Shown here: in pieces, positions 1-64,000 of the stretch | Numbering within the stretch: the first letter of the stretch is position 1 | Layout: each line of letters starts with the position of its first letter | NCBI GenBank assembly: GCA_021823325.1 | Contig: JAKAOG010000004.1 | Coordinates: 1 to 64,000 of the forward strand | Reading direction: 5' to 3' | DNA length: 64,000 bases | From: an archaeon | GTDB taxonomy: Archaea; Thermoproteota; Nitrososphaeria; Nitrososphaerales; Gagatemarchaeaceae | Program-made: the position numbers and the translations under genes | The notes under the pieces: generated by a model | Database searches by the model: none | Seen by the model: only the letters and a program-made list of their open reading frames with translations | Told to the model about the DNA's origin: nothing

Positions 1-1182
1 ATGAAGAGCTGGAAGGCAGACCCCTGGTGGGTGTTCGGCGTCCTGTCTGCGCTATTCGTCGGGGAGTTCTTCATGGGGGCGCTGCTTGACGTGCAGGCCG
101 GCGGGAGCAGGGCGCTGTTCAGCAACGCAGCCCTCGTCCCCATAGGCAGCGGCATCCTGGGTTCGGTGAGTTCTGCAGGATACGACTTCGTCGCCTTCTT
201 CTCGGCGGTGACTCTCTCTCCGTGGTTCCTCATCATGATGGGGGCCGAAATGGGAGCGCTCGTCTTCTTCAAGATGAGGGAAGCCAGAGAGCTCGAGACC
301 AAGGTCAGGCTAGGGCTGGTCATGGTCGCCTACGCGGCTTACTCGGTGTACCTCCCCTACTTCCTGGTCCCCGGCGCGTCCCTCCCGAAGATCCCTTTCC
401 TGGGCTGGAGCATGGGGATAGGGACAGCGGGGGCGGTGGCCCCCACGCTGCTCCTCGCGCTCTTAGGCACATACCTGATCTCAGGGGCCCTTTCGTTCCT
501 TTTCGGAGCGAGGCAGGTCTGTTCGATGTTCTGCACGGCCGCCCTGATGTATCAGGGGACGTTCTATGACTCGATGAAGACGTTCAACAGGACCTCGGCG
601 CTCGGGAAGAGGCTCCTGACAAGCAGGTTTTCCGACATCTACAAAGTGGTGTTTTCGTTGGTCTGGGCGTCCCTTATCGCAGCGGTAGCGGTGTCATACC
701 TGGACTCTATCGGCGTCGTCAACCTGACGATCTTTGGTAGCGACCCCGCCGTGTTCTTCTACGGGTTCTACTTCGGCTTCCTCTGGTACCTCATCTTCGT
801 GACCATCCCCTTTGTGGGGACGTACGGGTGCGTCACGATGGGGATATGCCACTGGGGGACGTTCAACCAGCTCGTGGGGAGACTGGGCTTCTTCAAGCTC
901 AAGGTGCGGGACCCGAACGTCTGCGTAACGTGCGAGACGAAAGACTGCGCGAAAGCGTGCCCGGTGGGGCTGACCGACCTCCCAGGGAGCTTCATCTCCA
1001 AAGGAGAGTTCAAGAGCTCGAAGTGCATCGGCGTGGGCGACTGCGTGGGAGCGTGCCCCTACAGCAACGAGTACTTCTTCGACGTCAGAGGATGGCTGAA
1101 GCGTGGGAGTAAGAAGGGCGGGTCCGGCGCGATGGTCGACCTGAAGCTCGTCAACGTCAGGCTAGACGCCGACGCCGCCTGA
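1..1182 (+). CDS. membrane-bound ferredoxin-type protein (two 4Fe-4S sites)
   Basis: A 393-residue integral membrane protein with about six to eight hydrophobic segments followed by a cytoplasmic-type ferredoxin module. Cysteines at 308, 311, 316 and 320 (CxxC-x4-C-x3-CP) and at 342, 348 and 352 (C-x5-C-x3-CP) form two cluster motifs, the second with one spacing changed from the classical pattern. A C-x3-C pair lies near residue 175 next to a membrane helix, as in NapH/CcoG-like proteins. The family passes electrons between membrane quinol or thiol chemistry and soluble partners; the exact partner is not visible. ATG is the first base of the window, so a longer N-terminus or an upstream operon partner cannot be excluded. 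It converges with thiI. Confidence 0.75.
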   Translation: MKSWKADPWWVFGVLSALFVGEFFMGALLDVQAGGSRALFSNAALVPIGSGILGSVSSAGYDFVAFFSAVTLSPWFLIMMGAEMGALVFFKMREARELETKVRLGLVMVAYAAYSVYLPYFLVPGASLPKIPFLGWSMGIGTAGAVAPTLLLALLGTYLISGALSFLFGARQVCSMFCTAALMYQGTFYDSMKTFNRTSALGKRLLTSRFSDIYKVVFSLVWASLIAAVAVSYLDSIGVVNLTIFGSDPAVFFYGFYFGFLWYLIFVTIPFVGTYGCVTMGICHWGTFNQLVGRLGFFKLKVRDPNVCVTCETKDCAKACPVGLTDLPGSFISKGEFKSSKCIGVGDCVGACPYSNEYFFDVRGWLKRGSKKGGSGAMVDLKLVNVRLDADAA

Positions 1183-1220
1183 TGCCGGGTCCGAGAAGAG
1201 TCGCTTCGAGCCGCAGGAGG

Positions 1221-2453
1221 TCAGTGGGCCGGAAGCTTCTCAGTGTGTCCCATCTTCGCCCTGGACCGCTCCATCGCTTCGGCGAGCGGCGAGGTCTTGG
1301 TCTCTCGGGTGGCCGGGTTATAGCTCACCAAAGTCGCCCTCTCGGTGACCTTCCAGACCAGCTTGTCCAGCCCGAGGTCCTTCATAGCAGCGGCTACCTC
1401 TGCCGCTTTCACCCGGGTCCTGGGGTGCCTGGTGATGATGGCGCAGCAGTCCTTGTATTCCTCAAGGGACAGGTCGTAGGTCGAGATCTTTCTTGCGAGA
1501 GAGATGATCTCTTCCTTGTCGTAGGATAGGAGGGGCCTGAGAACGGCCAGAGTGGAACCGCTGTCGAATGACCCGATGTTCCAGAGCGTCTGAGAGGCGG
1601 CCTGCGAAAGCGAGTCTCCCGTTGCTATCGCCGACGCTCCGAACCAAGGAGCGAGGGCTTCGCAGGTCATGCGCATGAACCTCCTGAAGAGCGAGGGCTC
1701 GAGGTCCCCCGCCGCGGAGGCTGCGAGCTGGTACTCCGCGAACGGGACGAGGACGAGGGTGACCTTGCCCCCATAAGCGGAGAGAACCCTCACGAGCTTC
1801 ATGATCTTGCTGTCGATGGCCGACTGCGGCGTAGGGGCCAGATAGAAGTGGACGTAGACAGGGGTGCAGCCGCGCTTCATCATGAGCCATGCTGCCACAG
1901 GTGAGTCGATTCCTCCCGAGAAGAGGAGCATCACGCGCCCGGCGGTCCCCACCGGGAGCCCCCCTGGGCCCGGGAGCCGCCTGGCATACAGCATCGTCCG
2001 CTCTTTTGTGACGTCGACGTGGAAGACCAACTCCGGATCGGAGAGGCTCACCCGCATCCCCGTGCGGTCGGCTATCTCGGCGCCGAGCATCGAGGCCATC
2101 GCCTGCGACCGGATCGGGAAGGCCTTGTCAGAGCGCCTTGCTTCCACTTTGAAAGACTTCGCCGTCGCTCCTGCCGACATCTTGAGGACGGCATCGCGGA
2201 CCGCCTGAAAGTCGCCCTCGACCACTGTCACCGGAGAGAACCACGCGACCCCGAACGTTGAGCCGAGCCTTCTCGAGACATCGTCCTCGCTTCCGTCGGC
2301 GGATATGAGCAGCCTTCCTTCGTAGTGCCGCATGACCGGGTTGAGGCCGGCCAGGGACCTGCTCAGGTTCCTCTTCAACGCGCGGACGAACTCAGGCCTG
2401 TTCTTTCCCTTCAGCGCCACTTCAGCGTAGTGCACCACGTACTCGGAGGCCAA
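1221..2453 (-). CDS. thiI: tRNA 4-thiouridine synthase ThiI
   Basis: A 410-residue protein with an N-terminal ferredoxin-like/THUMP RNA-binding region (opening YAEVALKGKNRPEF) and a C-terminal PP-loop pyrophosphatase domain carrying the ATP-binding motif LFSGGIDSP near residue 180. It adenylates U8 of tRNA for sulfur insertion, and in some organisms also serves thiamine synthesis. It lacks the C-terminal rhodanese domain of E. coli ThiI, as is usual in archaea, so the sulfur donor must be separate; a Cys-Cys pair near residue 338 may take part. Both tRNAs in the window carry U at position 8. The gene is solitary, converging with the ferredoxin-type gene. Confidence 0.93.
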   Translation of the reverse strand: MASEYVVHYAEVALKGKNRPEFVRALKRNLSRSLAGLNPVMRHYEGRLLISADGSEDDVSRRLGSTFGVAWFSPVTVVEGDFQAVRDAVLKMSAGATAKSFKVEARRSDKAFPIRSQAMASMLGAEIADRTGMRVSLSDPELVFHVDVTKERTMLYARRLPGPGGLPVGTAGRVMLLFSGGIDSPVAAWLMMKRGCTPVYVHFYLAPTPQSAIDSKIMKLVRVLSAYGGKVTLVLVPFAEYQLAASAAGDLEPSLFRRFMRMTCEALAPWFGASAIATGDSLSQAASQTLWNIGSFDSGSTLAVLRPLLSYDKEEIISLARKISTYDLSLEEYKDCCAIITRHPRTRVKAAEVAAAMKDLGLDKLVWKVTERATLVSYNPATRETKTSPLAEAMERSRAKMGHTEKLPAH

Positions 2454-2495
2454 TGCCGATTCCCGGCCGCCGGCTGATGATAAAGCAGTCGGGAC

Positions 2496-3362
2496 CTAGC
2501 GCAGTACCGCCGCCACCATGGCGACCAGGAAGATGACCGCGAGATACGGGCTGGAGAACTTGAACGCGAGCCAGGCGTTGTCTTTGGTGGGTGACCTGAA
2601 CAGCTTGATGTTGGTGGCCAAGAGCAGGAGGTCGAAAACGACGGCGACAGCGAGATAGACGTAGAAGCCCGGCCCCAGGAAATACCCTACGTAGAGGAGG
2701 CTCACTGGGATCAGAAGGAGCGTGTTGACCACTATGTAGCGCGAAGCGGCGACCGGCCCCACCACCGAGGGGAGCATCGGTATGTTCACCGCGGAGTAGT
2801 CTTCTTCCGTGATGACGGCCAGAGACCAGAAGTGGCTCGGGGTCCAGACGAAGACCAAGGCGCCAAGAAGCCAGCCGACGGCGGCGCTTTGGAACGTGAC
2901 CGCGTACCATCCCGCCAGGGCGGCGCAGCTCCCTGCGAACCCGCCGAGCACTATGTTCCACGTGGTCCTTGGCTTCAGAAAAAGCGTGTAAACGGGAACG
3001 TAAACGAAAGCCCCGAGCGCGATGAAGAAGACAGCCAGATAGTCGAGAGTCAGCGCAGCAACCGCGACCCCGAGGACCAGGAGGCCCAGCCCGAGGTACA
3101 GCGCGTGCCGGGGCGGGACTATCTTCCCCGACGGCAGGGGCCTTCCCATTGTTCGCTTCATCTTGGCGTCCATGCCCATCTCGAGGAAGCTGTTGAGCGC
3201 CAGCGCCCCGCTCGATGCGAGCGTCCCCGCGACGAGCAGTCCCCCCAGCGTGATGATCGGAGGCAGGCCCCTGGCCGCCACGACCGCAGAGCCCAGCGCG
3301 GCCATGAGGAGCAGGGGGGTGATCTTAGGCTTGGTCAGAGCCAAGTAATCAGAAAAACTCAA
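2496..3362 (-). CDS. ctaB: protoheme IX farnesyltransferase (heme O synthase)
   Basis: A 288-residue UbiA-family membrane prenyltransferase with about nine hydrophobic segments. The first conserved Asp-rich signature is at about residues 57-80, with the N-x4..8-D-x2-M-x-RT-x2-RPLP pattern typical of CtaB/COX10. It attaches a farnesyl group to heme B to make heme O, needed by heme-copper oxidases, so the organism very probably respires oxygen. Translation starts at TTG 3362. The gene is divergent from the next membrane protein at 3501. Its oxidase subunits are not in this window. Confidence 0.93.
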   Translation of the reverse strand: MSFSDYLALTKPKITPLLLMAALGSAVVAARGLPPIITLGGLLVAGTLASSGALALNSFLEMGMDAKMKRTMGRPLPSGKIVPPRHALYLGLGLLVLGVAVAALTLDYLAVFFIALGAFVYVPVYTLFLKPRTTWNIVLGGFAGSCAALAGWYAVTFQSAAVGWLLGALVFVWTPSHFWSLAVITEEDYSAVNIPMLPSVVGPVAASRYIVVNTLLLIPVSLLYVGYFLGPGFYVYLAVAVVFDLLLLATNIKLFRSPTKDNAWLAFKFSSPYLAVIFLVAMVAAVLR

Positions 3363-3500
3363 TCAGCAAAGCTCCGTTTGCTGGACGCCCCTGCGACGTG
3401 TATTTTGGTTTTCCATTCGAAGCGACGCCGCGCTTCCCCTTAGGCGCGTTGTCCAGCCCCAGAAGAAGCGATTTTAAGCCTCGTTGAAACGAAACCGTTC

Positions 3501-4367
3501 GTGAAACTGCCCCGTTCAGCCCCTTACCTCGGCGCCGGCATAGCCGCCTTCGGCGGGGGGATCGCCTGGGTGGCAGTCGAGTCGCTCTCATGGTACTCCA
3601 CCCAACACCCGGTCCTGGGTCAAAGCGCGGCGGTGTCCCAGGTGTCGGGGTTCTATCTCTACGAGGCAGCGGGGATAGCCCTGGCCGTTGTCGGAGCGCT
3701 GCTCCTGGGGATGGGGCTCGCCAGGAGTCCAGGCGGAGGGCCCGGATCGGTCTTGACCGTCGTTTCGGAGGCGCTGAACGCGGGCTCAGACGTCAGAATC
3801 GGAGCGCTGGCGGGGGCGCTGTACGGGTTGGCCTACCTCCTGGTTTCGAGCGTCCTCGTCTACCAGCCGACCGTCAACTTCCAGACCATCTACCGGGTCA
3901 CGCACCCGACGGTCGTCGCGGCCACATGCTGCGGGTCCCCTGGCACCGTGCCGGAGCTGATCGTCTATCTGGCCCCTCAATGGCACATCGCGGTCCAGAT
4001 ACTTCCGTTGGACGCGCTGTTCGCCGTCCTCATACCGCTGCTCGTAGGATTCAACGTCGTGGTTGCCGCCCATGCATTGAGGAACAGGCTCCTCCGCTCC
4101 AACGCCGGATGGCTGGGTCCGGTCGGGGTGATGGCCGGTTTCTTTACCGGCTGTCCGACGTGCGCTGGCCTCTTCCTCGCGGGGACCATCGGCGGGCTGG
4201 GAGCGACCACCCTGGCTGTTGCGCTTGCTCCCTATCAGGCCCTGTTCATCGCACTCAGCATCCCAGTCCTGCTGATCAGCCCGTTCGTCGTCGCCGTGTT
4301 CGCGGGGCGGGCGGCCCTCGCAGCGTGCGCAATCCCCGGAGCGGCAGACCGGCGGACCCTGTCGTAA
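3501..4367 (+). CDS. polytopic membrane protein with CPTC motif
   Basis: A 288-residue protein of unknown function with about seven transmembrane helices, starting at GTG 3501. Two cysteine pairs stand out: CC in a loop near residue 138 (CCGSPG) and CPTC near residue 218, inside or beside a helix (GFFTGCPTCAG). CxxC pairs in membranes suggest thiol-disulfide or metal chemistry. The divergent neighbour is heme O synthase and the next protein gene encodes a Rieske fusion, so a role in respiratory-chain assembly (copper or heme handling) is a guess from context only. Confidence 0.7.
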   Translation: MKLPRSAPYLGAGIAAFGGGIAWVAVESLSWYSTQHPVLGQSAAVSQVSGFYLYEAAGIALAVVGALLLGMGLARSPGGGPGSVLTVVSEALNAGSDVRIGALAGALYGLAYLLVSSVLVYQPTVNFQTIYRVTHPTVVAATCCGSPGTVPELIVYLAPQWHIAVQILPLDALFAVLIPLLVGFNVVVAAHALRNRLLRSNAGWLGPVGVMAGFFTGCPTCAGLFLAGTIGGLGATTLAVALAPYQALFIALSIPVLLISPFVVAVFAGRAALAACAIPGAADRRTLS

Positions 4368-4380
4368 ACCCTTAAGAAAT
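4367..4380 (+). promoter_or_regulatory. TATA box of tRNA-Tyr
   Basis: The 14-mer aacccttaagaaat is centred about 28 bases before the mature 5' end of the tRNA. The identical 14-mer recurs at 6861-6874, about 31 bases before the start of the gene at 6900. This repeat gives a good estimate of a strong promoter sequence in this genome. Confidence 0.7.
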
Positions 4381-4402
4381 CTGCAACTGTCGGGCCGCTT
4401 GT

Positions 4403-4542
4403 CCCGCAGTAGCTCAGCCTGGTAGAGCTTCCGGCTGTAGAGGTTGGCTATTGGCTGACCCGTCCAGCCTACTCAGGCCACAGTCACCGGAGTGTCGTCG
4501 GCTCAAATGAGCCCAAAAGCTCTGGGGTTCCGACCTGCGGGA
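4403..4542 (+). tRNA. tRNA-Tyr(GTA) with two introns
   Basis: The acceptor stem pairs 4403-4409 (cccgcag) with 4535-4541 (ctgcggg), discriminator A at 4542. The D arm is 4412-4428. The anticodon stem pairs 4430-4434 with 4487-4491, with anticodon GTA at 4437-4439. A 45-base intron (4441-4485) sits at the canonical 37/38 position. The T stem pairs 4497-4501 (gtcgg) with 4530-4534 (ccgac), but 28 bases lie between them instead of 7, which implies a second intron of about 21 bases in the T loop (roughly 4509-4529, boundaries ambiguous by a base or two). The spliced loop would read ctcaaat, with C rather than the usual T at position 54. CCA is not encoded. Confidence 0.88.
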
Positions 4543-4637
4543 CGTCCTAGGACTGTCCCGGGCAATCTAACCCTATTTCATGACTCGTTTCGACGGAATC
4601 TGGCGCAACAGGCTGTGTTCGTGTCTGGATCGGCTAG

Positions 4638-5576
4638 CTACGCCTGGCACGGTCCAGGGTTGCTGACCCCGGTCGGGAATATGTTCCCCGCCGAGTCTAC
4701 GTTAAGCTCTATCGTCGGGAGGTTGGTCGACGCCGGGCCCCGGACGACGTTCCCGTTGTTGTCAAAGACCGACCCGTGACACGGGCAATAGAAGTAGGAG
4801 GAGGAAGCGTCGTAGGAACACTCGCAACAGACGTGCGTGCACAGGATGCTCAGGGCGGTCAGCGAGCCGTCAGAGTTCTTGATCAGCGCGTTGGGATATC
4901 CTGTCGGATACTCGAAGTACACCGGGGTCCCCACCTTCAGATTGTTGACGTTGGCGACAGAGCCTTGTACCGTGCCGGTCGTCGTTGAAGCCGCGACGCT
5001 CGCGGGGGCCGGGAGCTTGATTGACCCGACCAAGACGCCTGCGCCCACGAGCGCTGCCAGGCCGGCGGCTGCCTTGACGAACCCCCGTCTCGTGTAGTCG
5101 AGCCTCTGCGACCTGTTCATCCTGCGGGAAAGGTACTTCGCGTGCGGTCTGCCCAGAAGCCCTGCGACTATCACGCCTGCCTGCAGGGCGAGCAGCAGGT
5201 CGAAAGCGCCGAGGCCGAAGAGGTAGCGCGCGAAGTACGGAACGGTCATGTTGTACTGGGGCGCCGTGAACACGTCTCCGCCCTGCAACGCGAACCCGAG
5301 CACCCCCGCTGCGATGGACGGTAGATAGACCCCCTTCGATGAAGCTAGATTGTACAACCCGAGGACGATGTCCACGGCGACGATTATGACCAGCCCTACG
5401 GCGTGGGAGACAGCAAGGAGCCATAGCGACGCGTCTGTGGCCAGAAGGTACACGCCCGTCGCAGACGAGAGAAGGAGCGTCGCCCCCATGGCGACCTGAA
5501 TCCTTCGGAACCCCCTGGCAGCTGTCTTCTTCATCGACTTGCCCTGGATGGATGGGGGACTCTGGTTTGCAGACAA
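4638..5576 (-). CDS. Rieske iron-sulfur protein fused to a membrane domain
   Basis: A 312-residue protein in two parts. Residues 20-145 form four or five transmembrane helices. Residues 163-185 hold a twin-arginine-like segment (RRGFVK followed by a hydrophobic stretch). Residues 215-305 are a Rieske domain with box I C246-T-H248 and box II C264-P-C266-H267-G; C246, H248, C264 and H267 should bind the 2Fe-2S cluster, with C251-C266 as the disulfide. Residue 250, normally Gly, is Cys. It probably donates or accepts electrons at the outer membrane face in a quinol-oxidising complex. Start TTG 5576 sits about 30 bases after a cttattaca TATA-like box; M15 is an alternative start. The cytochrome b partner is not visible. 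Confidence 0.85.
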   Translation of the reverse strand: MSANQSPPSIQGKSMKKTAARGFRRIQVAMGATLLLSSATGVYLLATDASLWLLAVSHAVGLVIIVAVDIVLGLYNLASSKGVYLPSIAAGVLGFALQGGDVFTAPQYNMTVPYFARYLFGLGAFDLLLALQAGVIVAGLLGRPHAKYLSRRMNRSQRLDYTRRGFVKAAAGLAALVGAGVLVGSIKLPAPASVAASTTTGTVQGSVANVNNLKVGTPVYFEYPTGYPNALIKNSDGSLTALSILCTHVCCECSYDASSSYFYCPCHGSVFDNNGNVVRGPASTNLPTIELNVDSAGNIFPTGVSNPGPCQA

Positions 5577-5639
5577 CCAGGCCGAAGTTGAGCCAGAATG
5601 TAATAAGACGTTGTGGTACAGTTGTCTAAGCCGCCGCCG

Positions 5640-5951
5640 TCAGTCCTTCATGACGAGGGCGAAGAAGAAGGACGCAAGCGCAGCCAGCTCGAATGCCGCG
5701 ACGAAAACCTCGTCTGTGTCGAACCCCGGCAGGTACAGGATCTCGACGTTCCGAAGGGCGACGCCTGCGCCGAAAAGCCCGAAGGCTGCCGAGACCAACA
5801 GCAGCCTTCGAAGCTTCGTCCGCCTGTACGCCGAAAGGGACAGAGCGAGAAGGACCGCCGCGAACACCGCGACGACGAAGTTCAGCAGCGCTGCGGTGCT
5901 TGCCTCCTCTCCCAGCCCGAAGGCCTGCAAGAGGGACCCCCATGGAATCAT
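5640..5951 (-). CDS. small three-helix membrane protein
   Basis: A 103-residue protein with three hydrophobic segments and no recognised domain. Its ATG (5951-5949) overlaps the TGA of the upstream regulator gene as ATGA, so the two should be translationally coupled. In archaea, winged-helix regulators are often paired with a small membrane protein that may sense the signal or be the main target; that reading is inference. A much longer frame upstream lies out of phase inside the regulator gene and is not real. Confidence 0.65.
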   Translation of the reverse strand: MIPWGSLLQAFGLGEEASTAALLNFVVAVFAAVLLALSLSAYRRTKLRRLLLVSAAFGLFGAGVALRNVEILYLPGFDTDEVFVAAFELAALASFFFALVMKD

Positions 5952-6541
5952 GGGTCGAGGTCTTGTCCTTCGACCGCGATGGAGCTCACCAGCTCCGCGA
6001 GCCTGGAAGACCAACGCTCCCAGACCCCGGGGTGGTAGCTCCGGACGAAAGCTGTGATCTCTGTCAGGTTCCCCTTCACTCTGTATGAGGCAGACCTTCC
6101 GGACTGGGTCTTCTCGACCAGGCCCAGCTGGATGAGCCTCTTCAGGTTCCAGGAAACGCTCGGCGGCGAAAGGCCGAGGACGGAAGCGAGCTTTTCCTGG
6201 TTTATCCCCGGCTCCTCGATCAGGTGAAGCAGCAGCTCCCTTGGAGTCCTCAGCGCAAGTGCGCTCAGGATGATCCCTTCCTTTTCTCCGAAGAATCCGC
6301 ATGCGTAGAACTGCCTGTAGATGCCGCGCCGGGACGACTTCACCGCGCCGTCCTTCTCAAGCTGATGCAGGTGATACTGGACATCCCCGACGCCGAGGCC
6401 AAGGTCGCGGCACACTTTCCGCAGGTGAATCCCCGGATGCGCCGTGATGTGTCCCAGAACCTTCTGCCTGTTGGAAGGGGTACCGGCCCTCTTCGCATCG
6501 GTGAAACGAGATCCGCTGATGTTATGCGTTGAAATCGGCAA
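5948..6541 (-). CDS. double winged-helix transcriptional regulator
   Basis: A 197-residue protein with two helix-turn-helix regions. The first, residues 25-75, has the pattern VLGHITAHPGIHLRKV followed by VQYHLHQLEKDGAV. The second, residues 100-150, contains LASVLGLSPPSVSWNLKRL followed by GLVEKT. This is the tandem winged-helix design of archaeal ArsR/MarR-like regulators. It starts at TTG 6541 behind a ttattaac TATA-like box, so a leaderless mRNA is likely. It overlaps the downstream membrane-protein gene by four bases. No ligand-binding cysteines are obvious; target genes are unknown. Confidence 0.85.
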   Translation of the reverse strand: MPISTHNISGSRFTDAKRAGTPSNRQKVLGHITAHPGIHLRKVCRDLGLGVGDVQYHLHQLEKDGAVKSSRRGIYRQFYACGFFGEKEGIILSALALRTPRELLLHLIEEPGINQEKLASVLGLSPPSVSWNLKRLIQLGLVEKTQSGRSASYRVKGNLTEITAFVRSYHPGVWERWSSRLAELVSSIAVEGQDLDP

Positions 6542-6655
6542 CCGAAGCCCGTCCGGTGGTTATTAACGTGCTCAGGCGGTCGTCTCCTGGGCGAACCCGG
6601 AACGGTCGTCGCGCCAGACAAATATGGAAGCGCCCGGGCCCATGCGGTCGCCGGC

Positions 6656-6847
6656 ATGAAGCTCTGGATACCAGTCGCGATCGCGGTGATGGCCCTCGTC
6701 GCATATGCTTTCTTCTACGCGATCAGCTCTGCTGAGACTCAGGGGGCATCCTCGCTCGGCATAGCCAACGCCGTAGGGCTGTTAGGAGTGGTGGTCGCTC
6801 TTTTCGCCGCGGGAATCATCTTCAGGCGTGCGACCCCGCAACGGTAG
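6656..6847 (+). CDS. small two-helix membrane protein
   Basis: A 63-residue protein with two hydrophobic helices (about residues 4-22 and 36-55) and a short basic tail. I do not recognise a family. It is divergent from the regulator at 5948-6541 and is followed by another membrane protein with its own promoter. Its size and composition fit a small respiratory or transport accessory subunit, but nothing in the sequence decides this. Confidence 0.55.
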   Translation: MKLWIPVAIAVMALVAYAFFYAISSAETQGASSLGIANAVGLLGVVVALFAAGIIFRRATPQR

Positions 6848-6860
6848 CCTCGATTCCAGA

Positions 6861-6874
6861 AACCCTTAAGAAAT
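6861..6874 (+). promoter_or_regulatory. TATA box of the membrane-protein gene at 6900
   Basis: The 14-mer aacccttaagaaat is identical to the tRNA-Tyr promoter element at 4367-4380 and centred about 31 bases before the TTG start at 6900. This spacing predicts a leaderless or nearly leaderless transcript. Confidence 0.65.
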
Positions 6875-6899
6875 GTAAACGCTCCGCGCATCGAGGACA

Positions 6900-7388
6900 T
6901 TGGACAAGGAGTTCCTTGCGCTTTCAGTGGTATTCGTCCTCATAGGCGTGACCGGCATCCTGCTCTTCAGCAGCATCATGCCACCCTACTACTCTTTCTC
7001 ACCGGTGATGACCCCCGCCGGGGACGGGTGCTACTGCCTGATCTCGAGCCCTGAACCGAGCGCAGCCCAGAGCACGTCGAGCATCCTGCTGGCGCTGGGA
7101 GTCATGTTCTTCCCGATGGGGCTCATGAAGGGCGGTCTCCCGTCGTTCAGGAAGGCTCCTGCTGCCGGACCGGTCAAGCTTCCGACCGGCCAGGTGTTGA
7201 GCCCGCTCTCCATCGGCAGCGGAGGGCTCTTGGCCTTCGGGATCGCGGTGCTTTTGATAGGGGTGGACGCCGTGCTTGTCCCTGGGATCGTGGTGTTCCA
7301 GAACCCGTACTTGGCGCTGGCAGGGGGGATGCTGACGGCCGCAGGCGCCATTTCCATAGTCTGGGGCATACGGAAGAAGTCTTCATAG
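6900..7388 (+). CDS. four-helix membrane protein
   Basis: A 162-residue protein of unknown function with hydrophobic segments near residues 5-25, 60-78, 98-122 and 130-152. A short extracytoplasmic loop after the first helix carries a C-x-C pair (GDGCYCLI near residue 42). It starts at TTG 6900, placed by the TATA box at 6861-6874. It precedes the L13e gene by 54 bases on the same strand, but no functional link is apparent. Confidence 0.6.
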   Translation: MDKEFLALSVVFVLIGVTGILLFSSIMPPYYSFSPVMTPAGDGCYCLISSPEPSAAQSTSSILLALGVMFFPMGLMKGGLPSFRKAPAAGPVKLPTGQVLSPLSIGSGGLLAFGIAVLLIGVDAVLVPGIVVFQNPYLALAGGMLTAAGAISIVWGIRKKSS

Positions 7389-7442
7389 GACCCGCTCCTC
7401 GAGGAACCGTTTTATCCCCCGTCTGGACGGGTTGCGAAAGCA

Positions 7443-8015
7443 TTGAGTTCTGAAGCCAAGAAGAGCCGCAAGAAGTCGGTGGAGAAGAAGGTCGAAGAGG
7501 CGGCGAGGGACGTCGAAAGCAAGGTCGAGAAGGCCGGGAAGACGATCAAGAAAGACGCAGGGAAGACGAGGGCCAAGACGCCGAAAGCAGCGCACCCGAA
7601 GCCCGTCGGGAAGGCGCCGGTCGCGATGGTCTCGACGAGGCATGGGACAGGCATGATTACAAGGCCCGGAAGAGGGTTCTCGCTGTCTGAGCTCTCGAAG
7701 GCAGGCATCACGGCACGGAATGCGTCAGAGTGGGGGGCAAAGGTAGACCAAAAGCGCAGGAGCGCGGTGGAAGGCAACGTAGGCGCCTTGAAGGCTTGGA
7801 GCGCTCACGTCGGGACGGGCGCCGCGGCAAGGAAGGAGGCGAAGGAGATAGAGGCACAGGTCGAAGACGTCGCGCATGAGCTGAAGGTCGACGCCGAAGA
7901 GATAGAACAAGAAGCGGTCAAGGTAGCGAAGGCGGCGAAGAAGGAAGCCAAAAAAGCAGAAGGGGCGGTGAAGTCGAAGGCCGATAAGCCCCGGAAGAAG
8001 AAAGAAAGCGGCTAG
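7443..8015 (+). CDS. rpl13e: ribosomal protein L13e with charged extensions
   Basis: A 190-residue protein. The central part, about residues 70-120, matches the L13e signature (RPGRGFSLSELSKAGI, then a basic RRSAVEGNVGALKAW stretch). The N-terminal 55 residues and C-terminal 65 residues are Lys/Glu/Ala-rich and should be helical or coiled-coil. Archaeal L13e is usually much shorter (about 80 residues), so the extensions are the unusual part. L13e occurs in TACK archaea and eukaryotes but not generally in Euryarchaeota, which helps place the organism. The start is TTG 7443; the 3' end converges with the DNA glycosylase gene. Confidence 0.8.
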   Translation: MSSEAKKSRKKSVEKKVEEAARDVESKVEKAGKTIKKDAGKTRAKTPKAAHPKPVGKAPVAMVSTRHGTGMITRPGRGFSLSELSKAGITARNASEWGAKVDQKRRSAVEGNVGALKAWSAHVGTGAAARKEAKEIEAQVEDVAHELKVDAEEIEQEAVKVAKAAKKEAKKAEGAVKSKADKPRKKKESG

Positions 8016-8019
8016 TTCG

Positions 8020-8931
8020 TTAGCCCGACTCTCTTGCGGACATGAAGAGATACTGCTGCGCGTACCCCGCATATTCTCCGAAATGCCTTCTCACCGACTG
8101 CGACAGTGCCGAATATTCCTTTGGAGAGAGCTTTGCCTTCCCATCTTTTCGCAGCTTCTTTCTGAACGATGCGGACAGGAGCTCTGGATACGACGCTGAG
8201 ATCGCGCGAGCGATCCAGACGTCGATCGGGAACGCCTCGTCTTTCCCGAACGCGTAGAGGAGGACGCAATCGGCGACCTTGGGGCCCACCCCGAGCAGGA
8301 CCTTTTCGCCGAAGAGCTCGCTCGTCAACAGCCGGCGGGAATCCTCGTAGGGGAGGGAGGCCACCCTCTGGAAGTCGATCTTTCCCTGCGCCACAGACTT
8401 CGCGACCTTCTTCAGAAACGGCGCCCTGTAGCCGAGCCCGCATCGCCTCAGGTCGGAGACAGGGGCGTCAGCGAGGTCCCCCGGAGACGGGAACGCGTGA
8501 TATTGCTCGCCTTCGAACCAGACCTCCCTCCCGAACCTGGCGCTCAGCTCGGAGACCATCTTCTGAATCCTAGGGATGTTAGCGTTGGTGGCGAGGACGA
8601 AGGAAGCGAGGCACTCCCACCTGTCCTGCCGGATTATGCGGAGCCCGTAGAACCTCTCCACTGCCTTGGTGATGGCAGGGTCCTTTGAGACCCCGGCAAG
8701 GATGTGGTCGAGATCGTCGTCCAGCCTGAAGTAAGAGGTCACGTACACGGCTCCGAGCAGGTCGCTGCTCGAAGAGCCTAGGAGCCTGTCGCCTTCCTGC
8801 CTTAGCTTTAGGACGCCCCCTGACACCACTCCGTACCACCACTCGCCCTTCCTCCGCCACCTGAACGCCTGGCCGCTGTCCAGGGTGTAGCCGAGGTTGA
8901 AGGGGGAACCGAGCGGCACCGTGAACTCCAT
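8020..8931 (-). CDS. ogg: 8-oxoguanine DNA glycosylase/AP lyase (OGG1-type)
   Basis: A 303-residue HhH-GPD enzyme with the OGG1-type N-terminal domain (LDSGQAFRWRR near residue 18). The helix-hairpin-helix is GVGPKVADCVLLYAFGK near residue 215, whose Lys should be the Schiff-base nucleophile, followed by the Asp of PIDVW that completes the GPD signature. It removes 8-oxoG opposite C and nicks the backbone. I place the start at ATG 8931 (MEFTVPLG), because the family begins there and a ttaatt TATA-like box lies about 28 bases upstream; the longer frame would overlap the divergent gene. Confidence 0.9.
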   Translation of the reverse strand: MEFTVPLGSPFNLGYTLDSGQAFRWRRKGEWWYGVVSGGVLKLRQEGDRLLGSSSSDLLGAVYVTSYFRLDDDLDHILAGVSKDPAITKAVERFYGLRIIRQDRWECLASFVLATNANIPRIQKMVSELSARFGREVWFEGEQYHAFPSPGDLADAPVSDLRRCGLGYRAPFLKKVAKSVAQGKIDFQRVASLPYEDSRRLLTSELFGEKVLLGVGPKVADCVLLYAFGKDEAFPIDVWIARAISASYPELLSASFRKKLRKDGKAKLSPKEYSALSQSVRRHFGEYAGYAQQYLFMSARESG

Positions 8932-9014
8932 CGCATTGCCGTCTGCCCGCGGCGCGTTAATTGACTCTTCTGCAGGAAAGCACTTGAAATAGAAGGGTGG
9001 ACGGCGGTCGGTCC

Positions 9015-10340
9015 ATGTCCGCAGAATATGAGAGGACGACAAACGCGTCCAGAGCCCTCTTCAAGAGGGCGAACCGGGTTTTCGCAGGCGGTATCAATCA
9101 CAACGCCCGGTTCTACGAGCCGTACCCGTTATTCGTGAGCAAGGCGAAGGGGCAGCACATCTGGGACGAGGACGGCCACAGATACACTGACTACTGGATG
9201 GGCCACATGGCCCTCATACTGGGCCACTCCCCGAAGCCCGTCGTCGACGCGCTCCGCAGGCAGGTAGCGAACGGGACCCACTACGGGATGGGGAGCGAGC
9301 TCTCGGTGGAACTTGGAGAAGAGATACAGAAGTCCGTCCCTTGCGCAGAGCTGTCGCGGCTCTGTAACACCGGAGCGGAAGCGACGATGTACCTCATCAG
9401 GCTGGCGAGAGGATACACGGGCAGGAGGGTCGTCATCAAGATGGCTGGAGGGTGGCATGGATACAACACCGAGCTGAACAAGGGGGTGCACAGGCCTTTC
9501 GACAGAGCCGAGAGCGCGGGCATCCTAGAGGGAGAGCAGACGTTCGTAAAGACGGTCAGGTTCAACGACCTCGAGGGGGCGGAGAAGGCTGTGAAGGAAA
9601 CAGGAGGAGACTCTGCGGTCATCTTCCTCGAGCCGGTCCTCGGCGCGGGCGGGTGCATTCCTGCAGACGTGGAGTATCTGAAAGGTCTCAGGGAGCTCGC
9701 GGACCGGACCGGGACGCTCCTTGCTTTCGATGAGATCATCACCGGATTCAGGGTGGCGCTCGGAGGGGCGCAGGAGAGATACGGCGTCACCCCGGACCTC
9801 GCTTCGTTTGGGAAGATCGCCGGCGGAGGCCTCCCCCTAGGTTTGGTGACGGGGAGGAAAGAGATACTCGGCCTCGCAGATCCCACCAGGAAAGAGAAGT
9901 TCGTTTCCATCGGGGGCGGGACGTTCTCAGAGAACCCGCTGTCGATGGCCGCGGGCCTTGCCACGGTCAGGCATCTGAGGAAGAATGCGGGCTCGATCTA
10001 CCCCAGCCTGGACAGGGCAGGGGCCGGTCTCAGGAAGGAGGTCGACAAGGAGTTCAGAGAGAGGGGCGTCGAGGCGCACACCACAGGGCTAGGCTCGCTG
10101 TTCCTCACGCACTTCGGAGCCGAGCCCACCAGCGCCGAAGAGGAGTCCAAGGAAGACAAGCCGATGCAGAAGAAGTACGCGCTGAGCCTGATGCCGAATG
10201 GGATATTCTTGCTCCCAGGGCACCCCGGAGCGATATCTACCGTGCACACGGTGAGAGACATCGGATTCCTCGTCAGCGAAAGCGGAGACTTCGCCGAGTC
10301 CGCAGGCTCGAAAGGGACAGCGAAGACTCGGCCAAACTGA
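9015..10340 (+). CDS. glutamate-1-semialdehyde aminomutase-like PLP enzyme
   Basis: A 441-residue class III aminotransferase. The N-terminal GG motif, the glycine-rich NTGAEATM loop, the cofactor Asp of FDEIITGFR and the Schiff-base Lys in SFGKIAGGGLP are all present. Overall order matches HemL (GSA 2,1-aminomutase), which makes 5-aminolevulinate for heme. However, the HemL substrate signature GGVNSPVR is here GGINHNARF, so the substrate may differ. ATG 9015 is preferred over GTG 8997, because the TATA-like element near 8983-8990 leaves no room for a leader before the latter. It is divergent from ogg. Confidence 0.75.
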   Translation: MSAEYERTTNASRALFKRANRVFAGGINHNARFYEPYPLFVSKAKGQHIWDEDGHRYTDYWMGHMALILGHSPKPVVDALRRQVANGTHYGMGSELSVELGEEIQKSVPCAELSRLCNTGAEATMYLIRLARGYTGRRVVIKMAGGWHGYNTELNKGVHRPFDRAESAGILEGEQTFVKTVRFNDLEGAEKAVKETGGDSAVIFLEPVLGAGGCIPADVEYLKGLRELADRTGTLLAFDEIITGFRVALGGAQERYGVTPDLASFGKIAGGGLPLGLVTGRKEILGLADPTRKEKFVSIGGGTFSENPLSMAAGLATVRHLRKNAGSIYPSLDRAGAGLRKEVDKEFRERGVEAHTTGLGSLFLTHFGAEPTSAEEESKEDKPMQKKYALSLMPNGIFLLPGHPGAISTVHTVRDIGFLVSESGDFAESAGSKGTAKTRPN

Positions 10341-10454
10341 GGCCGCTGGAAGCCGGTTCGCCGAAGGGAATCTGGAGACGCGGCGTCAGATGACGAGCGG
10401 GACAAAGACGCCCTCAGGATTGGGATAGAGAACAAAAACGGGACCGGGGCAGGG

Positions 10455-11060
10455 CTACTTGATTGCCTTCCCCAGCCGTGCGTCAGCTTCCGACCAGTTC
10501 ACTACGTTCCACCATGCGTCGACATACTTCGCCCTGTCGTTGAGGTACTGGAGATACCAACTGTGTTCCCATTGGTCGCTCGCCAGTATGATGCTCGAAT
10601 GAGCGATGTGGTTCAGGTTGTGCTTCTCTATCTGCGAGATGATGAGCTGTTCGCTCGTGGGCTCGTAGATCAGCATCGCCCAGCCGCTTCCTTCGACGGT
10701 CTTAGAAGCGTCTGAGAACTGCGCCTTGAACTTGTCGAACCCGCCGAAGTCCTTGTTGATCTGGTCCGCGAGTTTCCCTCCGGGGGCCCCTCCTCCCTTC
10801 CCCGCAGGCGCCATGTTGGGCCAGAAGAGCGAATGCAGTATGTGGCCGTCGGCGTTGAAGCCGAAGTCACGGAGGACCCCTCTGATGTCTATCTGGAGCT
10901 CGCCCTTCCTCGACTTCTCGAGCTTCTCCATGGCTGCGTTAGCGTTGGTGACGTAGGCCTGGTGGTGCTTGTCGTGGTGGAGCGTCATGATCTGCTTGGA
11001 GATGTGTGGCTCTAGCGCGTCGTATGCGTAAGGCAGTGGTGGCAGTGTGTAAGTCTTCAT
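10455..11060 (-). CDS. sod: superoxide dismutase (Fe/Mn family)
   Basis: A 201-residue enzyme that converts superoxide to oxygen and hydrogen peroxide in the cytoplasm. The N-terminal signature LPPLPYAYDALEPHIS and the ligand region LHHDKHHQAYV are clear, as is the C-terminal WEHSWYLQY block that carries further metal ligands. Metal choice (Fe or Mn) cannot be read reliably from this. A TATA box (ttttacg, minus strand, about 11083-11092) lies 27 bases before the ATG. Together with heme O synthase it supports an oxygen-exposed life. Confidence 0.95.
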   Translation of the reverse strand: MKTYTLPPLPYAYDALEPHISKQIMTLHHDKHHQAYVTNANAAMEKLEKSRKGELQIDIRGVLRDFGFNADGHILHSLFWPNMAPAGKGGGAPGGKLADQINKDFGGFDKFKAQFSDASKTVEGSGWAMLIYEPTSEQLIISQIEKHNLNHIAHSSIILASDQWEHSWYLQYLNDRAKYVDAWWNVVNWSEADARLGKAIK

Positions 11061-11098
11061 AGGAGAGTGCGATTATCCATCGCGTAAAAACTTAGCCC

Positions 11099-11764
11099 TT
11101 ACACCGTTATGGAAGCCTTCGTCTTCTTCGCCTTCTCCCAGTCGTCGAGGAAGCGCTTCAGCCCCGCGTCTGTGAGCGGATGCTGCATCATCTTCTCCAT
11201 CACTTCGGGAGGCATGGTGGCGATGTCGGCCCCCACCTTGGCGGCCTCGAGGACGTGCTGAGGGTGCCGGATGCTCCCGACCAGGACTTCGGCCTTCAGC
11301 CCGTAGTTGTCTCTTATCTTTACCAGGTCCTCGACCAGCTCCATCCCACGCTGGCCTATGTCATCGAGGCGCCCGATGAAAGGGCTGATGAACGAGGCGC
11401 CTGCCTTCGCCGCCAGGAGCCCTTGGTTAGCGGAGAAGACAAGGGTCACGTTCACCCTGGTCCCAGACTTGCTGATCGCCTTGGTCGCCCTTAGCCCTTC
11501 GGGGATCATGGGCACCTTCACCACGACGTTGGGTGCGATCGCCGAGAGATGCTTCGCCTCCGCGAGCATGCCTTCGAAGTCCGTGCTGACGACCTCGGCG
11601 CTGACGTCCCCTCTGACCTCCTTGCAAATCGCTAAGACGATGTCCTCGAACTCGCCTGGCTCCTTTGCCACGAGCGTGGGGTTCGTCGTGACGCCGTCGA
11701 CTATCCCCATCTGGTTGAGCTTCTTGATCTGAACCAGGTTGGCAGTGTCGAGGAATAGCTTCAA
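11099..11764 (-). CDS. tal: transaldolase, small TalC/MipB type
   Basis: A 221-residue TIM-barrel aldolase. The opening FLDTANLVQIKK, the TTNPTL motif and the Schiff-base Lys in VVVKVPM identify the small transaldolase/fructose-6-phosphate aldolase family. The length matches TalC. It transfers dihydroxyacetone units among sugar phosphates, linking sedoheptulose-7-P and erythrose-4-P. A ttaatat TATA box sits about 25 bases upstream of the ATG. It stands just downstream of, and on the same strand as, the transketolase/epimerase operon, giving a complete non-oxidative pentose phosphate pathway. Confidence 0.92.
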   Translation of the reverse strand: MKLFLDTANLVQIKKLNQMGIVDGVTTNPTLVAKEPGEFEDIVLAICKEVRGDVSAEVVSTDFEGMLAEAKHLSAIAPNVVVKVPMIPEGLRATKAISKSGTRVNVTLVFSANQGLLAAKAGASFISPFIGRLDDIGQRGMELVEDLVKIRDNYGLKAEVLVGSIRHPQHVLEAAKVGADIATMPPEVMEKMMQHPLTDAGLKRFLDDWEKAKKTKASITV

Positions 11765-11913
11765 CAGTCCTCGAGCCCCAGTTTGATATTAAAGCCTAGT
11801 GGACTTATCCCAGGAAGTGGGGTCGGCTCTCGGACTCCGTACGGCAGGAGCTACAGCCCCGGACCCCGCAGCGCTGGAAGCCTACGACCGTCCCGTCGGC
11901 CTTCTTTTTCCGC

Positions 11914-12300
11914 TCAGCCCACGATTTTGAGGACCTCGTTCACCAGGCCCTTCTCCACGTGCTCGGTCCAGAGCATTTCAGGGATGTCCACAGCCAGGAA
12001 CAGCTCCGAAAGCAGCAGAGCCTCTACGGCCATAACCCCCAGGTTTTGGAAGAACTTTCCGACTCCTATGTGAACCGAGAAGTCGTTGGGCTGGCCGGTT
12101 ATCATTATGGTGAAAGCCCTCTCGGCCGCGACCATGTCCCTGAGTATCCCGCCCTTCTGCGCCTGGATGACGGTCCCTAGGGGGGCAGTCGCTATGTTGG
12201 TCTTGTATCCCTCGAACTTGAGCTGCTGAGCGATCTGCTGGCTCAGGGAGCCCAAATCTCTGTTCTTGTTCTGGAAACGTAGCACTTTCTCTGACACCAA
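11914..12300 (-). CDS. conserved protein of unknown function
   Basis: A 128-residue soluble protein I do not recognise. It has an amphipathic N-terminus, a short glycine-rich hydrophobic centre (GVGKFFQNLGVMAVEALLLSE) and no cysteine motif or signal. It starts at TTG 12300 or at the GTG that follows directly. It lies between the pentose phosphate operon and transaldolase, on the same strand, with a possible TATA box at about 12331-12339. The hydrophobic centre could allow peripheral membrane binding or dimerisation. Confidence 0.6.
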   Translation of the reverse strand: MVSEKVLRFQNKNRDLGSLSQQIAQQLKFEGYKTNIATAPLGTVIQAQKGGILRDMVAAERAFTIMITGQPNDFSVHIGVGKFFQNLGVMAVEALLLSELFLAVDIPEMLWTEHVEKGLVNEVLKIVG

Positions 12301-12393
12301 TTTGTATCGAATCAGCGGCTCTTTGCGGCCGTATAAGGGTCTCGTTTTGCAGAGACCATGCTGTTCTCTGTCGTGAGGGGAGTCCGCCCGCGG

Positions 12394-13338
12394 CTAGCTC
12401 GAGGTCGTCAGGAGGTTCGACGCGGCCTGTTCAATGTCCGCAGCCGTGAGCCCGTATTTCCTCATCAGTTCCCCAGCTTCTCCGCTCTCTCCGAACGTGT
12501 CCTTCACCCCGACCCGCTTCATGAGGGTGGGTCGCTGTTCGCCCAAGACTTCGGCCACCGCAGATCCCATCCCGCCGAGTATGTTGTGCTCCTCCGCGGT
12601 GACTATCCTACCGCACTGCTTCGCGACCTTCACGACCGCGTCGACGTCTATCGGCTTGATCGTGTGCAGGTCAAGGACCGCAGCCGAAACGCCCCTAGCC
12701 TTCAACGACTCGGCCGCCTTCAACGCCTCCGGGACCATCAGCCCGCATGCGATGATGCCTACGTCAGAGCCTTCCTTCAGAAGGTTCGCCTTGCCGAACT
12801 CGTACTGGAATCCGGCGTCGTAGACCACGGGCGTGGATGCTCTTGTGAGCCTCACGTAGAATGGGCCGGGAATCGCAGCGATCGCCTTGACGGCAGACTT
12901 CGTCGAGACCGCGTCGGCAGGGACGATGACCTTCATCTTGGGCATCGACCTCATTATCGCGATGTCTTCGACCTGCTGATGCGAAGCTCCGTCGGGACCG
13001 ACCGAGATCCCTCCGTGGGAGCAGACCAGCTTCACGTTGAGATTAGGGTACGCGATGTTGTTCCGTATCTGGTCGACTGACTTGCCTGGGACGAAGATGG
13101 CATAGGTCCCTGCGAAAGCCACCTTCCCGGCAAGCGCCATCCCTGCGGCGATTGAGACCAGGTTGTTCTCGGCTATCCCAACGTTGAAGAACCGCTCCGG
13201 GAACTTGGTGGCGAACACTCCGGACTTCAGCGACCCGGTGGTGTCGGCGCCGACCACGACGACGTCGCGACTGGCGGCCCCGAGTTCGAGCAGGGCGTCT
13301 CCGTAGGCGTCTCTCATGGCGGCGGTCTTCGAAAGCAT
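12394..13338 (-). CDS. transketolase, C-terminal subunit
   Basis: A 314-residue protein holding the pyrimidine-binding and C-terminal domains of transketolase. Signatures include GIAENNLVSIAAGMA (cofactor-activating Glu) and GISVGPDGASHQQVEDIA. With the N-terminal subunit at 14026-14847 it forms the split transketolase typical of archaea. Its ATG shares a base with the TGA of the epimerase gene (TGATG), so it should be translated by reinitiation. It transfers C2 units between pentose, tetrose and heptose phosphates. Confidence 0.92.
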   Translation of the reverse strand: MLSKTAAMRDAYGDALLELGAASRDVVVVGADTTGSLKSGVFATKFPERFFNVGIAENNLVSIAAGMALAGKVAFAGTYAIFVPGKSVDQIRNNIAYPNLNVKLVCSHGGISVGPDGASHQQVEDIAIMRSMPKMKVIVPADAVSTKSAVKAIAAIPGPFYVRLTRASTPVVYDAGFQYEFGKANLLKEGSDVGIIACGLMVPEALKAAESLKARGVSAAVLDLHTIKPIDVDAVVKVAKQCGRIVTAEEHNILGGMGSAVAEVLGEQRPTLMKRVGVKDTFGESGEAGELMRKYGLTAADIEQAASNLLTTSS

Positions 13339-14024
13339 CAGTCTGCTGCCTGTCCCTCGGTCGCTGCACGTCTGAGGACCGAAATCGCGCCCACGGGGTC
13401 TTTCTTCGAGTACACTCCTGCTCCAGCCACTAGAACGTTCCCGCCCCTCTTAACGACTTCTGCGGCGTTTTCAGGCTCGACCCCGCCGTCGATCTCCAGG
13501 TCGACCTCAAGGCCCTTCTCCTTCACCAAGCGGCCGAGCTTCTGCAGTTTGGGCATCACCGACATGTCCATCTTCTGACCGCTGAACCCCGGGTTCACCG
13601 TCATGATGACGAGCGTCGATATCTTGTCGAGCCGCTCCGCCGCCCACTTCGGGAGCTCCGTCTGGGGCTTGATTGCGATGCCGACCTCCTTCTTCCTGGA
13701 GCTGACGGTCCTGTAGATGTCGTCGAAGGAGCTGCCGCTCAGTATCTCCGCGTGGAAGGTGAGAAGGTCCGACCCCGCGTCCATGAACTTCTCCGCGTAA
13801 GCACCGGGGTTGTCGATCATGAGATGCGTGTCGAACTTCATGTCGGTCAGCCGCCTCAGCGCTTTCACCGTCCCCGGCCCGAAGGTGATGTTGGGGGCAA
13901 AGTGGCCGTCTATGACGTCGAGGTGTATCTGGTCGGCTCCCCCCTTTACTGATATCTCGACCGCCTTGTCCAGGTCCCCGAGGTCCCAGGCGAGCACCGA
14001 AGGGGCGATCTTGACCGCTGCCAA
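13338..14024 (-). CDS. rpe: ribulose-phosphate 3-epimerase
   Basis: A 228-residue TIM barrel. It opens with IAPSVLAWDLGDL and contains HLDVIDGHFAPNITFGP with metal-binding His/Asp, HLMIDNP, VMTVNPGFSGQ and EIDGGV. It interconverts ribulose-5-P and xylulose-5-P. The gene sits between the two halves of transketolase, one base from the upstream gene and overlapping the downstream one, which places three activities of the non-oxidative pentose phosphate pathway in one transcript. Confidence 0.95.
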   Translation of the reverse strand: MAAVKIAPSVLAWDLGDLDKAVEISVKGGADQIHLDVIDGHFAPNITFGPGTVKALRRLTDMKFDTHLMIDNPGAYAEKFMDAGSDLLTFHAEILSGSSFDDIYRTVSSRKKEVGIAIKPQTELPKWAAERLDKISTLVIMTVNPGFSGQKMDMSVMPKLQKLGRLVKEKGLEVDLEIDGGVEPENAAEVVKRGGNVLVAGAGVYSKKDPVGAISVLRRAATEGQAAD

Positions 14025-14025
14025 G

Positions 14026-14847
14026 CTACCGCTCCAGTTCGCTCAGTACGTCTGACAGTTTGTCCTTCGCAGGAGGGGTGCCGTGGTACTTGGGAGCCCA
14101 CTCCATGAACGATATCCCCTTCCCCTTGACGGTGTGCGCTATGATGAGAGTAGGCCTGTTCCTTGTGCTCGTGGCCAGGTCGAACCCGTCCATTATCTGG
14201 GAGAAGTCGTATCCGTCTACTTCGATCACGTTCCAGTTGAACGCCCTCCACTTCGCGGCAAGCGGTTCCAGAGGCATGATCTGTTCGGTCAGTCCGTCCT
14301 GCTGGATGCCGTTCCTGTCGATCATTGCCGTAAGGTTGTCGAGCCTGAACTTCGACGCTGCCATCGCGGCTTCCCAGACCTGCCCTTCCTGCTGCTCACC
14401 GTCCCCCATCAGGACGTAAGCCCTGAACGGCCTGTTGTCCATTTTCGCCACGAGCGCGGTTCCGACCGCGAGCGAGAGCCCTATCCCCTCCGAGCCTGCA
14501 GGGGCTTCGATCCCTGGGATCCCCATGGAAGGGTGTCCCTGAAGCAGGGCGCCCGTCTTCCGCAGAGACATCAGCTCCTCCGCACGGAAGTATCCGGACT
14601 GCGCGAGGATGGAGTAGAGGAGCGGGGCGGCATGGCCTTTGCTCAGGAAGAACCTGTCCCTGTCCTCCCACTTCGGGTTCTTCGGGTCGTGCCGCATCAC
14701 GTGGAAGTAAAGGGTGACCAGCAGCTCGACGGCCGAAAGCGAGCCTCCGGGGTGGCCCGAACCTGCCTCGGCGAGCGCCTCGAGGATGAGCTTCCTGGTG
14801 TTGCGGGCGGTCTCTTTCAGCCTGGCGATCTCCTGTGCGGTCTCCAT
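14026..14847 (-). CDS. transketolase, N-terminal subunit
   Basis: A 273-residue subunit with the thiamine-diphosphate motif GDGEQQEGQVWEA followed by the Asn of DRN. The catalytic-histidine segments SGHPGGSLS and KGHAAPLLY are also present. It pairs with the C-terminal subunit encoded two genes downstream. Its start overlaps the last base of the kinase gene (shared base 14847), so the kinase, this subunit, epimerase and the C-terminal subunit are read as one tightly packed operon. Confidence 0.93.
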   Translation of the reverse strand: METAQEIARLKETARNTRKLILEALAEAGSGHPGGSLSAVELLVTLYFHVMRHDPKNPKWEDRDRFFLSKGHAAPLLYSILAQSGYFRAEELMSLRKTGALLQGHPSMGIPGIEAPAGSEGIGLSLAVGTALVAKMDNRPFRAYVLMGDGEQQEGQVWEAAMAASKFRLDNLTAMIDRNGIQQDGLTEQIMPLEPLAAKWRAFNWNVIEVDGYDFSQIMDGFDLATSTRNRPTLIIAHTVKGKGISFMEWAPKYHGTPPAKDKLSDVLSELER

Positions 14848-15917
14848 CAGCGCCTCACCGGCACCTGGACTATCCTCCGGACGAAGTCTTCCACCACCTG
14901 CGCTCTGGTCTCCAGGTCGTGGAGAGAGAGCGTGGCGATCCTGGGGAGTTCGCTCCTCGCCTCCCCGGCGACGTTCGACAGCACCGCCGCCTGGTATGGA
15001 TTCCCGCCCGAAGCGAGCGCCAGCCCGAACACCCCGGTCATGGCGTCCCTCACGCCCACCTTGCTGAAGAGGTTCTTCTTTCCGCCTATCGGCGGAAACT
15101 GGGTGACGTTGTCCTTGTCGAACAGGGTGACCCCCTGCTCCCCTCTGGTGATGAGTATGGCCTTCGACTCCAGTCGGCTCATGAGGTTCACCCCCAAGTT
15201 CCTGAGGCTGGTCTCGTTCACCATCGCCATCCCCGTGGCGTGCTCCGCCTCCTCCAGGTTCGACTTCACGTAGGTGACCCCCGAGAAGTCCAGGTAGTGG
15301 TGCATCTTCGGCTGCCCTACGACTGTCTTCCCCGCAGCTTTCGCCGCGGCCACGATCCCTCCTATCAGGAAGCTGGTGATCGCGCCCCGGTCATAGTCCG
15401 AGAGCATGACACAGTCGACGCCGTTGATGATCGGCTCGGCTTCAGAGAGAAGCTTCTTCGACATCGCCAGGGGGACGTCCCGCCTGTCTTCTTTGTCCAC
15501 CCTCAGGGCGTGGAAACCGTTGACCATGTACCAGGTCCGCAGAGACGTCGGCCTCGTCTGGTCTGTGATGACCCCCCCTGAAGCGAGGCCGTACTTGCTG
15601 AACTCCGCCTTCAGCCAGGTGCCGTACTCGTCCGAGCCCACCAGGCCGACCAGGCTGACGGAGGCTCCGAGCGAAGTGAGTTCGCGGGCGAGGTTGGCGG
15701 CGCCCCCCGGAAGCAGGGTCTGGCCGACGAAGTCCCCGGCAGGGACGGGAGCTTCTCTTGCTAGCTTACGTGCGGCGACTTCGACAAAACGGCTTACGAG
15801 CAGGTCGCCCACCACGAGGATCTTGCGTCCTTGGAATTGGCGAAGGACGGCGGTCAGCTTCTCCTTTTCGACCGTGTCCAACGGCAACCTTTTTCGATTT
15901 TCGGTTGGCTCGTCCAC
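14847..15917 (-). CDS. PfkB-family sugar kinase, RfaE1/HldE-kinase-like
   Basis: A 356-residue ribokinase-fold kinase. The EAPVP motif near residue 56, the GGAANLARELTSLGA block and the KSNLEEAE segment resemble the heptose-7-phosphate kinase domain of HldE/RfaE1. The catalytic motif normally GAGD is GVRD, keeping the base Asp. The nucleotidyltransferase half of HldE is absent. As the first gene of the transketolase-epimerase operon, it may act on a sugar phosphate made by that pathway, for example a heptose phosphate derived from sedoheptulose-7-P; the substrate is an inference. Confidence 0.8.
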   Translation of the reverse strand: MDEPTENRKRLPLDTVEKEKLTAVLRQFQGRKILVVGDLLVSRFVEVAARKLAREAPVPAGDFVGQTLLPGGAANLARELTSLGASVSLVGLVGSDEYGTWLKAEFSKYGLASGGVITDQTRPTSLRTWYMVNGFHALRVDKEDRRDVPLAMSKKLLSEAEPIINGVDCVMLSDYDRGAITSFLIGGIVAAAKAAGKTVVGQPKMHHYLDFSGVTYVKSNLEEAEHATGMAMVNETSLRNLGVNLMSRLESKAILITRGEQGVTLFDKDNVTQFPPIGGKKNLFSKVGVRDAMTGVFGLALASGGNPYQAAVLSNVAGEARSELPRIATLSLHDLETRAQVVEDFVRRIVQVPVRR

Positions 15918-15921
15918 CTAG

Positions 15922-16443
15922 TTAAGCGTTAGAGGTTTTCTTTTCCTTGCCAGACTCCTCTTTCCACTTCTCCGCGAGGAGCTCGCCGATGACCTCGACC
16001 GCCTTCCTCATCTCCCTGTCCATCGCGAGAGGGTCGTATCCCTTGGGCGGAGGGAAGTCTAGGAACTTCTGGTTGGGGTCTGAGCCTAGGAAGTCTTTGC
16101 TCGACTCGTAGATCGACATCAGTCCGGGCCCGTCGAGCTTCTTCAGCTCTGACTTCCACGCGTGGTGGAACCCTTTCTCGGAGAGGAAGGTGAGCTTCAC
16201 GTCCCCCTCCGCCTCCTTCTTGACGTCCTCCCAGAAGGCCCTGTCGAAGTCGCCCCGGACCGCCTTGCCTGACTTCAACTTGGAGCCGTATGACTTTGCA
16301 AGCCCGGACGCCCTTTCAGTGGAGATCTCGAAACGGTCGGCCACAGCCTCAGGGCTCAGGCCGAGGTCGATGAGGTAGAAGCACCCTTCCTCAAGCACCT
16401 CCTCGCTCACTTCGTCCGCAGACATGGGGGTCGTGGCCGTCAT
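15922..16443 (-). CDS. conserved protein with HTH-like N-terminus
   Basis: A 173-residue soluble, highly charged protein of unknown function. Residues 25-55 (LGLSPEAVADRFEISTERASGLA) read like a helix-turn-helix. The rest is helical and acidic-basic, ending in a Lys/Glu tail. It lies 4 bases before the PfkB kinase gene and starts 7 bases after the exporter gene, so it may belong to either transcript. M7 (16425) is an alternative start. A regulator of the sugar operon is possible but unproven. Confidence 0.6.
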   Translation of the reverse strand: MTATTPMSADEVSEEVLEEGCFYLIDLGLSPEAVADRFEISTERASGLAKSYGSKLKSGKAVRGDFDRAFWEDVKKEAEGDVKLTFLSEKGFHHAWKSELKKLDGPGLMSIYESSKDFLGSDPNQKFLDFPPPKGYDPLAMDREMRKAVEVIGELLAEKWKEESGKEKKTSNA

Positions 16444-16449
16444 GCCGCT

Positions 16450-19401
16450 TTAAGACCTGTCGCTGGCTCGCTTGTCCGCCTCGTAGAGGGCCCTGGAGCG
16501 GCTCAGGAAGGGCAGAGGGTTGTACCAGTTCCATTTGCCCATGACCGACATGACAGCCGGCACCATGTAGGTCCTGACTATCAGCGCGTCGATGAGTATC
16601 GAGTACGCGAACGCGAACCCGACCTCCTTCAGGAGCAGGTCGCTCGAGAGCATGAGCGCCCCCAAGGACCCCGCCAGGATGACCGCCGCCGCCGTGATGA
16701 TGCCCCCGGTCTGCTCTATCGCCCCCACTATCGCGTCGTCCAGGGGCTTCCCCTTGGTCGCCTCCTCGCGGATCCTCGTCAGGATGAAGACGTTGTAGTC
16801 CATCCCCAGCCCGAGAAGGGCAACGAAAAGGAAGAACGGGATCAGATATAGGAGCTGGTAGTTGTAGAGCTGCTGGAAGACGAGCCGCGTGGCCGCGAGG
16901 GTCCACACTATGCTCATCAGCACCGAGACCACCGCGAACAGAGGAAGGAACAGGGACCCGAGGACCACCAGCAAGACAACCGCCACCCCGGCAGCCACCA
17001 CCGGGACTACGGTGTTGAACTGGGCGTCGAAGAAGTTCTTGGTGTCGAGGATGGAGCCTGAGGCGCCCCCGAGGTAGAGCCCCGTGACGTTGGGAGCGGA
17101 ATCATAGCTGCTGTGGAGCTGGGTCCTCAGAACCTGTGCGTCTGATATCGCCTGAGTGGAATAGGGGTCGATGCCGTAGTTGGCGGTGATGAGCACCGTC
17201 TTGTTGTCTGAGCCGATGCTGGCCATGATGGCGTTGAACGTCTGCTTCCCCTGTGTGGAGTTGAGCTCGAGCGACGTGTAGTTGACGGGCTCCCCGTACG
17301 GCGACGTGGGGCTCGTGACGTTCTGGACGTCGTGGGACGAGCCGACGGCCGAGGTCACTGACGCTATGGTCCCCATTTCTCCGGGGTTGAAACTCGTGCC
17401 CGAGACCACGGGCTGTGCGAACGTAAGGACGACATAGGTGGGGAAGAGCTTCCCTCCGCCGAACGCGGCGGTGAGCTGGTTGGACGCCATTATCGAGGGG
17501 AGGTTGCTCGGCGCAGCAGAGATGAAATCGAAGTTCGGGGTGGAGTTGACGTAGGTGTAGACCGCGGGGATGGAGACCACTATGGCCAGGACGATGAGCA
17601 CCTTCGCATGCTTCACAGCGAAGGCGCCGCTCCGTGAGAAGTACCCTCTCCTCCCTCGCAGCCTGGTGACGGAAGACGCGGCGTATCGCTCGAACCGCTT
17701 CCCGGACGTCGGCCAGAAGACCCGACCGCCGACGACGCTGACTATGGCCGGGACGAGGGTGAGGGCCACGAGCAGGGCCACCGTGACCCCCAAGCCGACT
17801 ACGTACCCTATCGTCTTGAGAAAGACGACAGACGTGACCGCGAGCGCGAGGAAAGACACGATGACTGTGGCGCCGCTGGTGGTGATGCTCTCTCCAGCCC
17901 AGGTTATCGAGGTCCCGATGGCGTCTTCCACGGTCGCCCCGTTGACCCTCTCTTCTCTGTATCTGGCGATGACGAAGACGCTGTAGTCTGTGCCGACCCC
18001 GATGAGTATTGTCAGCAGGATCGTCGGGACCGTGAAGTCCACTTTTGCCACGAACAACCCGACGAGGACCACGAAGACCTGCGATATTCCGAGCGCCACG
18101 CCTATCGTCCCCAAGGTGACGAACGGAGTGAGCGCCGAGCGGAAGAACAGCCCGGTGGCGGCGATGAGAAGGATGATGGTCACCGGGAGGATGATGCCGA
18201 GGTCGGCCTGGGTCGAATTGCCGAAGTCGTACGAGATAGCGTCCTCTCCGGTGACGAGCGCCGAGTGCACTCCGGCCGCAGCCCCCGAAGACGCCAGCGC
18301 AGACGAGGCGACGGACCTTATCTCGACGATGTTCTGGTTAAGAGACTCGTTCAGGCTGAGAGCGACCAGCGTGGTCGTCTTTCCCGGGGAGACGAGCGAC
18401 GAGACGAGAGTGGAGAGGGCGGGCCCGATGCCGTACGTCGAAGGGGACCAGATCATGTCCCCGGTCAGGGTGTAAAGCGAGGAGTTGTCGTATGTCTTCC
18501 CGAGGCCGAAGGCCGAGTTCACGAAAGTGGCGGACAGCCCGGTCGCCTGGGCCGTGTACCCTATCGCGAAGTCCTTGAGCGCGGCCGCCGACTGGGCCCT
18601 CGTGTCGGTCACGAACGACGTCAGGTTGTAGCTTCGCAGGAGCGAGTCGGAGAAGGCCGCTTGGGCAGGGGCGTAGGAGCTCAGGTACTGGTCGTCCGCC
18701 TCCTGTGCGGCCACCGTAGCCCTCGCTAGCACCGAAGAGTTTGCCAGAGCCGGGTTCGACCAGCTCGCAGACCAGGTCGAGTTGAAGAGCCCGAGGACGT
18801 GCGAAGAGTAGAGGCCGTAGGCGGAGGAGTTTGCCTGCGAAAGAGTGTTCGCCGTCGCGTTGTAAGCTATGAAGTCGGACGTCTGCAGACTGTGGGTCGA
18901 CCCGTAGGCTTGTTCCCAAGCGCCGAGGTAAAGCGCAGGGACCCCCAGCAGGAGCTGGCTCGTCCCGTTGGCCCCTGACAGAGAGGCGTACGCCCCCTTG
19001 TTCGCCCCGTCGATCGAAGAGTAGAGCTTGGAATAGACGTCGAGCGTCTGGTTGAGCCCCTTGATGTTCTGGTCCGTCGAAAGCGAGGAGGCGAGCCCTG
19101 TGACGAACGTCTGGGTCGCGGGGGAAGAAACGTTCGAGCCTGTGACGACGATGACGAGAGAGCTGTTGGGGACGGTCTTCGCGAACTCCGCGGAGATGAG
19201 GTTCGAAGCGACCACCGACTCCAGGTTGCTCCCTGACGCGGTCCCGAGCTGCAGGGACGTCACTTTCCCCTCGTAAGAAATGGCAGGGACGACGACGACC
19301 AGCGCGATCAGCCAAGCTACGATGATGAGCTTCCTGCGCCTGTAGACCATCTTACCGAGCGACCGGAACTGAGACGATCCGGCTCGCCCAGTGGAGACCA
19401 T
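16450..19401 (-). CDS. MMPL/RND-superfamily exporter
   Basis: A 983-residue membrane protein with the RND layout: one helix, a large extracytoplasmic loop of about 340 residues, five or six helices, then the pattern repeated. Each half has the conserved GxGxDY motif (GVGTDYSVFVIARYREE and GLGMDYNVFILTRIREE), which carries the proton-relay Asp in MmpL-type pumps. Such proteins export lipids, glycolipids or drugs. A TATA box (tttatta, minus strand, about 19423-19432) sits 27 bases before the ATG. The cargo is unknown. Confidence 0.9.
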   Translation of the reverse strand: MVSTGRAGSSQFRSLGKMVYRRRKLIIVAWLIALVVVVPAISYEGKVTSLQLGTASGSNLESVVASNLISAEFAKTVPNSSLVIVVTGSNVSSPATQTFVTGLASSLSTDQNIKGLNQTLDVYSKLYSSIDGANKGAYASLSGANGTSQLLLGVPALYLGAWEQAYGSTHSLQTSDFIAYNATANTLSQANSSAYGLYSSHVLGLFNSTWSASWSNPALANSSVLARATVAAQEADDQYLSSYAPAQAAFSDSLLRSYNLTSFVTDTRAQSAAALKDFAIGYTAQATGLSATFVNSAFGLGKTYDNSSLYTLTGDMIWSPSTYGIGPALSTLVSSLVSPGKTTTLVALSLNESLNQNIVEIRSVASSALASSGAAAGVHSALVTGEDAISYDFGNSTQADLGIILPVTIILLIAATGLFFRSALTPFVTLGTIGVALGISQVFVVLVGLFVAKVDFTVPTILLTILIGVGTDYSVFVIARYREERVNGATVEDAIGTSITWAGESITTSGATVIVSFLALAVTSVVFLKTIGYVVGLGVTVALLVALTLVPAIVSVVGGRVFWPTSGKRFERYAASSVTRLRGRRGYFSRSGAFAVKHAKVLIVLAIVVSIPAVYTYVNSTPNFDFISAAPSNLPSIMASNQLTAAFGGGKLFPTYVVLTFAQPVVSGTSFNPGEMGTIASVTSAVGSSHDVQNVTSPTSPYGEPVNYTSLELNSTQGKQTFNAIMASIGSDNKTVLITANYGIDPYSTQAISDAQVLRTQLHSSYDSAPNVTGLYLGGASGSILDTKNFFDAQFNTVVPVVAAGVAVVLLVVLGSLFLPLFAVVSVLMSIVWTLAATRLVFQQLYNYQLLYLIPFFLFVALLGLGMDYNVFILTRIREEATKGKPLDDAIVGAIEQTGGIITAAAVILAGSLGALMLSSDLLLKEVGFAFAYSILIDALIVRTYMVPAVMSVMGKWNWYNPLPFLSRSRALYEADKRASDRS

Positions 19402-19478
19402 AGAAAGCCCCTTCAGGGTATGGTAATAAAGTGAGAACTCGCGACTATGATTCTATGTGACACGGAGGCTCTGTGCCG

Positions 19479-19796
19479 TTACTTCTTGTGTTTCCTTACG
19501 AATAGGTAGCCTTCTTCCTCTTTGACGTCGTAGATGGGTTCGTCCTGAAGAGGCTCGTCAAAGACCCCCTTGCCAGTCCTGAGGTCCCACACCGTTCCGT
19601 GGCCCGCGCAGGTGACCTCTGTTTCAGACAGGGTCCCCTCAGACAGGTCCCACTCCTCGTGGGTGCAATACGCGCCCATCCCGTAGTACTTCCCGTCCAC
19701 GTTTGCGATGAGGACGTAGTCTCCACCGACCTCGACCGTCTTCATGCTGTCGGGAGACACCTTTGACGCTTCGATAGCCCTCAAGAACTCGGCCAT
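19479..19796 (-). CDS. Rieske-type 2Fe-2S ferredoxin
   Basis: A 105-residue soluble Rieske protein. Box I is CTHEE near residue 44 and box II is CAGHG near residue 63; the Cys and His of each bind the cluster. There is no membrane anchor and no disulfide cysteine, as in oxygenase or NirD-type Rieske ferredoxins. I prefer ATG 19796 (MAEFLRAIEAS) over the earlier start. The partner reductase or oxygenase is not in the window. Confidence 0.85.
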   Translation of the reverse strand: MAEFLRAIEASKVSPDSMKTVEVGGDYVLIANVDGKYYGMGAYCTHEEWDLSEGTLSETEVTCAGHGTVWDLRTGKGVFDEPLQDEPIYDVKEEEGYLFVRKHKK

Positions 19797-19833
19797 GAGG
19801 CAATCTCGCAAAGCCGGTCGCTAAAATCTTTGC

Positions 19834-20529
19834 TCAGGCGGACGCCTTCAGGGAGGCCTCGAGCTCCATCAAGTCCTTGATCGAGTCCACGTAGTTCCAG
19901 TCCCCGTAATAGGGGTACGAAAGGAGCTCGCCATGGGTCACCAGTTTCGGGAAGGTCTCCCGCTCGATGTCCCCTTTCTCAGGGAGAGTCTTGCCTATCT
20001 TGTTACCGTTGAGGACATAGACGCCGCCGTTAATCCATACGTCGGGAAACGCCGGCTTCTCGTCAAAATCCCTGACCGTCTTGAGCTTGTCGATCTTGAC
20101 GACCCCGAACCTCGACCTGTAAGGGACGACGAGCATGGACGCAGAGATCCCACCCGCGTTCTGGAATTCTTCGGTCATCCGCTTCAGGGGCAGATCGGTT
20201 ATGATGTCGCCGTTGGTAACTACGAGCGCCCCTTCCCCCTTGTGTGCAGACAGCGCCCTCTTGATCCCTCCTCCCGTGCCAAGCGGCGCCTCCTCGACCG
20301 AGTAATCGACTTCCACGCCGTTGTACCTGGACCCGAAGTGCTCCTTGAGCCGCTCCCACTTGTAGCCGCAGGCGAACGTCACCGCGTCGACCCCTCCCTC
20401 CTTCGCCAGCCATTCGATCTGGTACTCGGAGATGGGGCGCCCGTTCACAGGGATGAGCGCCTTCGGCTTGTCGTCTGTCAGTGGCCTTAAGCGCAACCCG
20501 AAGCCTCCGCTCAAGATTATTGCTCGCAT
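19834..20529 (-). CDS. sugar-1-phosphate nucleotidyltransferase
   Basis: A 231-residue GT-A-fold enzyme. The opening LSGGFGLRLRPLTDDKPKAL is the nucleotide-binding and catalytic signature of NDP-sugar pyrophosphorylases, and TNGDII is the metal-binding Asp motif. It lacks the left-handed beta-helix tail of longer GlmU-like proteins. It activates a hexose-1-P or similar sugar (mannose, glucose or heptose cannot be told apart). Its position before the surface-protein genes suggests a role in S-layer glycosylation or glycolipid synthesis. Confidence 0.85.
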   Translation of the reverse strand: MRAIILSGGFGLRLRPLTDDKPKALIPVNGRPISEYQIEWLAKEGGVDAVTFACGYKWERLKEHFGSRYNGVEVDYSVEEAPLGTGGGIKRALSAHKGEGALVVTNGDIITDLPLKRMTEEFQNAGGISASMLVVPYRSRFGVVKIDKLKTVRDFDEKPAFPDVWINGGVYVLNGNKIGKTLPEKGDIERETFPKLVTHGELLSYPYYGDWNYVDSIKDLMELEASLKASA

Positions 20530-20596
20530 GGGGCCGAGGACTGCTCGGGGCTGGCATTCTCGACGCGATAAATACTTTGCCGACGAAAGGGCGGTC

Positions 20597-21007
20597 TCAG
20601 ACCGTGACCTTCAGCGAGGTGGTGGTCGAGATAGCCACCCCGGTCGGCGTGCTTACGAACATCGCGGCCGTGTAGTTCCCTGTGGCCACAGAGAGAGGTA
20701 TTGACACGAAGCACTGGGTGGTAGCCTTCGGTGAGATGTTGCAGTATCCGACGTTCCAGGATACTGTCTGGCCCGCCGCGTTGGTAAGGTCCATGTACAC
20801 GAAGCCGCCGAGCGAAGAGGTCTGCGAGCTGGTGACGTTGACTATGACGCCCTGGTAACCGCCTACCTTCGCCTCCACGGATCCTGGGGTAGAGACGGTC
20901 GTCGTGGAGTACGTCGGACCGGAAGCAAGCGCCGCCGGGACCGCGAGGAGCGTGAGAGCCATTAACGCCGCGAGCCCTAGCTTCGTTCCAAAACCAGCTT
21001 GCCGCAT
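20597..21007 (-). CDS. small secreted surface protein
   Basis: A 136-residue protein with a signal peptide (residues 1-28, cleavage near ALASG) and one beta-sandwich-like domain rich in Ser, Thr and Val. The domain ends in TTTSLKVTV. The last 100 residues of the large S-layer-like protein (ending TTISVTV) have the same layout, including AGQTV and a G-x-Y strand, so the two look homologous. It has its own promoter (tatataat, about 21032-21043). It could be a soluble cap or minor surface-layer component. Confidence 0.7.
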   Translation of the reverse strand: MRQAGFGTKLGLAALMALTLLAVPAALASGPTYSTTTVSTPGSVEAKVGGYQGVIVNVTSSQTSSLGGFVYMDLTNAAGQTVSWNVGYCNISPKATTQCFVSIPLSVATGNYTAAMFVSTPTGVAISTTTSLKVTV

Positions 21008-21100
21008 CTGAACAAAATGAGACCCGCCTCGGTATATAATCCTACATCGTTCTGGCCGTTGGAACGCGGGACCGGAAAAGGTGCAGAGCTTACGCTGGGC

Positions 21101-21120
21101 TTTCTAAAAAAGAAAAAGGG
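21101..21120 (-). terminator. oligo-T terminator after the surface-protein operon
   Basis: On the minus strand the sequence reads ccctttttcttttttagaaa, two T runs 14 bases after the stop codon of the anchor-protein gene. Archaeal RNA polymerase terminates at such T runs without needing a hairpin. Confidence 0.6.
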
Positions 21121-21133
21121 TCAGGAAAGTCTC

Positions 21134-21874
21134 TTACGAGAGCTTCCTGACTAAAATTGCTAGCTCTAAGACTAGGGTTATGGCCGCTAGGACCGCAACG
21201 ACGAGCACGTAAGTTTGCGTGCTCGAGACAGCGTTCGCCGCGTTTTGCGCGTTGGTCGCTGCTGTTGAGACCTGCTGGCCGAGAGGAGTGACTATGTTGG
21301 AGATCGAACTGACAGAGCCCTGCAGGCTCGTGATCGCACCGCTGACGGTGGTAAGCGTACCAGTTATGCTGGTAAGCGTCCCACTGATGGCGGAGAGGTC
21401 ACTGAGTATCGTCTGCTGGTTCGCCAGAATGGCTGCGTCTGTCGCGTTGATCTGAAGGAGGATTGCGGTCTCGTTGAACGAGATCGAAGCTGGAGCAGTG
21501 TATGAGAAGGTGGTGGTACCCGTAGCGCCGTATGAGTCGAGGGCCGTGATGGTGTAAGTGCCAGAGACCCAGTTGGTCGTTCCTCCTGTTACGAAGGAAG
21601 TCGAGAACGCTCCGCTTGTGACGGAGGCGTCTTCGATGTCGACCGTCTGGCCTGATGGGTTCTTGACTGTAAGACCCACCTGGTCAGCCTGTGTCGGTGC
21701 TGGACTTACGGTGCCGGAGACCGTGACGGTCGCGGTTCCGCTGTATGATGCGCCTGACGCCGGACTGGTGAACGAAATCGATCCAGTGGCAGCGTTGGCG
21801 ACCATAGGCGAAAGCACGAGAGCTATCACGATTGCTACTGCGGCGAGAGTTGGGAGTGTTTTCATGGTGGCCAC
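21134..21874 (-). CDS. membrane-anchored coiled-coil surface protein (SlaB-like layout)
   Basis: A 246-residue protein. It has a signal peptide (1-28), an Ig-like domain (about 30-125), a long heptad-like region rich in Ser, Thr, Ile and Asn (about 130-220) and a C-terminal transmembrane helix ending RKLS. A beta domain on a coiled-coil stalk with a C-terminal anchor is the architecture of the SlaB S-layer anchor of Sulfolobales. It starts at GTG 21874, four bases after the stop of the large surface protein, so the two should be co-expressed. Homology to SlaB by sequence is not claimed. Confidence 0.75.
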   Translation of the reverse strand: MATMKTLPTLAAVAIVIALVLSPMVANAATGSISFTSPASGASYSGTATVTVSGTVSPAPTQADQVGLTVKNPSGQTVDIEDASVTSGAFSTSFVTGGTTNWVSGTYTITALDSYGATGTTTFSYTAPASISFNETAILLQINATDAAILANQQTILSDLSAISGTLTSITGTLTTVSGAITSLQGSVSSISNIVTPLGQQVSTAATNAQNAANAVSSTQTYVLVVAVLAAITLVLELAILVRKLS

Positions 21875-21878
21875 CCGA

Positions 21879-24800
21879 TTAGACGGTGACGGAGATTGTG
21901 GTTTGTGCAGAGACGGGGAGGTTATTCGTCGTGAAGACGAAGATGTTCACGGAGTAGGTGCCGCTTGCGAGCCCTACTGGGTCCGCAATGAACACCGACT
22001 GCGTCGCACCTGCGCCTGCAGTGAGGCTACCTGTGCCGATGCCCACCGTCTGGCCGGCGCTGTTCTTGAAGACAGCGAAGACCACGACGTTCTGGGACGT
22101 CGGGTTAAGGTTGGTGTATGACGCGTTGATACCCGAGAACGACCCGAGTGTTGCTGACTGTGGTGTGCCAGAGACGACGAAGGACTGCGCGAACGGCACT
22201 GTCACGTGTACCGTGAGAGTGCTTGAGTTCGTGTTCCCTGCAAGGTCATTCGCGGTGAGTGCGACGCTCCAGTTGCCGGTCGTCAGACCAGAAATGGAAA
22301 CGGCGTAAGTCACGCTGTGACCTGGGTTGTTGGTCCCTGTTACAGTGGCAGTGAGAGTCTTCGTTGCAGATGTGTCTATGTTGGTCGCTACCGCTGTGAC
22401 GCTGCTAGCGTTCAGGTCGCCTGAGGCGTCGACGATGCTCGCCGACACTGTAGCAGGCGAAGTGATGTTAGCATTGTTGGCGGTCACGAAGTTGACGTCT
22501 GGTGCGGCAGTATCGACAAGGACGGTGAAGGTCTGAACAGCGCTGACGTCTCCGTTACCATCGGTAACGTTTACTGCCAGGGTGTTCGTCCCAACCGACA
22601 TTGTAGCTGCGAAGCTCCAGGCTGGATTAGGTCCAGTGAGCGTCACTGTGTTCCACGCGCCGCTGCCCACCTTGTAACCGAGCGTGGCCATGCTCACAGC
22701 GCCTGTGCCTGTGCTTGGGAATCCGGCGGACACATTAGCATATCCGCTGAATACCGAAGCCAGGGAGTTGCTGTAGATGACTCCCGACACGGTGGTTGGG
22801 GAGGTAACGGTGAACGCGGGCGTCGCGCTCACGGTCACGAGTGAGGATTTAGTGGATGTCAAGCCAGCTGCGCTGGCTGTTATTGTCACTGTGGTGCCGA
22901 TTGTTGTCGGAAGGATGACATAGATAGCGCCGAAGCTGGTGCATGCAGCCAAGTGAGCTGCAGTGTCTGTGCATCCCGCCGGGATGATGGGTGTTGGGTT
23001 GGAAATCTGGGCGCCTCCGGAGGCCGTCAACTGTATCTGCAGTTGGCCGGGCCCTGGGTTGGTCGCCAGATTGCCGTAGGCGTCGCTGATGTAGACGTCG
23101 AGGAAGATCTTGGTCCCGTTGACAGCTGCACCAGTTGTGGTGACGCTGTTCGAGAAGTCTGACGCGTAGGATACGAGCATGTCAAGCTTGGTTGGAGTCG
23201 ATGCTATTGTTTCAATCTGTCCTGATTGCGTTCCTGTGTAGTTGCCGAGCGCGGTTCCTGTCCAGTACGTCACAAAGGGCGTGACTTGGGCATAGTCCGT
23301 GGCGGTAGTGTCTACCGTCAAGGGGACCGACGCGGTCGCTACTCCGGCCGCAACAGTCGAGGTGGCTTCGATTGATATCCCACTGTTGGAGAACGAGCCT
23401 CCATACTGGGCTATGTCCGCTGCGGTCGCACCGAAGTTGGTGTTCGTTATCGTGAAGTACACCGGTACTCCGGCCTGGGCAGAGGGAAGCGTAACCTCGA
23501 TGGATTGTGTAGCACCGGCCTTGACACAAGCAGCCGCAACGCATGTCCCGACTGGGGTCACCGCGCTGGGGAGACTTGTTGTCCCGGCAGTTGTGGATAT
23601 AGTGTATGTCACTATGTGCACTGACGTGACAGATGACAGCCCGTTAGCACTCGCTACGATGTAGGACGTGTCTCCATAGTCTACGCCGTAGTAGAAGTCA
23701 ACGGTGCTTGCCGTTGTCGAGCTTCCAGCTGCGGCGATTGTGACTGAAGTAGACTGGGTAACCCCACCTGTCGGAGTATACGGGTAGACCGCCGTGTAGC
23801 CTGAGGTCGCACCGAACCCTGCACCGGAACCAATCAGGTTCACGGTGGTGAGGGAAACGGATGTCGAAGTCGCTACAGGGGCGACGTTCCCGTAAGAGTC
23901 CGTCGATGATACGGTTATCGTGCTGCCAGCTATCGCTGCCAGCGCCCCGTGTTCATCTATGGTGGTTGTCGCTGCCCCGATGGCGATTGACAGAACGCTG
24001 GCCGTTGAGGCTGTCGTCACCTTGAAGGCGACGCCAGCGATGGTGAAGGTGCCGAAGGCACTCGCCGCTGTCGCAACGGTTTCAGATCCAGTGTTGTAGT
24101 CAGTCGTCGCTGGTGCAGGAGGACTGAATACCGGGTCTGGCATGAAAGTGATCGCGGCGCTCCCGGAGGAGCCAATGGTCGCGGAGCTTGGCAGAGTTGC
24201 CATCCCCGAGACATTGTATGCCGTGTTACCAGACTCAGAGAACTGCAACGGGAGCCCAACATACCCGTGTACACCTGCTGGAACGGTCAGTGTTTCCGTG
24301 ACTGACGTTCCTGCGGTGAGGGCAGTGAGTCCTGAAGCAGGCGAGGTGGTCACCGTCAAAGTCGTAACCCCAGTGACATGGAATGTGGATGAGCCAGCTG
24401 AGACGAGCGCTCCGCTGGCGCTCGAGTCACTGGTCTTGTAGCTAATCGTGTATGAGTCAGCCGCGGACGTGGTGGACACAAGCGCCGGTGCCGTCAGAGC
24501 GACGGTCAGTGCAAGTGAGCCTCCAGGTGGAAGCGTGAAGCCTCCAGTGGTACCACTGAACAGGATGACGTTACCTGTTATTGCTGGCGCGCCAGTGCAT
24601 GCCAAACAAGTCCCGCTGGTGATAGTCCATGTTGATGGAACGATAAACTCCGCTTCTGTTATGGAGTAGGTGTTGGACGCCGGATTGCTGAGTGTGAATA
24701 CCTCGCTACCAGACGCAGCGCTTTGGAACCAGGTTTGGCTCGGAGAGACGCTACCGGGACTGGTGTTCGTGGCGTGCACAGCAGTAATTGCCGGAATCAC

Positions 24801-24884
24801 AAAGAGGAATCCTGAGAGAACTAGAAGGGCAAGAAGTAGTCCTGAGCTAAATTTTCTTTGATACGCATTCGTAGGCGTATACAT
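21879..24884 (-). CDS. large S-layer-like surface protein
   Basis: A protein of about 1001 residues starting at ATG 24884 (MYTPTNAYQRKF), with a signal peptide ending near HATN. The rest is repeated beta-sandwich domains rich in Thr, Ser, Ala, Val and Gly with many potential N-x-S/T sites, and has no C-terminal anchor. A TATA box at 24911-24920 supports this start; an upstream ATG at 25019 would place the promoter inside the gene. Codon choice is more A/T-tolerant than in the flanking genes, consistent with a very highly expressed or recently diverged surface gene. It probably forms the outer lattice held by the anchor protein. Confidence 0.78.
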   Translation of the reverse strand: MYTPTNAYQRKFSSGLLLALLVLSGFLFVIPAITAVHATNTSPGSVSPSQTWFQSAASGSEVFTLSNPASNTYSITEAEFIVPSTWTITSGTCLACTGAPAITGNVILFSGTTGGFTLPPGGSLALTVALTAPALVSTTSAADSYTISYKTSDSSASGALVSAGSSTFHVTGVTTLTVTTSPASGLTALTAGTSVTETLTVPAGVHGYVGLPLQFSESGNTAYNVSGMATLPSSATIGSSGSAAITFMPDPVFSPPAPATTDYNTGSETVATAASAFGTFTIAGVAFKVTTASTASVLSIAIGAATTTIDEHGALAAIAGSTITVSSTDSYGNVAPVATSTSVSLTTVNLIGSGAGFGATSGYTAVYPYTPTGGVTQSTSVTIAAAGSSTTASTVDFYYGVDYGDTSYIVASANGLSSVTSVHIVTYTISTTAGTTSLPSAVTPVGTCVAAACVKAGATQSIEVTLPSAQAGVPVYFTITNTNFGATAADIAQYGGSFSNSGISIEATSTVAAGVATASVPLTVDTTATDYAQVTPFVTYWTGTALGNYTGTQSGQIETIASTPTKLDMLVSYASDFSNSVTTTGAAVNGTKIFLDVYISDAYGNLATNPGPGQLQIQLTASGGAQISNPTPIIPAGCTDTAAHLAACTSFGAIYVILPTTIGTTVTITASAAGLTSTKSSLVTVSATPAFTVTSPTTVSGVIYSNSLASVFSGYANVSAGFPSTGTGAVSMATLGYKVGSGAWNTVTLTGPNPAWSFAATMSVGTNTLAVNVTDGNGDVSAVQTFTVLVDTAAPDVNFVTANNANITSPATVSASIVDASGDLNASSVTAVATNIDTSATKTLTATVTGTNNPGHSVTYAVSISGLTTGNWSVALTANDLAGNTNSSTLTVHVTVPFAQSFVVSGTPQSATLGSFSGINASYTNLNPTSQNVVVFAVFKNSAGQTVGIGTGSLTAGAGATQSVFIADPVGLASGTYSVNIFVFTTNNLPVSAQTTISVTV

Positions 24885-24910
24885 ATTTTCAGAATTAGGG
24901 GTCGAGATTT

Positions 24911-24920
24911 GGTATTTAAG
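24911..24920 (-). promoter_or_regulatory. TATA box of the S-layer-like operon
   Basis: The minus strand reads cttaaatacc, centred about 32 bases before ATG 24884. This spacing predicts a short or absent leader. Confidence 0.6.
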
Positions 24921-24995
24921 CCGTGTGGATGAATTGTCTACTTTCTGTTCTTGCCATCGGTTTTTGCAGCCAAAGGCAGCCGCATTCAACCCTAC

Positions 24996-25015
24996 TCCCG
25001 CCGGAACTGGCGGGA
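24996..25015. other. perfect inverted repeat upstream of the S-layer-like gene
   Basis: A 7-bp stem (tcccgcc with ggcggga) encloses a 6-base loop. It lies about 75 bases upstream of the S-layer promoter and 150 bases after the stop of the next gene. It is not followed by a T run on either strand, so it could be an operator or a transcript 3'-end structure. Confidence 0.35.
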
Positions 25016-25166
25016 ACACTGGTCGGGGGCGGCATTGCGCTCAGCCACGTTCAAAGGCCGAGAAATCCGGCACTTTGTGTCCCGAACGAATGTGAATCGA
25101 CGTTTGCCATAGATTCAGGTCCAGTTCTTTGCCGAACCAGGTTAGCAGCAGCATTCATACGAGTGG

Positions 25167-25763
25167 TCACTCTACATTAAGCGACATGGTTTCACCAGAA
25201 GGCAGGATGGTAACAGTTAGGTCCCCCGGACTGGAAAGAATAGCTGTGTAGTTCCCCCTGGGCAAGATCGAAGCGGTGAACGCTGACGACGTCAGTTTAA
25301 TCGTTTGCCCGGTCGTATTGAACCACGTAACTGGGGTAACCCCGTGTTCTGCCGAAATCGACGTGGCGTTTGGCCCTAGCTGCGAGATTGTGACGTCGAC
25401 TGGGGTAGGAATGTACACGCCTACGGAATAGGCCGTCTTCCCGCCCGCGACTGTGACAGACTTCGGCGGTGGGGCGCTGTACCACTTGACAGGGGAATAC
25501 GTCACAGTATAGGTTCCAGGCGAGACCGTGACGTTGAACGGAGTGATCTTTGCAACCCCCGTCACTTCGGCCTGCACTGAAGCGAACCGAGTCGCAGATC
25601 CTACGGTGACTTGGGCCTCCACAACCAATGTCCCCGGGGCGGTAGCCTCAGAACTGTAGAAGCTCAACACGATAAGCGCAATCAAGATGACTGCTACAGG
25701 CGCAATGAAATAGGCTCTGCCAACCCATGCTGAACGTCTTCGTCCCAAAGCTCTTTCCAACAT
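25167..25763 (-). CDS. membrane-anchored extracytoplasmic protein
   Basis: A 198-residue protein with a basic N-terminus, one transmembrane helix at residues 18-40 and an extracytoplasmic part of two beta-sandwich-like units. The first (GTYTVTYSPVKWYSAPPPKSVTVAGGKT) resembles PEGA-type or carboxypeptidase-regulatory beta domains. It probably faces the space below the S-layer. I do not recognise a specific family. It is on the same strand as the S-layer operon but 283 bases upstream of it. Confidence 0.65.
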   Translation of the reverse strand: MLERALGRRRSAWVGRAYFIAPVAVILIALIVLSFYSSEATAPGTLVVEAQVTVGSATRFASVQAEVTGVAKITPFNVTVSPGTYTVTYSPVKWYSAPPPKSVTVAGGKTAYSVGVYIPTPVDVTISQLGPNATSISAEHGVTPVTWFNTTGQTIKLTSSAFTASILPRGNYTAILSSPGDLTVTILPSGETMSLNVE

Positions 25764-25834
25764 CAGTAGTTATCAGATGGTAGAAAACGATATCGACCAT
25801 CGAGGAGCAAGGCCCTTCGCCCCATTCCTTTGTT

Positions 25835-26047
25835 CTACATACAAGCGCGAATGCCCTGTTTGAGCGGGGCCAGGTTTAGTTTGTGACTGAAGCTCACCAA
25901 TCTTCCCCGGTAGTCGTCGACTTCCACCAGACGTTCCTTTTTGATAACCGTGGCTCCGCAGCTAGCAGAATTGCCAGTTTTGGAACATGCCCGAGACCGG
26001 ATGCCTTTGCTCCTTCGGTAGTTTAAAAAGCCCCGACGGCTGACCAA
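25835..26047 (-). CDS. doubtful small ORF, possible zinc-ribbon fragment
   Basis: The frame could encode up to 70 residues. Its C-terminal half looks protein-like (KKERLVEVDDYRGRLVSFSHKLN) after a Cys-rich stretch with two cysteines. The first 15 codons overlap the promoter of the divergent aIF2-gamma gene, so a real start would have to be further in, where no ATG/GTG/TTG exists at the right place. It may be a degenerate gene or one with an unusual start. Confidence 0.25.
   Translation of the reverse strand: MVSRRGFLNYRRSKGIRSRACSKTGNSASCGATVIKKERLVEVDDYRGRLVSFSHKLNLAPLKQGIRACM
26021..26030 (+). promoter_or_regulatory. TATA box of the aIF2-gamma operon
   Basis: The sequence gtttaaaaag is centred about 29 bases before ATG 26054, at the standard distance for leaderless transcription. 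It would drive the first genes of the translation/transcription operon. Confidence 0.7.
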
Positions 26048-26053
26048 TCTCTC

Positions 26054-27319
26054 ATGTCATCTCAAAAGCTAGTGGACCCGCCCCCTAGCACGCCATTTCT
26101 CCCGAAGCAACCTGAGGTGAACATAGGCACGTCCGGACACGTCGATCACGGGAAGACCACACTCACCCAGGCGATAACCGGGATCTGGGCCAGCGCCCAC
26201 AGCGAGGAACTGAAGCGAGGGATCACGATCAAGGTAGGTTACGCGGACGCCGCGTTCTACCGGTGCACGCAGGACCACGGGGTCGCGTCCTACTCTACCA
26301 GCGCGAAGTGCCCCGTATGCGGCAAGAAGACATCCTTCCTCAGAGCCGTAAGCTTCGTCGACTGCCCCGGCCACGAGAGCCTCATGACCAACATGCTAGC
26401 AGGGGCGTTCCTCATCGACGGTGCCCTGCTGGTCATCGCGGCCAACGAGCCGGTCCCCAAGCCGCAGACGAGGGAGCACCTTCAGGCCCTGCAGATGCTA
26501 GGCATGAAGAAGATAGTCATCGCCCAGAACAAGATCGATCTTGTCACCGACGCCGAAGCGGAGAAGAACTACGCAGCGATCCAGAAGTTCACGAAAGGGA
26601 CTGTCGCTGAGAAGGCGCCCATCGTACCGATATCTGCACAGCAGCGGCTGAACATCGATGCGCTCATCGAGGCGCTCGAAGAGGTGGTGCCGACTCCGAA
26701 AAGGGATGCGGGTGCCAGCCCCCTCATGTACGTGGTGAGGAGCTTCGACGTGAACAGACCGGGAGCGGAGGTGAAGGCGCTCTCGGGAGGGGTCCTCGGC
26801 GGGAGCCTGACCCGAGGGGAGCTCAGGGTGGGGGACGAAATCGAGCTGAAGCCAGGCATGGTGGAAGAGCGGAGCGGAAAATACGTCTCGGTGATAACCA
26901 AGGTCTCCAGCCTTCAGACAGGAGCGGGAGATGCCGATAAGGTGGGACCAGGTGGCCTCGTCGCCGTCGGGACGCATCTCGACCCGACCTTCGTAAAAGG
27001 AGACCAGATGGTCGGCAGCGTCATCGGGAAGCCCGGGTCGCTCCCGGACACGCTAGAGCACGTCACGCTGGACACCACGCTGCTGGAGACCGCGGTGGGG
27101 GCGAGCGAGATTGTGAAAGTGGACAAGGTCAGGCTGGCCGAGACGGTGCGACTGAACCTGGGCACTGCCTCGACCCTGGCGACCGCCACCTCCGTGAGGG
27201 GAGACACGATCGAGCTTGACCTGAAGAAGCCGGTGGCGATTGAGATAGGCATGCGCGCGGCTATCAGCAGGAGGATAGCCGAGAGATGGCGCCTCATCGG
27301 GTCTGGCGTACTGAAGTAG
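26054..27319 (+). CDS. eif2g: translation initiation factor aIF2, gamma subunit
   Basis: A 421-residue GTPase that carries initiator Met-tRNA to the small ribosomal subunit. G1 is GHVDHGKTTL near residue 28, G3 is DCPGHE, G4 is NKID. A zinc knuckle with CPVCG lies between G1 and G3, as is typical for aIF2-gamma, and two beta-barrel domains follow. It heads a run of seven co-directional genes (PIN, rpoE, spt4, DUF359, rps24e, rps27ae) conserved in order across many archaea. Confidence 0.97.
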   Translation: MSSQKLVDPPPSTPFLPKQPEVNIGTSGHVDHGKTTLTQAITGIWASAHSEELKRGITIKVGYADAAFYRCTQDHGVASYSTSAKCPVCGKKTSFLRAVSFVDCPGHESLMTNMLAGAFLIDGALLVIAANEPVPKPQTREHLQALQMLGMKKIVIAQNKIDLVTDAEAEKNYAAIQKFTKGTVAEKAPIVPISAQQRLNIDALIEALEEVVPTPKRDAGASPLMYVVRSFDVNRPGAEVKALSGGVLGGSLTRGELRVGDEIELKPGMVEERSGKYVSVITKVSSLQTGAGDADKVGPGGLVAVGTHLDPTFVKGDQMVGSVIGKPGSLPDTLEHVTLDTTLLETAVGASEIVKVDKVRLAETVRLNLGTASTLATATSVRGDTIELDLKKPVAIEIGMRAAISRRIAERWRLIGSGVLK

Positions 27320-27322
27320 CGC

Positions 27323-27691
27323 ATGCGCAAGGTCATCTTCGACAGCAGCTTCCTGATCGCGGTCGTCGAGAAGCCCACCACCTGGTTCGAAGACATGGTG
27401 GAAGGGATCGGGACGTTTCAGCCCGTCATGCTGAATTGCGTGAAGGAAGAGCTAGAGAAGCTCGCATCTGGTCAGGGGAGGAGGTCGAGGTCGGCGCGCG
27501 TCGCCCTGGAGCTGGCGGCGAAGTTCGCCCGGGAAAGGTGCGGAGGAGGGTCCGTGGACGACGAGATAGCGTCAGCAGCGCTTTCCTCAGGCGCCTTGGT
27601 GGCGACCATCGACGAAGAGTTGGCCCGGTCGCTACGGAGAGCCCACGGCCGAGTCGCCACCTTGAAACGAGGCAGGGTGCACCTGGACTAG
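27323..27691 (+). CDS. PIN-domain protein (Fcf1/Utp24-like)
   Basis: A 122-residue PIN-fold nuclease-like protein. Acidic residues expected in the active site are seen in IFDSSFL (residue 7), near VKEELEK, in SVDDEI and in ATIDEEL. Archaeal proteins at this operon position are Fcf1/Utp24-like PIN proteins linked to rRNA processing. The ATG is 3 bases after the aIF2-gamma stop, so they are co-transcribed. Confidence 0.82.
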   Translation: MRKVIFDSSFLIAVVEKPTTWFEDMVEGIGTFQPVMLNCVKEELEKLASGQGRRSRSARVALELAAKFARERCGGGSVDDEIASAALSSGALVATIDEELARSLRRAHGRVATLKRGRVHLD

Positions 27692-27792
27692 ACAGACCCG
27701 TTCCACAGCCCCAGTACTGCTCTCATTCCTCTCATCTCAACCAAAGATTAAAATCGCTGACCGGGCGGGGTGGCCCAGTTTCTGATTCATTC

Positions 27793-28377
27793 ATGTTCGA
27801 GCTAGTCAACCTCGAGGACGTCGTTAGAGTCCCGCCTGATCGTTTCGGCTCACCGCTTGAGAAGGTCGCCATGGACCTCCTGAAGCTGAAGTATGAGAGC
27901 ACCATAAACCCCGACCACGGCTACCTGGTCCTGGTAACCAAGGTCGACGTGGACAAGGTCGGCAAGATCATCGCTGGTGACGGGGCGACCTACCACAGGG
28001 TGAGGTTCGAGGTCCTTTCGTTCTTCCCGCTGAAGCAGGAGATAGTCGAGGGAGAGATAGTCGAGGTGACCGACTTCGGCGCCTTCGTCAGGATAGGGCC
28101 GGCCGACGCCCTCCTGCACCTCAGCCAGATCATGGACGACTACCTTACCAGCGACGTGAAGTCCGGAATCATCACCGCCTCGCAGAGCAAGAGGACGCTG
28201 AGGGTCGGGAGCAAAGTCAGGGTCAGGATCACCGCTGTCAGCCTGGGCCACGGGATAAGCATGGGGAAGATAGGAGTGACGTGCAGGCAGCCGTTCCTCG
28301 GTGCGCTCGAGTGGATCGACGACGAAGTGGCGAAGGCAGGGAAAGCGCGTAAGGCGGAAGAAAGGTCGGGGAAGTAG
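27793..28377 (+). CDS. rpoE1: DNA-directed RNA polymerase subunit E' (Rpo7)
   Basis: A 194-residue protein: an N-terminal tip domain (residues 1-80) and an S1/OB domain (about 82-170, with EGEIVEVTDFGAFVRIGP). This is the archaeal Rpb7 homologue that binds RNA on the polymerase stalk. ATG 27793 is chosen since the family starts with MFELV-type sequence; the longer frame upstream runs through the PIN gene. A possible TATA element (gattaaaat, 27746-27754) gives it an extra promoter inside the operon. Confidence 0.95.
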   Translation: MFELVNLEDVVRVPPDRFGSPLEKVAMDLLKLKYESTINPDHGYLVLVTKVDVDKVGKIIAGDGATYHRVRFEVLSFFPLKQEIVEGEIVEVTDFGAFVRIGPADALLHLSQIMDDYLTSDVKSGIITASQSKRTLRVGSKVRVRITAVSLGHGISMGKIGVTCRQPFLGALEWIDDEVAKAGKARKAEERSGK

Positions 28378-28382
28378 AAGCC

Positions 28383-28568
28383 TTGAAGGAACTGGCGTGC
28401 CGGAAATGCAGGCTGCTGACCACGGAGAAAGAGTGCCCCAACGACGGGTCGACCGAGCTTAGCAACGAGTGGTCGGGGCTGATAATAATCATCAACTCGG
28501 ACAAGTCCCAGGTCGCAAAGACCCTAGGGATCACGAAACCCGGAAGATACGCCCTCAAGGTAAGCTAA
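28383..28568 (+). CDS. spt4: transcription elongation factor Spt4 (RpoE'')
   Basis: A 61-residue zinc-ribbon protein. Two half-sites are visible: CRKC near residue 6 and a single Cys in ECPND near residue 18. The domain ends GRYALKV as in archaeal Spt4. It binds Spt5 and increases polymerase processivity. It starts at TTG 28383, six bases after rpoE1. Only three zinc-type cysteines can be seen, as in several TACK homologues. Confidence 0.92.
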   Translation: MKELACRKCRLLTTEKECPNDGSTELSNEWSGLIIIINSDKSQVAKTLGITKPGRYALKVS

Positions 28569-28572
28569 GCCC

Positions 28573-29091
28573 TTGCGCAGGGTGTACAAGCTCCCTGAAG
28601 AACTGAGGCAGAAACTAGCCGAGCCGCTCGGGATAGTCTACAGCGGCGAAGAGGTCGATGGGAAGGAGTTCAAAGCCCTGGTGGGCCACGCGCCTATGGT
28701 CATCACCGTTGGAGACAAGGTGACTGAGACACTCGGTGCCATGGGCCGGGTTCCGGACGTCCAGGTCGTGGACGGGGTGGAAAGGCGGAGTAAACGTGAC
28801 CCACCTGACGTCCCTTATCGCCGGCTGATACGGGTGAAGAACCCGGCGGGGACCATCACTTACGGGGCCATGGCCGGCATGAGGAAAGCCTTTGCCGGGG
28901 TCGAGCCGGTCAGGGTGATGGTCGAAGGTGAGGAAGACCTGATCGCGATGCTAGCCGTCGCCTTGGCCCCGATAGCGTCGGTCGTGTTCTACGGTCAGCC
29001 TGGCGTCGGGGTGGTAGCGGTCAAGGTCAACGCCGACTCGAAGTCCCGGAACAGGGCCAATCTGGCCAGAATGGGCATCAAAGAGCTCTGA
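28573..29091 (+). CDS. GTP-dependent dephospho-CoA kinase (DUF359)
   Basis: A 172-residue protein of the DUF359 family, which carries out the last step of archaeal coenzyme A synthesis using GTP. Conserved blocks are GIVYSG near residue 21, VGDKVTETL near 46, VKNPAGTIT near 85 and VEGEEDLIAMLAVALAP near 113. It starts at TTG 28573, four bases after spt4. Position between spt4 and rps24e is the standard archaeal arrangement. Confidence 0.93.
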   Translation: MRRVYKLPEELRQKLAEPLGIVYSGEEVDGKEFKALVGHAPMVITVGDKVTETLGAMGRVPDVQVVDGVERRSKRDPPDVPYRRLIRVKNPAGTITYGAMAGMRKAFAGVEPVRVMVEGEEDLIAMLAVALAPIASVVFYGQPGVGVVAVKVNADSKSRNRANLARMGIKEL

Positions 29092-29133
29092 AAGCTTCAA
29101 GTTAATATCCCCGTGGGAGTCGGGCTGTCCAGT

Positions 29134-29478
29134 TTGCCGATAGTGAAGAAGTCCGAGTCGAAAGTCCTTGACAGGTCCTCCGTCGAGCTGACCCTGGACG
29201 ACAGGGCGGGTAAGCTTTCCAGGAAGGAAGCGATAGGCCTGGTAGCGCAAGAAATGGGAGTACCCGCTGAGAACGTGGCCCTGATCAGGATGGAAGGTAA
29301 GTCAGGGACGATGAGGGTGAAGGGGACGTTTCATGTGTATGGGTCTGCCGCTTCTAAGAAGAAGGTCCACCCGTCGTACCTGGACGAGAGAGCGCTGACC
29401 AAAGAAGAGAGGGAGAAGCTGAAGCAAGAAAGGAAGAAGGCCGCGGCCCCGGCGCCCGCGCCTGAGGCGAAGAAGTAA
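29134..29478 (+). CDS. rps24e: ribosomal protein S24e
   Basis: A protein of about 114 residues with the S24e core (ELTLDDRAGKLSRKEAIGLVA, then MRVKGTFHVYGS) and a Lys/Ala/Pro-rich tail. I place the start at TTG 29134, because a ttaatatc TATA box at about 29102-29109 sits 28 bases upstream; GTG 29113 would fall too close to it. It belongs to the 30S subunit. Confidence 0.92.
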   Translation: MPIVKKSESKVLDRSSVELTLDDRAGKLSRKEAIGLVAQEMGVPAENVALIRMEGKSGTMRVKGTFHVYGSAASKKKVHPSYLDERALTKEEREKLKQERKKAAAPAPAPEAKK

Positions 29479-29480
29479 TC

Positions 29481-29750
29481 ATGTCGAAGCAGCCAGCACC
29501 CGCCCCAGCCCCTGCGCCTACTGAGGCAGCGGCGGCTCCCGTAGAGGAGAAGAAGCCTGAGAAGAAGGAGAAGCCGAGGGCCCCCAAGCGGAGGATACAG
29601 GTCTACAAGCTCTACAAGGTCGAGTCCGACTCGCTGTCAAGGTTGAGGAAGGACTGCCCAAGGTGTGGGAAAGGTTACTTCATGGCGCAGCACGGGAACC
29701 GGCTGACCTGCGGGCACTGCGGCTACACGACATATACGAAGAAGAGCTAG
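29481..29750 (+). CDS. rps27ae: ribosomal protein S27ae
   Basis: An 89-residue protein. The C-terminal 50 residues are the S27ae zinc domain with CPRC and CGHC (near residues 59 and 77). The N-terminal 35 residues are an Ala/Pro then Lys/Glu-rich extension not seen in most archaeal homologues; eukaryotes fuse ubiquitin at this end. Its stop overlaps the stop of the convergent NTase-kinase gene by four bases. Confidence 0.93.
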   Translation: MSKQPAPAPAPAPTEAAAAPVEEKKPEKKEKPRAPKRRIQVYKLYKVESDSLSRLRKDCPRCGKGYFMAQHGNRLTCGHCGYTTYTKKS

Positions 29751-31372
29751 GCATATCCGGTAAGCAGCTCTCGCAGCATTTTGGCCATGCCGGGCGTGAG
29801 GAAGGGCCTGAAGGGCCCGAAATACTTCTGTCCTTTCGCTTTCGCTATGCTGGCGGCATCCCCGCCCTTCGCGTACGAGTTGAGGAAGGCCAAGGCGATC
29901 TTCTTCATCTCTTCTTCCTTGTTCGAAAGCTTGGCTGTATAGTACAGGAACTCCGCGATGTCCCAAGCCTTGTCTCCTCCAACCACGGTCTGTTCCAGGT
30001 CCGTCAGGTAGAGGCCGTCTTGAGAGATGATCACGTTGCTTGGCTTGGCGTCTCCGAGAGCGACGCCCAACGCGTGGATTTTTCCCAGAAGCTGGCCGTA
30101 AGAAGCGACTTCTTCGACGGCGCCCTCGCCTGACCTGAAGAACTCGTTGATCCGGGAAGAGAGGGTCGGGCCGTCCACGAAGTCCTTGACGATCACCCTC
30201 TCTGCCGGGGCGACCGCCAGTATCCTCGGAACCAAGAACCCCTTCGACCTTAACGCAACCGTCATCCCATACTCCCTGTCCATTCGGGAGGCCGGGCCGG
30301 TGCTGAACCTGTTGGCTGCTGAAGCCCAGATGCCCAAAAAGGCCCACTTCAGCGAACGGATGTCGGTGTAGTTCTTCACGACAACGGACTTCTCCTTCTC
30401 CCGGCCAGAGAACGTCAGGACCCTGGTCGTCGAATATGGCTCCCCTATGTCTCGTTCACTGGTAGAGTAGGACTCGAACCCCAGCAGTCCGGCGAGCTCC
30501 CTCACCAGCAGGGCCGCGTCCGGGACCACCGAACCCTCATCGAGCTTGAGCAGAGACCTCGGCTGCTCGAGAGGCGTGAAAGGGGGAGGAGTCTCCCTCA
30601 TCCTCCTCAGCTTGGAGAGGGCTTCCCTGCTGAACACGGAGGGGCCCACCCTGCCGGCGTATCCGTGGACGGCGTACTGGGTCACGCCTCGGGCAGTGAC
30701 CGAGAAAAGAGACTGCACCTGTGTGAACGCATCCCCCTTCAGTTTCTCCGGGACCATCTTCACTCCGGAGGCGTCCGCGAGGAGGAACCCCCTCGGCTGG
30801 AGCGCCAGCGCAGCTGTCTCGAACCCCGACATGGAGATCCTCCTGTTCTCGTCACCGGCGCCGCAGGTGTAGGTGTGCACGTAGCTGTACAGCGCGGGAG
30901 GATAGATCGAGGCACGGCGATGGAGCTTGTCGAACAGGAAGTAATCATAGGGGACAAGGAGGTGCCTCCCGAACTCGCCGTAGTCGCCGGAGAGCTCGAG
31001 CAACGCCTCTACTAGCACTCTTTTCTTGTACTCCAGCTCGACCGTGCGGAAAAGCGCGGGGTTGGAGATCGGCTCATAGACGTTCAGGAGCCTCCCGATG
31101 ACGAACTCCCCGAGAAACGAGGAACGGGCATCCTGTTCCAGCATCTCCTGGTCGACTATGAGCGCTGACGCTGCGACAGGGGAGTCCAGGTATCGATACC
31201 TCACCCCTTCCCTGAACCGCTTCGAGACGATGATGACGTCGTAGTCCGAGTCCGGGCGGGAGTACCCGGCGACCTTCGACCCGTAAGCCGCGATGCCGGC
31301 GATCCTAGAAGGCTCGACCAGGCCCCCGGCAAGGTCGGTCAGGATGCGGCGCTCTTCGCCGGTTAGCCTCAA
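29747..31372 (-). CDS. nucleotidyltransferase-kinase fusion protein
   Basis: A 541-residue two-domain protein. The N-terminal part has a minimal nucleotidyltransferase signature (GSKVAGYSRPDSDYDVIIV near residue 30) with the paired Asp residues of the pol-beta fold. The C-terminal 230 residues look like a Bud32/RIO-type kinase: VVVKNY (ATP-binding Lys), LGDAKPSNVI (catalytic loop, with Gly in place of the usual His) and LTDLEQT in place of DFG. The start is TTG 31372, overlapping the TGA of the upstream gene. Bud32-like kinases commonly lie near S27ae in archaea. Substrate unknown. Confidence 0.8.
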   Translation of the reverse strand: MRLTGEERRILTDLAGGLVEPSRIAGIAAYGSKVAGYSRPDSDYDVIIVSKRFREGVRYRYLDSPVAASALIVDQEMLEQDARSSFLGEFVIGRLLNVYEPISNPALFRTVELEYKKRVLVEALLELSGDYGEFGRHLLVPYDYFLFDKLHRRASIYPPALYSYVHTYTCGAGDENRRISMSGFETAALALQPRGFLLADASGVKMVPEKLKGDAFTQVQSLFSVTARGVTQYAVHGYAGRVGPSVFSREALSKLRRMRETPPPFTPLEQPRSLLKLDEGSVVPDAALLVRELAGLLGFESYSTSERDIGEPYSTTRVLTFSGREKEKSVVVKNYTDIRSLKWAFLGIWASAANRFSTGPASRMDREYGMTVALRSKGFLVPRILAVAPAERVIVKDFVDGPTLSSRINEFFRSGEGAVEEVASYGQLLGKIHALGVALGDAKPSNVIISQDGLYLTDLEQTVVGGDKAWDIAEFLYYTAKLSNKEEEMKKIALAFLNSYAKGGDAASIAKAKGQKYFGPFRPFLTPGMAKMLRELLTGYA

Positions 31373-32055
31373 CGTCCTTTCTTCTCTTCCAGCTGTGACA
31401 CCTTTGCCAGCACCGCCGGGTCGAATTTGGTCGATGCCACGGCGCCCATCGGGAGTTTCACGCGGTTGTCTTCGGGCCCCACCCAGCGGATCGGAAGGTC
31501 CTTGGCGATCCACGCGTCGCCGACCTTCTTGTTAAGGGCCTGGTCAGCGAGGACGTCCTTGAACTTCCTGCTGATGAGCGACACCAGAGACCTGTCCGAG
31601 AAGATGAGCTTCGGCGGGATAACACGCTCAGAGTCGGCGTACGCCGCTTCATACAACGTGGTCGCCACCTCGTCGCTGACGACGTCTGTGGTGCTCAGCT
31701 TCCTCACGAGCTCGACGTAGTGGGTGAACTCGTGCGCGGCGACCGCTTCGATTGTCCCTTTGGTCCCGAACGCGGCCAAGGCCGCGGTGAACTGGACGAG
31801 GATGAGGACGCTCCCGTTGAGGGTCGTGGGGATGACCCGGGCGAAGAGCACCCCCATCTGGCCGTACTCCCCCCCCGTCTTGGACACGGGTAGGACGGGC
31901 TCGATGTAGTAGGGAGGATATTTCAGTCCGCTCGCCTTCTCGACCCTGCGAACCGCCGCCTCGAGATACTTCATCCTGGACCGGACCTTCTTGGCGATTG
32001 CCCGGGGGAGCTTTTCCTGAGCGACCGCCTGGTCGAGCAGTATCAGAGGGTCCAA
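31369..32055 (-). CDS. HExxH-motif protein, putative metallopeptidase-like
   Basis: A 228-residue soluble protein with AAHEFTHYVEL near residue 107, matching the zinc-binding HExxH pattern, and a downstream acidic stretch (SDEVATTLYEAAYADSE) that could hold a third ligand. No signal peptide is seen. It overlaps the NTase-kinase gene by 4 bases (TTGA), so the two are translationally coupled and probably act together. Peptidase activity is inferred from the motif only. Confidence 0.68.
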   Translation of the reverse strand: MDPLILLDQAVAQEKLPRAIAKKVRSRMKYLEAAVRRVEKASGLKYPPYYIEPVLPVSKTGGEYGQMGVLFARVIPTTLNGSVLILVQFTAALAAFGTKGTIEAVAAHEFTHYVELVRKLSTTDVVSDEVATTLYEAAYADSERVIPPKLIFSDRSLVSLISRKFKDVLADQALNKKVGDAWIAKDLPIRWVGPEDNRVKLPMGAVASTKFDPAVLAKVSQLEEKKGR

Positions 32056-32095
32056 CTGTTTTCCGCTGCCCCAGCGTGCATATGAACGTTGGGAG

Positions 32096-32554
32096 CTACT
32101 CCAGCATCTTGAAGTTTATCGCGGGATAGCGCCTGGATACCTCCATGAAAACCTCCGCCTGCATCACCCCAGGTATCTTCCCGATGACGTCGTAGACGGC
32201 CCTGTGCAGTTCATCCAGGGACCGTCCCCGAAGGTTCACGATGACGTCGAACCGCCCGGTAACCTCCCGTATGAGCCTGACACCGTCTACCTTCAGCACC
32301 TGCTCAAGTATGGCCTCCCTCTGCTTCGGGTCGATGTTCAGACCGGCTATCGCCGTCGCCCTCAGCCCCAGCTTTTCTTCGTCTACCACTACGGTGAACT
32401 TCTCGATGACGCCGCGCCTCTGAAGCCGCTTTATCCTGCTGTACATGACCGACAGGTTGACGTCGAGGGTCTTGCTCAGTGCAGGGACAGAAATCGACGC
32501 GTCACCGTGGAGAGCAGAGAGTATCTTCATGTCAAGGTCGTCCAGTCTGGCCAT
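32096..32554 (-). CDS. Lrp/AsnC-family transcriptional regulator
   Basis: A 152-residue regulator with an N-terminal helix-turn-helix (LDMKILSALHGDASISVPALSKTL) and a C-terminal RAM ligand-binding domain containing GRFDVIVNLRGRSLDEL. Such proteins respond to amino acids and act as octamers or dimers. ATG 32554 matches the family start. An earlier ATG at 32572 is nearer the TATA box (tttaaac, about 32590-32598) and could be the true leaderless start. Confidence 0.9.
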   Translation of the reverse strand: MARLDDLDMKILSALHGDASISVPALSKTLDVNLSVMYSRIKRLQRRGVIEKFTVVVDEEKLGLRATAIAGLNIDPKQREAILEQVLKVDGVRLIREVTGRFDVIVNLRGRSLDELHRAVYDVIGKIPGVMQAEVFMEVSRRYPAINFKMLE

Positions 32555-32647
32555 GGTCGGAGACCCATGCAATTCTAGTGATATTTTTATGTTTAAATCG
32601 GAATCTTAGTGAATTTTATTTGAGCAGACTACCCGCAACGACCGAAA

Positions 32648-33007
32648 CTATGCAGGTTTCGGGGCGTCTTCGACGCGCTTCGCGTTGACTTGGAACACCT
32701 CTTCAGTGATGGTGTTTCCGCGGACAAGCTTCCGCTTCTTGACGCCGTCCTCGTTCGTCCTATATCCCACACCCTTGGTAAGAAGGACGTAGTTCTTGCC
32801 GCCGCCCAGCGTGTCGCTGCGCATCGGGAACCCCGCCTTGTCGCTCCCCCCGGTTATCATCAGCTTCCCGCTGAGCCCGATGGAGGCCCCGTCCACGATC
32901 TCTCCTATCTTCCGTCCGACGAGCTGCTGGGCGTTGGCGTCCTTCACTTCTTGCGCCTCCGACTTACCTGTCTTGGGGTCGGAGATGACGACCTTGTAAC
33001 TGACCAT
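32648..33007 (-). CDS. rps6e: ribosomal protein S6e
   Basis: A 119-residue protein with the archaeal S6e core (VVISDPKTGKSEAQEV, GKLMITGGSDKAGFPMR, RKLVRGNTI). It is a component of the small ribosomal subunit. It is co-directional with aIF5B, Ndk and L24e, 70 bases downstream of the aIF5B stop. Confidence 0.95.
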   Translation of the reverse strand: MVSYKVVISDPKTGKSEAQEVKDANAQQLVGRKIGEIVDGASIGLSGKLMITGGSDKAGFPMRSDTLGGGKNYVLLTKGVGYRTNEDGVKKRKLVRGNTITEEVFQVNAKRVEDAPKPA

Positions 33008-33078
33008 TCGAGCAGCGCCGCTATCGGGAGGGATATAAGCAGTGGGCCGTTCGAGACTCGGGTCGAGAGCTCCGCATC

Positions 33079-34872
33079 TCAGAACCCATACATCGGGTCG
33101 GAAGGAGACCGTATGCTGATTATCTCGTTCAGGACTTCGTGCTCTCTCTCCGTCAGCGTACCGTAGAGCTTGGTCCTGAGCAGCTTCGCCTCATGGCTAC
33201 GGGGCATCGTGAATATCGTGTCGTTCTCCTTGATCTGGCGTCCAAGCGTCGGGCCCTCGACAGAGACCGCCACCTTCTCCCCCTCCTTCACCTCGGTGAG
33301 CGACTTGCCTTGCTCCTGCACCTGCTCCACGGTCCCCAGCTCCGCGCCCTCTGCGCTCATCAGCCTCACCTTGGGGCGCAGCCTCCCAGCGACCACCTCC
33401 ACCCCGAAGACCGCGGGGCCGTTGCGTCTGAAGAAAGCGCCTGGGATCACCTTCAGCTTGCAGGGTCTGGTGAGGCTGGACAGGGCCGCTTTTTCATCCG
33501 AGTCCCTCTTGGTGGTGGCCCAGTTCACGTAGTTGTCTATGACCTCATAGATGATGCCGGAGACAAAGATCGGGCTGTCCCCGGCGTACTCCTTCGCCTC
33601 CGGGAGCACCTTCGAGTCGAAACCCAGTATCGCTCCCAGGTAAGGGTCGTGCTCCCTGACGACCTGGGCGTCGACGATGTCGTTCTTCGAAATCTCCCCT
33701 ATGTCCGCCTGCCTGACAGGGACGCCGCGCTCCTCGAGCATCCTCAGCAGCGCCTCAAGGCCGCCGATGCTCCCCGCCTTCACTATCACCCCCATGTTGT
33801 TGGTCTTCACGACGACGTTGGTGAGCTCCTTCTCCATCTCGACCTTCAGGGACTGGAACTGTTTCTCTGTGGTGAAAGACGCGACCGAGGTCCCGGCTAC
33901 GACTCCCGCGAGGTCAGGGCAGACGAGCTTCACCCCCGCCGCCGCGTGGACCGACTCCACCGGGGTGAACTTGTCCCGTGGATCGCGCATCTCGTCAAGG
34001 GGCTTCGGCATGAACAGTGCCTTCACCTTGGACTTGAACGCCCCGTCTCTCCTTACAAGCCCGATGGTATCTCCTACCCTCATCGTCCCCTCGGTCAGTA
34101 TGACGTTGGCCGTCTCCCCGATGCCTACTTCTTCCTGCATCTCGAGGATTATCCCCCGGGCTGCCCGGGACTCCTCCGTCACTTCGAGCTTCCCCTTCAG
34201 GAACTGCTGTGCGAGCCCTATCAGCATGGCCAACATCTCCGGGATCCCAGCGTGGGTCCGTGCTGAGACAGGGACTACGGACACCTGCTGGCGGAAGTCT
34301 TTGACGCGATAGTAAGCGTCGGACTGGAAGCCCAGCCGCGAGAGCCCTCCGACCACGTTGTAGAGCCTCTCCTCCAGCTCGTCGTTCCACGTCGGCGGCT
34401 GCTCTTTCATCAGCTGGGCCAGCGGCCCCTTGCTCCCCTTCTTCCAGCCAGAGATCATGTCGATCTTGTTGAGCGCGACGAGGAAGGGGACGTGCCTCTG
34501 CTTCAGGATGTCTATGCTTTCGAGGGTCTGGTTCTCGAGCCCCTTGAGTACATCCACGACGAGAATCGCGATGTCCGCAGCCGAACCACCCCTGAGCCTG
34601 AGGTTGGAGAATACGGCGTGACCGGGGGTGTCGATCATGAGCAGGCCAGGGACCTCCAGCGCCCCCCCTGCCCTGTCGAGGAGCGACCCGCTTATCTTCT
34701 GGAGAGTCTCCATCGGGAAGAAGCTCGCGCCTATCTCCTGGGTTATCCCTCCTACCTCTCTCGCCTGGACCCCGGTCCCTCTCAGGGCGTCAGCCAAGCT
34801 GGTTTTGCCGCTATCGACGTGCCCGAGGATTACTACTATCGGCTGCCTTAGGCGCCCCTTTTGGTCTGACAT
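33079..34872 (-). CDS. infB: translation initiation factor aIF5B/IF-2
   Basis: A 597-residue GTPase that promotes ribosomal subunit joining. G1 is GHVDSGKTSL near residue 17, G3 DTPGH, G4 NKID. The order of domains II to IV matches archaeal/eukaryotic IF5B, without the long N-terminal extension of eukaryotes. It lies 26 bases downstream of ndk in the conserved rpl24e-ndk-infB arrangement. Confidence 0.97.
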   Translation of the reverse strand: MSDQKGRLRQPIVVILGHVDSGKTSLADALRGTGVQAREVGGITQEIGASFFPMETLQKISGSLLDRAGGALEVPGLLMIDTPGHAVFSNLRLRGGSAADIAILVVDVLKGLENQTLESIDILKQRHVPFLVALNKIDMISGWKKGSKGPLAQLMKEQPPTWNDELEERLYNVVGGLSRLGFQSDAYYRVKDFRQQVSVVPVSARTHAGIPEMLAMLIGLAQQFLKGKLEVTEESRAARGIILEMQEEVGIGETANVILTEGTMRVGDTIGLVRRDGAFKSKVKALFMPKPLDEMRDPRDKFTPVESVHAAAGVKLVCPDLAGVVAGTSVASFTTEKQFQSLKVEMEKELTNVVVKTNNMGVIVKAGSIGGLEALLRMLEERGVPVRQADIGEISKNDIVDAQVVREHDPYLGAILGFDSKVLPEAKEYAGDSPIFVSGIIYEVIDNYVNWATTKRDSDEKAALSSLTRPCKLKVIPGAFFRRNGPAVFGVEVVAGRLRPKVRLMSAEGAELGTVEQVQEQGKSLTEVKEGEKVAVSVEGPTLGRQIKENDTIFTMPRSHEAKLLRTKLYGTLTEREHEVLNEIISIRSPSDPMYGF

Positions 34873-34898
34873 TTCCCATCGGGCACCTTAAGATGCCC

Positions 34899-35318
34899 TC
34901 ACCCTCCAGGATTGCCGAAGAACGCGGCTCGTTCGTGGGCGAAGCTTTCCGCGGAGTCAGACGCGTGTATTATGTTGTCGGTGTACCCTAGGCCGAAATC
35001 CCCCCTTATCGTACCGGCAGCGGCCTCCCAGCTCTTCGTAGCTCCCACCATCCTCCTCACCGTTGCGACAGCGTCCCTGCCCGAAAGGACCGCCCCGACC
35101 ACAGGACCGGAACTGATGAACGCGACTAGTTCTCCGAAGAACGGCTTCCCGCTATGGACGCTGTAGAACTTCTCTGCCTGGGCCTTCGAGAACGTCTGCA
35201 TCCGGAGTTCCCTGACAACGAATCCCTTCTTCTCGAAGCGGCCGATTATCTCCCCGACGAGGCCCCTCCGGACCCCATCAGGCTTTACCACTACCAGTGT
35301 TTCTTCAGCGGCGCTCAT
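34899..35318 (-). CDS. ndk: nucleoside diphosphate kinase
   Basis: A 139-residue enzyme that balances NTP pools by ping-pong phosphate transfer. The phosphohistidine lies in the IIHASDS motif near residue 118, and the N-terminal VVVKPDGVRRGLVGEII is the ATP-binding part. ATG 35318 overlaps the L24e stop (ATGA), favouring this start over the longer frame. Confidence 0.96.
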   Translation of the reverse strand: MSAAEETLVVVKPDGVRRGLVGEIIGRFEKKGFVVRELRMQTFSKAQAEKFYSVHSGKPFFGELVAFISSGPVVGAVLSGRDAVATVRRMVGATKSWEAAAGTIRGDFGLGYTDNIIHASDSAESFAHERAAFFGNPGG

Positions 35319-35497
35319 TTCTTGGTCGGCCTCCTCGCCCACTTCAGCTTGCGAGGGTCCCGGCCCAGTTTCAGCTCGTTGGTCTTGCACTTCGATGAAC
35401 AGTAGGCTCTGGTCGATCCGTCATTCTTTACGTACAGTATCCCTGAACCGAGCCTGACCTCTCTACCACAGAAGACACATTTCTTTGGAACGTACAT
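35315..35497 (-). CDS. rpl24e: ribosomal protein L24e
   Basis: A 60-residue zinc-finger protein of the large subunit: CVFCG near residue 7 and CSSKC near residue 33. It is the first gene of the rpl24e-ndk-infB-rps6e run. A TATA box (atttatattc, about 35539-35549) lies 47 bases upstream. In most archaea rps28e directly precedes it; here the tubulin island lies between. Confidence 0.96.
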   Translation of the reverse strand: MYVPKKCVFCGREVRLGSGILYVKNDGSTRAYCSSKCKTNELKLGRDPRKLKWARRPTKK

Positions 35498-35579
35498 CTC
35501 AGACTACCGCACCTTCTTTCGCTGCCCTTTGGAACTTGGAATATAAATGCCGCGGCCCATCTCAGAGGGGTGAGGCGAC

Positions 35580-36518
35580 CTAGGCAGGGACAGAGCCCCC
35601 GAGGAGCCTCATCCAGTACTGGGCCTCCACTATCAGCCGCTGGGCGAAGTCCTTGGGGTGGGCCACGTAGCCTGTAAGCGCCTTCGCGATGGTCTCAGGG
35701 CCAAGGTTTGCGATGTCCTCCAGGTTTATCGCGGACGCTCCCGTAGCGTGCCGTAGTTTCCCCCCTATCTCGAGCTCGTTGACTCGGATCCCGTCCAAGT
35801 CCTCGCCGTCGGCGAACGCACTGGCCAGGAACGCCACGTCCCCCGCGAGTATGATATCCCTCACGCCAAGCCCCCGGGATTTCATGGTAGAATACACATG
35901 ACTCGGGGTCGCGACTTCTTCCACCGACAGGACCCCGAAGAGGGTCCGGGCGGTCGGCATCTTCCGGATCCCCCTGCGCTCCGACACGACCTTCTTGAGG
36001 TCAACCGATGCGATGAACGGGAAGACGTAGTCCAGCGTCCTTGGGACGGGCTTCACCATCTGCTGCCTGAACCACATCTTCAGCGACTCCTGCGAGTCGA
36101 CCCCAGGAGGGGTCCTGTTCGGCGGAAGTATCCAAACCCCCGGCTGAATCGACTTGAAACCTATCTCTATCAGCCGCTCTCTGAACGTGACGACGAGTTT
36201 CCTCTTCGACTTCGATCCCTCGTACGACTTGAAAAGGAGGATCGAGCTCACTTCCTTCGGGTTGGTCCGAACAAGCTCTTCGACCGTGATGCCCGAACTC
36301 TTCAGCTGCCACTCGAGCCGGCGCATCAGCCTACGGTACCTTGTCTCCGTGTCTCCGGCGGGAGGGACCACGGTCTCGTCTTCCCCCTCCACCTCCACTC
36401 TCTGGATGACCGCTGCGATCAGGTCGTCATCCCTGGGGCCGGACGCCGTGCCCGACAGCTTACCGAGAGGCGAACGGACCCTGTCGAACAGGTCGGTGAA
36501 CCTTTTGACCGCTGACAC
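35580..36518 (-). CDS. tubulin-island protein B (unknown)
   Basis: A 312-residue soluble protein with no recognised domain. Residues 55-130 are basic and look helical then beta (RYRRLMRRLEWQLKSSGITVEELV, KRKLVVTFRERLIEIGF), possibly winged-helix-like. The C-terminal 120 residues are mixed alpha/beta. It is the last gene of a three-gene run behind the tubulin-like gene, 54 bases after protein A, and is probably a dedicated partner of it. Nothing indicates an enzymatic motif. Confidence 0.65.
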   Translation of the reverse strand: MSAVKRFTDLFDRVRSPLGKLSGTASGPRDDDLIAAVIQRVEVEGEDETVVPPAGDTETRYRRLMRRLEWQLKSSGITVEELVRTNPKEVSSILLFKSYEGSKSKRKLVVTFRERLIEIGFKSIQPGVWILPPNRTPPGVDSQESLKMWFRQQMVKPVPRTLDYVFPFIASVDLKKVVSERRGIRKMPTARTLFGVLSVEEVATPSHVYSTMKSRGLGVRDIILAGDVAFLASAFADGEDLDGIRVNELEIGGKLRHATGASAINLEDIANLGPETIAKALTGYVAHPKDFAQRLIVEAQYWMRLLGGSVPA

Positions 36519-36572
36519 GCTACCCCGTTACGCCCCGCGTCCGAACGCTAAAAGGGATGTTGCGCTCCGTCG

Positions 36573-37112
36573 TCACGGGGACAGCTTCCGCTTGACCTCC
36601 TTTCTGAGGTCCTCGAAAGCCTCCACGATCTTCTTCTTGGCGAAGTACTCGTCGGACTCGGAGACCACGACCATCTCAGGGTGTATGGTCACTTCGCCGA
36701 TCCGAAGGGGAGACGGGATCCCTAGCGTCGCGGAAAGCTCCTGGACGGTCTTCGGAAAGGTGGCACCCGACCTGAACCTGAACGTGAACGTGCGCTCCCC
36801 TCTCTCCGGGACGGGGTCCAGAGGGACGACCAGCGGCTGCGAACTCAGGCCGTCTGAAAGGAGGAACTCGTTGTCCCGAATCGAGCTCCGGACAACATCA
36901 CGCTCCCTCTTTAGCGCTTCAGACCTCTCCTTGTGCCCCGGGTCGGACCAGTCCATGCCGATGAGCTCGTAGAACGCTCTCTCCTTTTCGTTGCGCTTCG
37001 GGTCCTGTTTTATCTCCTGTGAGAGGACGCCCAGCTCCGCGTCGATGGACTTCAGCCTGTTCTGTTCGTCCAGCAGCTTCGCGGCGATCGACTCGAGTTC
37101 GGTGAGGTTCAA
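36573..37112 (-). CDS. tubulin-island protein A (coiled-coil, unknown)
   Basis: A 179-residue protein. Residues 1-75 are strongly helical and probably coiled-coil (LLDEQNRLKSIDAELGVLSQEI). Residues 85-155 are beta-rich, and the end is a basic helix (VEAFEDLRKEVKRKL). It begins 6 bases after the tubulin-like stop codon, so the two proteins should be co-translated. A coiled coil next to a polymer-forming GTPase suggests an adaptor, cap or membrane-recruitment role; this is inference. Confidence 0.65.
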   Translation of the reverse strand: MNLTELESIAAKLLDEQNRLKSIDAELGVLSQEIKQDPKRNEKERAFYELIGMDWSDPGHKERSEALKRERDVVRSSIRDNEFLLSDGLSSQPLVVPLDPVPERGERTFTFRFRSGATFPKTVQELSATLGIPSPLRIGEVTIHPEMVVVSESDEYFAKKKIVEAFEDLRKEVKRKLSP

Positions 37113-37118
37113 TTTCCC

Positions 37119-38486
37119 CTAACCCAGGTGGCTGGAGACTTCTATGACAGCCTTCTTGAACTCCTCGTGCGCCAGGTTCCTGTTCTGGTATTCGTCTTTG
37201 TACGAGTCCCAGGCGTCCTCCGCCTCGGTGACGATTGGGAGGAGCTTCTTGCTGATCCCCTTGATGTTGAGAAGGATCAGCGCCCCTGCTGGTTCTCCAG
37301 GCATGGTCGGTATCTTGATGAATATGACCCGCTTGTCTTTGATGTCGAACCTGTCTGCGAGGGCCTTCTTGAAGAACTCGCGGTCTTCCGCTTCGAGGCT
37401 GCTGGACGTCTTTACGAGGACGCAGGCAGAGTCGGTCTTCCCCTTCTCCATCGTCCCCTCTTCTTGTTCGAGGTCGAAGAGCAGGCCGTCGTTTCCTTCG
37501 TTCAGCGCCGTCTGGATGGACTTGATGTCCGAGCTCCCCTTCGGGACGAGCGGAATCACCCAGGGGACGACGAACTTCGGCTTGCTGGCCGCAAGCCAGG
37601 TCCTGTAGTTCGACATGTCCCACTCTGTCTCGCGTATGAACGAGTCCATGAATTCGGCGATGACGTGCGCCGCCAAGAGGTTCTTGTCTCGGTAGTCATG
37701 CCATCCCACCCTGATCTGCTTAGGCAGCTCGTCCACGATAGACGACCTTGAATCGAGCATCCCCTTGAGCCTGTCCGCCTGGAAACGCAGCTCTTTGTTG
37801 TCCATGAGTATGGGGGCGTCGGAGTATCTTATCTGATAGGCGAGATTCAGCACGATGCTGATGTGGGCCGGTCCGTAGATGACTGGGTCCCACCCAAACT
37901 CAGGGAGGATGCCGAACGTGGCGATGGTGGCGTGCCCAAGGGTGTCGCTCCCCTTCACATATGACATGAATTCGGATGAGAACGAGCCTCCTGTCCCCCC
38001 GCCCATGCTGAACGGGACGATGAACCCACGGACTGGCTCGGGAGAGATGGCTTGGATCCTTGAGGCGATGTCCTGCTTGCCAACTATCTCGTTCCTGAAC
38101 CTCGTCCTTCCTTCCGCCCAGTTCCTCGCCGCCCCGCCGAGGCCGTAGACGGCGTGCTTGTCCTTCATCGCGAAGAGCTGCGGATAAGACTGCAGGATGA
38201 GGTTGGCAGACCTAGGGTCGAGGTCGACCAGCAGCGCTCTTGGGACGAGCGGGATCTCCCCCCTCTTGAGGGAAGCCCCGAACCTGAGTATGGTGCTCCC
38301 ATATCGCCTGAGGACCTCGAGCTGCTGTTTCTCCCCCTTCAGAGTCGGTGCGGTGGGGTCTGCCCCCACGTCGAGCAGGACCCAACGATAGGCCTCTGCG
38401 CCGATGCCGACCCCCGCGTGTCCCATGCACGCCATAATCACGGGATTAGGTGCTAGCGGAGCCTGATTCGCGACCCTGTAAGCCAA
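37119..38486 (-). CDS. tubulin-superfamily GTPase, tubulin-like rather than FtsZ-like
   Basis: A 455-residue protein, the size of eukaryotic tubulins. Tubulin landmarks appear in order: T1 loop GHAGVGIGAEAYRW (22-35, compare GQCGNQIG), T3 VDLDPRSAN (87-95), GAARNWAEG (118-126, compare GAGNNWAKG), the T4 signature GGGTGGSFSSEF (162-173), and the helix and loop QIRYSDAPILMDNKEL (218-233, compare HQLVENTDETYCIDNEAL). A T7-like stretch (WDMSNYRTWLA followed by VVPWVIPL) could provide the Asp that triggers GTP hydrolysis. It should form GTP-dependent filaments. It starts at TTG 38486 and shares a TATA box with the divergent vWA gene. Artubulins of some thaumarchaea are the nearest described idea; identity with them is not shown. 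Confidence 0.85.
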   Translation of the reverse strand: MAYRVANQAPLAPNPVIMACMGHAGVGIGAEAYRWVLLDVGADPTAPTLKGEKQQLEVLRRYGSTILRFGASLKRGEIPLVPRALLVDLDPRSANLILQSYPQLFAMKDKHAVYGLGGAARNWAEGRTRFRNEIVGKQDIASRIQAISPEPVRGFIVPFSMGGGTGGSFSSEFMSYVKGSDTLGHATIATFGILPEFGWDPVIYGPAHISIVLNLAYQIRYSDAPILMDNKELRFQADRLKGMLDSRSSIVDELPKQIRVGWHDYRDKNLLAAHVIAEFMDSFIRETEWDMSNYRTWLAASKPKFVVPWVIPLVPKGSSDIKSIQTALNEGNDGLLFDLEQEEGTMEKGKTDSACVLVKTSSSLEAEDREFFKKALADRFDIKDKRVIFIKIPTMPGEPAGALILLNIKGISKKLLPIVTEAEDAWDSYKDEYQNRNLAHEEFKKAVIEVSSHLG

Positions 38487-38507
38487 CGTTCAAACCCCAA
38501 ATCCATC

Positions 38508-38517
38508 TTTTTTATAC
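38508..38517. promoter_or_regulatory. apparently bidirectional TATA box for tubulin-like and vWA genes
   Basis: The sequence ttttttatac on the plus strand reads gtataaaaaa on the minus. Its centre is about 29 bases from the vWA start (38542) and about 27 bases from the tubulin-like start (38486). No other TATA-like element exists in this 55-base gap, so one element probably serves both leaderless transcripts. Confidence 0.65.
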
Positions 38518-38541
38518 GTTTGTCAGGGTCGCGAGCTACCA

Positions 38542-39117
38542 TTGGGCTACGATGAATCGAAGGCGAAAGACCTCCTCTTCCTGGTCGACGGCTCCAGGAG
38601 CATGGGGGGGAGGCTGAAGTCTTCGGGAATGACGAAGATGGGGATGGTCAAGGAGGGGCTCATGGGGTTCGTCAACGAGCACTGGCCTGTCTCCTACTTT
38701 CCCTGGCCGCTCAGGATGGGGGTGACGTTCTACAGGCTCCTCGGGACCCCTGGATCGACCCAGCTCGACGTCGTGGCGCCGCTCAACCCACCCCCCGCTT
38801 CGCTCGAACTGTACAGGCTGGACGGGATGCAGTGCAAGGGGGGCAGCCCTCTGGTGGACGCCGTACGATACGGGATCGGAGAGTTCGAACACTCGATGCG
38901 GAAGGAGAAAGTGGTCAAACTGATCAGCGACGGGGACAACGACGGCGTTCCGGTCAAGCAGATTGCGGATGAGCTGAAATCGTCTCCGGTGCACTTTGAC
39001 GCGATCGAACTCTCGAACTCCGCGTCTATCGAACTGAGAGAGATAGCCAAGCTGACGCACGGGACTTACACGAGGCCGCAGAGCATGGCGGACTTCCAGA
39101 AAGCGATCAGGAAGTAG
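38542..39117 (+). CDS. von Willebrand factor A domain protein
   Basis: A 191-residue protein consisting almost wholly of one vWA domain. The metal-binding DxSxS site is D16-G-S18-R-S20, followed by GGSPLVDAV near residue 98 (Ser where most vWA proteins have Thr) and LISDGDNDG near residue 128. vWA domains bind partner proteins through a divalent metal. It starts at TTG 38542. Divergent transcription from the tubulin-like gene suggests it regulates or recruits that system. Confidence 0.85.
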   Translation: MGYDESKAKDLLFLVDGSRSMGGRLKSSGMTKMGMVKEGLMGFVNEHWPVSYFPWPLRMGVTFYRLLGTPGSTQLDVVAPLNPPPASLELYRLDGMQCKGGSPLVDAVRYGIGEFEHSMRKEKVVKLISDGDNDGVPVKQIADELKSSPVHFDAIELSNSASIELREIAKLTHGTYTRPQSMADFQKAIRK

Positions 39118-39134
39118 ATTACTGATGCTTCCTT

Positions 39135-39419
39135 CTACAGAAGGATGAAGCAGAGCTGTATTGACGCAGCGAGCCCCAGAGTGAGCGCCAACAGCCAAAC
39201 GCTCTTCAATTTCCGAGCTTCTCGCTCAGTCTCCCTCAGTACAAGCACGTCGGCGAGCCTGATTGGTCCCTTCACGTTCCTCGTCAGGATCCTTCCTTTC
39301 TCCTTCCCCTCCAGTATCTTGACTCTTACCTGGGTTATCTCCCCTGCGACGCCGGTCCTCCCGACTATCTGCACGACTTCTGCTGGGGTTAGTGTCTCGG
39401 CTTCTTTCTTGCTGCTCAT
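39135..39419 (-). CDS. rps28e: ribosomal protein S28e with hydrophobic C-terminal tail
   Basis: A 94-residue protein. Residues 10-72 are a normal S28e ([48 protein letters not shown]). S28e normally ends at about this point. Here the frame continues for some 21 residues ([18 protein letters not shown]...) forming a transmembrane-like helix. The ATG overlaps the L7Ae stop (ATGA). The 3' end converges with the vWA gene. Confidence 0.88.
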
Positions 39420-39802
39420 GCGGACTTCTTCAGCCTCGAAAGCTCTTGGGTCACCTGCTCCAGGATCTGCGAGCCTTCGCCGGCGTCAAGGACAGCGGCC
39501 GCCGCCGTAGACACGTCTATGCCGATGGCTGGACCGATCTGGTCCTTGGAAGGGACGAAGACATAGGGTATCTTCCGCTCGTCACAGAGGATCGGTAGGT
39601 GAGCCACCACTTCTGGAGGGGTCACGTCTTCAGCGATCACGACGAGCTTGGCCATCCCTCTTTCGATGGCCTTCGTGGATTCGTTGGTCCCCTTGCGGAC
39701 CTTTCCTGTACGCGACGCCTGCCTGAGAACCTCATAGGCGGCTTCTGAGACTTCCTTAGGTGTCTCATACTTGATGTAGTAAGGCTTCTTGTCTGGGGTC
39801 AT
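39416..39802 (-). CDS. rpl7ae: ribosomal protein L7Ae
   Basis: A 128-residue kink-turn RNA-binding protein that serves both the large subunit and the C/D and H/ACA guide RNPs. The signature [22 protein letters not shown] near residues 40-60 is clear, followed by [13 protein letters not shown]. It leads into rps28e with a four-base overlap. Confidence 0.96.
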
Positions 39803-39875
39803 CTGACAAATCTCCCAAGAATCGGGCTCTGGCGTGGCTAATTAAGCGTTGGGTCGAAAGTGGCCGGCCTGGCGT

Positions 39876-41591
39876 TCATCCCGTCATGATGAAATGCCCG
39901 GGCGAGTCATACCTGCAGAAACCGAACCGCGGGAACTGGACGATGTCGCCGACTTTCAAGGCGGATACCGCCGCTTCCGCGTAACCGTTGACCTCTTTCA
40001 AGCTCTGGTCGTTGTACACGTCCCCCTCCAGGAAGAGCTCACCAGGGACGGTCACCTGGATCTGCTGGTGTTCCTTGGTCACCCACTGGAACTTCCTCGT
40101 GTTCGCGAGGAGCTCTTCTCCTGCGTACTTCCCCTTCGGTCTGGGCCCTGCCGAAGTGACCTGTACGTTGTAGAGGTCCATGAGCCGGAACACCCCTCCT
40201 TCCGGAATCCCCTTGAGGTCGCCTGCTGAGACGAAGAACTCTCCTGCAGTCTCGATGACCCTGCTCCCCATGTCCTTCTGCGGGTGGAACGAGAGGTCCA
40301 CCTCTTTCTTCGGCGCGTCGTCGACCTCGAGGGGGGTCGGGTCAGGGACGAAGAAGAGCCGCTTCGAGACTGGGTCGAGCAACTTCCTGTTCAGGGAGAG
40401 GAGGAGGCTCCAGTCGTATTCGTGCTCTGTCTTGGTGTACCCGACCTGCAGCGTGAACTCTCTTATCGCCTCTGGGACGATCCCCCTCCTTCTGAGGCCG
40501 TCTACTGTCGGCATCCGCGGGTCGTCCCACCCTGACACCACTTTCTTCTCTACGAGGGGCCTCAGGAGCCTCTTTGAGACCGGAGTCCCCTTGAAATTGA
40601 ACCTGGAGAACTGGATGACCTCCAGCTTTCTGAATCTGAGAGCGTCACGAAGGAGCTGCTGGAGCTCGTTTCTGAACTCTGAGCTCCTGAGCACATGGGT
40701 GATCCCGCACATCTCGTCCTCCACGGCGTTTGCGAGGTCATAGGTGGGCCACAGGGTGTAGCGGTCTCCTGTCAGCGGGTGCGGCTGGGAGATTATCCTG
40801 AAGAGGTTGGTGTCCCTCAGCGAGTAGTTAGGGCTCTGCATGTCCCCCTTGAACCTGATGACGTAAGAGCCCTCCTTGTGCTTCTTCGCCAGAAGTTCCT
40901 CCCAGACCCTGAGGTTCGCCTCCAGCGGGGTGTCCCTGTGCTCGCACGGGGTGCCGTCGAACCGCAGCCGCTTGACCTTGGCCTCGTCGCACGAACAGGC
41001 ATAGGCGTTCCCCTGCTCGATGAGCTCCTTCCCGCTTCCGTAAATCGCCTCCATGTCGTCCGAGACGTTCTTTTCGTGGTCGCACTTGATGCCGAGCCAG
41101 GCTATCCCCCGCCTGAAGCTCTCGTAGTATCTTTGCTGGACCTTCCTCGGGTTCGTGTCTTCGAAACGGAGCCACAGCTCGCCGTCGTACTGTTCCTTGT
41201 ACAGGTAGTTGATCGTGAACGCCATCGCGTGGCCGACGGTCATGTACCCGGAGGGTTCAGGGGGGAGCCTGAAGCCGGTCTTCCCCGCCACCGCGTTCGG
41301 AAGCGGAGGGAGGCCGACCCTGCCCTGTTTCTGCTTGCTCCCTTCCGCGTCAGGATATCGCTCTGCCAGTAGCTTAGCCTGCTCCGTCGGGGCGAGCGCG
41401 TTGACCCGCCGAGCGGCGGCCGCAGACTCCTTTGACACGAGCCCCGCCTTCGCCTTCAGCTCCGGACGGCTCGCAAGCACCCTACCGACCACCGCTCCGA
41501 CCTCCGCCTTTCCATCGTGCTTGACCGCGTTCCGCAGGGCGGCTTCCTCTATGACCGCGAGATCCGCCTCGTCCAGGGAGTCGGCTACCAT
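39876..41591 (-). CDS. gltX: glutamyl-tRNA synthetase
   Basis: A 571-residue class I synthetase of the archaeal/eukaryotic (GlnRS-like) type. The N-terminal 95 residues are the archaeal helical extension. The HIGH region is PEPSGYMTVGHAMAF near residue 115, and the KMSKS equivalent is GTPVSKRLL near residue 345. A beta-barrel anticodon-binding domain follows. In archaea this enzyme usually charges both tRNA-Glu and tRNA-Gln, the latter corrected by an amidotransferase. The start overlaps the upstream prenyltransferase gene by 7 bases. Confidence 0.95.
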   Translation of the reverse strand: MVADSLDEADLAVIEEAALRNAVKHDGKAEVGAVVGRVLASRPELKAKAGLVSKESAAAARRVNALAPTEQAKLLAERYPDAEGSKQKQGRVGLPPLPNAVAGKTGFRLPPEPSGYMTVGHAMAFTINYLYKEQYDGELWLRFEDTNPRKVQQRYYESFRRGIAWLGIKCDHEKNVSDDMEAIYGSGKELIEQGNAYACSCDEAKVKRLRFDGTPCEHRDTPLEANLRVWEELLAKKHKEGSYVIRFKGDMQSPNYSLRDTNLFRIISQPHPLTGDRYTLWPTYDLANAVEDEMCGITHVLRSSEFRNELQQLLRDALRFRKLEVIQFSRFNFKGTPVSKRLLRPLVEKKVVSGWDDPRMPTVDGLRRRGIVPEAIREFTLQVGYTKTEHEYDWSLLLSLNRKLLDPVSKRLFFVPDPTPLEVDDAPKKEVDLSFHPQKDMGSRVIETAGEFFVSAGDLKGIPEGGVFRLMDLYNVQVTSAGPRPKGKYAGEELLANTRKFQWVTKEHQQIQVTVPGELFLEGDVYNDQSLKEVNGYAEAAVSALKVGDIVQFPRFGFCRYDSPGHFIMTG

Positions 41592-42625
41592 TCTCTCTCG
41601 ACTGCGAACTTTGCGAAGGCTGCGAGGTCGGCCCGCGACTCCGCGTCCCCTCGGAACCTGATCTTCTTCAGAGTGACCAGCGCCTCCTTCAGGAGCTCTG
41701 CCGCGCGCTTCCTGGCGTAGCCGATGGTGTCGTATTGGTCCATCATCGAGAGGACGAAGGAGACGTCAGCCTCCGTCTTCTTTGGCCTGTCCTTGTTCAT
41801 TATCGCTATCACCCGGTCCTTCTCGCTCTGGCTAGCCACTTCCAATAGCCTGAGGAGCATCAGGGTCCTCTTGCCCTCGAGGAGGTCGTCGGACTTCGCC
41901 TTGCCGTACTTCTTCTGGTCTCCGACGAGGTTCAGGGAGTCGTCCTGGATCTGAAAGGCGACCCCGAGGCCGACGCCGAACTCTTTCAGGGCGTCAAGGA
42001 CTCCTGGTCTCGCACCTGCGACGATGGCCCCGAGCCTGCAGGGGCTGGCCACCGTGTACCAGGAGGTCTTGCGGGTGCACATCTCGTAGTAGTCCTTCTC
42101 CGTGAGGTCCCACCTCTTGTGGGTCACCCACCCCAGTTCCATGTGCTGCCCTTCGGTCGTCTCGTTCACCATTTTCGAGAACTCTTGGAGGACCGCAAAG
42201 GTCTTCGGCATCCCCAGCCTCCTCCTGTTCTGCAGGAGCGCCTCCCAGGTGCGCGCGTGGAGCGCGTCCCCGGCGTTGAGCGCGAGCCCCTCTCCGTATG
42301 CCCTGTGCAGGGCGGGGAACCCCCTCCTCAGCTCTGACCCGTCCTCAATGTCGTCGTGGATCAGAATCCAGTTCTGGAAGAGTTCGATGCACGCCGCGGT
42401 GAGAATCGCGTCGTCCTCCTTCCCCCCTGCAGCCTTGCACGCAGAGACGCAGAGGAACGGGCGCATCCCCTTGGCCGGGCGTCCCGGATAGTCCCTCATC
42501 ATCTTGTATAGAAGGTCGACCTCTTTGACGGGGCTGGCTTTGGGAAGGAGCTCGTCGAGTATCACCCTGTCTACCCGCTCTTTCACCCGCTTCATCTCGT
42601 CCTGGAGCGCGGACATGGCCGTCAT
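41585..42625 (-). CDS. polyprenyl synthetase (GGPP/FPP synthase)
   Basis: A 346-residue trans-isoprenyl diphosphate synthase. The first Asp-rich motif is HDDIEDGSELRRG near residue 95 and the second is QDDSLNLVGDQKKYGK near residue 230. It condenses isopentenyl diphosphate with allylic diphosphates to give the C20 chains of archaeal lipids. It follows the isopentenyl phosphate kinase and mevalonate kinase genes, so three successive steps of lipid precursor synthesis share a transcript. Confidence 0.92.
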   Translation of the reverse strand: MTAMSALQDEMKRVKERVDRVILDELLPKASPVKEVDLLYKMMRDYPGRPAKGMRPFLCVSACKAAGGKEDDAILTAACIELFQNWILIHDDIEDGSELRRGFPALHRAYGEGLALNAGDALHARTWEALLQNRRRLGMPKTFAVLQEFSKMVNETTEGQHMELGWVTHKRWDLTEKDYYEMCTRKTSWYTVASPCRLGAIVAGARPGVLDALKEFGVGLGVAFQIQDDSLNLVGDQKKYGKAKSDDLLEGKRTLMLLRLLEVASQSEKDRVIAIMNKDRPKKTEADVSFVLSMMDQYDTIGYARKRAAELLKEALVTLKKIRFRGDAESRADLAAFAKFAVEREW

Positions 42626-42634
42626 CCACCGTGC

Positions 42635-43381
42635 CTAGGTACGGACCACAGTCCCGTAGAAGTCAAGGCCCTTCAGAGCCTTCGAGAACTCGTTCCTGCG
42701 GTACCCTGAGACGAAGCACACCTTCGTCCCACCGGCAGCGATCTTGGCCGCGGCGTCGAGCTTCAGCTTCATCCCCCCTGTGGCGTCGTCCCCGCTCTGG
42801 ACCTTCATCCTCTTGATCTTTGAGGGGGTGAGCTCAGGGATGATCACCCTGCTGTTCTCTTCGTAGACCCCGTCCACGTCGAGGGCGAACACGCACCTCT
42901 CCGGCTCCATCACCTTTGCCAGCTCCTGGACGATCACGTCGCCGGAGATCACCTTGAACCCTCCTGGGGTGAGGCTTACGTCGCCGAAGGTGACAGGGGT
43001 GAGCCCCTCCTTGAGGAGCCCCCTCAGCCAGGTCGAGAGCGGGGCCGCCCCGGCCTTGCTGACGGCGTCGTATGGGGAGAACGGGTATGGGTTCAGTTTG
43101 AATTCGAGCATCGTCTTGCAGACGAGCCTGTTCAGCTCATACATGGCGCCCCTGGTCTGTGCCACGCCGTTCGCCGGAGCTTCGCCGGCGTCGGTGCCTA
43201 TGCCGTGCTGCTTGGCGACCACATGCCCGAAGGAGCCTCCACCGTGGACCACTACGACCTTCTGGTCCGACGATGCGATCTCCTCAGAGAGCGCGGAAAC
43301 GACGTCGGGGCGGTATGAAAACGGCTTCGACTTGTCGGTTATGACCGAGCCGCCGAGCTTCGCGACTATCGTTCTAGCCAG
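42635..43381 (-). CDS. ipk: isopentenyl phosphate kinase, unusual start codon
   Basis: A protein of about 248 residues of the amino-acid-kinase fold that phosphorylates isopentenyl phosphate to IPP, the last step of the archaeal alternative mevalonate pathway. The essential N-terminal VAKLGGSVITDKSKPFSY lies upstream of the first ATG/GTG/TTG (GTG 43252, at VVHGGGSFGH), so the real start must be earlier. No standard start exists there. CTG 43381 would give MARTIVAKLGG, a normal family N-terminus; ATA 43369 is an alternative. The gene overlaps mevalonate kinase by 16 bases if CTG is used. Confidence 0.88.
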   Translation of the reverse strand: MARTIVAKLGGSVITDKSKPFSYRPDVVSALSEEIASSDQKVVVVHGGGSFGHVVAKQHGIGTDAGEAPANGVAQTRGAMYELNRLVCKTMLEFKLNPYPFSPYDAVSKAGAAPLSTWLRGLLKEGLTPVTFGDVSLTPGGFKVISGDVIVQELAKVMEPERCVFALDVDGVYEENSRVIIPELTPSKIKRMKVQSGDDATGGMKLKLDAAAKIAAGGTKVCFVSGYRRNEFSKALKGLDFYGTVVRT

Positions 43382-44292
43382 CTCTTTACTCCCTCCGTTG
43401 GCAGATCCGCTGTGAACGTCTCATATCCTCGCGCCGAAAGCCCCGAAACAATGCTTTTTTCCTTTGCCTTAGGCGCCACCCCGACCACGCTCCCTCCTCC
43501 GCCGCCCCCCGTGAGCTTGGCCCCGTAGCACCCGAGCGAGACCATGAGGTCGACCATCGAGTCCAAAGCGTCGTTTGACACCCCCACGGAGTCCAGCGCC
43601 GCCTGGTCGATCGCGAGGAGCCCCCCCAGCCCCTCCAGGTCCCCCCGCACCAGCATCTCGCTTGCCGAGAGACTGAGCCTGCTTATCGACTCGGTCAGCC
43701 TTCCGAACATCCATGGATGCTCTTCTCGGGTCTGCGAGACCCTCCCAATCTGACCCCGTGTGCTTCTGTTGACCCCCGAAAAGGAGACGATGACGCTGCG
43801 CCGCCCGCGGAGGCGGACTTTCCTCGGCCTGGAACCGGGCCTGAACAGCACGACCCCTCCGATGGCGCAGATGGTGGGGTCTATGCCTGAGGGCTTGCCG
43901 TGCACCTCCCTTTCCCCTGTCATTGAGAACTCGATGACCTCGTCGAGCCCCAGCCTGATGGAGTGGAACTTCGCGAACGCCGACGCCAGCGCGACCATCG
44001 TCGACGCGGAGGACCCTAGACCGGCCCCTTCCGGCACCTCCGATCTGACCTTGACCCTGACAGAAGTGCTGACAGAGTACTCTCTTCCAATCGCATCTAT
44101 GACCCGGCCGAGAGGCGCGAGGTCGAGAGAGCGCCCGGGGAGCCTGTCGGAGATTACGGCGTAGGCGGACGCCCCAGAGACCTCCACGCGCACCTTTCGG
44201 GGGAGGGCCGCCGCGAGCGCCCAGGCTCCGTGGACGACGAAGTGCTCCCCTGTGACTATGACCTTGGACGGAGCCTCTGCGACCGCTCTCAT
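43366..44292 (-). CDS. mvk: mevalonate kinase
   Basis: A 308-residue GHMP kinase. The ATP-binding motif VPEGAGLGSSASTMVALA is near residues 89-106, with an N-terminal APSKVIVTGEHFVVHG signature and a C-terminal AKLTGGGGGGSVVG motif. It phosphorylates mevalonate in archaeal isoprenoid synthesis. One base separates it from the Memo gene; its 3' end overlaps the kinase that acts later in the same pathway. Confidence 0.95.
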   Translation of the reverse strand: MRAVAEAPSKVIVTGEHFVVHGAWALAAALPRKVRVEVSGASAYAVISDRLPGRSLDLAPLGRVIDAIGREYSVSTSVRVKVRSEVPEGAGLGSSASTMVALASAFAKFHSIRLGLDEVIEFSMTGEREVHGKPSGIDPTICAIGGVVLFRPGSRPRKVRLRGRRSVIVSFSGVNRSTRGQIGRVSQTREEHPWMFGRLTESISRLSLSASEMLVRGDLEGLGGLLAIDQAALDSVGVSNDALDSMVDLMVSLGCYGAKLTGGGGGGSVVGVAPKAKEKSIVSGLSARGYETFTADLPTEGVKSWLER

Positions 44293-44293
44293 G

Positions 44294-45136
44294 CTATACG
44301 AAACGCAGGGCGCTATAGCCTACGACTTGAAGGTTGTCTCCGGTAGTCTCCCCGCTTGTGGCGTACCTGAGCAGCTCTGGTTTCTCCAGCCCAAGCGCCC
44401 TGGCAGCCTGCAGCACCGTCGAAATCGCCCCGTAACCGCATGCGGTCACCTCTAGCCTTTCGAGGGTCGAGTAGAATCCCTTGACGTCCATCTTGAGGAC
44501 CTGCTGCAAAAGTGCGGTGTCCTTCTCCTTGGCCGCTGACGCGGTTTCATAGTGAGTGAGGTCAGACGAAGCTATCAGGACCGCCCTCCTTCCCTTCACC
44601 GTTCCGGTGAGGGCGCGCGCCAGCGCAGACGTGGTCTCCTCATCCTGGAAGGCCAGCGACACTGGGAGGAAGGGCACTTTGGAGCCGTAGATCTTCTGAA
44701 GGAATGGAAGCTGCACCTCAAGCGAATGTTCCAGCCTGTGAGCGCCAGGATCGATTGAGACGATGTCGCTGAGCTCCGTGAGCATCCTGGACGCCCTCTG
44801 GTCCACGCGCATCCGTCCCAGGGGGGTCTCCCACTCCCCTTCGCTGAAGGTCGAAACGCCGCTTCCGATGCCATAGTGGTTTGGCGCCACGACCACGATG
44901 AGGTCCGGGTTTCGCATCGAAGAGACATGGAGGTAGGAGTGAGCCGCCACCGGCCCCGAATAGATGTAGCCGGCGTGCGGACATACGACGGCGACATAGT
45001 CGGCGCTGGTCTCCTTCGCGGGAGGTTCAGCCCCCGGACCGAGAGGGTGGAGATAACAGCCGTCTATGAGCTCAGACAGCTCCTCGGGGTCTGAAGGATA
45101 GAACTGCCCTGCTACCGCGGCCTTCCTGACGGACAT
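44294..45136 (-). CDS. MEMO1-family protein (AmmeMemoRadiSam B)
   Basis: A 280-residue protein of the Memo family, related to class III extradiol dioxygenases. Conserved histidines lie in CPHAGYIYSG near residue 53 and PNHYG near residue 86, and further signatures are LEHSLEVQLPFL and SSDLTHYE. Memo proteins bind metal or act in redox signalling in eukaryotes; the archaeal role is unclear. Position between rps2 and mevalonate kinase is a recurring archaeal arrangement. Confidence 0.92.
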   Translation of the reverse strand: MSVRKAAVAGQFYPSDPEELSELIDGCYLHPLGPGAEPPAKETSADYVAVVCPHAGYIYSGPVAAHSYLHVSSMRNPDLIVVVAPNHYGIGSGVSTFSEGEWETPLGRMRVDQRASRMLTELSDIVSIDPGAHRLEHSLEVQLPFLQKIYGSKVPFLPVSLAFQDEETTSALARALTGTVKGRRAVLIASSDLTHYETASAAKEKDTALLQQVLKMDVKGFYSTLERLEVTACGYGAISTVLQAARALGLEKPELLRYATSGETTGDNLQVVGYSALRFV

Positions 45137-45145
45137 CCTGGGGCG

Positions 45146-45838
45146 CTATTCGCGCCTTTCAGATATGCGTTCCTCGAAGCCTTCGGTCTTCGGCTCTTCC
45201 TCGGCTTTGGTCTCGAAGTCTTCGATGCTCGCGTTCAGCGGCTGATCTTCAGCCAGCTGGCCCCCGTGGACCAGAGTGGCCCTTGCGAGGAGCCAGAATA
45301 TCGCGGCTATGGCCTTGCGTCCCCTGTTGTTTCCTGGGATCACCAGGTCGATGTCGTCCGTCACGTTGTCCGTGTCGCAGACCGCTATCACCGGCACCCC
45401 CAGCTTCCCCGCCTCAACCATCGCCTGCATGTCTGACATGGGGTCCGCCACCACCACGAGCTCCGCGTCGAGATGGCCCGGGTAGAGAGGATTGGTGAAC
45501 GTCCCGGGCATGAACCGCCCGATCCTCTTCATCGCGCCGGTTATCTCGCAGAACTTCTCCACCGCTTTTGAGCCGTGCTCCCTGCTGGTGTAGACCACGG
45601 TGTTCTTCGCCCCTGTCGAGGCGATGAACTTCCCGGCGACGTCTATCCTCTGCAGCGTCTTCAGATAGTCGATCATGTGCAACCCGTCGGGCCTCGGCCG
45701 GGCGGTGAACTGCTCCATCGTCTTCGTCCTCACAGGCGTCCCGATGCGTATCCCAGTGGCCAGGAGAGCCTTCTCCGAGAAGCCTGGCGCGACCAGTTTG
45801 TCGGCGGAGCCTGCCTCGTCATCGTCGAACTCTGACAT
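45146..45838 (-). CDS. rps2: ribosomal protein S2
   Basis: A 230-residue protein with the S2 signatures GTPVRTKTMEQF, GRFMPGTFTNP, DPMSDMQAMVEA and CDTDNVTDDIDLVIPGNNRG. It has an acidic tail of about 40 residues. It belongs to the rpoD-rpl18e-rpl13-rps9-rpoN-rps2 run. It lies 15 bases after rpoN; the rpoK gene often found between the two in archaea is not here. Confidence 0.96.
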   Translation of the reverse strand: MSEFDDDEAGSADKLVAPGFSEKALLATGIRIGTPVRTKTMEQFTARPRPDGLHMIDYLKTLQRIDVAGKFIASTGAKNTVVYTSREHGSKAVEKFCEITGAMKRIGRFMPGTFTNPLYPGHLDAELVVVADPMSDMQAMVEAGKLGVPVIAVCDTDNVTDDIDLVIPGNNRGRKAIAAIFWLLARATLVHGGQLAEDQPLNASIEDFETKAEEEPKTEGFEERISERRE

Positions 45839-45853
45839 GTCGCTTACCTTCGA

Positions 45854-46063
45854 CTACGGCTCTGCCTTCCTGCTGTAGAAGGGCAGAACCTGGTCGATGA
45901 CATCCACGGAAGAGATCAGCATCCTACGGCAACAGTACCTCTTGAGACCGAGGTCGTCGAGGACCTTCCCCGGGTCCTCTCCCCCCTTCACCCTGGACTG
46001 GAACGGGGCGAACTTGTCCCCGATCAGGTTGCCGCACGTAAAACACCGTATTGGTATCATCAT
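45854..46063 (-). CDS. rpoN: DNA-directed RNA polymerase subunit N (Rpo10)
   Basis: A 69-residue zinc-bundle protein: CFTCG near residue 7 and CCRRM near residue 44 supply the four zinc ligands. It is needed for assembly of the polymerase RpoD/L/N/P platform. The next gene upstream is rps9, 6 bases away. Confidence 0.97.
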
Positions 46064-46069
46064 GGCAAT

Positions 46070-46501
46070 CTACCTGTATGACTTCTGCCTCTTTCTGCGG
46101 GCGCCTGGACCTCCGAATTTCTTGGGCTCAGCTTGTCGCGGGTCGCCCGATAGCAGGTATTTATTGTATGCATTGAGCTTCTCCCTTACTTCGCCCCCTC
46201 TCACCTGGTCTACGTAAGCGCGCGCTATCGCCATGGCCGCGGCGTCGGCTTGCCCCATGAACCCCCCGCCACCCACTCTGACGTCGAGGTCATACTTCTC
46301 GCGCAGCTCACCCACCACCTGCACCGGCCCCAGCAGGTGCAGCCTCGCCGGCTCTGGTTCCCACAGCTCGACCGGCGTCCCGTTGACTCTGATCCTTCCC
46401 GCTCCAGCGGTTATCGCGGCTGTCGCCCTCGCGGTCTTCCTTGCCCCCGAGTAGAGCTTCGGCGGCTTCTTCGCCTGGACCTTGGTCGTCTGGCTAGGCA
46501 T
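46070..46501 (-). CDS. rps9: ribosomal protein S9
   Basis: A 143-residue small-subunit protein with SGARKTARATAAITAGAGRIRVNG at the start and the conserved C-terminus ending GGPGARRKRQKSYR, whose last Arg contacts P-site tRNA. It lies 2 bases after rpl13. Confidence 0.97.
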   Translation of the reverse strand: MPSQTTKVQAKKPPKLYSGARKTARATAAITAGAGRIRVNGTPVELWEPEPARLHLLGPVQVVGELREKYDLDVRVGGGGFMGQADAAAMAIARAYVDQVRGGEVREKLNAYNKYLLSGDPRQAEPKKFGGPGARRKRQKSYR

Positions 46502-46503
46502 GG

Positions 46504-46944
46504 CTAGTCATTCCACCCGAGGCTCTTCGAGAGGTCTCCCATGGTTACGTATACCGGGATGGGTCGCGTCGCTGCCGCGTCGTCGAACTTCGAGAGCTTC
46601 GACCCTTCTATCCCCGCTGGGACCCCGATGTAGACTCTGAGCCTCTTCATCGCAGATGCGCCCTTCGGCTTCTTCCTAGGGACCATGCCTCTGACCATCC
46701 TTCTGAGGATGTTGTCTGGCCTCCTAGGATGTATGGGGCCGTAGATCGGATTTACCTTGCTGCCCAGCTCTAGCCTCTCCTTCCACTGGTTGACGACAGA
46801 CGTCCTCGACCCAGATATCAGCGCCTTCTCCGCGTTGACCACTATGACCCTCTTTCCGGTCAGGAGGAGCTTCGCGACGTTGGACGACAGCCTCCCCGCG
46901 ATCTGATTGGACGCGTCGACATAGACGGTCTCGCTACTTGACAA
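46504..46944 (-). CDS. rpl13: ribosomal protein L13
   Basis: A 146-residue large-subunit protein with VDASNQIAGRLSSNVAKLLL, VNAEKALISG and RRMVRGMVPRKKPKG. It starts at TTG 46944 and overlaps the end of rpl18e by 11 bases. Confidence 0.96.
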   Translation of the reverse strand: MSSSETVYVDASNQIAGRLSSNVAKLLLTGKRVIVVNAEKALISGSRTSVVNQWKERLELGSKVNPIYGPIHPRRPDNILRRMVRGMVPRKKPKGASAMKRLRVYIGVPAGIEGSKLSKFDDAAATRPIPVYVTMGDLSKSLGWND

Positions 46945-47287
46945 GCTGGACTCCGCTTCCCTTCGGATACTTCTTCAGGAACTCTTGGACCGTCAGGGCC
47001 GAGCCGCCTGCAGACTGGAGCTTCGACTTCGCCGACTCTGAGAACGAGAATGCGCCTATCACGAGCTTCTTGTCGACGACCCCCGTCCCGAGCACCTTGC
47101 CAGGGACGAACAGGGGGTGCCCTTCCTGGGCTATCCTCGATATCCTTCCAAGATTCACTTCCACCCTGTTCTTCGTGTCAGCCGAAAGCATCCTCGAGGC
47201 TTCGTCCCAGATCGGAGCCTTCTCTTTCTTCGCGGTCCTCTCCAGCATCACCGCGGCGCTTCTCAGGACTGGGTTCGATGCGGTCAT
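46934..47287 (-). CDS. rpl18e: ribosomal protein L18e
   Basis: A 117-residue L15-like protein of the large subunit (NPVLRSAAVMLERTAKKE, VEVNLGRISRIA, VPGKVLGTGVVDKKLVIGAFSFS). ATG 47287 overlaps the rpoD stop (ATGA). Frames reading further upstream lie within rpoD in another phase and are not real. Confidence 0.96.
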   Translation of the reverse strand: MTASNPVLRSAAVMLERTAKKEKAPIWDEASRMLSADTKNRVEVNLGRISRIAQEGHPLFVPGKVLGTGVVDKKLVIGAFSFSESAKSKLQSAGGSALTVQEFLKKYPKGSGVQLVK

Positions 47288-47928
47288 GAAGAGCCGCCCA
47301 CAGCTACCTGGATGTCCTTGAGCTTCTTCTCGAGGAGCTCTATCGCCTTTAGCACGATCTGCTTCGCAGGGAGCCCGCCCGCAGACTCGACTGTAAGCAC
47401 GAAAACGCCCTCCTTCTTCCCATCGGTCAAGGTAGCGACGGTGCACGGCTGCCACTTCGCATGCTCCTTCCCCCGCCCAAGACGGGCGTAAGCTTCGAGC
47501 TTCACAGACTGGCCGGCCGCCAGTTTGACCAGAGGTATCGTCTCGCTGACCGGTCTGACCTCTCTGTCCTCGGAGACCAGGTCCCCCGAGGTGACGGTAG
47601 AAACCTTGTCCTTCCCCTTCGCATCCAGCACAAAGAGGACGCGGCACTTGTGACAGCCGAGGGGGTTCCCGCAGTCGCACTCCTCGGGGAGGTTGTATCT
47701 TTCCAGATCGGTCTTGATCGGGACCATGCCGAGTCTGTGCGCCAGGATCTCGTCGTACAGGACAGAAGAGTTCTCGAGTATCACGACGTCGTCGATCGCC
47801 ATGGAGGGGACCTCCGAAATGCAGAACCTGCGCACGGCGTTGGCGTACGACCTGTCGATCCCTTCGAGCTGGAGCGAGACGGTGTTGCCGCTTTCTTGCA
47901 GCGCCTTTACCTCAACCAATGACTCCAC
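47284..47928 (-). CDS. rpoD: DNA-directed RNA polymerase subunit D (Rpo3)
   Basis: A 214-residue Rpb3-like platform subunit (SYANAVRRFCISEVPSMAID, ILAHRLGMVPI). Four cysteines at 84, 86, 92 and 95 (CxC-x5-CxxC) match the zinc loop of eukaryotic Rpb3. The separate ferredoxin-like 4Fe-4S domain found in Sulfolobus and methanogen RpoD is missing, consistent with the short length. It heads the rpoD-rpl18e-rpl13-rps9-rpoN-rps2 run and is divergent from rps13. Confidence 0.95.
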   Translation of the reverse strand: MESLVEVKALQESGNTVSLQLEGIDRSYANAVRRFCISEVPSMAIDDVVILENSSVLYDEILAHRLGMVPIKTDLERYNLPEECDCGNPLGCHKCRVLFVLDAKGKDKVSTVTSGDLVSEDREVRPVSETIPLVKLAAGQSVKLEAYARLGRGKEHAKWQPCTVATLTDGKKEGVFVLTVESAGGLPAKQIVLKAIELLEKKLKDIQVAVGGSS

Positions 47929-48099
47929 CGACTCGTGCGAAACTTGCTCTCATGAGACGTCGCGTTTTGAGGTCGGCTTTTCTTTCGGGTTAAAAGGTTT
48001 TGTTGGTGAAACCAGAGTTTGTAGCGGATGTCAGGGGCGGTTTTTTTACATGAGAGCGTTCAAGACTTATATCCGAAGGGCCGTGGGCAGGCCCAGAAC

Positions 48100-48597
48100 A
48101 TGTCGGACGCCCAGGAATTCAGGCACCTTGTGAGGATCTCGGGAAGAGACCTCGAAGGCGGCAAGAAGCTCATAGTGGCCCTGTCAGACCTGAAGGGAGT
48201 CGGTTACAACTTTGCAAACGTGATCACCACGAGGCTGAGCCTGGACCCGAGGGTGAGGCTGGGAACGCTCACAGAGGAGCAGGTAAAAGAGATCGAAAGC
48301 GCGATACAAAACACGGCGAAATCTTCGCTCCCGACGTGGTTCTACAACAGACGGAACGACCCGGAGACAGGTGATGCGAAGCAGCTCCTGGGCGCCGACC
48401 TTGATTTTGTACAGAAGAACGACATCGAAGACGAGAGGAACATCCAGAGCTGGAAGGGGATCAGACACGGGCTAGGGCTGAAGGTAAGGGGCCAGAGGAC
48501 GAGGACCACAGGAAGGAAGGGAAGGACTGTCGGAGTGAGGAAGGCTACGCTCGTAGCGGCCGCTAAGGAGGCAGCTACCAAGAAGGAGGAGAAGTAG
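48100..48597 (+). CDS. rps13: ribosomal protein S13
   Basis: A 165-residue small-subunit protein with VRISGRDLEGGKKLIVALSDLKGVGYNFAN, IRHGLGLKVRGQRT and a basic Lys/Ala tail. ATG 48100 is selected: a TATA box (cttatatcc, 48066-48074) lies 30 bases upstream and excludes the earlier GTG-type start. It heads rps13-rps4-rps11. Confidence 0.95.
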   Translation: MSDAQEFRHLVRISGRDLEGGKKLIVALSDLKGVGYNFANVITTRLSLDPRVRLGTLTEEQVKEIESAIQNTAKSSLPTWFYNRRNDPETGDAKQLLGADLDFVQKNDIEDERNIQSWKGIRHGLGLKVRGQRTRTTGRKGRTVGVRKATLVAAAKEAATKKEEK

Positions 48598-48598
48598 A

Positions 48599-49138
48599 TT
48601 GGGAGACCCGAAGAAGTCAAGGAAGCAATACAACAGGCCGAGGAGCCCATGGAGAACGGACCAGCTCGCACAGGAGCTCTATCTGCTCGGAACGTTCGGG
48701 CTCAGGAACAAGAGAGAGCTCTGGAAGACCCAGACCCAGCTCAGCTCGGTCAGGAAGCAGGCCAGGACATTGCTGGCGGCCACTCAGGCAGTGAGGCTGC
48801 GCGAAGAGAAGAAGCTGCTGGACAGTCTGAGGAGGAAGGGGCTCATCAGGGAAGAGTCGTCTCTTGACGACATTCTCAGCCTTACCGTTGAAGACATGCT
48901 GGCAAGGAGGCTGCAGTCCATGGTGTTCAAGAAGGGGATGTCGCTGTCTCCGCTTCACGCGAGGCAGCTGATCGTCCATGGCCACGTCTCTGTCGGCGGG
49001 AGGGTGATCACAGTGCCGGGATATGAAGTCGGTAGCAAGGATGAAGCGACCATCAGCCTGGTAGGGGGCCCTGCGGTCAAGGAGCAGGCACCAGAGGCGA
49101 AGCCGGAGCCCCAGGCCGCGGCGGCCGAAGCGAAGTGA
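48599..49138 (+). CDS. rps4: ribosomal protein S4
   Basis: A 179-residue protein with the archaeal S4 N-terminus (GDPKKSRKQYNRPRSPW) and the S4 RNA-binding domain (LARRLQSMVFKKGMSLSPLHARQLIVHGHVSV shortened here to key parts: LARRLQ and ARQLIVHGHV). The Ala/Pro/Glu-rich tail of 25 residues is an addition common in thaumarchaea. It starts at TTG 48599, one base after the rps13 stop. Confidence 0.95.
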   Translation: MGDPKKSRKQYNRPRSPWRTDQLAQELYLLGTFGLRNKRELWKTQTQLSSVRKQARTLLAATQAVRLREEKKLLDSLRRKGLIREESSLDDILSLTVEDMLARRLQSMVFKKGMSLSPLHARQLIVHGHVSVGGRVITVPGYEVGSKDEATISLVGGPAVKEQAPEAKPEPQAAAAEAK

Positions 49139-49143
49139 GATAG

Positions 49144-49548
49144 ATGTCAGAGGAAGAAGTTCTTTCCGACAAGTGGGGCGTCTGCCACATCTACTCCTCG
49201 TACAACAACACCATAGTGCACATCACCGACCTTACCGGTGCCGAGACCATAGCGTTCTCGTCCGGAGGAAGGCACGTGAAGGCTGACAGATTCGAGTCGT
49301 CCCCCTACGCGGCGATGAGGAGCGCATCGGCTGCCTCGGACGTAGCCAAGGGTAAGGGGATAACTGCGGTTCACATCAAGGTCAGAGCGGTCGGAGGCAC
49401 GGGGCCAAGGACCCCAGGCCCCGGGGCTCAGGCTGCCATCCGCGCCATCGCTAGGGCCGGGTTCAAGATCGGCAGGATCGAGGACGCCACCCCCATCCCT
49501 CACGACACCACCAGGAAGAAGGGCGGACGCAGAGGGCGCAGGGCGTAG
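49144..49548 (+). CDS. rps11: ribosomal protein S11
   Basis: A 134-residue protein ([40 protein letters not shown], ending [10 protein letters not shown]). It lies 5 bases after rps4. In most archaea rpoD follows directly; here the next gene is a convergent regulator and rpoD stands on the other strand, upstream of rps13. Confidence 0.97.
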
Positions 49549-49551
49549 GCT

Positions 49552-50502
49552 TCAGAGCCTCTTCAGCAGTTCAGCCGAGTCTACCTTTCCGTCTCCGTCT
49601 TTGTCGACGCCGCGCAGCACCGCAGCGTACGTTCCGGACCTGTATCTCTCGAAGATGCTGTCGGCCTGGTTGCACACGCCGATTATGGCGGCCTTGGTCC
49701 CCGCGCCTGTCAGCCCCGCTATCAACACGCACGTCTTCGTAGGGTCCCAGGGGTTCTGCGCTTTGACCACAAGCGAGTCAAGCTCTGATGTGTAGGACTT
49801 TCCTTCGCTGTCGACGATGGCACCCCAGAATCCGCCCTTGCTGAACTTGAACGGAAGGTGGGGGTTGAGCTCCTCGGCCACCACGTTGTTCCTCGGTCCG
49901 CCCACCACTATCAGGTTGGACGATAGCAGCTTCTCCGCCCTGAGGTCCACGTCCAGCTTGACCGGGAACTTTTCAGGGAGGTTTACGAACTGCCCCAGCG
50001 CGAACCCCAGCTGGACCGCGTAGTGCCCGTCGCGCGCCTGGGTCCCGCCTGCGCCGTGCTGCATGGGCGAGCCTACCACGACCCATCCTTCGAACTCCCC
50101 GTCTTCGAAGAACTCTTCGAAGAAGTTGCCCAGGGCTTTTGACCGTCCGGAGGACCTCAGCGTGGGCAGAGGCTCCCCCTTGACTGGGAACTCTACCGCG
50201 TAGCCGTCAGACGCCAGCGCGAACAGGTTCGCCTCCCCTCCCCTGATCTGCTCGCTCCTCACCCTGGTTATCAGCCCGGCCTTCTCCAGGCGCCCGATAT
50301 GATAGTACACCGTCTGGTGGTGGGTGCCTAGCGACCTCGCCATCTCCGCGGGATATTTCGGGCCGGAGGAGAGGAGAGCGAGTATCTTCTGGCCCAGCCT
50401 CCCGGAGGCGGGGCGGAACCCGTCGGGCTTGTCGGAGACCAGGACCCTCTTCGCGACCCCCGCTTTGGACTTGGGGTCGTACAGTATCTTTTCCCGCGTC
50501 AT
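49552..50502 (-). CDS. winged-helix protein with S-layer-like domain and C-terminal EF-hand
   Basis: A 316-residue protein. Residues 35-100 form a winged helix-turn-helix (ILALLSSGPKYPAEMARSLG, HQTVYYHIGRLEKAGLI). Residues 130-290 resemble the NLIVVGGPRNNVVAEEL-type domain of archaeal S-layer-associated proteins. Residues 300-311 are a perfect EF-hand loop (D300, D302, D304, D308, E311) that should bind calcium. A calcium-responsive regulator of surface genes is a reasonable idea but is inference. It converges with rps11 and is divergent from glmS. Confidence 0.75.
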   Translation of the reverse strand: MTREKILYDPKSKAGVAKRVLVSDKPDGFRPASGRLGQKILALLSSGPKYPAEMARSLGTHHQTVYYHIGRLEKAGLITRVRSEQIRGGEANLFALASDGYAVEFPVKGEPLPTLRSSGRSKALGNFFEEFFEDGEFEGWVVVGSPMQHGAGGTQARDGHYAVQLGFALGQFVNLPEKFPVKLDVDLRAEKLLSSNLIVVGGPRNNVVAEELNPHLPFKFSKGGFWGAIVDSEGKSYTSELDSLVVKAQNPWDPTKTCVLIAGLTGAGTKAAIIGVCNQADSIFERYRSGTYAAVLRGVDKDGDGKVDSAELLKRL

Positions 50503-50620
50503 CGCAGGGGTATGCCAGGACCCTACATAAACGGCTTTGCATGGTCACCAGGGAGCAGGCGACTTCGTGATGCGACCATGCACATCCTCTTTTGAATGCA
50601 ACAGCAGAACGTTTTGCGGG

Positions 50621-50630
50621 GTTTAAAGGA
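50621..50630 (+). promoter_or_regulatory. TATA box of glmS
   Basis: The sequence gtttaaagga, with tttaaa centred about 27 bases before ATG 50652, marks a leaderless promoter and decides the start: the earlier TTG at 50592 would lie upstream of it. Confidence 0.65.
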
Positions 50631-50651
50631 AGACCGGGCCTCGCCGACCGT

Positions 50652-52418
50652 ATGTGCGGGATCATCGGGTGCGTGGCCGAAGAGCCTGTCGCGGCGCTCC
50701 TTCTGGATGGGCTCGTCCGGGTCGAGTATAGGGGGTATGATTCCGCCGGCATGGCTACCATCAGCCGCGGGAAGCTCGGGGTGAAGAAGGGAGTCGGGAG
50801 GGTCAAAGACATCGAGGAAGCTCGTAAGATGTCGGCGATGTCAGGGACCGTAGGCATGGCGCACACGAGATGGGCGACCCATGGAGGGGTCACCAACGCT
50901 AACGCACACCCTCACGCTTCCTGCAAGGAGCAGGTGGCCGTCATCCATAACGGGATCATCGAGAACTACATACCTCTGAAGAAAGCGCTGATCGCCAAGG
51001 GGCATAGGTTCAAGAGCGAAACGGACACCGAAGTCATATCTCACATCGTCGAGGACGAATACAAGCGGACGAAGAATCCGCTGAGGGCCACACAGGCCGC
51101 GGTGAAGAAGCTGAAAGGGCAGTACGCGATAGTCGTCATGTTCCAGGACCGCCCCGACGTGATGACAGGGGCGCGCAAAGACGCCCCTCTGATTGTCGGG
51201 GTGGGGAAGGGGAAGATGTTCCTTGCGAGTGACGTCCTCGCTTTCATCGGTCACACCGACCGCACGATCTTCCTGGACAACTACGAGGTGGTCCAGATCA
51301 CCAAAGAAGAGGTCAAGATCATAGGGCCGGACGGCAGGGAGGTAAGGCGGGATCCGAATCAAGTCGCGTGGGAGCTCTCTGACGTAACGAAGAGCGACTA
51401 CGCTCACTACACCCTCAAGGAGATCAACGAGCAGCCGAAGACGATAGTCGCCGCTTCGGTCCAAGACCCCTACAAGGTGGCGGAGTTCGCCAGGGCCATC
51501 AAGAGGGCCAAGTCGCTCTTCATCACGGCGTCGGGGACCTCGTACCACGCGGGGCTGCTTATGAAGTTCAGGCTGAGCAAGGAAGCGCGCATCAGGGCCG
51601 ACGTCGTGGTCGCGGGAGAGCTCAAGGAGCACACCGAATTCCTCGGTAAGGGCTCCGTAGTGGTGGCCCTCTCGCAGAGCGGAGAGACCGCTGACGTCAT
51701 GGAGGCCGTGAGAGAAGCGAAGAAGCACGGGGCCAAGGCGTATTCTATCGTTAACGCGGCCGGATCATCCCTGGCCAGGGAAAGCGACGTAACCCTGCTC
51801 CTCAACTGCGGGCCGGAGGTGGGCGTCGCTGCTACCAAGAGCTTCACCGCGCAGGTCGTGGTGGCGAACCTCGTCGTAGACGCAGTCCTGGGGAAGAAGA
51901 AGCCCGACCGGCTCGAGGAGCTCTCCGAGGCGGTCGCAGACGCGCTGAAGTGCGACGGCCAGGTCCAGGAGCTGGTCCGCGAGTACAGGGACAGACCAGA
52001 CTTCTACTTCGTGGCGAGGGGGTATGAGAGCCCCGTCGCGATGGAGGGCGCCCTCAAGCTGAAGGAGCTGTCGTACATCCACGCGGAAGGGATGCCCGCG
52101 AGCGAGCTCAAGCATGGGACGCTGGCGCTGATCGAGAAGGGGACGCCGGTCGTGTTCATCAACCCGAGCGGCCCCAACCACGCGGAGTCGTTGTCCAACG
52201 CCGAGGAGCTCAGCGCGAGGGGGGCCGACGTCATCGGGATCTCAGACGTGAGAGACCAGGTCTACAAGCACTACATCCAGATCCCCAAGGTCTCGCCCAA
52301 GTCCACCCCCATCGTGGAGGCGATACCTCTCCAGCTCCTCGCGTATCGGATGTCCGTCGCGAAGAGGAACGACCCGGACTATCCGCGGAACCTCGCGAAG
52401 TCTGTGACGGTCAAATGA
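50652..52418 (+). CDS. glmS: glutamine-fructose-6-phosphate aminotransferase (isomerizing)
   Basis: A 588-residue enzyme that makes glucosamine-6-P, the entry to amino-sugar and glycan synthesis. It starts with MCGIIGC, so the nucleophile Cys2 is exposed after Met removal. The Ntn glutaminase domain occupies residues 1-225, and two SIS sugar-isomerase domains follow (LFITASGTSYHAGL, VVALSQSGETADVMEA, ATKSFTAQ). The C-terminus ends in the conserved DYPRNLAKSVTVK. Amino sugars could feed glycosylation of the surface proteins at 20-25 kb. Confidence 0.96.
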   Translation: MCGIIGCVAEEPVAALLLDGLVRVEYRGYDSAGMATISRGKLGVKKGVGRVKDIEEARKMSAMSGTVGMAHTRWATHGGVTNANAHPHASCKEQVAVIHNGIIENYIPLKKALIAKGHRFKSETDTEVISHIVEDEYKRTKNPLRATQAAVKKLKGQYAIVVMFQDRPDVMTGARKDAPLIVGVGKGKMFLASDVLAFIGHTDRTIFLDNYEVVQITKEEVKIIGPDGREVRRDPNQVAWELSDVTKSDYAHYTLKEINEQPKTIVAASVQDPYKVAEFARAIKRAKSLFITASGTSYHAGLLMKFRLSKEARIRADVVVAGELKEHTEFLGKGSVVVALSQSGETADVMEAVREAKKHGAKAYSIVNAAGSSLARESDVTLLLNCGPEVGVAATKSFTAQVVVANLVVDAVLGKKKPDRLEELSEAVADALKCDGQVQELVREYRDRPDFYFVARGYESPVAMEGALKLKELSYIHAEGMPASELKHGTLALIEKGTPVVFINPSGPNHAESLSNAEELSARGADVIGISDVRDQVYKHYIQIPKVSPKSTPIVEAIPLQLLAYRMSVAKRNDPDYPRNLAKSVTVK

Positions 52419-52436
52419 CCGTACAGCAACGTCCTC

Positions 52437-52450
52437 AAAAAATAATTAAG
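52437..52450 (+). promoter_or_regulatory. TATA box of the deoxyhypusine synthase gene
   Basis: An A/T-rich element aaaaaataattaag is centred about 27-29 bases before GTG 52473. It gives this gene its own leaderless transcript separate from glmS, whose stop is only 18 bases upstream of the box. Confidence 0.6.
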
Positions 52451-52472
52451 TGAACCCTGCAGACGCCCCGCC

Positions 52473-53492
52473 GTGGTATCAAAGAAGGAAGTGCTGTCAA
52501 AACCGGTCGCGACGATAGAGGTCGGAAGCAAGAGCATATCGGGGCTGCTCGACGAGATGTCCCAGACGGGGTTTCAGGGGAAGAAGCTCGGCGAGGTGGC
52601 TAAGATCTGGAGCGAGATGGCGAAAGCGAAGGGCCTCACTGTCTTCCTTGGGCTGACCGGGTCTCTGAGCACCACAGGGCAGTGGAAGATCATCAGGTGG
52701 CTCGTAGAGAAGAGGTACGTAGACGTCGTGGTGAGCACCGGAGCCAACATCTCTGAGGACATACTGGAGGCGCTCGGTTACCACTACTACCAGGGGACAT
52801 GGCTGGCGGATGACGAAGCGCTCCTGAAGATGAAGATAGACAGGTTCTACGACGTGTACGCAGACGAGATGGAGTACAGGAAGCTGGAAAGGACGATCTA
52901 CGCGTTCGCGGACACCCTGGACCCGAAGAAGGTATACTCCACGAGGGAGTTCCTCTACCAGTTCGGGGCATTCCTGAACAAGAAGGGGATCGACAGCATC
53001 GTCGCGGCCGCGCACAGGGCGAAGGTCCCGATGTACTCCCCCGGCCTCATAGACAGCGGATACGGGGTCGCGCTGAGCCTATTGAGGCGCGAGAAGGGCA
53101 AGATGATCAGGCTGGACCAGACGAAGGACATGGAAGAGCTCGCCCAGATCGCGGAGAAGACGAAGAGGACGGGCGTGGTCTACCTCGGCGGAGGGGTCCC
53201 GAAGGACACGATCCAGCTGTCGACCATAATCAAGTCGCTCTCGAAGGGAGGAGAGGAAGAGACCCCCCACGAGTTCGCCATCCAGATCACCGCAGACAGC
53301 CCGCAGTGGGGAGGCCTGTCAGGGTGCACGCTTGAAGAGGCGATCAGCTGGGGAAAGATAAAGTCGGACGCGAAGAAGGCGACCCTCTACGCCGACATCA
53401 CGCTGGCGCTGCCCATCGTCGCCCACGCCCTGAGCGAGAAGGCGAAGGTCAGGAGCTATCCGCCAGACCTGTCCTGGGTCTTCAGCAGCTAG
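52473..53492 (+). CDS. dys: deoxyhypusine synthase family protein
   Basis: A 339-residue NAD-dependent aminobutyl transferase. The Schiff-base Lys is expected in YLGGGVPKDT near residue 238. The segments VVVSTGANISEDILEALGYHYYQG and EEAISWGKI also match the family. It transfers the butylamine part of spermidine to a lysine of aIF5A. The segment DSPQWGGLSGCT differs from classical DHS (DGSDSGARP-like) and is shared with DHS-like homospermidine-type proteins, so the substrate is not fully certain. It converges with purB, with a 4-base overlap of the stops. Confidence 0.85.
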   Translation: MVSKKEVLSKPVATIEVGSKSISGLLDEMSQTGFQGKKLGEVAKIWSEMAKAKGLTVFLGLTGSLSTTGQWKIIRWLVEKRYVDVVVSTGANISEDILEALGYHYYQGTWLADDEALLKMKIDRFYDVYADEMEYRKLERTIYAFADTLDPKKVYSTREFLYQFGAFLNKKGIDSIVAAAHRAKVPMYSPGLIDSGYGVALSLLRREKGKMIRLDQTKDMEELAQIAEKTKRTGVVYLGGGVPKDTIQLSTIIKSLSKGGEEETPHEFAIQITADSPQWGGLSGCTLEEAISWGKIKSDAKKATLYADITLALPIVAHALSEKAKVRSYPPDLSWVFSS

Positions 53493-54766
53493 CTGGCGCG
53501 GAGCGCTTTCCGGACCGCCAGGGGGGACTCCTTGGCGAGCCTCACCGACTCCCCAAGGTACCCGAGCGGGTCGGAGTCGGCCACGTAGCGCCCCTTGCCG
53601 ATTGACTCCCTGACTTTTTCGTATCCCCTGGCGTCGCCTTGGAGCCGCTTGAGTATCTGCGCCCGTTCGGCGAGGACTTCCGGATGCGCCCTCAGGTCTT
53701 CGAGCATGATCTCGCGTTCGACCGTGACGGACCCGAGCGAGCGCAGGATCCTGTTGCACGCGACCAGGGAGTGGGCGAGCGACTGACCGACCATCCTCCG
53801 GAGCACCGAGTCTGAGAGGTCTCTCTGCATCCTCGTCTGCTGAAGCTTGTAAGCGAGGGTCAAGAGCAGCGAGGTCGATATCTCGGCCTGCCCTTCCGCG
53901 TTCTCGATGTCGATCGGGTTTTCCTTCTGGGGCATCGTGGACGAGCTTACCTTGCCCGGGCGGAGGAAGTGCAGGAAGTCGAGGGTCTGATAGAACCAGA
54001 GATCCCTGGCCAGGGAAGACATCAGCTGGTTGAGATTTATGATGTGGTGTAGGATGTCAGACAGCCTCTCCCCGGGGACGACCTGGGTCGAGTAGGCGGC
54101 TGGTTCGACTCCGAAGCCTCTTACGAACGTCGAAAGCGCCTCGGGCCAGTTCCGGCCCCCCATCGCGCCGAAGGAGGCGTATGTCCCTACAGCCCCAGAA
54201 AACTTGGCCATTGGGGTCAACCCCCTGAGACGAGAAGTCCTTTCGGCTATCCTCACGGCGAACACCGCCATCTCCTTCCCGAAGGTCGTGGGGACGGCGG
54301 GCCTCCCGTGGGTCCTCGCCGCCATGGCGGTAGACGCCTCCCTGCTGGCGAGCTTCGCGACCTTCTCCGCCAGCGAAGAGTAGGCCGGGACCATCACTTT
54401 CCGCAAAGCGTCTTTCAGCAGGATGGCGTGCGCCAGGCTGTTCGTGTCCTCGCTGGTCAACCCCAAGTGGACGAAGGGGGCAAGCGCCTGGGACCCTGAG
54501 CTCGCCAGCGAGTCTCGGACGTAAACCTCGACGGCCTTCACGTCGTGGCCGAGCTTCTCCTCGAGCCTCTCGATCTCGGCCATGTCCGCCGGCAATTTTG
54601 GTACCCTCCCCTTCGGAGCGATGCGGAGCTTCACCAGGAGGCCCAGGTAGCCCAGTTCCACCCTGACCCTGGCTCCCATCAGCGCACGGTCGCTGAAGTA
54701 CCCCGCCAGCGGTTCGGCCTCAGACCGATACCTCCCGTCTATGGGGGAGATGCTGTCATAGCTCAA
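53489..54766 (-). CDS. purB: adenylosuccinate lyase
   Basis: A 425-residue fumarase/aspartase-superfamily enzyme acting twice in purine synthesis (SAICAR and adenylosuccinate cleavage). The family signature SSTMPQKENPIDIENAEGQAE lies near residues 276-296, with ARTHGRPAVPTTFGKE near 155 and TSEDTNSLAHA near 105. The start overlaps the purA stop by 11 bases. It is the last gene of the guaB-purA-purB run. Confidence 0.95.
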   Translation of the reverse strand: MSYDSISPIDGRYRSEAEPLAGYFSDRALMGARVRVELGYLGLLVKLRIAPKGRVPKLPADMAEIERLEEKLGHDVKAVEVYVRDSLASSGSQALAPFVHLGLTSEDTNSLAHAILLKDALRKVMVPAYSSLAEKVAKLASREASTAMAARTHGRPAVPTTFGKEMAVFAVRIAERTSRLRGLTPMAKFSGAVGTYASFGAMGGRNWPEALSTFVRGFGVEPAAYSTQVVPGERLSDILHHIINLNQLMSSLARDLWFYQTLDFLHFLRPGKVSSSTMPQKENPIDIENAEGQAEISTSLLLTLAYKLQQTRMQRDLSDSVLRRMVGQSLAHSLVACNRILRSLGSVTVEREIMLEDLRAHPEVLAERAQILKRLQGDARGYEKVRESIGKGRYVADSDPLGYLGESVRLAKESPLAVRKALRAS

Positions 54767-55970
54767 TGGTCTTGGTCCTCTCTTCCCCGTAAGAAACGAC
54801 CTTCACCTTCACCCTGAGGCTTTCCTCCAGGTATCGGATCAGCGCCTTGCCCTCGGAGGGGAGCGAGCCGTCGAAGACTGCCCCGTGCAAGGACAGGGGA
54901 GACTCGAAGACGGGCTCCACGTCAGCGAGGCGGTCGGCGGCGGCCTCGAACCTGGTGACTTCGCTGCCGTCTAGCTTGTAGGCTGTGCACACCCTGAACT
55001 CGTCGACCTTGGACAGGACGTCGAGCTTCGAAACGGCGACCTGCTTCGCCCCGTTGAGGTCCAGGGCATATCTCAGCGAGACCAGGTCGAGCCACCCCAC
55101 CCTCCTGGGCCTCCCCGTCGTCGCGCCGTATTCGTTCCCAAGTCTCCTGATCTTCTCGGCAAGGGGCCCCTCGGCCTCGCTTGGGAAGGGGCCGCTCCCC
55201 ACCCTCGTGGTGTAGCACTTCATCACTCCCAGCGACTCACCGGCCAGGCTTGGAGAGATGCCCAACCCTGCTGGGATGTAGCTCGCGGTAGTGTGGGTGG
55301 CGGTCACGAAGGGATACGTCCCGTGCAAGAGGTCCAGCAGGGTCCCCTGCGCGGTCTCGAACAGGACGTTACCGCCTCTGTCGGATATCTCCCTCACCCT
55401 CTCTCCAGCGTCGCCTGCGATCCCTTCGAGGAGCGCCTTCGCCTCTGCCCCCCAGGCCTGCAGCCCGGCGGGGTCCAAGGAGAACTTCCTGTAGAAGCCT
55501 GAAAGCGGGCCGTAGTCGAAGCCACCGATCACGTCGCTGACCCTTGGGCTCAACCGAAGCGCGCGCAGCCCGTAGGACGGGCCGATCCCTCGCCTCGTGG
55601 TGCCTATCGCGGACGCCCCGCGCTCCTCCTCGAGCCTCGCGTCGAGCTCCTTGTCCAACGGGGTCACCAGGCTGCATCTGGCGTCCACGGTGACCCTGGA
55701 CCTGGCCTCTCCTGGAAGCATTGAGAGTTCCTCGCTCAGCACAGCCGGGTCTACGGCGACCCCTGCCCCGATGAGGAGCTGCTTCCCCTTCAGCGCCCCT
55801 GAGGGGATGAGGTGGAACGTGTGCCTGCTGTCTCCTAAGACGACGGTGTGCCCGGCGTTGCTCCCGCCGTTGAACCTGGCCACAGCTTCGAACCCTCCGG
55901 AGAGATAGTCGACTATCTTGCCCTTGCCTTCATCCCCCCATTGCAGGCCGACTACCGAAAGGTTAGCCGT
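54756..55970 (-). CDS. purA: adenylosuccinate synthetase, apparent ACG start
   Basis: The first step from IMP to AMP, using GTP. The P-loop WGDEGKGK (about residues 11-18) and GGSNAGHTV are present. The P-loop lies upstream of the first ATG/GTG/TTG in frame (GTG 55883), which falls after the active-site residues. Reading back gives T-A-N-L-S-V-V-G-L-Q-W-G-D-E-G, where ACG 55970 stands exactly where the usual MANLxVVG start belongs. That ACG is one base after the guaB UGA. Length with this start is 404 residues. Two upstream genes and purB make a purine operon. Confidence 0.93.
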   Translation of the reverse strand, partial: TANLSVVGLQWGDEGKGKIVDYLSGGFEAVARFNGGSNAGHTVVLGDSRHTFHLIPSGALKGKQLLIGAGVAVDPAVLSEELSMLPGEARSRVTVDARCSLVTPLDKELDARLEEERGASAIGTTRRGIGPSYGLRALRLSPRVSDVIGGFDYGPLSGFYRKFSLDPAGLQAWGAEAKALLEGIAGDAGERVREISDRGGNVLFETAQGTLLDLLHGTYPFVTATHTTASYIPAGLGISPSLAGESLGVMKCYTTRVGSGPFPSEAEGPLAEKIRRLGNEYGATTGRPRRVGWLDLVSLRYALDLNGAKQVAVSKLDVLSKVDEFRVCTAYKLDGSEVTRFEAAADRLADVEPVFESPLSLHGAVFDGSLPSEGKALIRYLEESLRVKVKVVSYGEERTKTIEL

Positions 55971-55971
55971 G

Positions 55972-57447
55972 TCAGACCACCTTCTGGATGTCGTGAGGAA
56001 GGCTCTCTTTGTGCCCTGCCGAAGTGATCCGCATGAACTCTGACTTCTTCCTCAGCTCGGCCAGGTCGTGCGCCCCCGAGTAGCTCATCCCTGACCTGAG
56101 GCCCCCCACCAGCTGCCTGACAACCTCTTCCACCTTACCTTTGTACGGGATCAGGCCCTCGACGCCCTCGGGGACGCTCTCCTCGATCACCTCTTCGATC
56201 ACCTCGTCTTCCTTCGGGCCGGCGGTCTTCGTCTCCCTGACCCTCCTGTCGACGGTCGCGGCGAGAGAAGCCATCCCCCTCGTAAGCTTGTACCTGACCC
56301 CCTCTCTCAGGATGGTCGGGCCGGGGCTCTCTTCTGTCCCTGCGAAGAGGCTCCCTATCATGACGGTGGACGCACCCGCCGCGATCGCCTTGGTGACGTC
56401 CCCCGGGTTCCTGACCCCGCCGTCCCCGATGATCGGCACCCCGCTGTCCGCCGCCCCCGCGGCGCTGTCAAGTATGGCAGTGAGCTGCGGGACCCCGGAC
56501 CCGGTGACCACCCTGGTGACGCAGATGCTCCCCGAACCGACCCCCACCTTGACGGCGTCGGCCCCTGCTCTGATCAGGTCCTGGGCGCCCTTCGCCGTCG
56601 CGACGTTCCCCGCCACGACTTCCACTTCTCCGAGCTCCCTCTTGATCCCCCTCAATGTTTCGATCGCGTAGGCAGAGTGTCCGTGCGCGATGTCCACCAC
56701 GAGGGCGTCCGCCCCCGCGTCCAGCAGCCTCCTCGAGCGCTCCAGGTGGTCTCCTTTCACGCCGACGGCCGCCGCCACCCTGAGGCGCCCCTTCGAGTCC
56801 TTGGTGGCGTTTGGGAACTCCTTCCTCTTCATGATGTCTTTCGAGGTGACGAGCCCCGCGAGCCTCCCCTTTGCATCTAGGAGCGGGAGCTTCTCGATCT
56901 TGTTGGCGTGCAGCATCTCTTTCGCCTTGTCCATAGAGACTCCCTTCCCGGCCACCACCAGCTTGGAACGGGGGGTCATGACCTCCTTCACTTTACGGCT
57001 CATGCTGTCCTCCAGGGTCATGTCCCGCCTCGTGACCAGCCCCAACACCTTCTTCGAGCCGTCCACTATCACGATCCCGCCGACCTCCCTGTCCTTGATG
57101 ATCCCCAGCGCCTGTCCCACCGTGGCCTCGGGACCGAGGGTGATCGGGTCCTCTATCACGACCCCCTCCGACCTCTTCACTTTCAGGACTTCGGACACCT
57201 GCTCTTCGATGGTGAGGAACCTGTGTATCACCCCTATCCCCCCGAGGCGCGCTAGAGCGATCGCCATGGTAGACTCGGTCACGGTATCCATGTTAGCGCT
57301 CACGATGGGGACGCTGAGCCTTATCCCGCGTGAGAAGTAGGTCCTCGTGTCTGCGTCCCTGCGCGATTTCACGTCGGAGAACTTTGGCACAAGGAGGACG
57401 TCGTCGAAAGTGAGGCCCACCCGGAGGTCGGATGCGGAATCCTTCAC
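55972..57447 (-). CDS. guaB: IMP dehydrogenase
   Basis: A 491-residue TIM-barrel enzyme oxidising IMP to XMP, the first step to GMP. It has [14 protein letters not shown] at the start, two CBS domains (about residues 95-205), the catalytic loop [13 protein letters not shown] with Cys near residue 308, and the flap [13 protein letters not shown]-like segment ([12 protein letters not shown]). It heads guaB-purA-purB, so both branches from IMP share one transcript. A tRNA-Ser gene lies directly upstream. Confidence 0.96.
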
Positions 57448-57492
57448 TTGACGGAGACTTCTTTCGTCAGTTTATAGCGTTTTTGGAGTAGA

Positions 57493-57610
57493 CGCCGGGA
57501 CAGGGATTTGAACCCTGAATTCCTTTTCAGGAAACAGGCTGTCTCCCTTTTTTGGTTTCCAGGCCTACGCAGTTGCACTTCTGCGCCCTACCAGATTAGG
57601 CGATCCCGGC
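57493..57610 (-). tRNA. tRNA-Ser(GGA) with two introns
   Basis: Acceptor gccggga (57610-57604) pairs with tcccggc (57500-57494), discriminator G at 57493, as in archaeal tRNA-Ser. The T arm (cagggttcaaatccctg) and a long variable arm (ttcc...ggaa) confirm a class II tRNA. Anticodon GGA is at 57560-57558; the anticodon stem pairs taggc (57567-57563) with gcctg (57539-57535). A 16-base intron (57556-57541) sits at 37/38. A second insertion of about 16 bases (57584-57569, gcagaagtgcaactgc, self-pairing ends) lies between the D stem and the anticodon stem, near position 25/26. Confidence 0.87.
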
Positions 57611-57631
57611 GTTCGAAGGCCTGGCTCCGGT

Positions 57632-57642
57632 CGTTTAAAACC
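57632..57642 (-). promoter_or_regulatory. TATA box of tRNA-Ser
   Basis: On the minus strand the element ggttttaaacg is centred about 28 bases before the mature 5' end of the tRNA, the same distance as at tRNA-Tyr. It abuts the stop codon of the Cbf5 gene. Confidence 0.6.
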
Positions 57643-58662
57643 TCAACCCGACTTTTTCACGCCGGCTTCCGCAGCAGGCTTCGCGTGCGTCTTCCACATC
57701 CGGGGATACGTGCCGCTCTTCATCACGACCCTTTCAGTGGTGGAAGCCAGCCCTTTCTTATGCGCCTGGATCTCAGCGGTGGGCATCAGAGCCTTTCCTA
57801 TGGCGATCAGCTCGTTCTTCGAGCTCATCAATGCGAGCGTGTCGTCCTTGTTGACCCCCTCGGACACCGCGAGTATCCCTGGAATCCCTAGCCTTGCCCC
57901 ATGGCAGATGGCGTCCACGGCCGAGTCCCTTACCACGATCTTCGGTATGTTCCCCAGGCACTCCTCTATCGGGAGGATGGACTTCCTCAGCGGCTCCTCG
58001 TCCCCCGCCTTCAGCCTGAACATGGCGTCGCTCAGCTGGTGCAGAGTGACCAGGCCGTTCTCTTCTACAAGCGGACCTACGCGCGTCCTTCGAAGCTCGA
58101 CCATGGTGGCCCCCACCCCGAGGACCTCTCCGATGTCATACACGAGCTTCCTGATGTACGTGCCCGACTGGCAGACGACCCTGAACAGGAACAGGTTTCC
58201 CTGTGACTCGGTTATCTCGAGCTCGTAGATCGCCCTGCTCCTTGTCTGCCTGCTTACTGAAGAGCGCTGGGGCGGGCGCTGGAAGATCTCCCCTGTGAAC
58301 TCCTTCGTGATCGAGTCGAACTGCTTTCTCGGTACAGAAGAGTGGATCCTCATCACGCCGCGATACTCCTTCGGGAACATCAGCAGAAGGCTCAGCGCCC
58401 TGGTGGACTGTCCGAGCCCGATCGGGAGAAGGCCCGAAACTGGAGGGTCCAGGGTCCCGCTGTGGCCGGCTTTCTCCATCCCGACAAGCCTGCGGGTCCA
58501 GGCGACGACCTCGTGGCTGGTGGGTCCCCTCGGCTTGTCCAGAGGTATGAGGCCGTACTCCAGGTAAGACTGCACCGGACGGGACCTCGGAGCGGAGCCG
58601 TGGGTTGGGTCAGTGACCTCTTCGTCGAGGACCACCATCTTCTGGGAGACCACTTCAGTCAC
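57643..58662 (-). CDS. cbf5: tRNA/rRNA pseudouridine synthase Cbf5
   Basis: A 339-residue TruB/dyskerin-family protein, the catalytic subunit of H/ACA guide RNPs. The catalytic Asp is in HSGTLDPPVSG near residue 80; GPTSHEVVAW and VVCQSGTYIRKLVYDIG are further signatures. A C-terminal PUA domain (about residues 245-320) binds guide RNA. It starts at GTG 58662, overlapping the cytidylate kinase gene by 8 bases. Confidence 0.95.
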   Translation of the reverse strand: MTEVVSQKMVVLDEEVTDPTHGSAPRSRPVQSYLEYGLIPLDKPRGPTSHEVVAWTRRLVGMEKAGHSGTLDPPVSGLLPIGLGQSTRALSLLLMFPKEYRGVMRIHSSVPRKQFDSITKEFTGEIFQRPPQRSSVSRQTRSRAIYELEITESQGNLFLFRVVCQSGTYIRKLVYDIGEVLGVGATMVELRRTRVGPLVEENGLVTLHQLSDAMFRLKAGDEEPLRKSILPIEECLGNIPKIVVRDSAVDAICHGARLGIPGILAVSEGVNKDDTLALMSSKNELIAIGKALMPTAEIQAHKKGLASTTERVVMKSGTYPRMWKTHAKPAAEAGVKKSG

Positions 58663-59215
58663 TTCTGCTCTTGAGGAAGTGGATCACGATGTCTGCCACC
58701 CTGGCTTCGTCTATGGCGTCGGTCTCGACCACGAGATCGAAGGGAGTGAGGTCCGTGCCGAACTCGATTCCATAGATCTTCTTGTACAGCTTGTAGTTTT
58801 CGGTGTCCCTCACAGAGAGTATCTCCTTGCACTTGGAGATGGAGATCCCGTCCCTCTTCGACATCCTGGTGGCCCGGCTCTTCACGCTCCCGGACAGCCA
58901 GACCTTGACGCCGTCCTTCGTCAGCCATGGGACAGGATAGCTGGTTATCACCACGTCTCCCCGCTTCGCCTTCTGGATCAGCCGTGCGTCCACCTCCTTG
59001 TCGAAGTCAGAGGAGCGCTTCCTTTCCTGCAGGAACTTCATCCCGTCGCCCTTGTCCCACCAGTCGTCCCCTCCGGGGGTGTATCCTTCTTCCACCGCCA
59101 TCTCCTTGAGCACGTCTCCTCCCCCGAGCATGGGGGTCCCAAGGGCTTCGGCGACCTTCCTTGAAACGGTGGTCTTTCCTACGGCAGGCATCCCCGAGAT
59201 GATTATCGCCTTCAA
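58655..59215 (-). CDS. cmk: cytidylate kinase (archaeal type)
   Basis: A 186-residue P-loop kinase for CMP and dCMP. The Walker A motif GMPAVGKTT is near residue 8. A short NMP-binding region and a SKRDGI lid-like stretch follow, as in archaeal Cmk. It sits between the DUF106 gene and cbf5; the rpl34e and rpl14e genes usually found here in archaea are absent. Confidence 0.92.
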   Translation of the reverse strand: MKAIIISGMPAVGKTTVSRKVAEALGTPMLGGGDVLKEMAVEEGYTPGGDDWWDKGDGMKFLQERKRSSDFDKEVDARLIQKAKRGDVVITSYPVPWLTKDGVKVWLSGSVKSRATRMSKRDGISISKCKEILSVRDTENYKLYKKIYGIEFGTDLTPFDLVVETDAIDEARVADIVIHFLKSRSD

Positions 59216-59224
59216 GGGGCCCCT

Positions 59225-60154
59225 CTATGGAGTGGTGTGAAGGAGGCGGCCCAGCATCGTGGAGAACGTGAAGGAGCTGAGGAAGTACCACCAGAAGAGG
59301 CTCACCTGATAGACCGATGCTATCTGCGTCAGCCCCGCGAAGTAGGGGATCGGAAGCGGGGTATACGCGACGATCACCCCGTAACCTCCTAGGAAGGTCG
59401 CCATCAGGTAGTAGACGCCCAGCAGCGGGACGAAAGTGATGGCGGTGACCTTGAGCCTTGCCCTCTGGACCTTGAACTGCTCCTGCTGCACCTGCAGCTC
59501 CCTCTTCTTGAGCTTGTCGAGCTTCGCCTTGTCTTTGGCTAGCGTGGCCTCCCTCTTCTCCTTGTTGAAGGCGTTGACCTCGGCCCTCATCTTGCGCTCC
59601 GCGTTCAGGTCCACCATGCGCTTCGTCACGAGCTGGGTGACCGTCCCGAGCCCGACCGAAGTGAGGGTGACGAGGACCGTGGATATGGGCGGGGTGTACT
59701 GAGGGATGGTGAACGTCTTCTGGGCGGAGACCGCTCCCGCGGTGGCAACCACCGGGTGGGGCCCGGACTTCGAACTCTGCGGGATCCAGAAGAGGCACGC
59801 GGTGAGGGCACCGCTCGGCCCCGTCCTGCAGTAGGTCACGCCCGCGGACGTGCCGTTGGTGAGCTGAAGCGCCGTGCCGTCGAACGTGATAGAGACGTTG
59901 TCGTTGGCTGGGAACCCTGACCCTGTCACGGTGACCGAAGCCCCGGAGATATCGGTTGAGGGGTTGAGCGCTATCACGGTGGAAGGCGTCGAACCAGTCC
60001 CTCCTACGGAGGTCGTCCCCTTCGGGGTGAAGGCTGGGAGGACCACGTAGTATCCCACGAGGACGACGATGAGCGCGATCAGGACGTACGTCATGATCCT
60101 GGTGCTACCGCCTGACCCGGAGCCTGTCTGGTGCCCCTTGCTCATGGCGATCAT
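59225..60154 (-). CDS. DUF106 membrane insertase (Oxa1/EMC3-like) with extracellular domain
   Basis: A 309-residue protein. One transmembrane helix (about residues 22-42) is followed by a Ser/Thr/Gly-rich linker and an IPT/TIG-like beta-sandwich (about 60-155). The DUF106 core then follows: a helix, a charged coiled coil (about 180-225) and two or three helices at the C-terminus. DUF106 proteins are archaeal relatives of YidC/Oxa1/EMC3 and help insert membrane proteins. The standard archaeal form has no such ectodomain. ATG 60154 overlaps the adenylate kinase stop. Confidence 0.85.
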   Translation of the reverse strand: MIAMSKGHQTGSGSGGSTRIMTYVLIALIVVLVGYYVVLPAFTPKGTTSVGGTGSTPSTVIALNPSTDISGASVTVTGSGFPANDNVSITFDGTALQLTNGTSAGVTYCRTGPSGALTACLFWIPQSSKSGPHPVVATAGAVSAQKTFTIPQYTPPISTVLVTLTSVGLGTVTQLVTKRMVDLNAERKMRAEVNAFNKEKREATLAKDKAKLDKLKKRELQVQQEQFKVQRARLKVTAITFVPLLGVYYLMATFLGGYGVIVAYTPLPIPYFAGLTQIASVYQVSLFWWYFLSSFTFSTMLGRLLHTTP

Positions 60155-60723
60155 TTGCTGGCTCCCGACAGCATCTTGACAAGTGATTCGGCCACTTCGT
60201 CCTGCAAGCCCTGGGTGTTCTTGACGACGGTCATGGGCGCTCCGGTGAGAGTCGAAGATGTCGCCAGGAAGCTCCTCGCGAGGGAGAGCTCTTCCATCAG
60301 GCTTTCGTGCGTCGCCGCGTCCCGATATCTGGTGGAGTCCGAGGCCCGCCTTTGAGCGATCTCGTACGGCGAAGCCTCGACGAGGATCAGGTGAGTGGGC
60401 TTCATCGCCCTCACCACGTCGAAGGGGAGGCCGGGCCAGAACCCCTCCGGCGTCCTGATGAAGAGATGCGTGTCCACAACGACGAGCTTTTCCTTCATGG
60501 TGGCTATCCTCGCAGCGGCCGCCTTCTGGAGCTTCTTCTGCTTCTCAACTGGGAGCTTGCGGAGCTCGTCCCTGTGCTTGACGAACTTCATCGATATCCC
60601 GGTTTCGAGCATCAGGCTCCCGAAGTTCACCAGCTTCGCGCCCTTGAACCCTGACACGAGCTTCGTTACCACCGTCGTCTTCCCGACGCCCGGAATCCCC
60701 ACGACCACGGCGCGGAGCTTCAT
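60151..60723 (-). CDS. adkA: adenylate kinase (archaeal AdkA type)
   Basis: A 190-residue enzyme interconverting AMP, ADP and ATP. The P-loop VGIPGVGKTTVV opens the protein, and the archaeal-type core (VKHRDELRKLPVEKQKKLQ, VVDTHLFIRTPEGFWPGLP) is intact. Position secY-adkA-DUF106-cmk-cbf5 is the classic archaeal order. Confidence 0.95.
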   Translation of the reverse strand: MKLRAVVVGIPGVGKTTVVTKLVSGFKGAKLVNFGSLMLETGISMKFVKHRDELRKLPVEKQKKLQKAAAARIATMKEKLVVVDTHLFIRTPEGFWPGLPFDVVRAMKPTHLILVEASPYEIAQRRASDSTRYRDAATHESLMEELSLARSFLATSSTLTGAPMTVVKNTQGLQDEVAESLVKMLSGASK

Positions 60724-60726
60724 CTC

Positions 60727-62160
60727 TCAACTTGCTCCTATGAGGCCGGCGAGCGCAGGGGATATCTCCTCCACCTGCTCCTTCAGCAGCATCTGGTAGT
60801 ACTGAAGGATGATGTCCACCATGAGCAGTATCCCTATCCCTGTCCCGAACACGCCGAACAGGTCGGAGACCCCTGCTATGAGCCCGATCAGGATGCCTCC
60901 TATGATGGTCAGCGTTGGGATGTATCTGTTCAGCATCTGCTCTATCGACAGCCCAGAGCGCCTGAATCCGGGCACCTGCACGTCCGCGTCCATCAGGTTC
61001 TTGGCTACCGCCCGTGGATTGAGCCCGCCTATCTCGACCCAGAGCCTGGCGAATATCACGGCCATCCCGACGAGATACAACAGGTAGATGACGGAGTGGA
61101 CGGGGTCGGCGAGCGTCTGCTGGAACGACTGCGGCGGGGTGACGTAGTAGACCAGGCCGCCTATAGGCTGGGCCCCGCTGGTGGAGTTAGCCGAGGGGAA
61201 CTGGGCCAGATAATGCAGCCACCACGGAGGGTTGGCTGACGAGTAGTTCGCGAGCAGCCTCGCGAAGAAGGTGACGTTCGCCCCGAGGGCTGAGACGAGG
61301 ATGACGGGGATGTTAGAGACGTACAGGAGCTTTATCGGATATACCCCCTGGAACCCTCTGTACTTTATCGAGGTGATCGGGAGCTCTATCCTGATCCCTT
61401 CGACATAGACCAGGACGAGGATCATCACCAGAGTGAGCGTGAACGTGAGGAGGCTCGGATACTTGAAATCCCTGATCAGGACGCTGCTGACGTTGTTGTT
61501 GAAGAACTCGCTGATGGTCTCCGGGATGAAGCCGAAGAGCTGGGTGACACCGGTGGACACCTGGAAGGGGATCGGCGAAAACGTGTACCACATCACGGTC
61601 TGACAGACGCCCGCGAGGATGAACAGGCTGACTCCGCTTCCTATCCCCCACCCCTTCTGGATCATCTCGTCAAGAAGGAGGACCATGATGCTTGCTATGA
61701 CCAGCTGGATGAATATGACGAAGTCCTGGTTGGTGGACAGGACTCCCAGCGCGCCGCCGAATATGTACGCCAGCGACTCCCCCACGATCACGATGATGGT
61801 GAGGAACTTCGTCGCGGACCCGAATATGGCCCTGTCGTTGGAGTCGCTCATGTCCAGCTTGATGATGTCGCTGCCGACGAGCAGCTGGAGGATCAGCCCT
61901 GCCGTCACGATGGGGCCTATGCCGAGCGTCATCAGAGTCCCTTGGGCGGATGCGAAGACGACTCTGAGGAACGTCGACTGGTTGTTGGCGGCCGCCGTCC
62001 CCGTAAGGCCGAACAGCGGGGTCGCAGCCATCACAAGATATGCGATCAGGGCGATGCCGGTCCAGACGAACCGCTCGTTGAGCGACGGCTTCTTCTCTGG
62101 CTTCGGGATCTCAGGCAGTACCGTGCCTACGCTCTTGATGAAGTCACGCAATGAAGCCAA
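60727..62160 (-). CDS. secY: protein translocase subunit SecY
   Basis: A 477-residue polytopic protein with about ten transmembrane helices, the central pore of the Sec translocon. Conserved segments include the plug region after helix 1, LGIGPIVTAGLILQLLVG near residue 80 and a long cytoplasmic loop with EGIRIELPI. It lies 11 bases after rpl15. It presumably exports the signal-peptide proteins encoded at 20-25 kb. Confidence 0.97.
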   Translation of the reverse strand: MASLRDFIKSVGTVLPEIPKPEKKPSLNERFVWTGIALIAYLVMAATPLFGLTGTAAANNQSTFLRVVFASAQGTLMTLGIGPIVTAGLILQLLVGSDIIKLDMSDSNDRAIFGSATKFLTIIVIVGESLAYIFGGALGVLSTNQDFVIFIQLVIASIMVLLLDEMIQKGWGIGSGVSLFILAGVCQTVMWYTFSPIPFQVSTGVTQLFGFIPETISEFFNNNVSSVLIRDFKYPSLLTFTLTLVMILVLVYVEGIRIELPITSIKYRGFQGVYPIKLLYVSNIPVILVSALGANVTFFARLLANYSSANPPWWLHYLAQFPSANSTSGAQPIGGLVYYVTPPQSFQQTLADPVHSVIYLLYLVGMAVIFARLWVEIGGLNPRAVAKNLMDADVQVPGFRRSGLSIEQMLNRYIPTLTIIGGILIGLIAGVSDLFGVFGTGIGILLMVDIILQYYQMLLKEQVEEISPALAGLIGAS

Positions 62161-62171
62161 TGGCTGGGGCT

Positions 62172-62573
62172 TTACTCCTGGACTAGGATTTTTCCGCCCG
62201 CGGCCTGTATTTTAGCCTGAGCCTTCTCTGTAAAGGATGCGACCTTCACTTCATAGGCTCCTTTGACCGCGCCGGATCCGAGAAGCTTGTCGACCCCCAT
62301 CGATGTGAGGTCCAGTGACTTCACCCCCAACGCTATCCCGTCCAGCTCCCCCACGTTCACCCACCTGGCAGGCTTGATGTATCCCGGTGGCCTGAACGGG
62401 TCTCTGCCGAAGTGGTCGGGGTCGTTGATGACGAGCCAGCTCCACTTGTGTTTGTGGAGCCCTGCGTTCCCGTGCCCCCCCTGCTTTCCAGAGTGCCTGT
62501 GCTGGCCTATCTGCCCGTACCCGTGGGTCCTCATCCCCCTGTAGCGCCTTCCCTTGCGGGCCCTTGTCGGCAA
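62172..62573 (-). CDS. rpl15: ribosomal protein L15
   Basis: A 133-residue large-subunit protein in the archaeal form: a basic Gly/His-rich N-terminus (THGYGQIGQHRHSGKQGGHG) and a globular L18e/L15 domain. One base separates it from rpl30. It is part of the spc-like operon running into secY. Confidence 0.95.
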   Translation of the reverse strand: MPTRARKGRRYRGMRTHGYGQIGQHRHSGKQGGHGNAGLHKHKWSWLVINDPDHFGRDPFRPPGYIKPARWVNVGELDGIALGVKSLDLTSMGVDKLLGSGAVKGAYEVKVASFTEKAQAKIQAAGGKILVQE

Positions 62574-62574
62574 A

Positions 62575-63048
62575 TCAGAACATCCTCCTCACTATCTCTT
62601 CCAGCTTCGGATTCTTCCCTAGCAGCCCCTTCTCACTGAACTGCCTTCTCATGGACCGCCTGAAGCCCCCCTTCGGAGGCGCCAGTCTGAAGTATGGCAG
62701 GACCCCTCCCACCGCCGAGAGCCTCGACTGGTCTTTCATCATCTTGGCGGCCAGCTCTTTGTGGCTCTTGAAGCCTAGCCCCTTCAACGCGTCCTTGTCA
62801 AGCACCTTCGTCTTGCTCACCATCCCCTTCTTCGAAAGGAGGTCGGCGAGCAGCGGTTCCTCCACCGGGGTCCAAGCGATGTAGTCCTTGCAGAGCCTCA
62901 GCATCCCCACGGTAGGCTCGTCGTCTGTGACGACAGAAGCTGAGAACTTCTTTGCCACCCAGAGCTCGTTGAGGGATTTGCGCACCGGTGCTGAGCTGTT
63001 TATCGAGCCGTGGAGGTTTACCACTAGGATTAGTCCCATTTTCACCAT
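62575..63048 (-). CDS. rpl30: ribosomal protein L30
   Basis: A 157-residue protein of the archaeal long L30 type, with ILVVNLHGSINSSAPVRKSL at the start and FRLAPPKGGF near residue 122. ATG 63048 is chosen: an AGGAG-like element lies just upstream and the rps5 stop is 4 bases before. The second ATG (M4) is also possible. Confidence 0.93.
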   Translation of the reverse strand: MVKMGLILVVNLHGSINSSAPVRKSLNELWVAKKFSASVVTDDEPTVGMLRLCKDYIAWTPVEEPLLADLLSKKGMVSKTKVLDKDALKGLGFKSHKELAAKMMKDQSRLSAVGGVLPYFRLAPPKGGFRRSMRRQFSEKGLLGKNPKLEEIVRRMF

Positions 63049-63052
63049 TCTC

Positions 63053-63676
63053 CTATACGTTGAGCCCGTGCGACATCTTGAAGGCGTCGTAGACCGCGTT
63101 CGCAAGCGAAGACATGGTGTTGGTAGAGCCGAACGTCCTGACCCACGCGTCCTTCACCCCGGCCAGCTGGAGCAGGTTCTTCAGTGCCGGACCGGCGACG
63201 AGCCCTAGTGACCTGGGGGCAGGGATGATCTCGACCGTCACGCTCCCCGCCTTGCCTCTGATCTTGTATGGCACCGAGTGGGGCCTTCCGTCTCGGCACT
63301 CCCACGAGCCGCACCCTAGCTTCACAGGGATGATGTTCAGCAGCGCCGCTGTCGTCGCTTTCTCGATGGCTTCTCTAGTCTGCATCGCCTTCCCCTTGCC
63401 TACCCCGAACCACCCCGCGCCGTTGCCTACGGCGACCACCGCGAGGAAGCGGGTGAGCTCGCCGGCGTCGGTCTGCTTCTGCACGACGCTCACGCCCACG
63501 ACCTCGTTCCTGAGGTCGGGCAGGAGCTTCTTGACGATCTCTGCCTCGCGGACCCGCTGTCCGCTACGGAATATGTCGTCCAGCGAGGTGACCTTTCCGT
63601 CGTTGACCTGCTGGCCCAGCTTGGTCCTTGGGAGCCAGACCTGCTCCTCCTCCTGACGCCCGCGCTGATAGCCCAC
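63053..63676 (-). CDS. rps5: ribosomal protein S5
   Basis: A 207-residue small-subunit protein with the double-stranded RNA-binding domain (NDGKVTSLDDIF, LAVVAVGNGAGWFGVGKGKAMQTREAIEKA shortened here to GNGAGWFGVGKGKA) and the C-terminal domain with PAPRSLGLVAGPALKNLL. It starts at GTG 63676, sharing a base with the rpl18 stop. Confidence 0.96.
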   Translation of the reverse strand: MGYQRGRQEEEQVWLPRTKLGQQVNDGKVTSLDDIFRSGQRVREAEIVKKLLPDLRNEVVGVSVVQKQTDAGELTRFLAVVAVGNGAGWFGVGKGKAMQTREAIEKATTAALLNIIPVKLGCGSWECRDGRPHSVPYKIRGKAGSVTVEIIPAPRSLGLVAGPALKNLLQLAGVKDAWVRTFGSTNTMSSLANAVYDAFKMSHGLNV

Positions 63677-64000
63677 TACTTGCCTGCCCCCGTTATGGCG
63701 GCCTTGACCTTTTCGAATTCGGCAGGGTAGTCCTGAGGCTTGAAGCCTCCCTTCGCCAGCTTCCCGAAGCTTCTGGAATAGGCAGTCTTGTCTTCCGCGG
63801 CCAGCTTGGTAGCGTACGCGGCTATCGGCTTACCGGACATCCTGTCCTCGTCAGGGAACGCCTCCTCCCCTACGGGCACCGCCACCCCGGAGTCGACGAC
63901 GCCCTTCAGGAGCGCCGCGATCCTGGAGCCGCGGATGAACGGGACGATGCCGTTGTAGACGACCGCTTCCTTTACCCCCGCTGACAGGGCCTTCTTGCCT
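63676..64000 (-). CDS. rpl18: ribosomal protein L18, 5' end beyond window
   Basis: About 107 C-terminal codons of L18 (uL18), a 5S rRNA-binding protein. Visible segments are VYNGIVPFIRGSRIAALLKGVVD, split here as IRGSRIAALLKG, and the GEEAFPDEDRMSGKPIAAYA block. The reading frame runs off the right edge of the window; the internal ATG near 63885 is not the true start. Confidence 0.92.
   Translation of the reverse strand, partial: GKKALSAGVKEAVVYNGIVPFIRGSRIAALLKGVVDSGVAVPVGEEAFPDEDRMSGKPIAAYATKLAAEDKTAYSRSFGKLAKGGFKPQDYPAEFEKVKAAITGAGK

Follow-up and report, generated by a model that had tools for sequence, protein, structure and literature searches.

A tRNA-Tyr gene of the Nitrososphaerales with a probable second intron in its T loop

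The stretch of DNA analyzed here (the window, bases 1-64000 of contig 7 of an archaeal assembly of 921 kb that is 85.65% complete) contains a tRNA-Tyr(GTA) gene whose T loop is far too large. The two strands of its T stem, GTCGG (4497-4501) and CCGAC (4530-4534), enclose 28 bases (4502-4529), which raises the question of whether the gene carries an intron in the T loop, is decaying, or gives rise to an unusual tRNA. The original prediction placed the gene at 4403-4542, with a 45-base intron at 37/38, and proposed that a second, non-canonical intron of about 21 bases would shrink the 28 bases to seven. Removal of 4508-4528 leaves exactly seven, CTCAAAT. We consider it highly probable that the locus is a functional tRNA-Tyr(GTA) gene with two bulge-helix-bulge (BHB) introns, which would be cut by an alpha2beta2-type endonuclease and joined by RtcB.

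Gene layout and detection

The layout in Table 1 emerges from standard software once the T-loop insert is taken out. ARAGORN calls the spliced 74-mer, ending at 4542, a tRNA-Tyr(gta), and when only 4508-4528 is removed its intron option returns the 45-base anticodon-loop intron at 4441-4485, in agreement with the original prediction on both counts. With the T-loop insert kept, ARAGORN reports no tRNA with the intron option on or off, and it misses the gene in the raw window. At its gathering score the Rfam tRNA model has a single match in the window, which is another gene, and it has no match in 4380-4570 at E up to 10. Because both methods miss the gene, an annotation that relies on ARAGORN or the Rfam tRNA model would be without a tRNA-Tyr here. 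The exons carry the anticodon GTA, the pair C1-G72, and A73; C1-G72 and A73, together with GTA, are tRNA-Tyr identity elements. That a canonical tRNA is left after intron removal is indicated by the ARAGORN call and by the identical exons of a relative (G021) that lacks the T-loop insert. The 37/38 intron has a BHB of its own, with a central helix in which C32U33G34U35 forms 4/4 pairs with ACAG.

Table 1. Features of the tRNA-Tyr locus in window coordinates
Feature	Position	Strand	Basis or remark
tRNA-Tyr(GTA) gene, 74 exon bases, two introns	4403-4542	+	five blocks
Exon 1, positions 1-37; C1, anticodon GTA at 34-36, G37	4403-4440	+	spliced alignment, ARAGORN
37/38 intron, 45 nt	4441-4485	+	spliced alignment, 4/4 central pairs, ARAGORN, conservation
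Exon 2, positions 38-59; anticodon stem 3' strand, variable region, T-stem 5' strand GTCGG 4497-4501, loop C54-A59	4486-4507	+	spliced alignment
T-loop BHB central helix, exon strand C54 U55 C56 A57; partner 4523-4526	4502-4505	+	fixed-register pairing test
59/60 T-loop intron, 21 nt; inner helix 4509-4512 / 4519-4522, central strand UGGG 4523-4526, 3' bulge 4527-4529	4508-4528	+	alignment, pairing, folding
Exon 3: T60, T-stem 3' strand CCGAC, acceptor 3' strand CTGCGGG, discriminator A73	4529-4542	+	spliced alignment, ARAGORN
Upstream box CTTAAGAAATCT, probable TATA-like promoter element	4371-4382	+	conserved in genus; promoter function putative

The T-loop insert within the genus

A DNA search over 41 genomes, with the matching stretches fetched and aligned in spliced form, located the Tyr gene in 22 of the 25 genomes of the genus (all except G004, G011, and G018). 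In 18 of these 22, 20-23 nt are inserted between CTCAAA or CTCGAA and T60. The insert is absent in G001, G002, G015, and G021, whose T arm is GTCGG-CTCAAAT-CCGAC. G021 agrees with the window gene in all 74 exon bases, with CTCAAATCCGAC uninterrupted, and 74/74 exon identity extends across 11 genes of the genus, the window gene included. Seven of these 11 have the 59/60 insert, in seven different versions. The identical-exon relatives thus serve as natural before-and-after pairs that place the T-loop splice site to the base. Since the first insert base varies between genomes (T, A, G, C) and the base preceding the T-stem 3' strand is constantly T, the site is fixed at 59/60, which refines the boundary of the predicted intron. 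Cutting the same intron one base later, at 60/61, would yield an identical product, since the window has T both as first intron base and at position 60. This register is nevertheless very improbable: the first intron base is A, G, or C in relatives, yet the T before CCGAC or CCTGC is kept in the genus genes seen, and the 59/60 register is the one that gives 3-nt bulges and a 4-bp helix.

A second functional Tyr gene had been named in the original prediction as grounds for calling this one a pseudogene. None was found in the genome with the spliced gene as query, the other matches being a tRNA-Phe and 14-28-base matches to single arms. Because the assembly is 85.65% complete, a second Tyr gene could be missing from it, and such an unseen copy is what a decaying pseudogene with a random insertion, alongside a normal tRNA-Tyr elsewhere, would need. 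We give this explanation hardly any weight. The exons are identical at 74/74 positions to those of 10 other genes of the genus, 18 of the 22 genomes share the insertion site and largely keep the pairing, and the upstream box is also kept. The CTTAAG of this box starts 31-33 nt upstream of the Tyr gene in 21 of 22 genus genes, and in the sole gene without it the contig ends only 9 nt upstream.

Within the genus, an intron in the D arm at 22/23 occurs in 20 of the 22 genomes and is missing only in this genome (G000) and G021. In an aIF5B tree of 23 genomes, in which several nodes have low support (down to 0.000) and G007, G019, and G020 are represented by 116, 92, and 163 residues, G001 and G021 group with G019 and this genome (support 0.991) and G002 groups with G015 (0.824). 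Because the genomes without the T-loop intron fall in two aIF5B clades, this intron has most likely changed state at least twice within the genus. PMC3293823 describes the gain of introns in a natural population of archaea, and the present genus lets tRNA intron gain and loss be compared directly among close relatives. Gene conversion between tRNA-Tyr and tRNA-Phe was considered as a route to precise loss. It stays a guess because the Tyr T stem differs from that of Phe in G009 and G014 and because a search of the genomes without the T-loop intron gave no clear Phe gene in three of the four (G001, G015, G021). As a separate observation on the tree marker, the window's own aIF5B gene (33079-34872, minus strand) encodes 597 aa without an insertion, and those of G006, G009, G014, G017, and G023 are frames of ~1120 aa with one; the part of the G023 protein (L127) that was read has Pfam matches to intein-splicing and LAGLIDADG domains.

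Pairing at the T loop and splicing genes

At the borders of the T-loop insert stands a BHB with 4/4 central pairs (one of them G-U) and the bulges AA|U and GU|U, 3 nt each. The strand that pairs with C54-A57 is four bases long, stops two bases short of the 3' border, and reads UGGG in the window and UGAG, UAAG, CGGA, or others elsewhere. In a fixed-register test of 16 different inserts, 14 of them taken from the 18 genus genomes and the other two from G104 and G107, 55 of 64 central pairs formed versus a shuffle mean of 24.5 (sd 3.6), a total reached by 0 of 20,000 shuffles, and inner-helix pairs totaled 70 versus a shuffle mean of 9.5. Seven inserts have 4/4 central pairs and nine have 3/4, with one mismatch; G57-C takes the place of A57-U in G007 and G104, and in the strict register the inner helix is just 1 bp in G023 and G017. 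Across these 16 inserts the pairing is kept as the sequence changes. For the window insert alone, 10 of 100,000 shuffles match its 4/4 central and at least four inner pairs in the fixed register.

Energy-based folding counts in part against the BHB. In the window T arm it has -12.6 kcal/mol versus -12.8 kcal/mol for the minimum free energy (MFE) structure and so is not itself the MFE, and the T arm alone is only modestly better than its shuffles (z -1.77, 13/200). Among six relatives folded, the BHB is the MFE in G016 and G003 only, and in G019, G006, G005, and G012 the central helix of the MFE structure is open or partly formed. For the entire unspliced precursor, the nearest-neighbour MFE structure (-61.7 kcal/mol) does not have the form of a cloverleaf, so a spliceable fold is assumed. 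The 21 bases might instead be retained, so that the tRNA would have a T loop enlarged to 28 nt. We find this scarcely credible, as homologues lacking the insert have a normal loop and the BHB stands precisely at the insert boundaries. A T loop of 28 nt is also expected to break the contact between D loop and T loop.

For removal of the insert as an intron, the genome offers suitable genes. The original prediction had suggested looking at which splicing-endonuclease subunits are encoded, and two genes of the endonuclease family were found (C4:41262-41507 and C6:9244-9498). The first product, of 185 aa, has 3p1z as its best match among solved catalytic subunits (4.8e-42) and keeps the DHAP stretch. 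The second, of 239 aa, matches 1a79 (5.1e-23) and reads KKPAKY versus KEHSVY in 1a79, with proline for a histidine that we take to be catalytic. With one gene that has and one that lacks the catalytic-site histidine, as in a two-subunit endonuclease, the pair looks like an alpha2beta2 enzyme, which its products would presumably assemble into. RtcB is encoded as well (3.3e-170). Across the genus, an endonuclease match is present in 21 of 25 genomes, the remaining four being 60-74% complete. Parts of PMC4090602 and PMC3218864 credit thaumarchaea with an alpha2beta2 endonuclease, and a section of PMC6379350 states that this type cuts relaxed motifs.

We infer the transcription of the gene, the assembly of the subunits, the cutting and joining of the RNA, and the order in which all this happens from these sequences as follows. 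A precursor would carry introns at 37/38 (45 nt) and, in the T loop, at 59/60 (21 nt), each of which would fold with its flanking exon bases as a BHB. The two-subunit alpha2beta2-type endonuclease would cut both bulges of each BHB, and RtcB would join the exons into a 74-nt tRNA with the T loop CUCAAAU, to which CCA would be added later. The spliced tRNA would read across CUCAAAUCCGAC without the 21 bases. The second, non-canonical intron is the supported reading of the T-loop insert, given its precise absence in G021, the turnover of inserts at the same site, the BHB, the presence of an endonuclease pair and RtcB, and the lack of a second Tyr gene among the search results.

tRNA-Tyr introns across the Nitrososphaerales

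An order-wide search of 161 genomes gave matches in 154 at E up to 0.001, some of which are not Tyr genes. Sixty further regions were fetched and together with the earlier ones yielded 95 parsed Tyr genes, which are a sample of the order. Dropped before this count were L044 (mis-parsed; by eye a Tyr gene without a T-loop intron), L059 (a tRNA-Phe), L038 and L079 (the same as L037 and L152, respectively), and L068 (gene cut by a contig end). A 29-letter gene pattern scanned over the named genomes gave 21 matching stretches, and records identical to included genes were left out. An anticodon-loop intron is present in all 95 genes, a T-loop intron in 51, a D-arm intron in 32, an intron at 30/31 in 31, and one at the end of the T stem in five. 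The original prediction was right that T-loop introns are a known kind; its statement that they occur in few archaea understates how common they are in the Nitrososphaerales, given these 51 of 95. In four genes the parse gives four introns, and in one it gives five. The introns parse at 30/31, at 37/38, at about 53/54, and in the T loop in L057, L169, L160, L048, and L058, with T-arm boundaries poorly placed in L048 and L160 and a possible fifth intron in L058, near 8/9 beside a doubled CCCGCGG. Among 215 introns scored, 186 have 4/4 central pairs, 25 have 3/4, and four have one or two (two in L048, one each in L050 and L160). Equivalent boundaries were picked in this scoring to favor a BHB, so the fixed-register test is the only fair test against chance; the T-loop boundary of L042 was misplaced in the scoring and fits 59/60 in the fixed register.

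These counts could be taken to mean that tRNA-Tyr is an intron hot spot of the Nitrososphaerales (15/16 or 22/23, 30/31, 37/38, 53/54, 58/59 or 59/60; four, perhaps five per gene, with single introns coming and going precisely within a genus) and that the 37/38 intron is kept for an RNA element of its own, a hairpin followed by CAGCCUA with ACA 15 nt after the core start, which resembles box H/ACA spacing. We regard this combined proposal as doubtful. In the window the 37/38 intron has the core CAGCCTA from 4465 and ACA at 4480-4482. The core recurs in 84 of 86 distinct 37/38 introns, in related genes and by a pattern chosen after the sequences had been seen. The first ACA comes 15 nt after the core start in 71 of the 84 and 13-16 nt after it in 83, and it persists in 25 of 26 introns with a BHB strand located further downstream. 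An H/ACA reading was set aside: Rfam has no H/ACA match in 4380-4570 at E up to 10, no K-turn was seen by eye in the intron, and the genome encodes TruD, the usual protein for position 35.

C54 in the spliced loop, foreseen in the original prediction, was confirmed. It also occurs in the genus Tyr genes without the T-loop intron and in this genome's tRNA-Phe, so it is a lineage trait and not a product of splicing or a sign of mis-splicing. It is found in 27 of 28 Tyr genes of family f1 and 15 of 15 of f8. The other scored families (f11 was outside the scoring) have T54 except for one of 11 genes in f10 and the single f5 gene (L048), whose C54 comes from an unsure parse.

Judged by its sequence, the gene adds a new, well-supported case to a known kind and is ordinary for its lineage. 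A section of PMC8450103 gives 107 non-canonical introns in Thaumarchaeota reported by tRNAscan-SE 2.0 and a maximum of three introns in one archaeal tRNA gene, and T-loop sites are named among non-canonical introns in part of PMC6379350. The non-canonical introns of Thermoproteales and Thaumarchaeota are alike in being short BHB introns off 37/38, several per gene, served by a two-subunit enzyme, and the window gene differs from them in no respect of kind; it has two introns, and some of its relatives in the order parse with four, one perhaps with five. The permuted tRNA-Tyr of Thermofilum pendens, as far as the excerpts of PMC3218864 go (59/60 also in PMC3978253), is the same tRNA with its junction at 59/60 and an additional 37/38 intron. 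Its halves are permuted, whereas the window gene has the normal order and a 21-nt intron at 59/60. Within the same order, family f8 has a T-loop BHB intron in 15 of 15 parsed Tyr genes, which differs in its best boundary (58/59), its exon strand (G53-C56, by eye), and its length (28-32 nt). Among the titles and abstract openings searched, none concerned T-loop introns of Nitrososphaerales tRNA-Tyr; most subscription papers and the tRNA databases lay outside this search, and we therefore do not claim that they are unreported.

Other tRNA genes encountered here also contain inserts. This genome's tRNA-Phe and tRNA-Tyr have their variable region, T arm, and C54 in common, and the tRNA-Phe (L060/L212; G000:C1:11524-11619) has an insert in its D loop, which varies among relatives. 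In G005 the tRNA-Phe (L228) has, by eye, its own T-loop insert, which is flanked by repeated TCCGGCC and looks like a short duplication. The minus strand of the window has at 57493-57610 a tRNA whose anticodon is GGA and whose variable arm is long, by eye a serine tRNA; it seems to carry an intron at 37/38 and another insert following the D stem.
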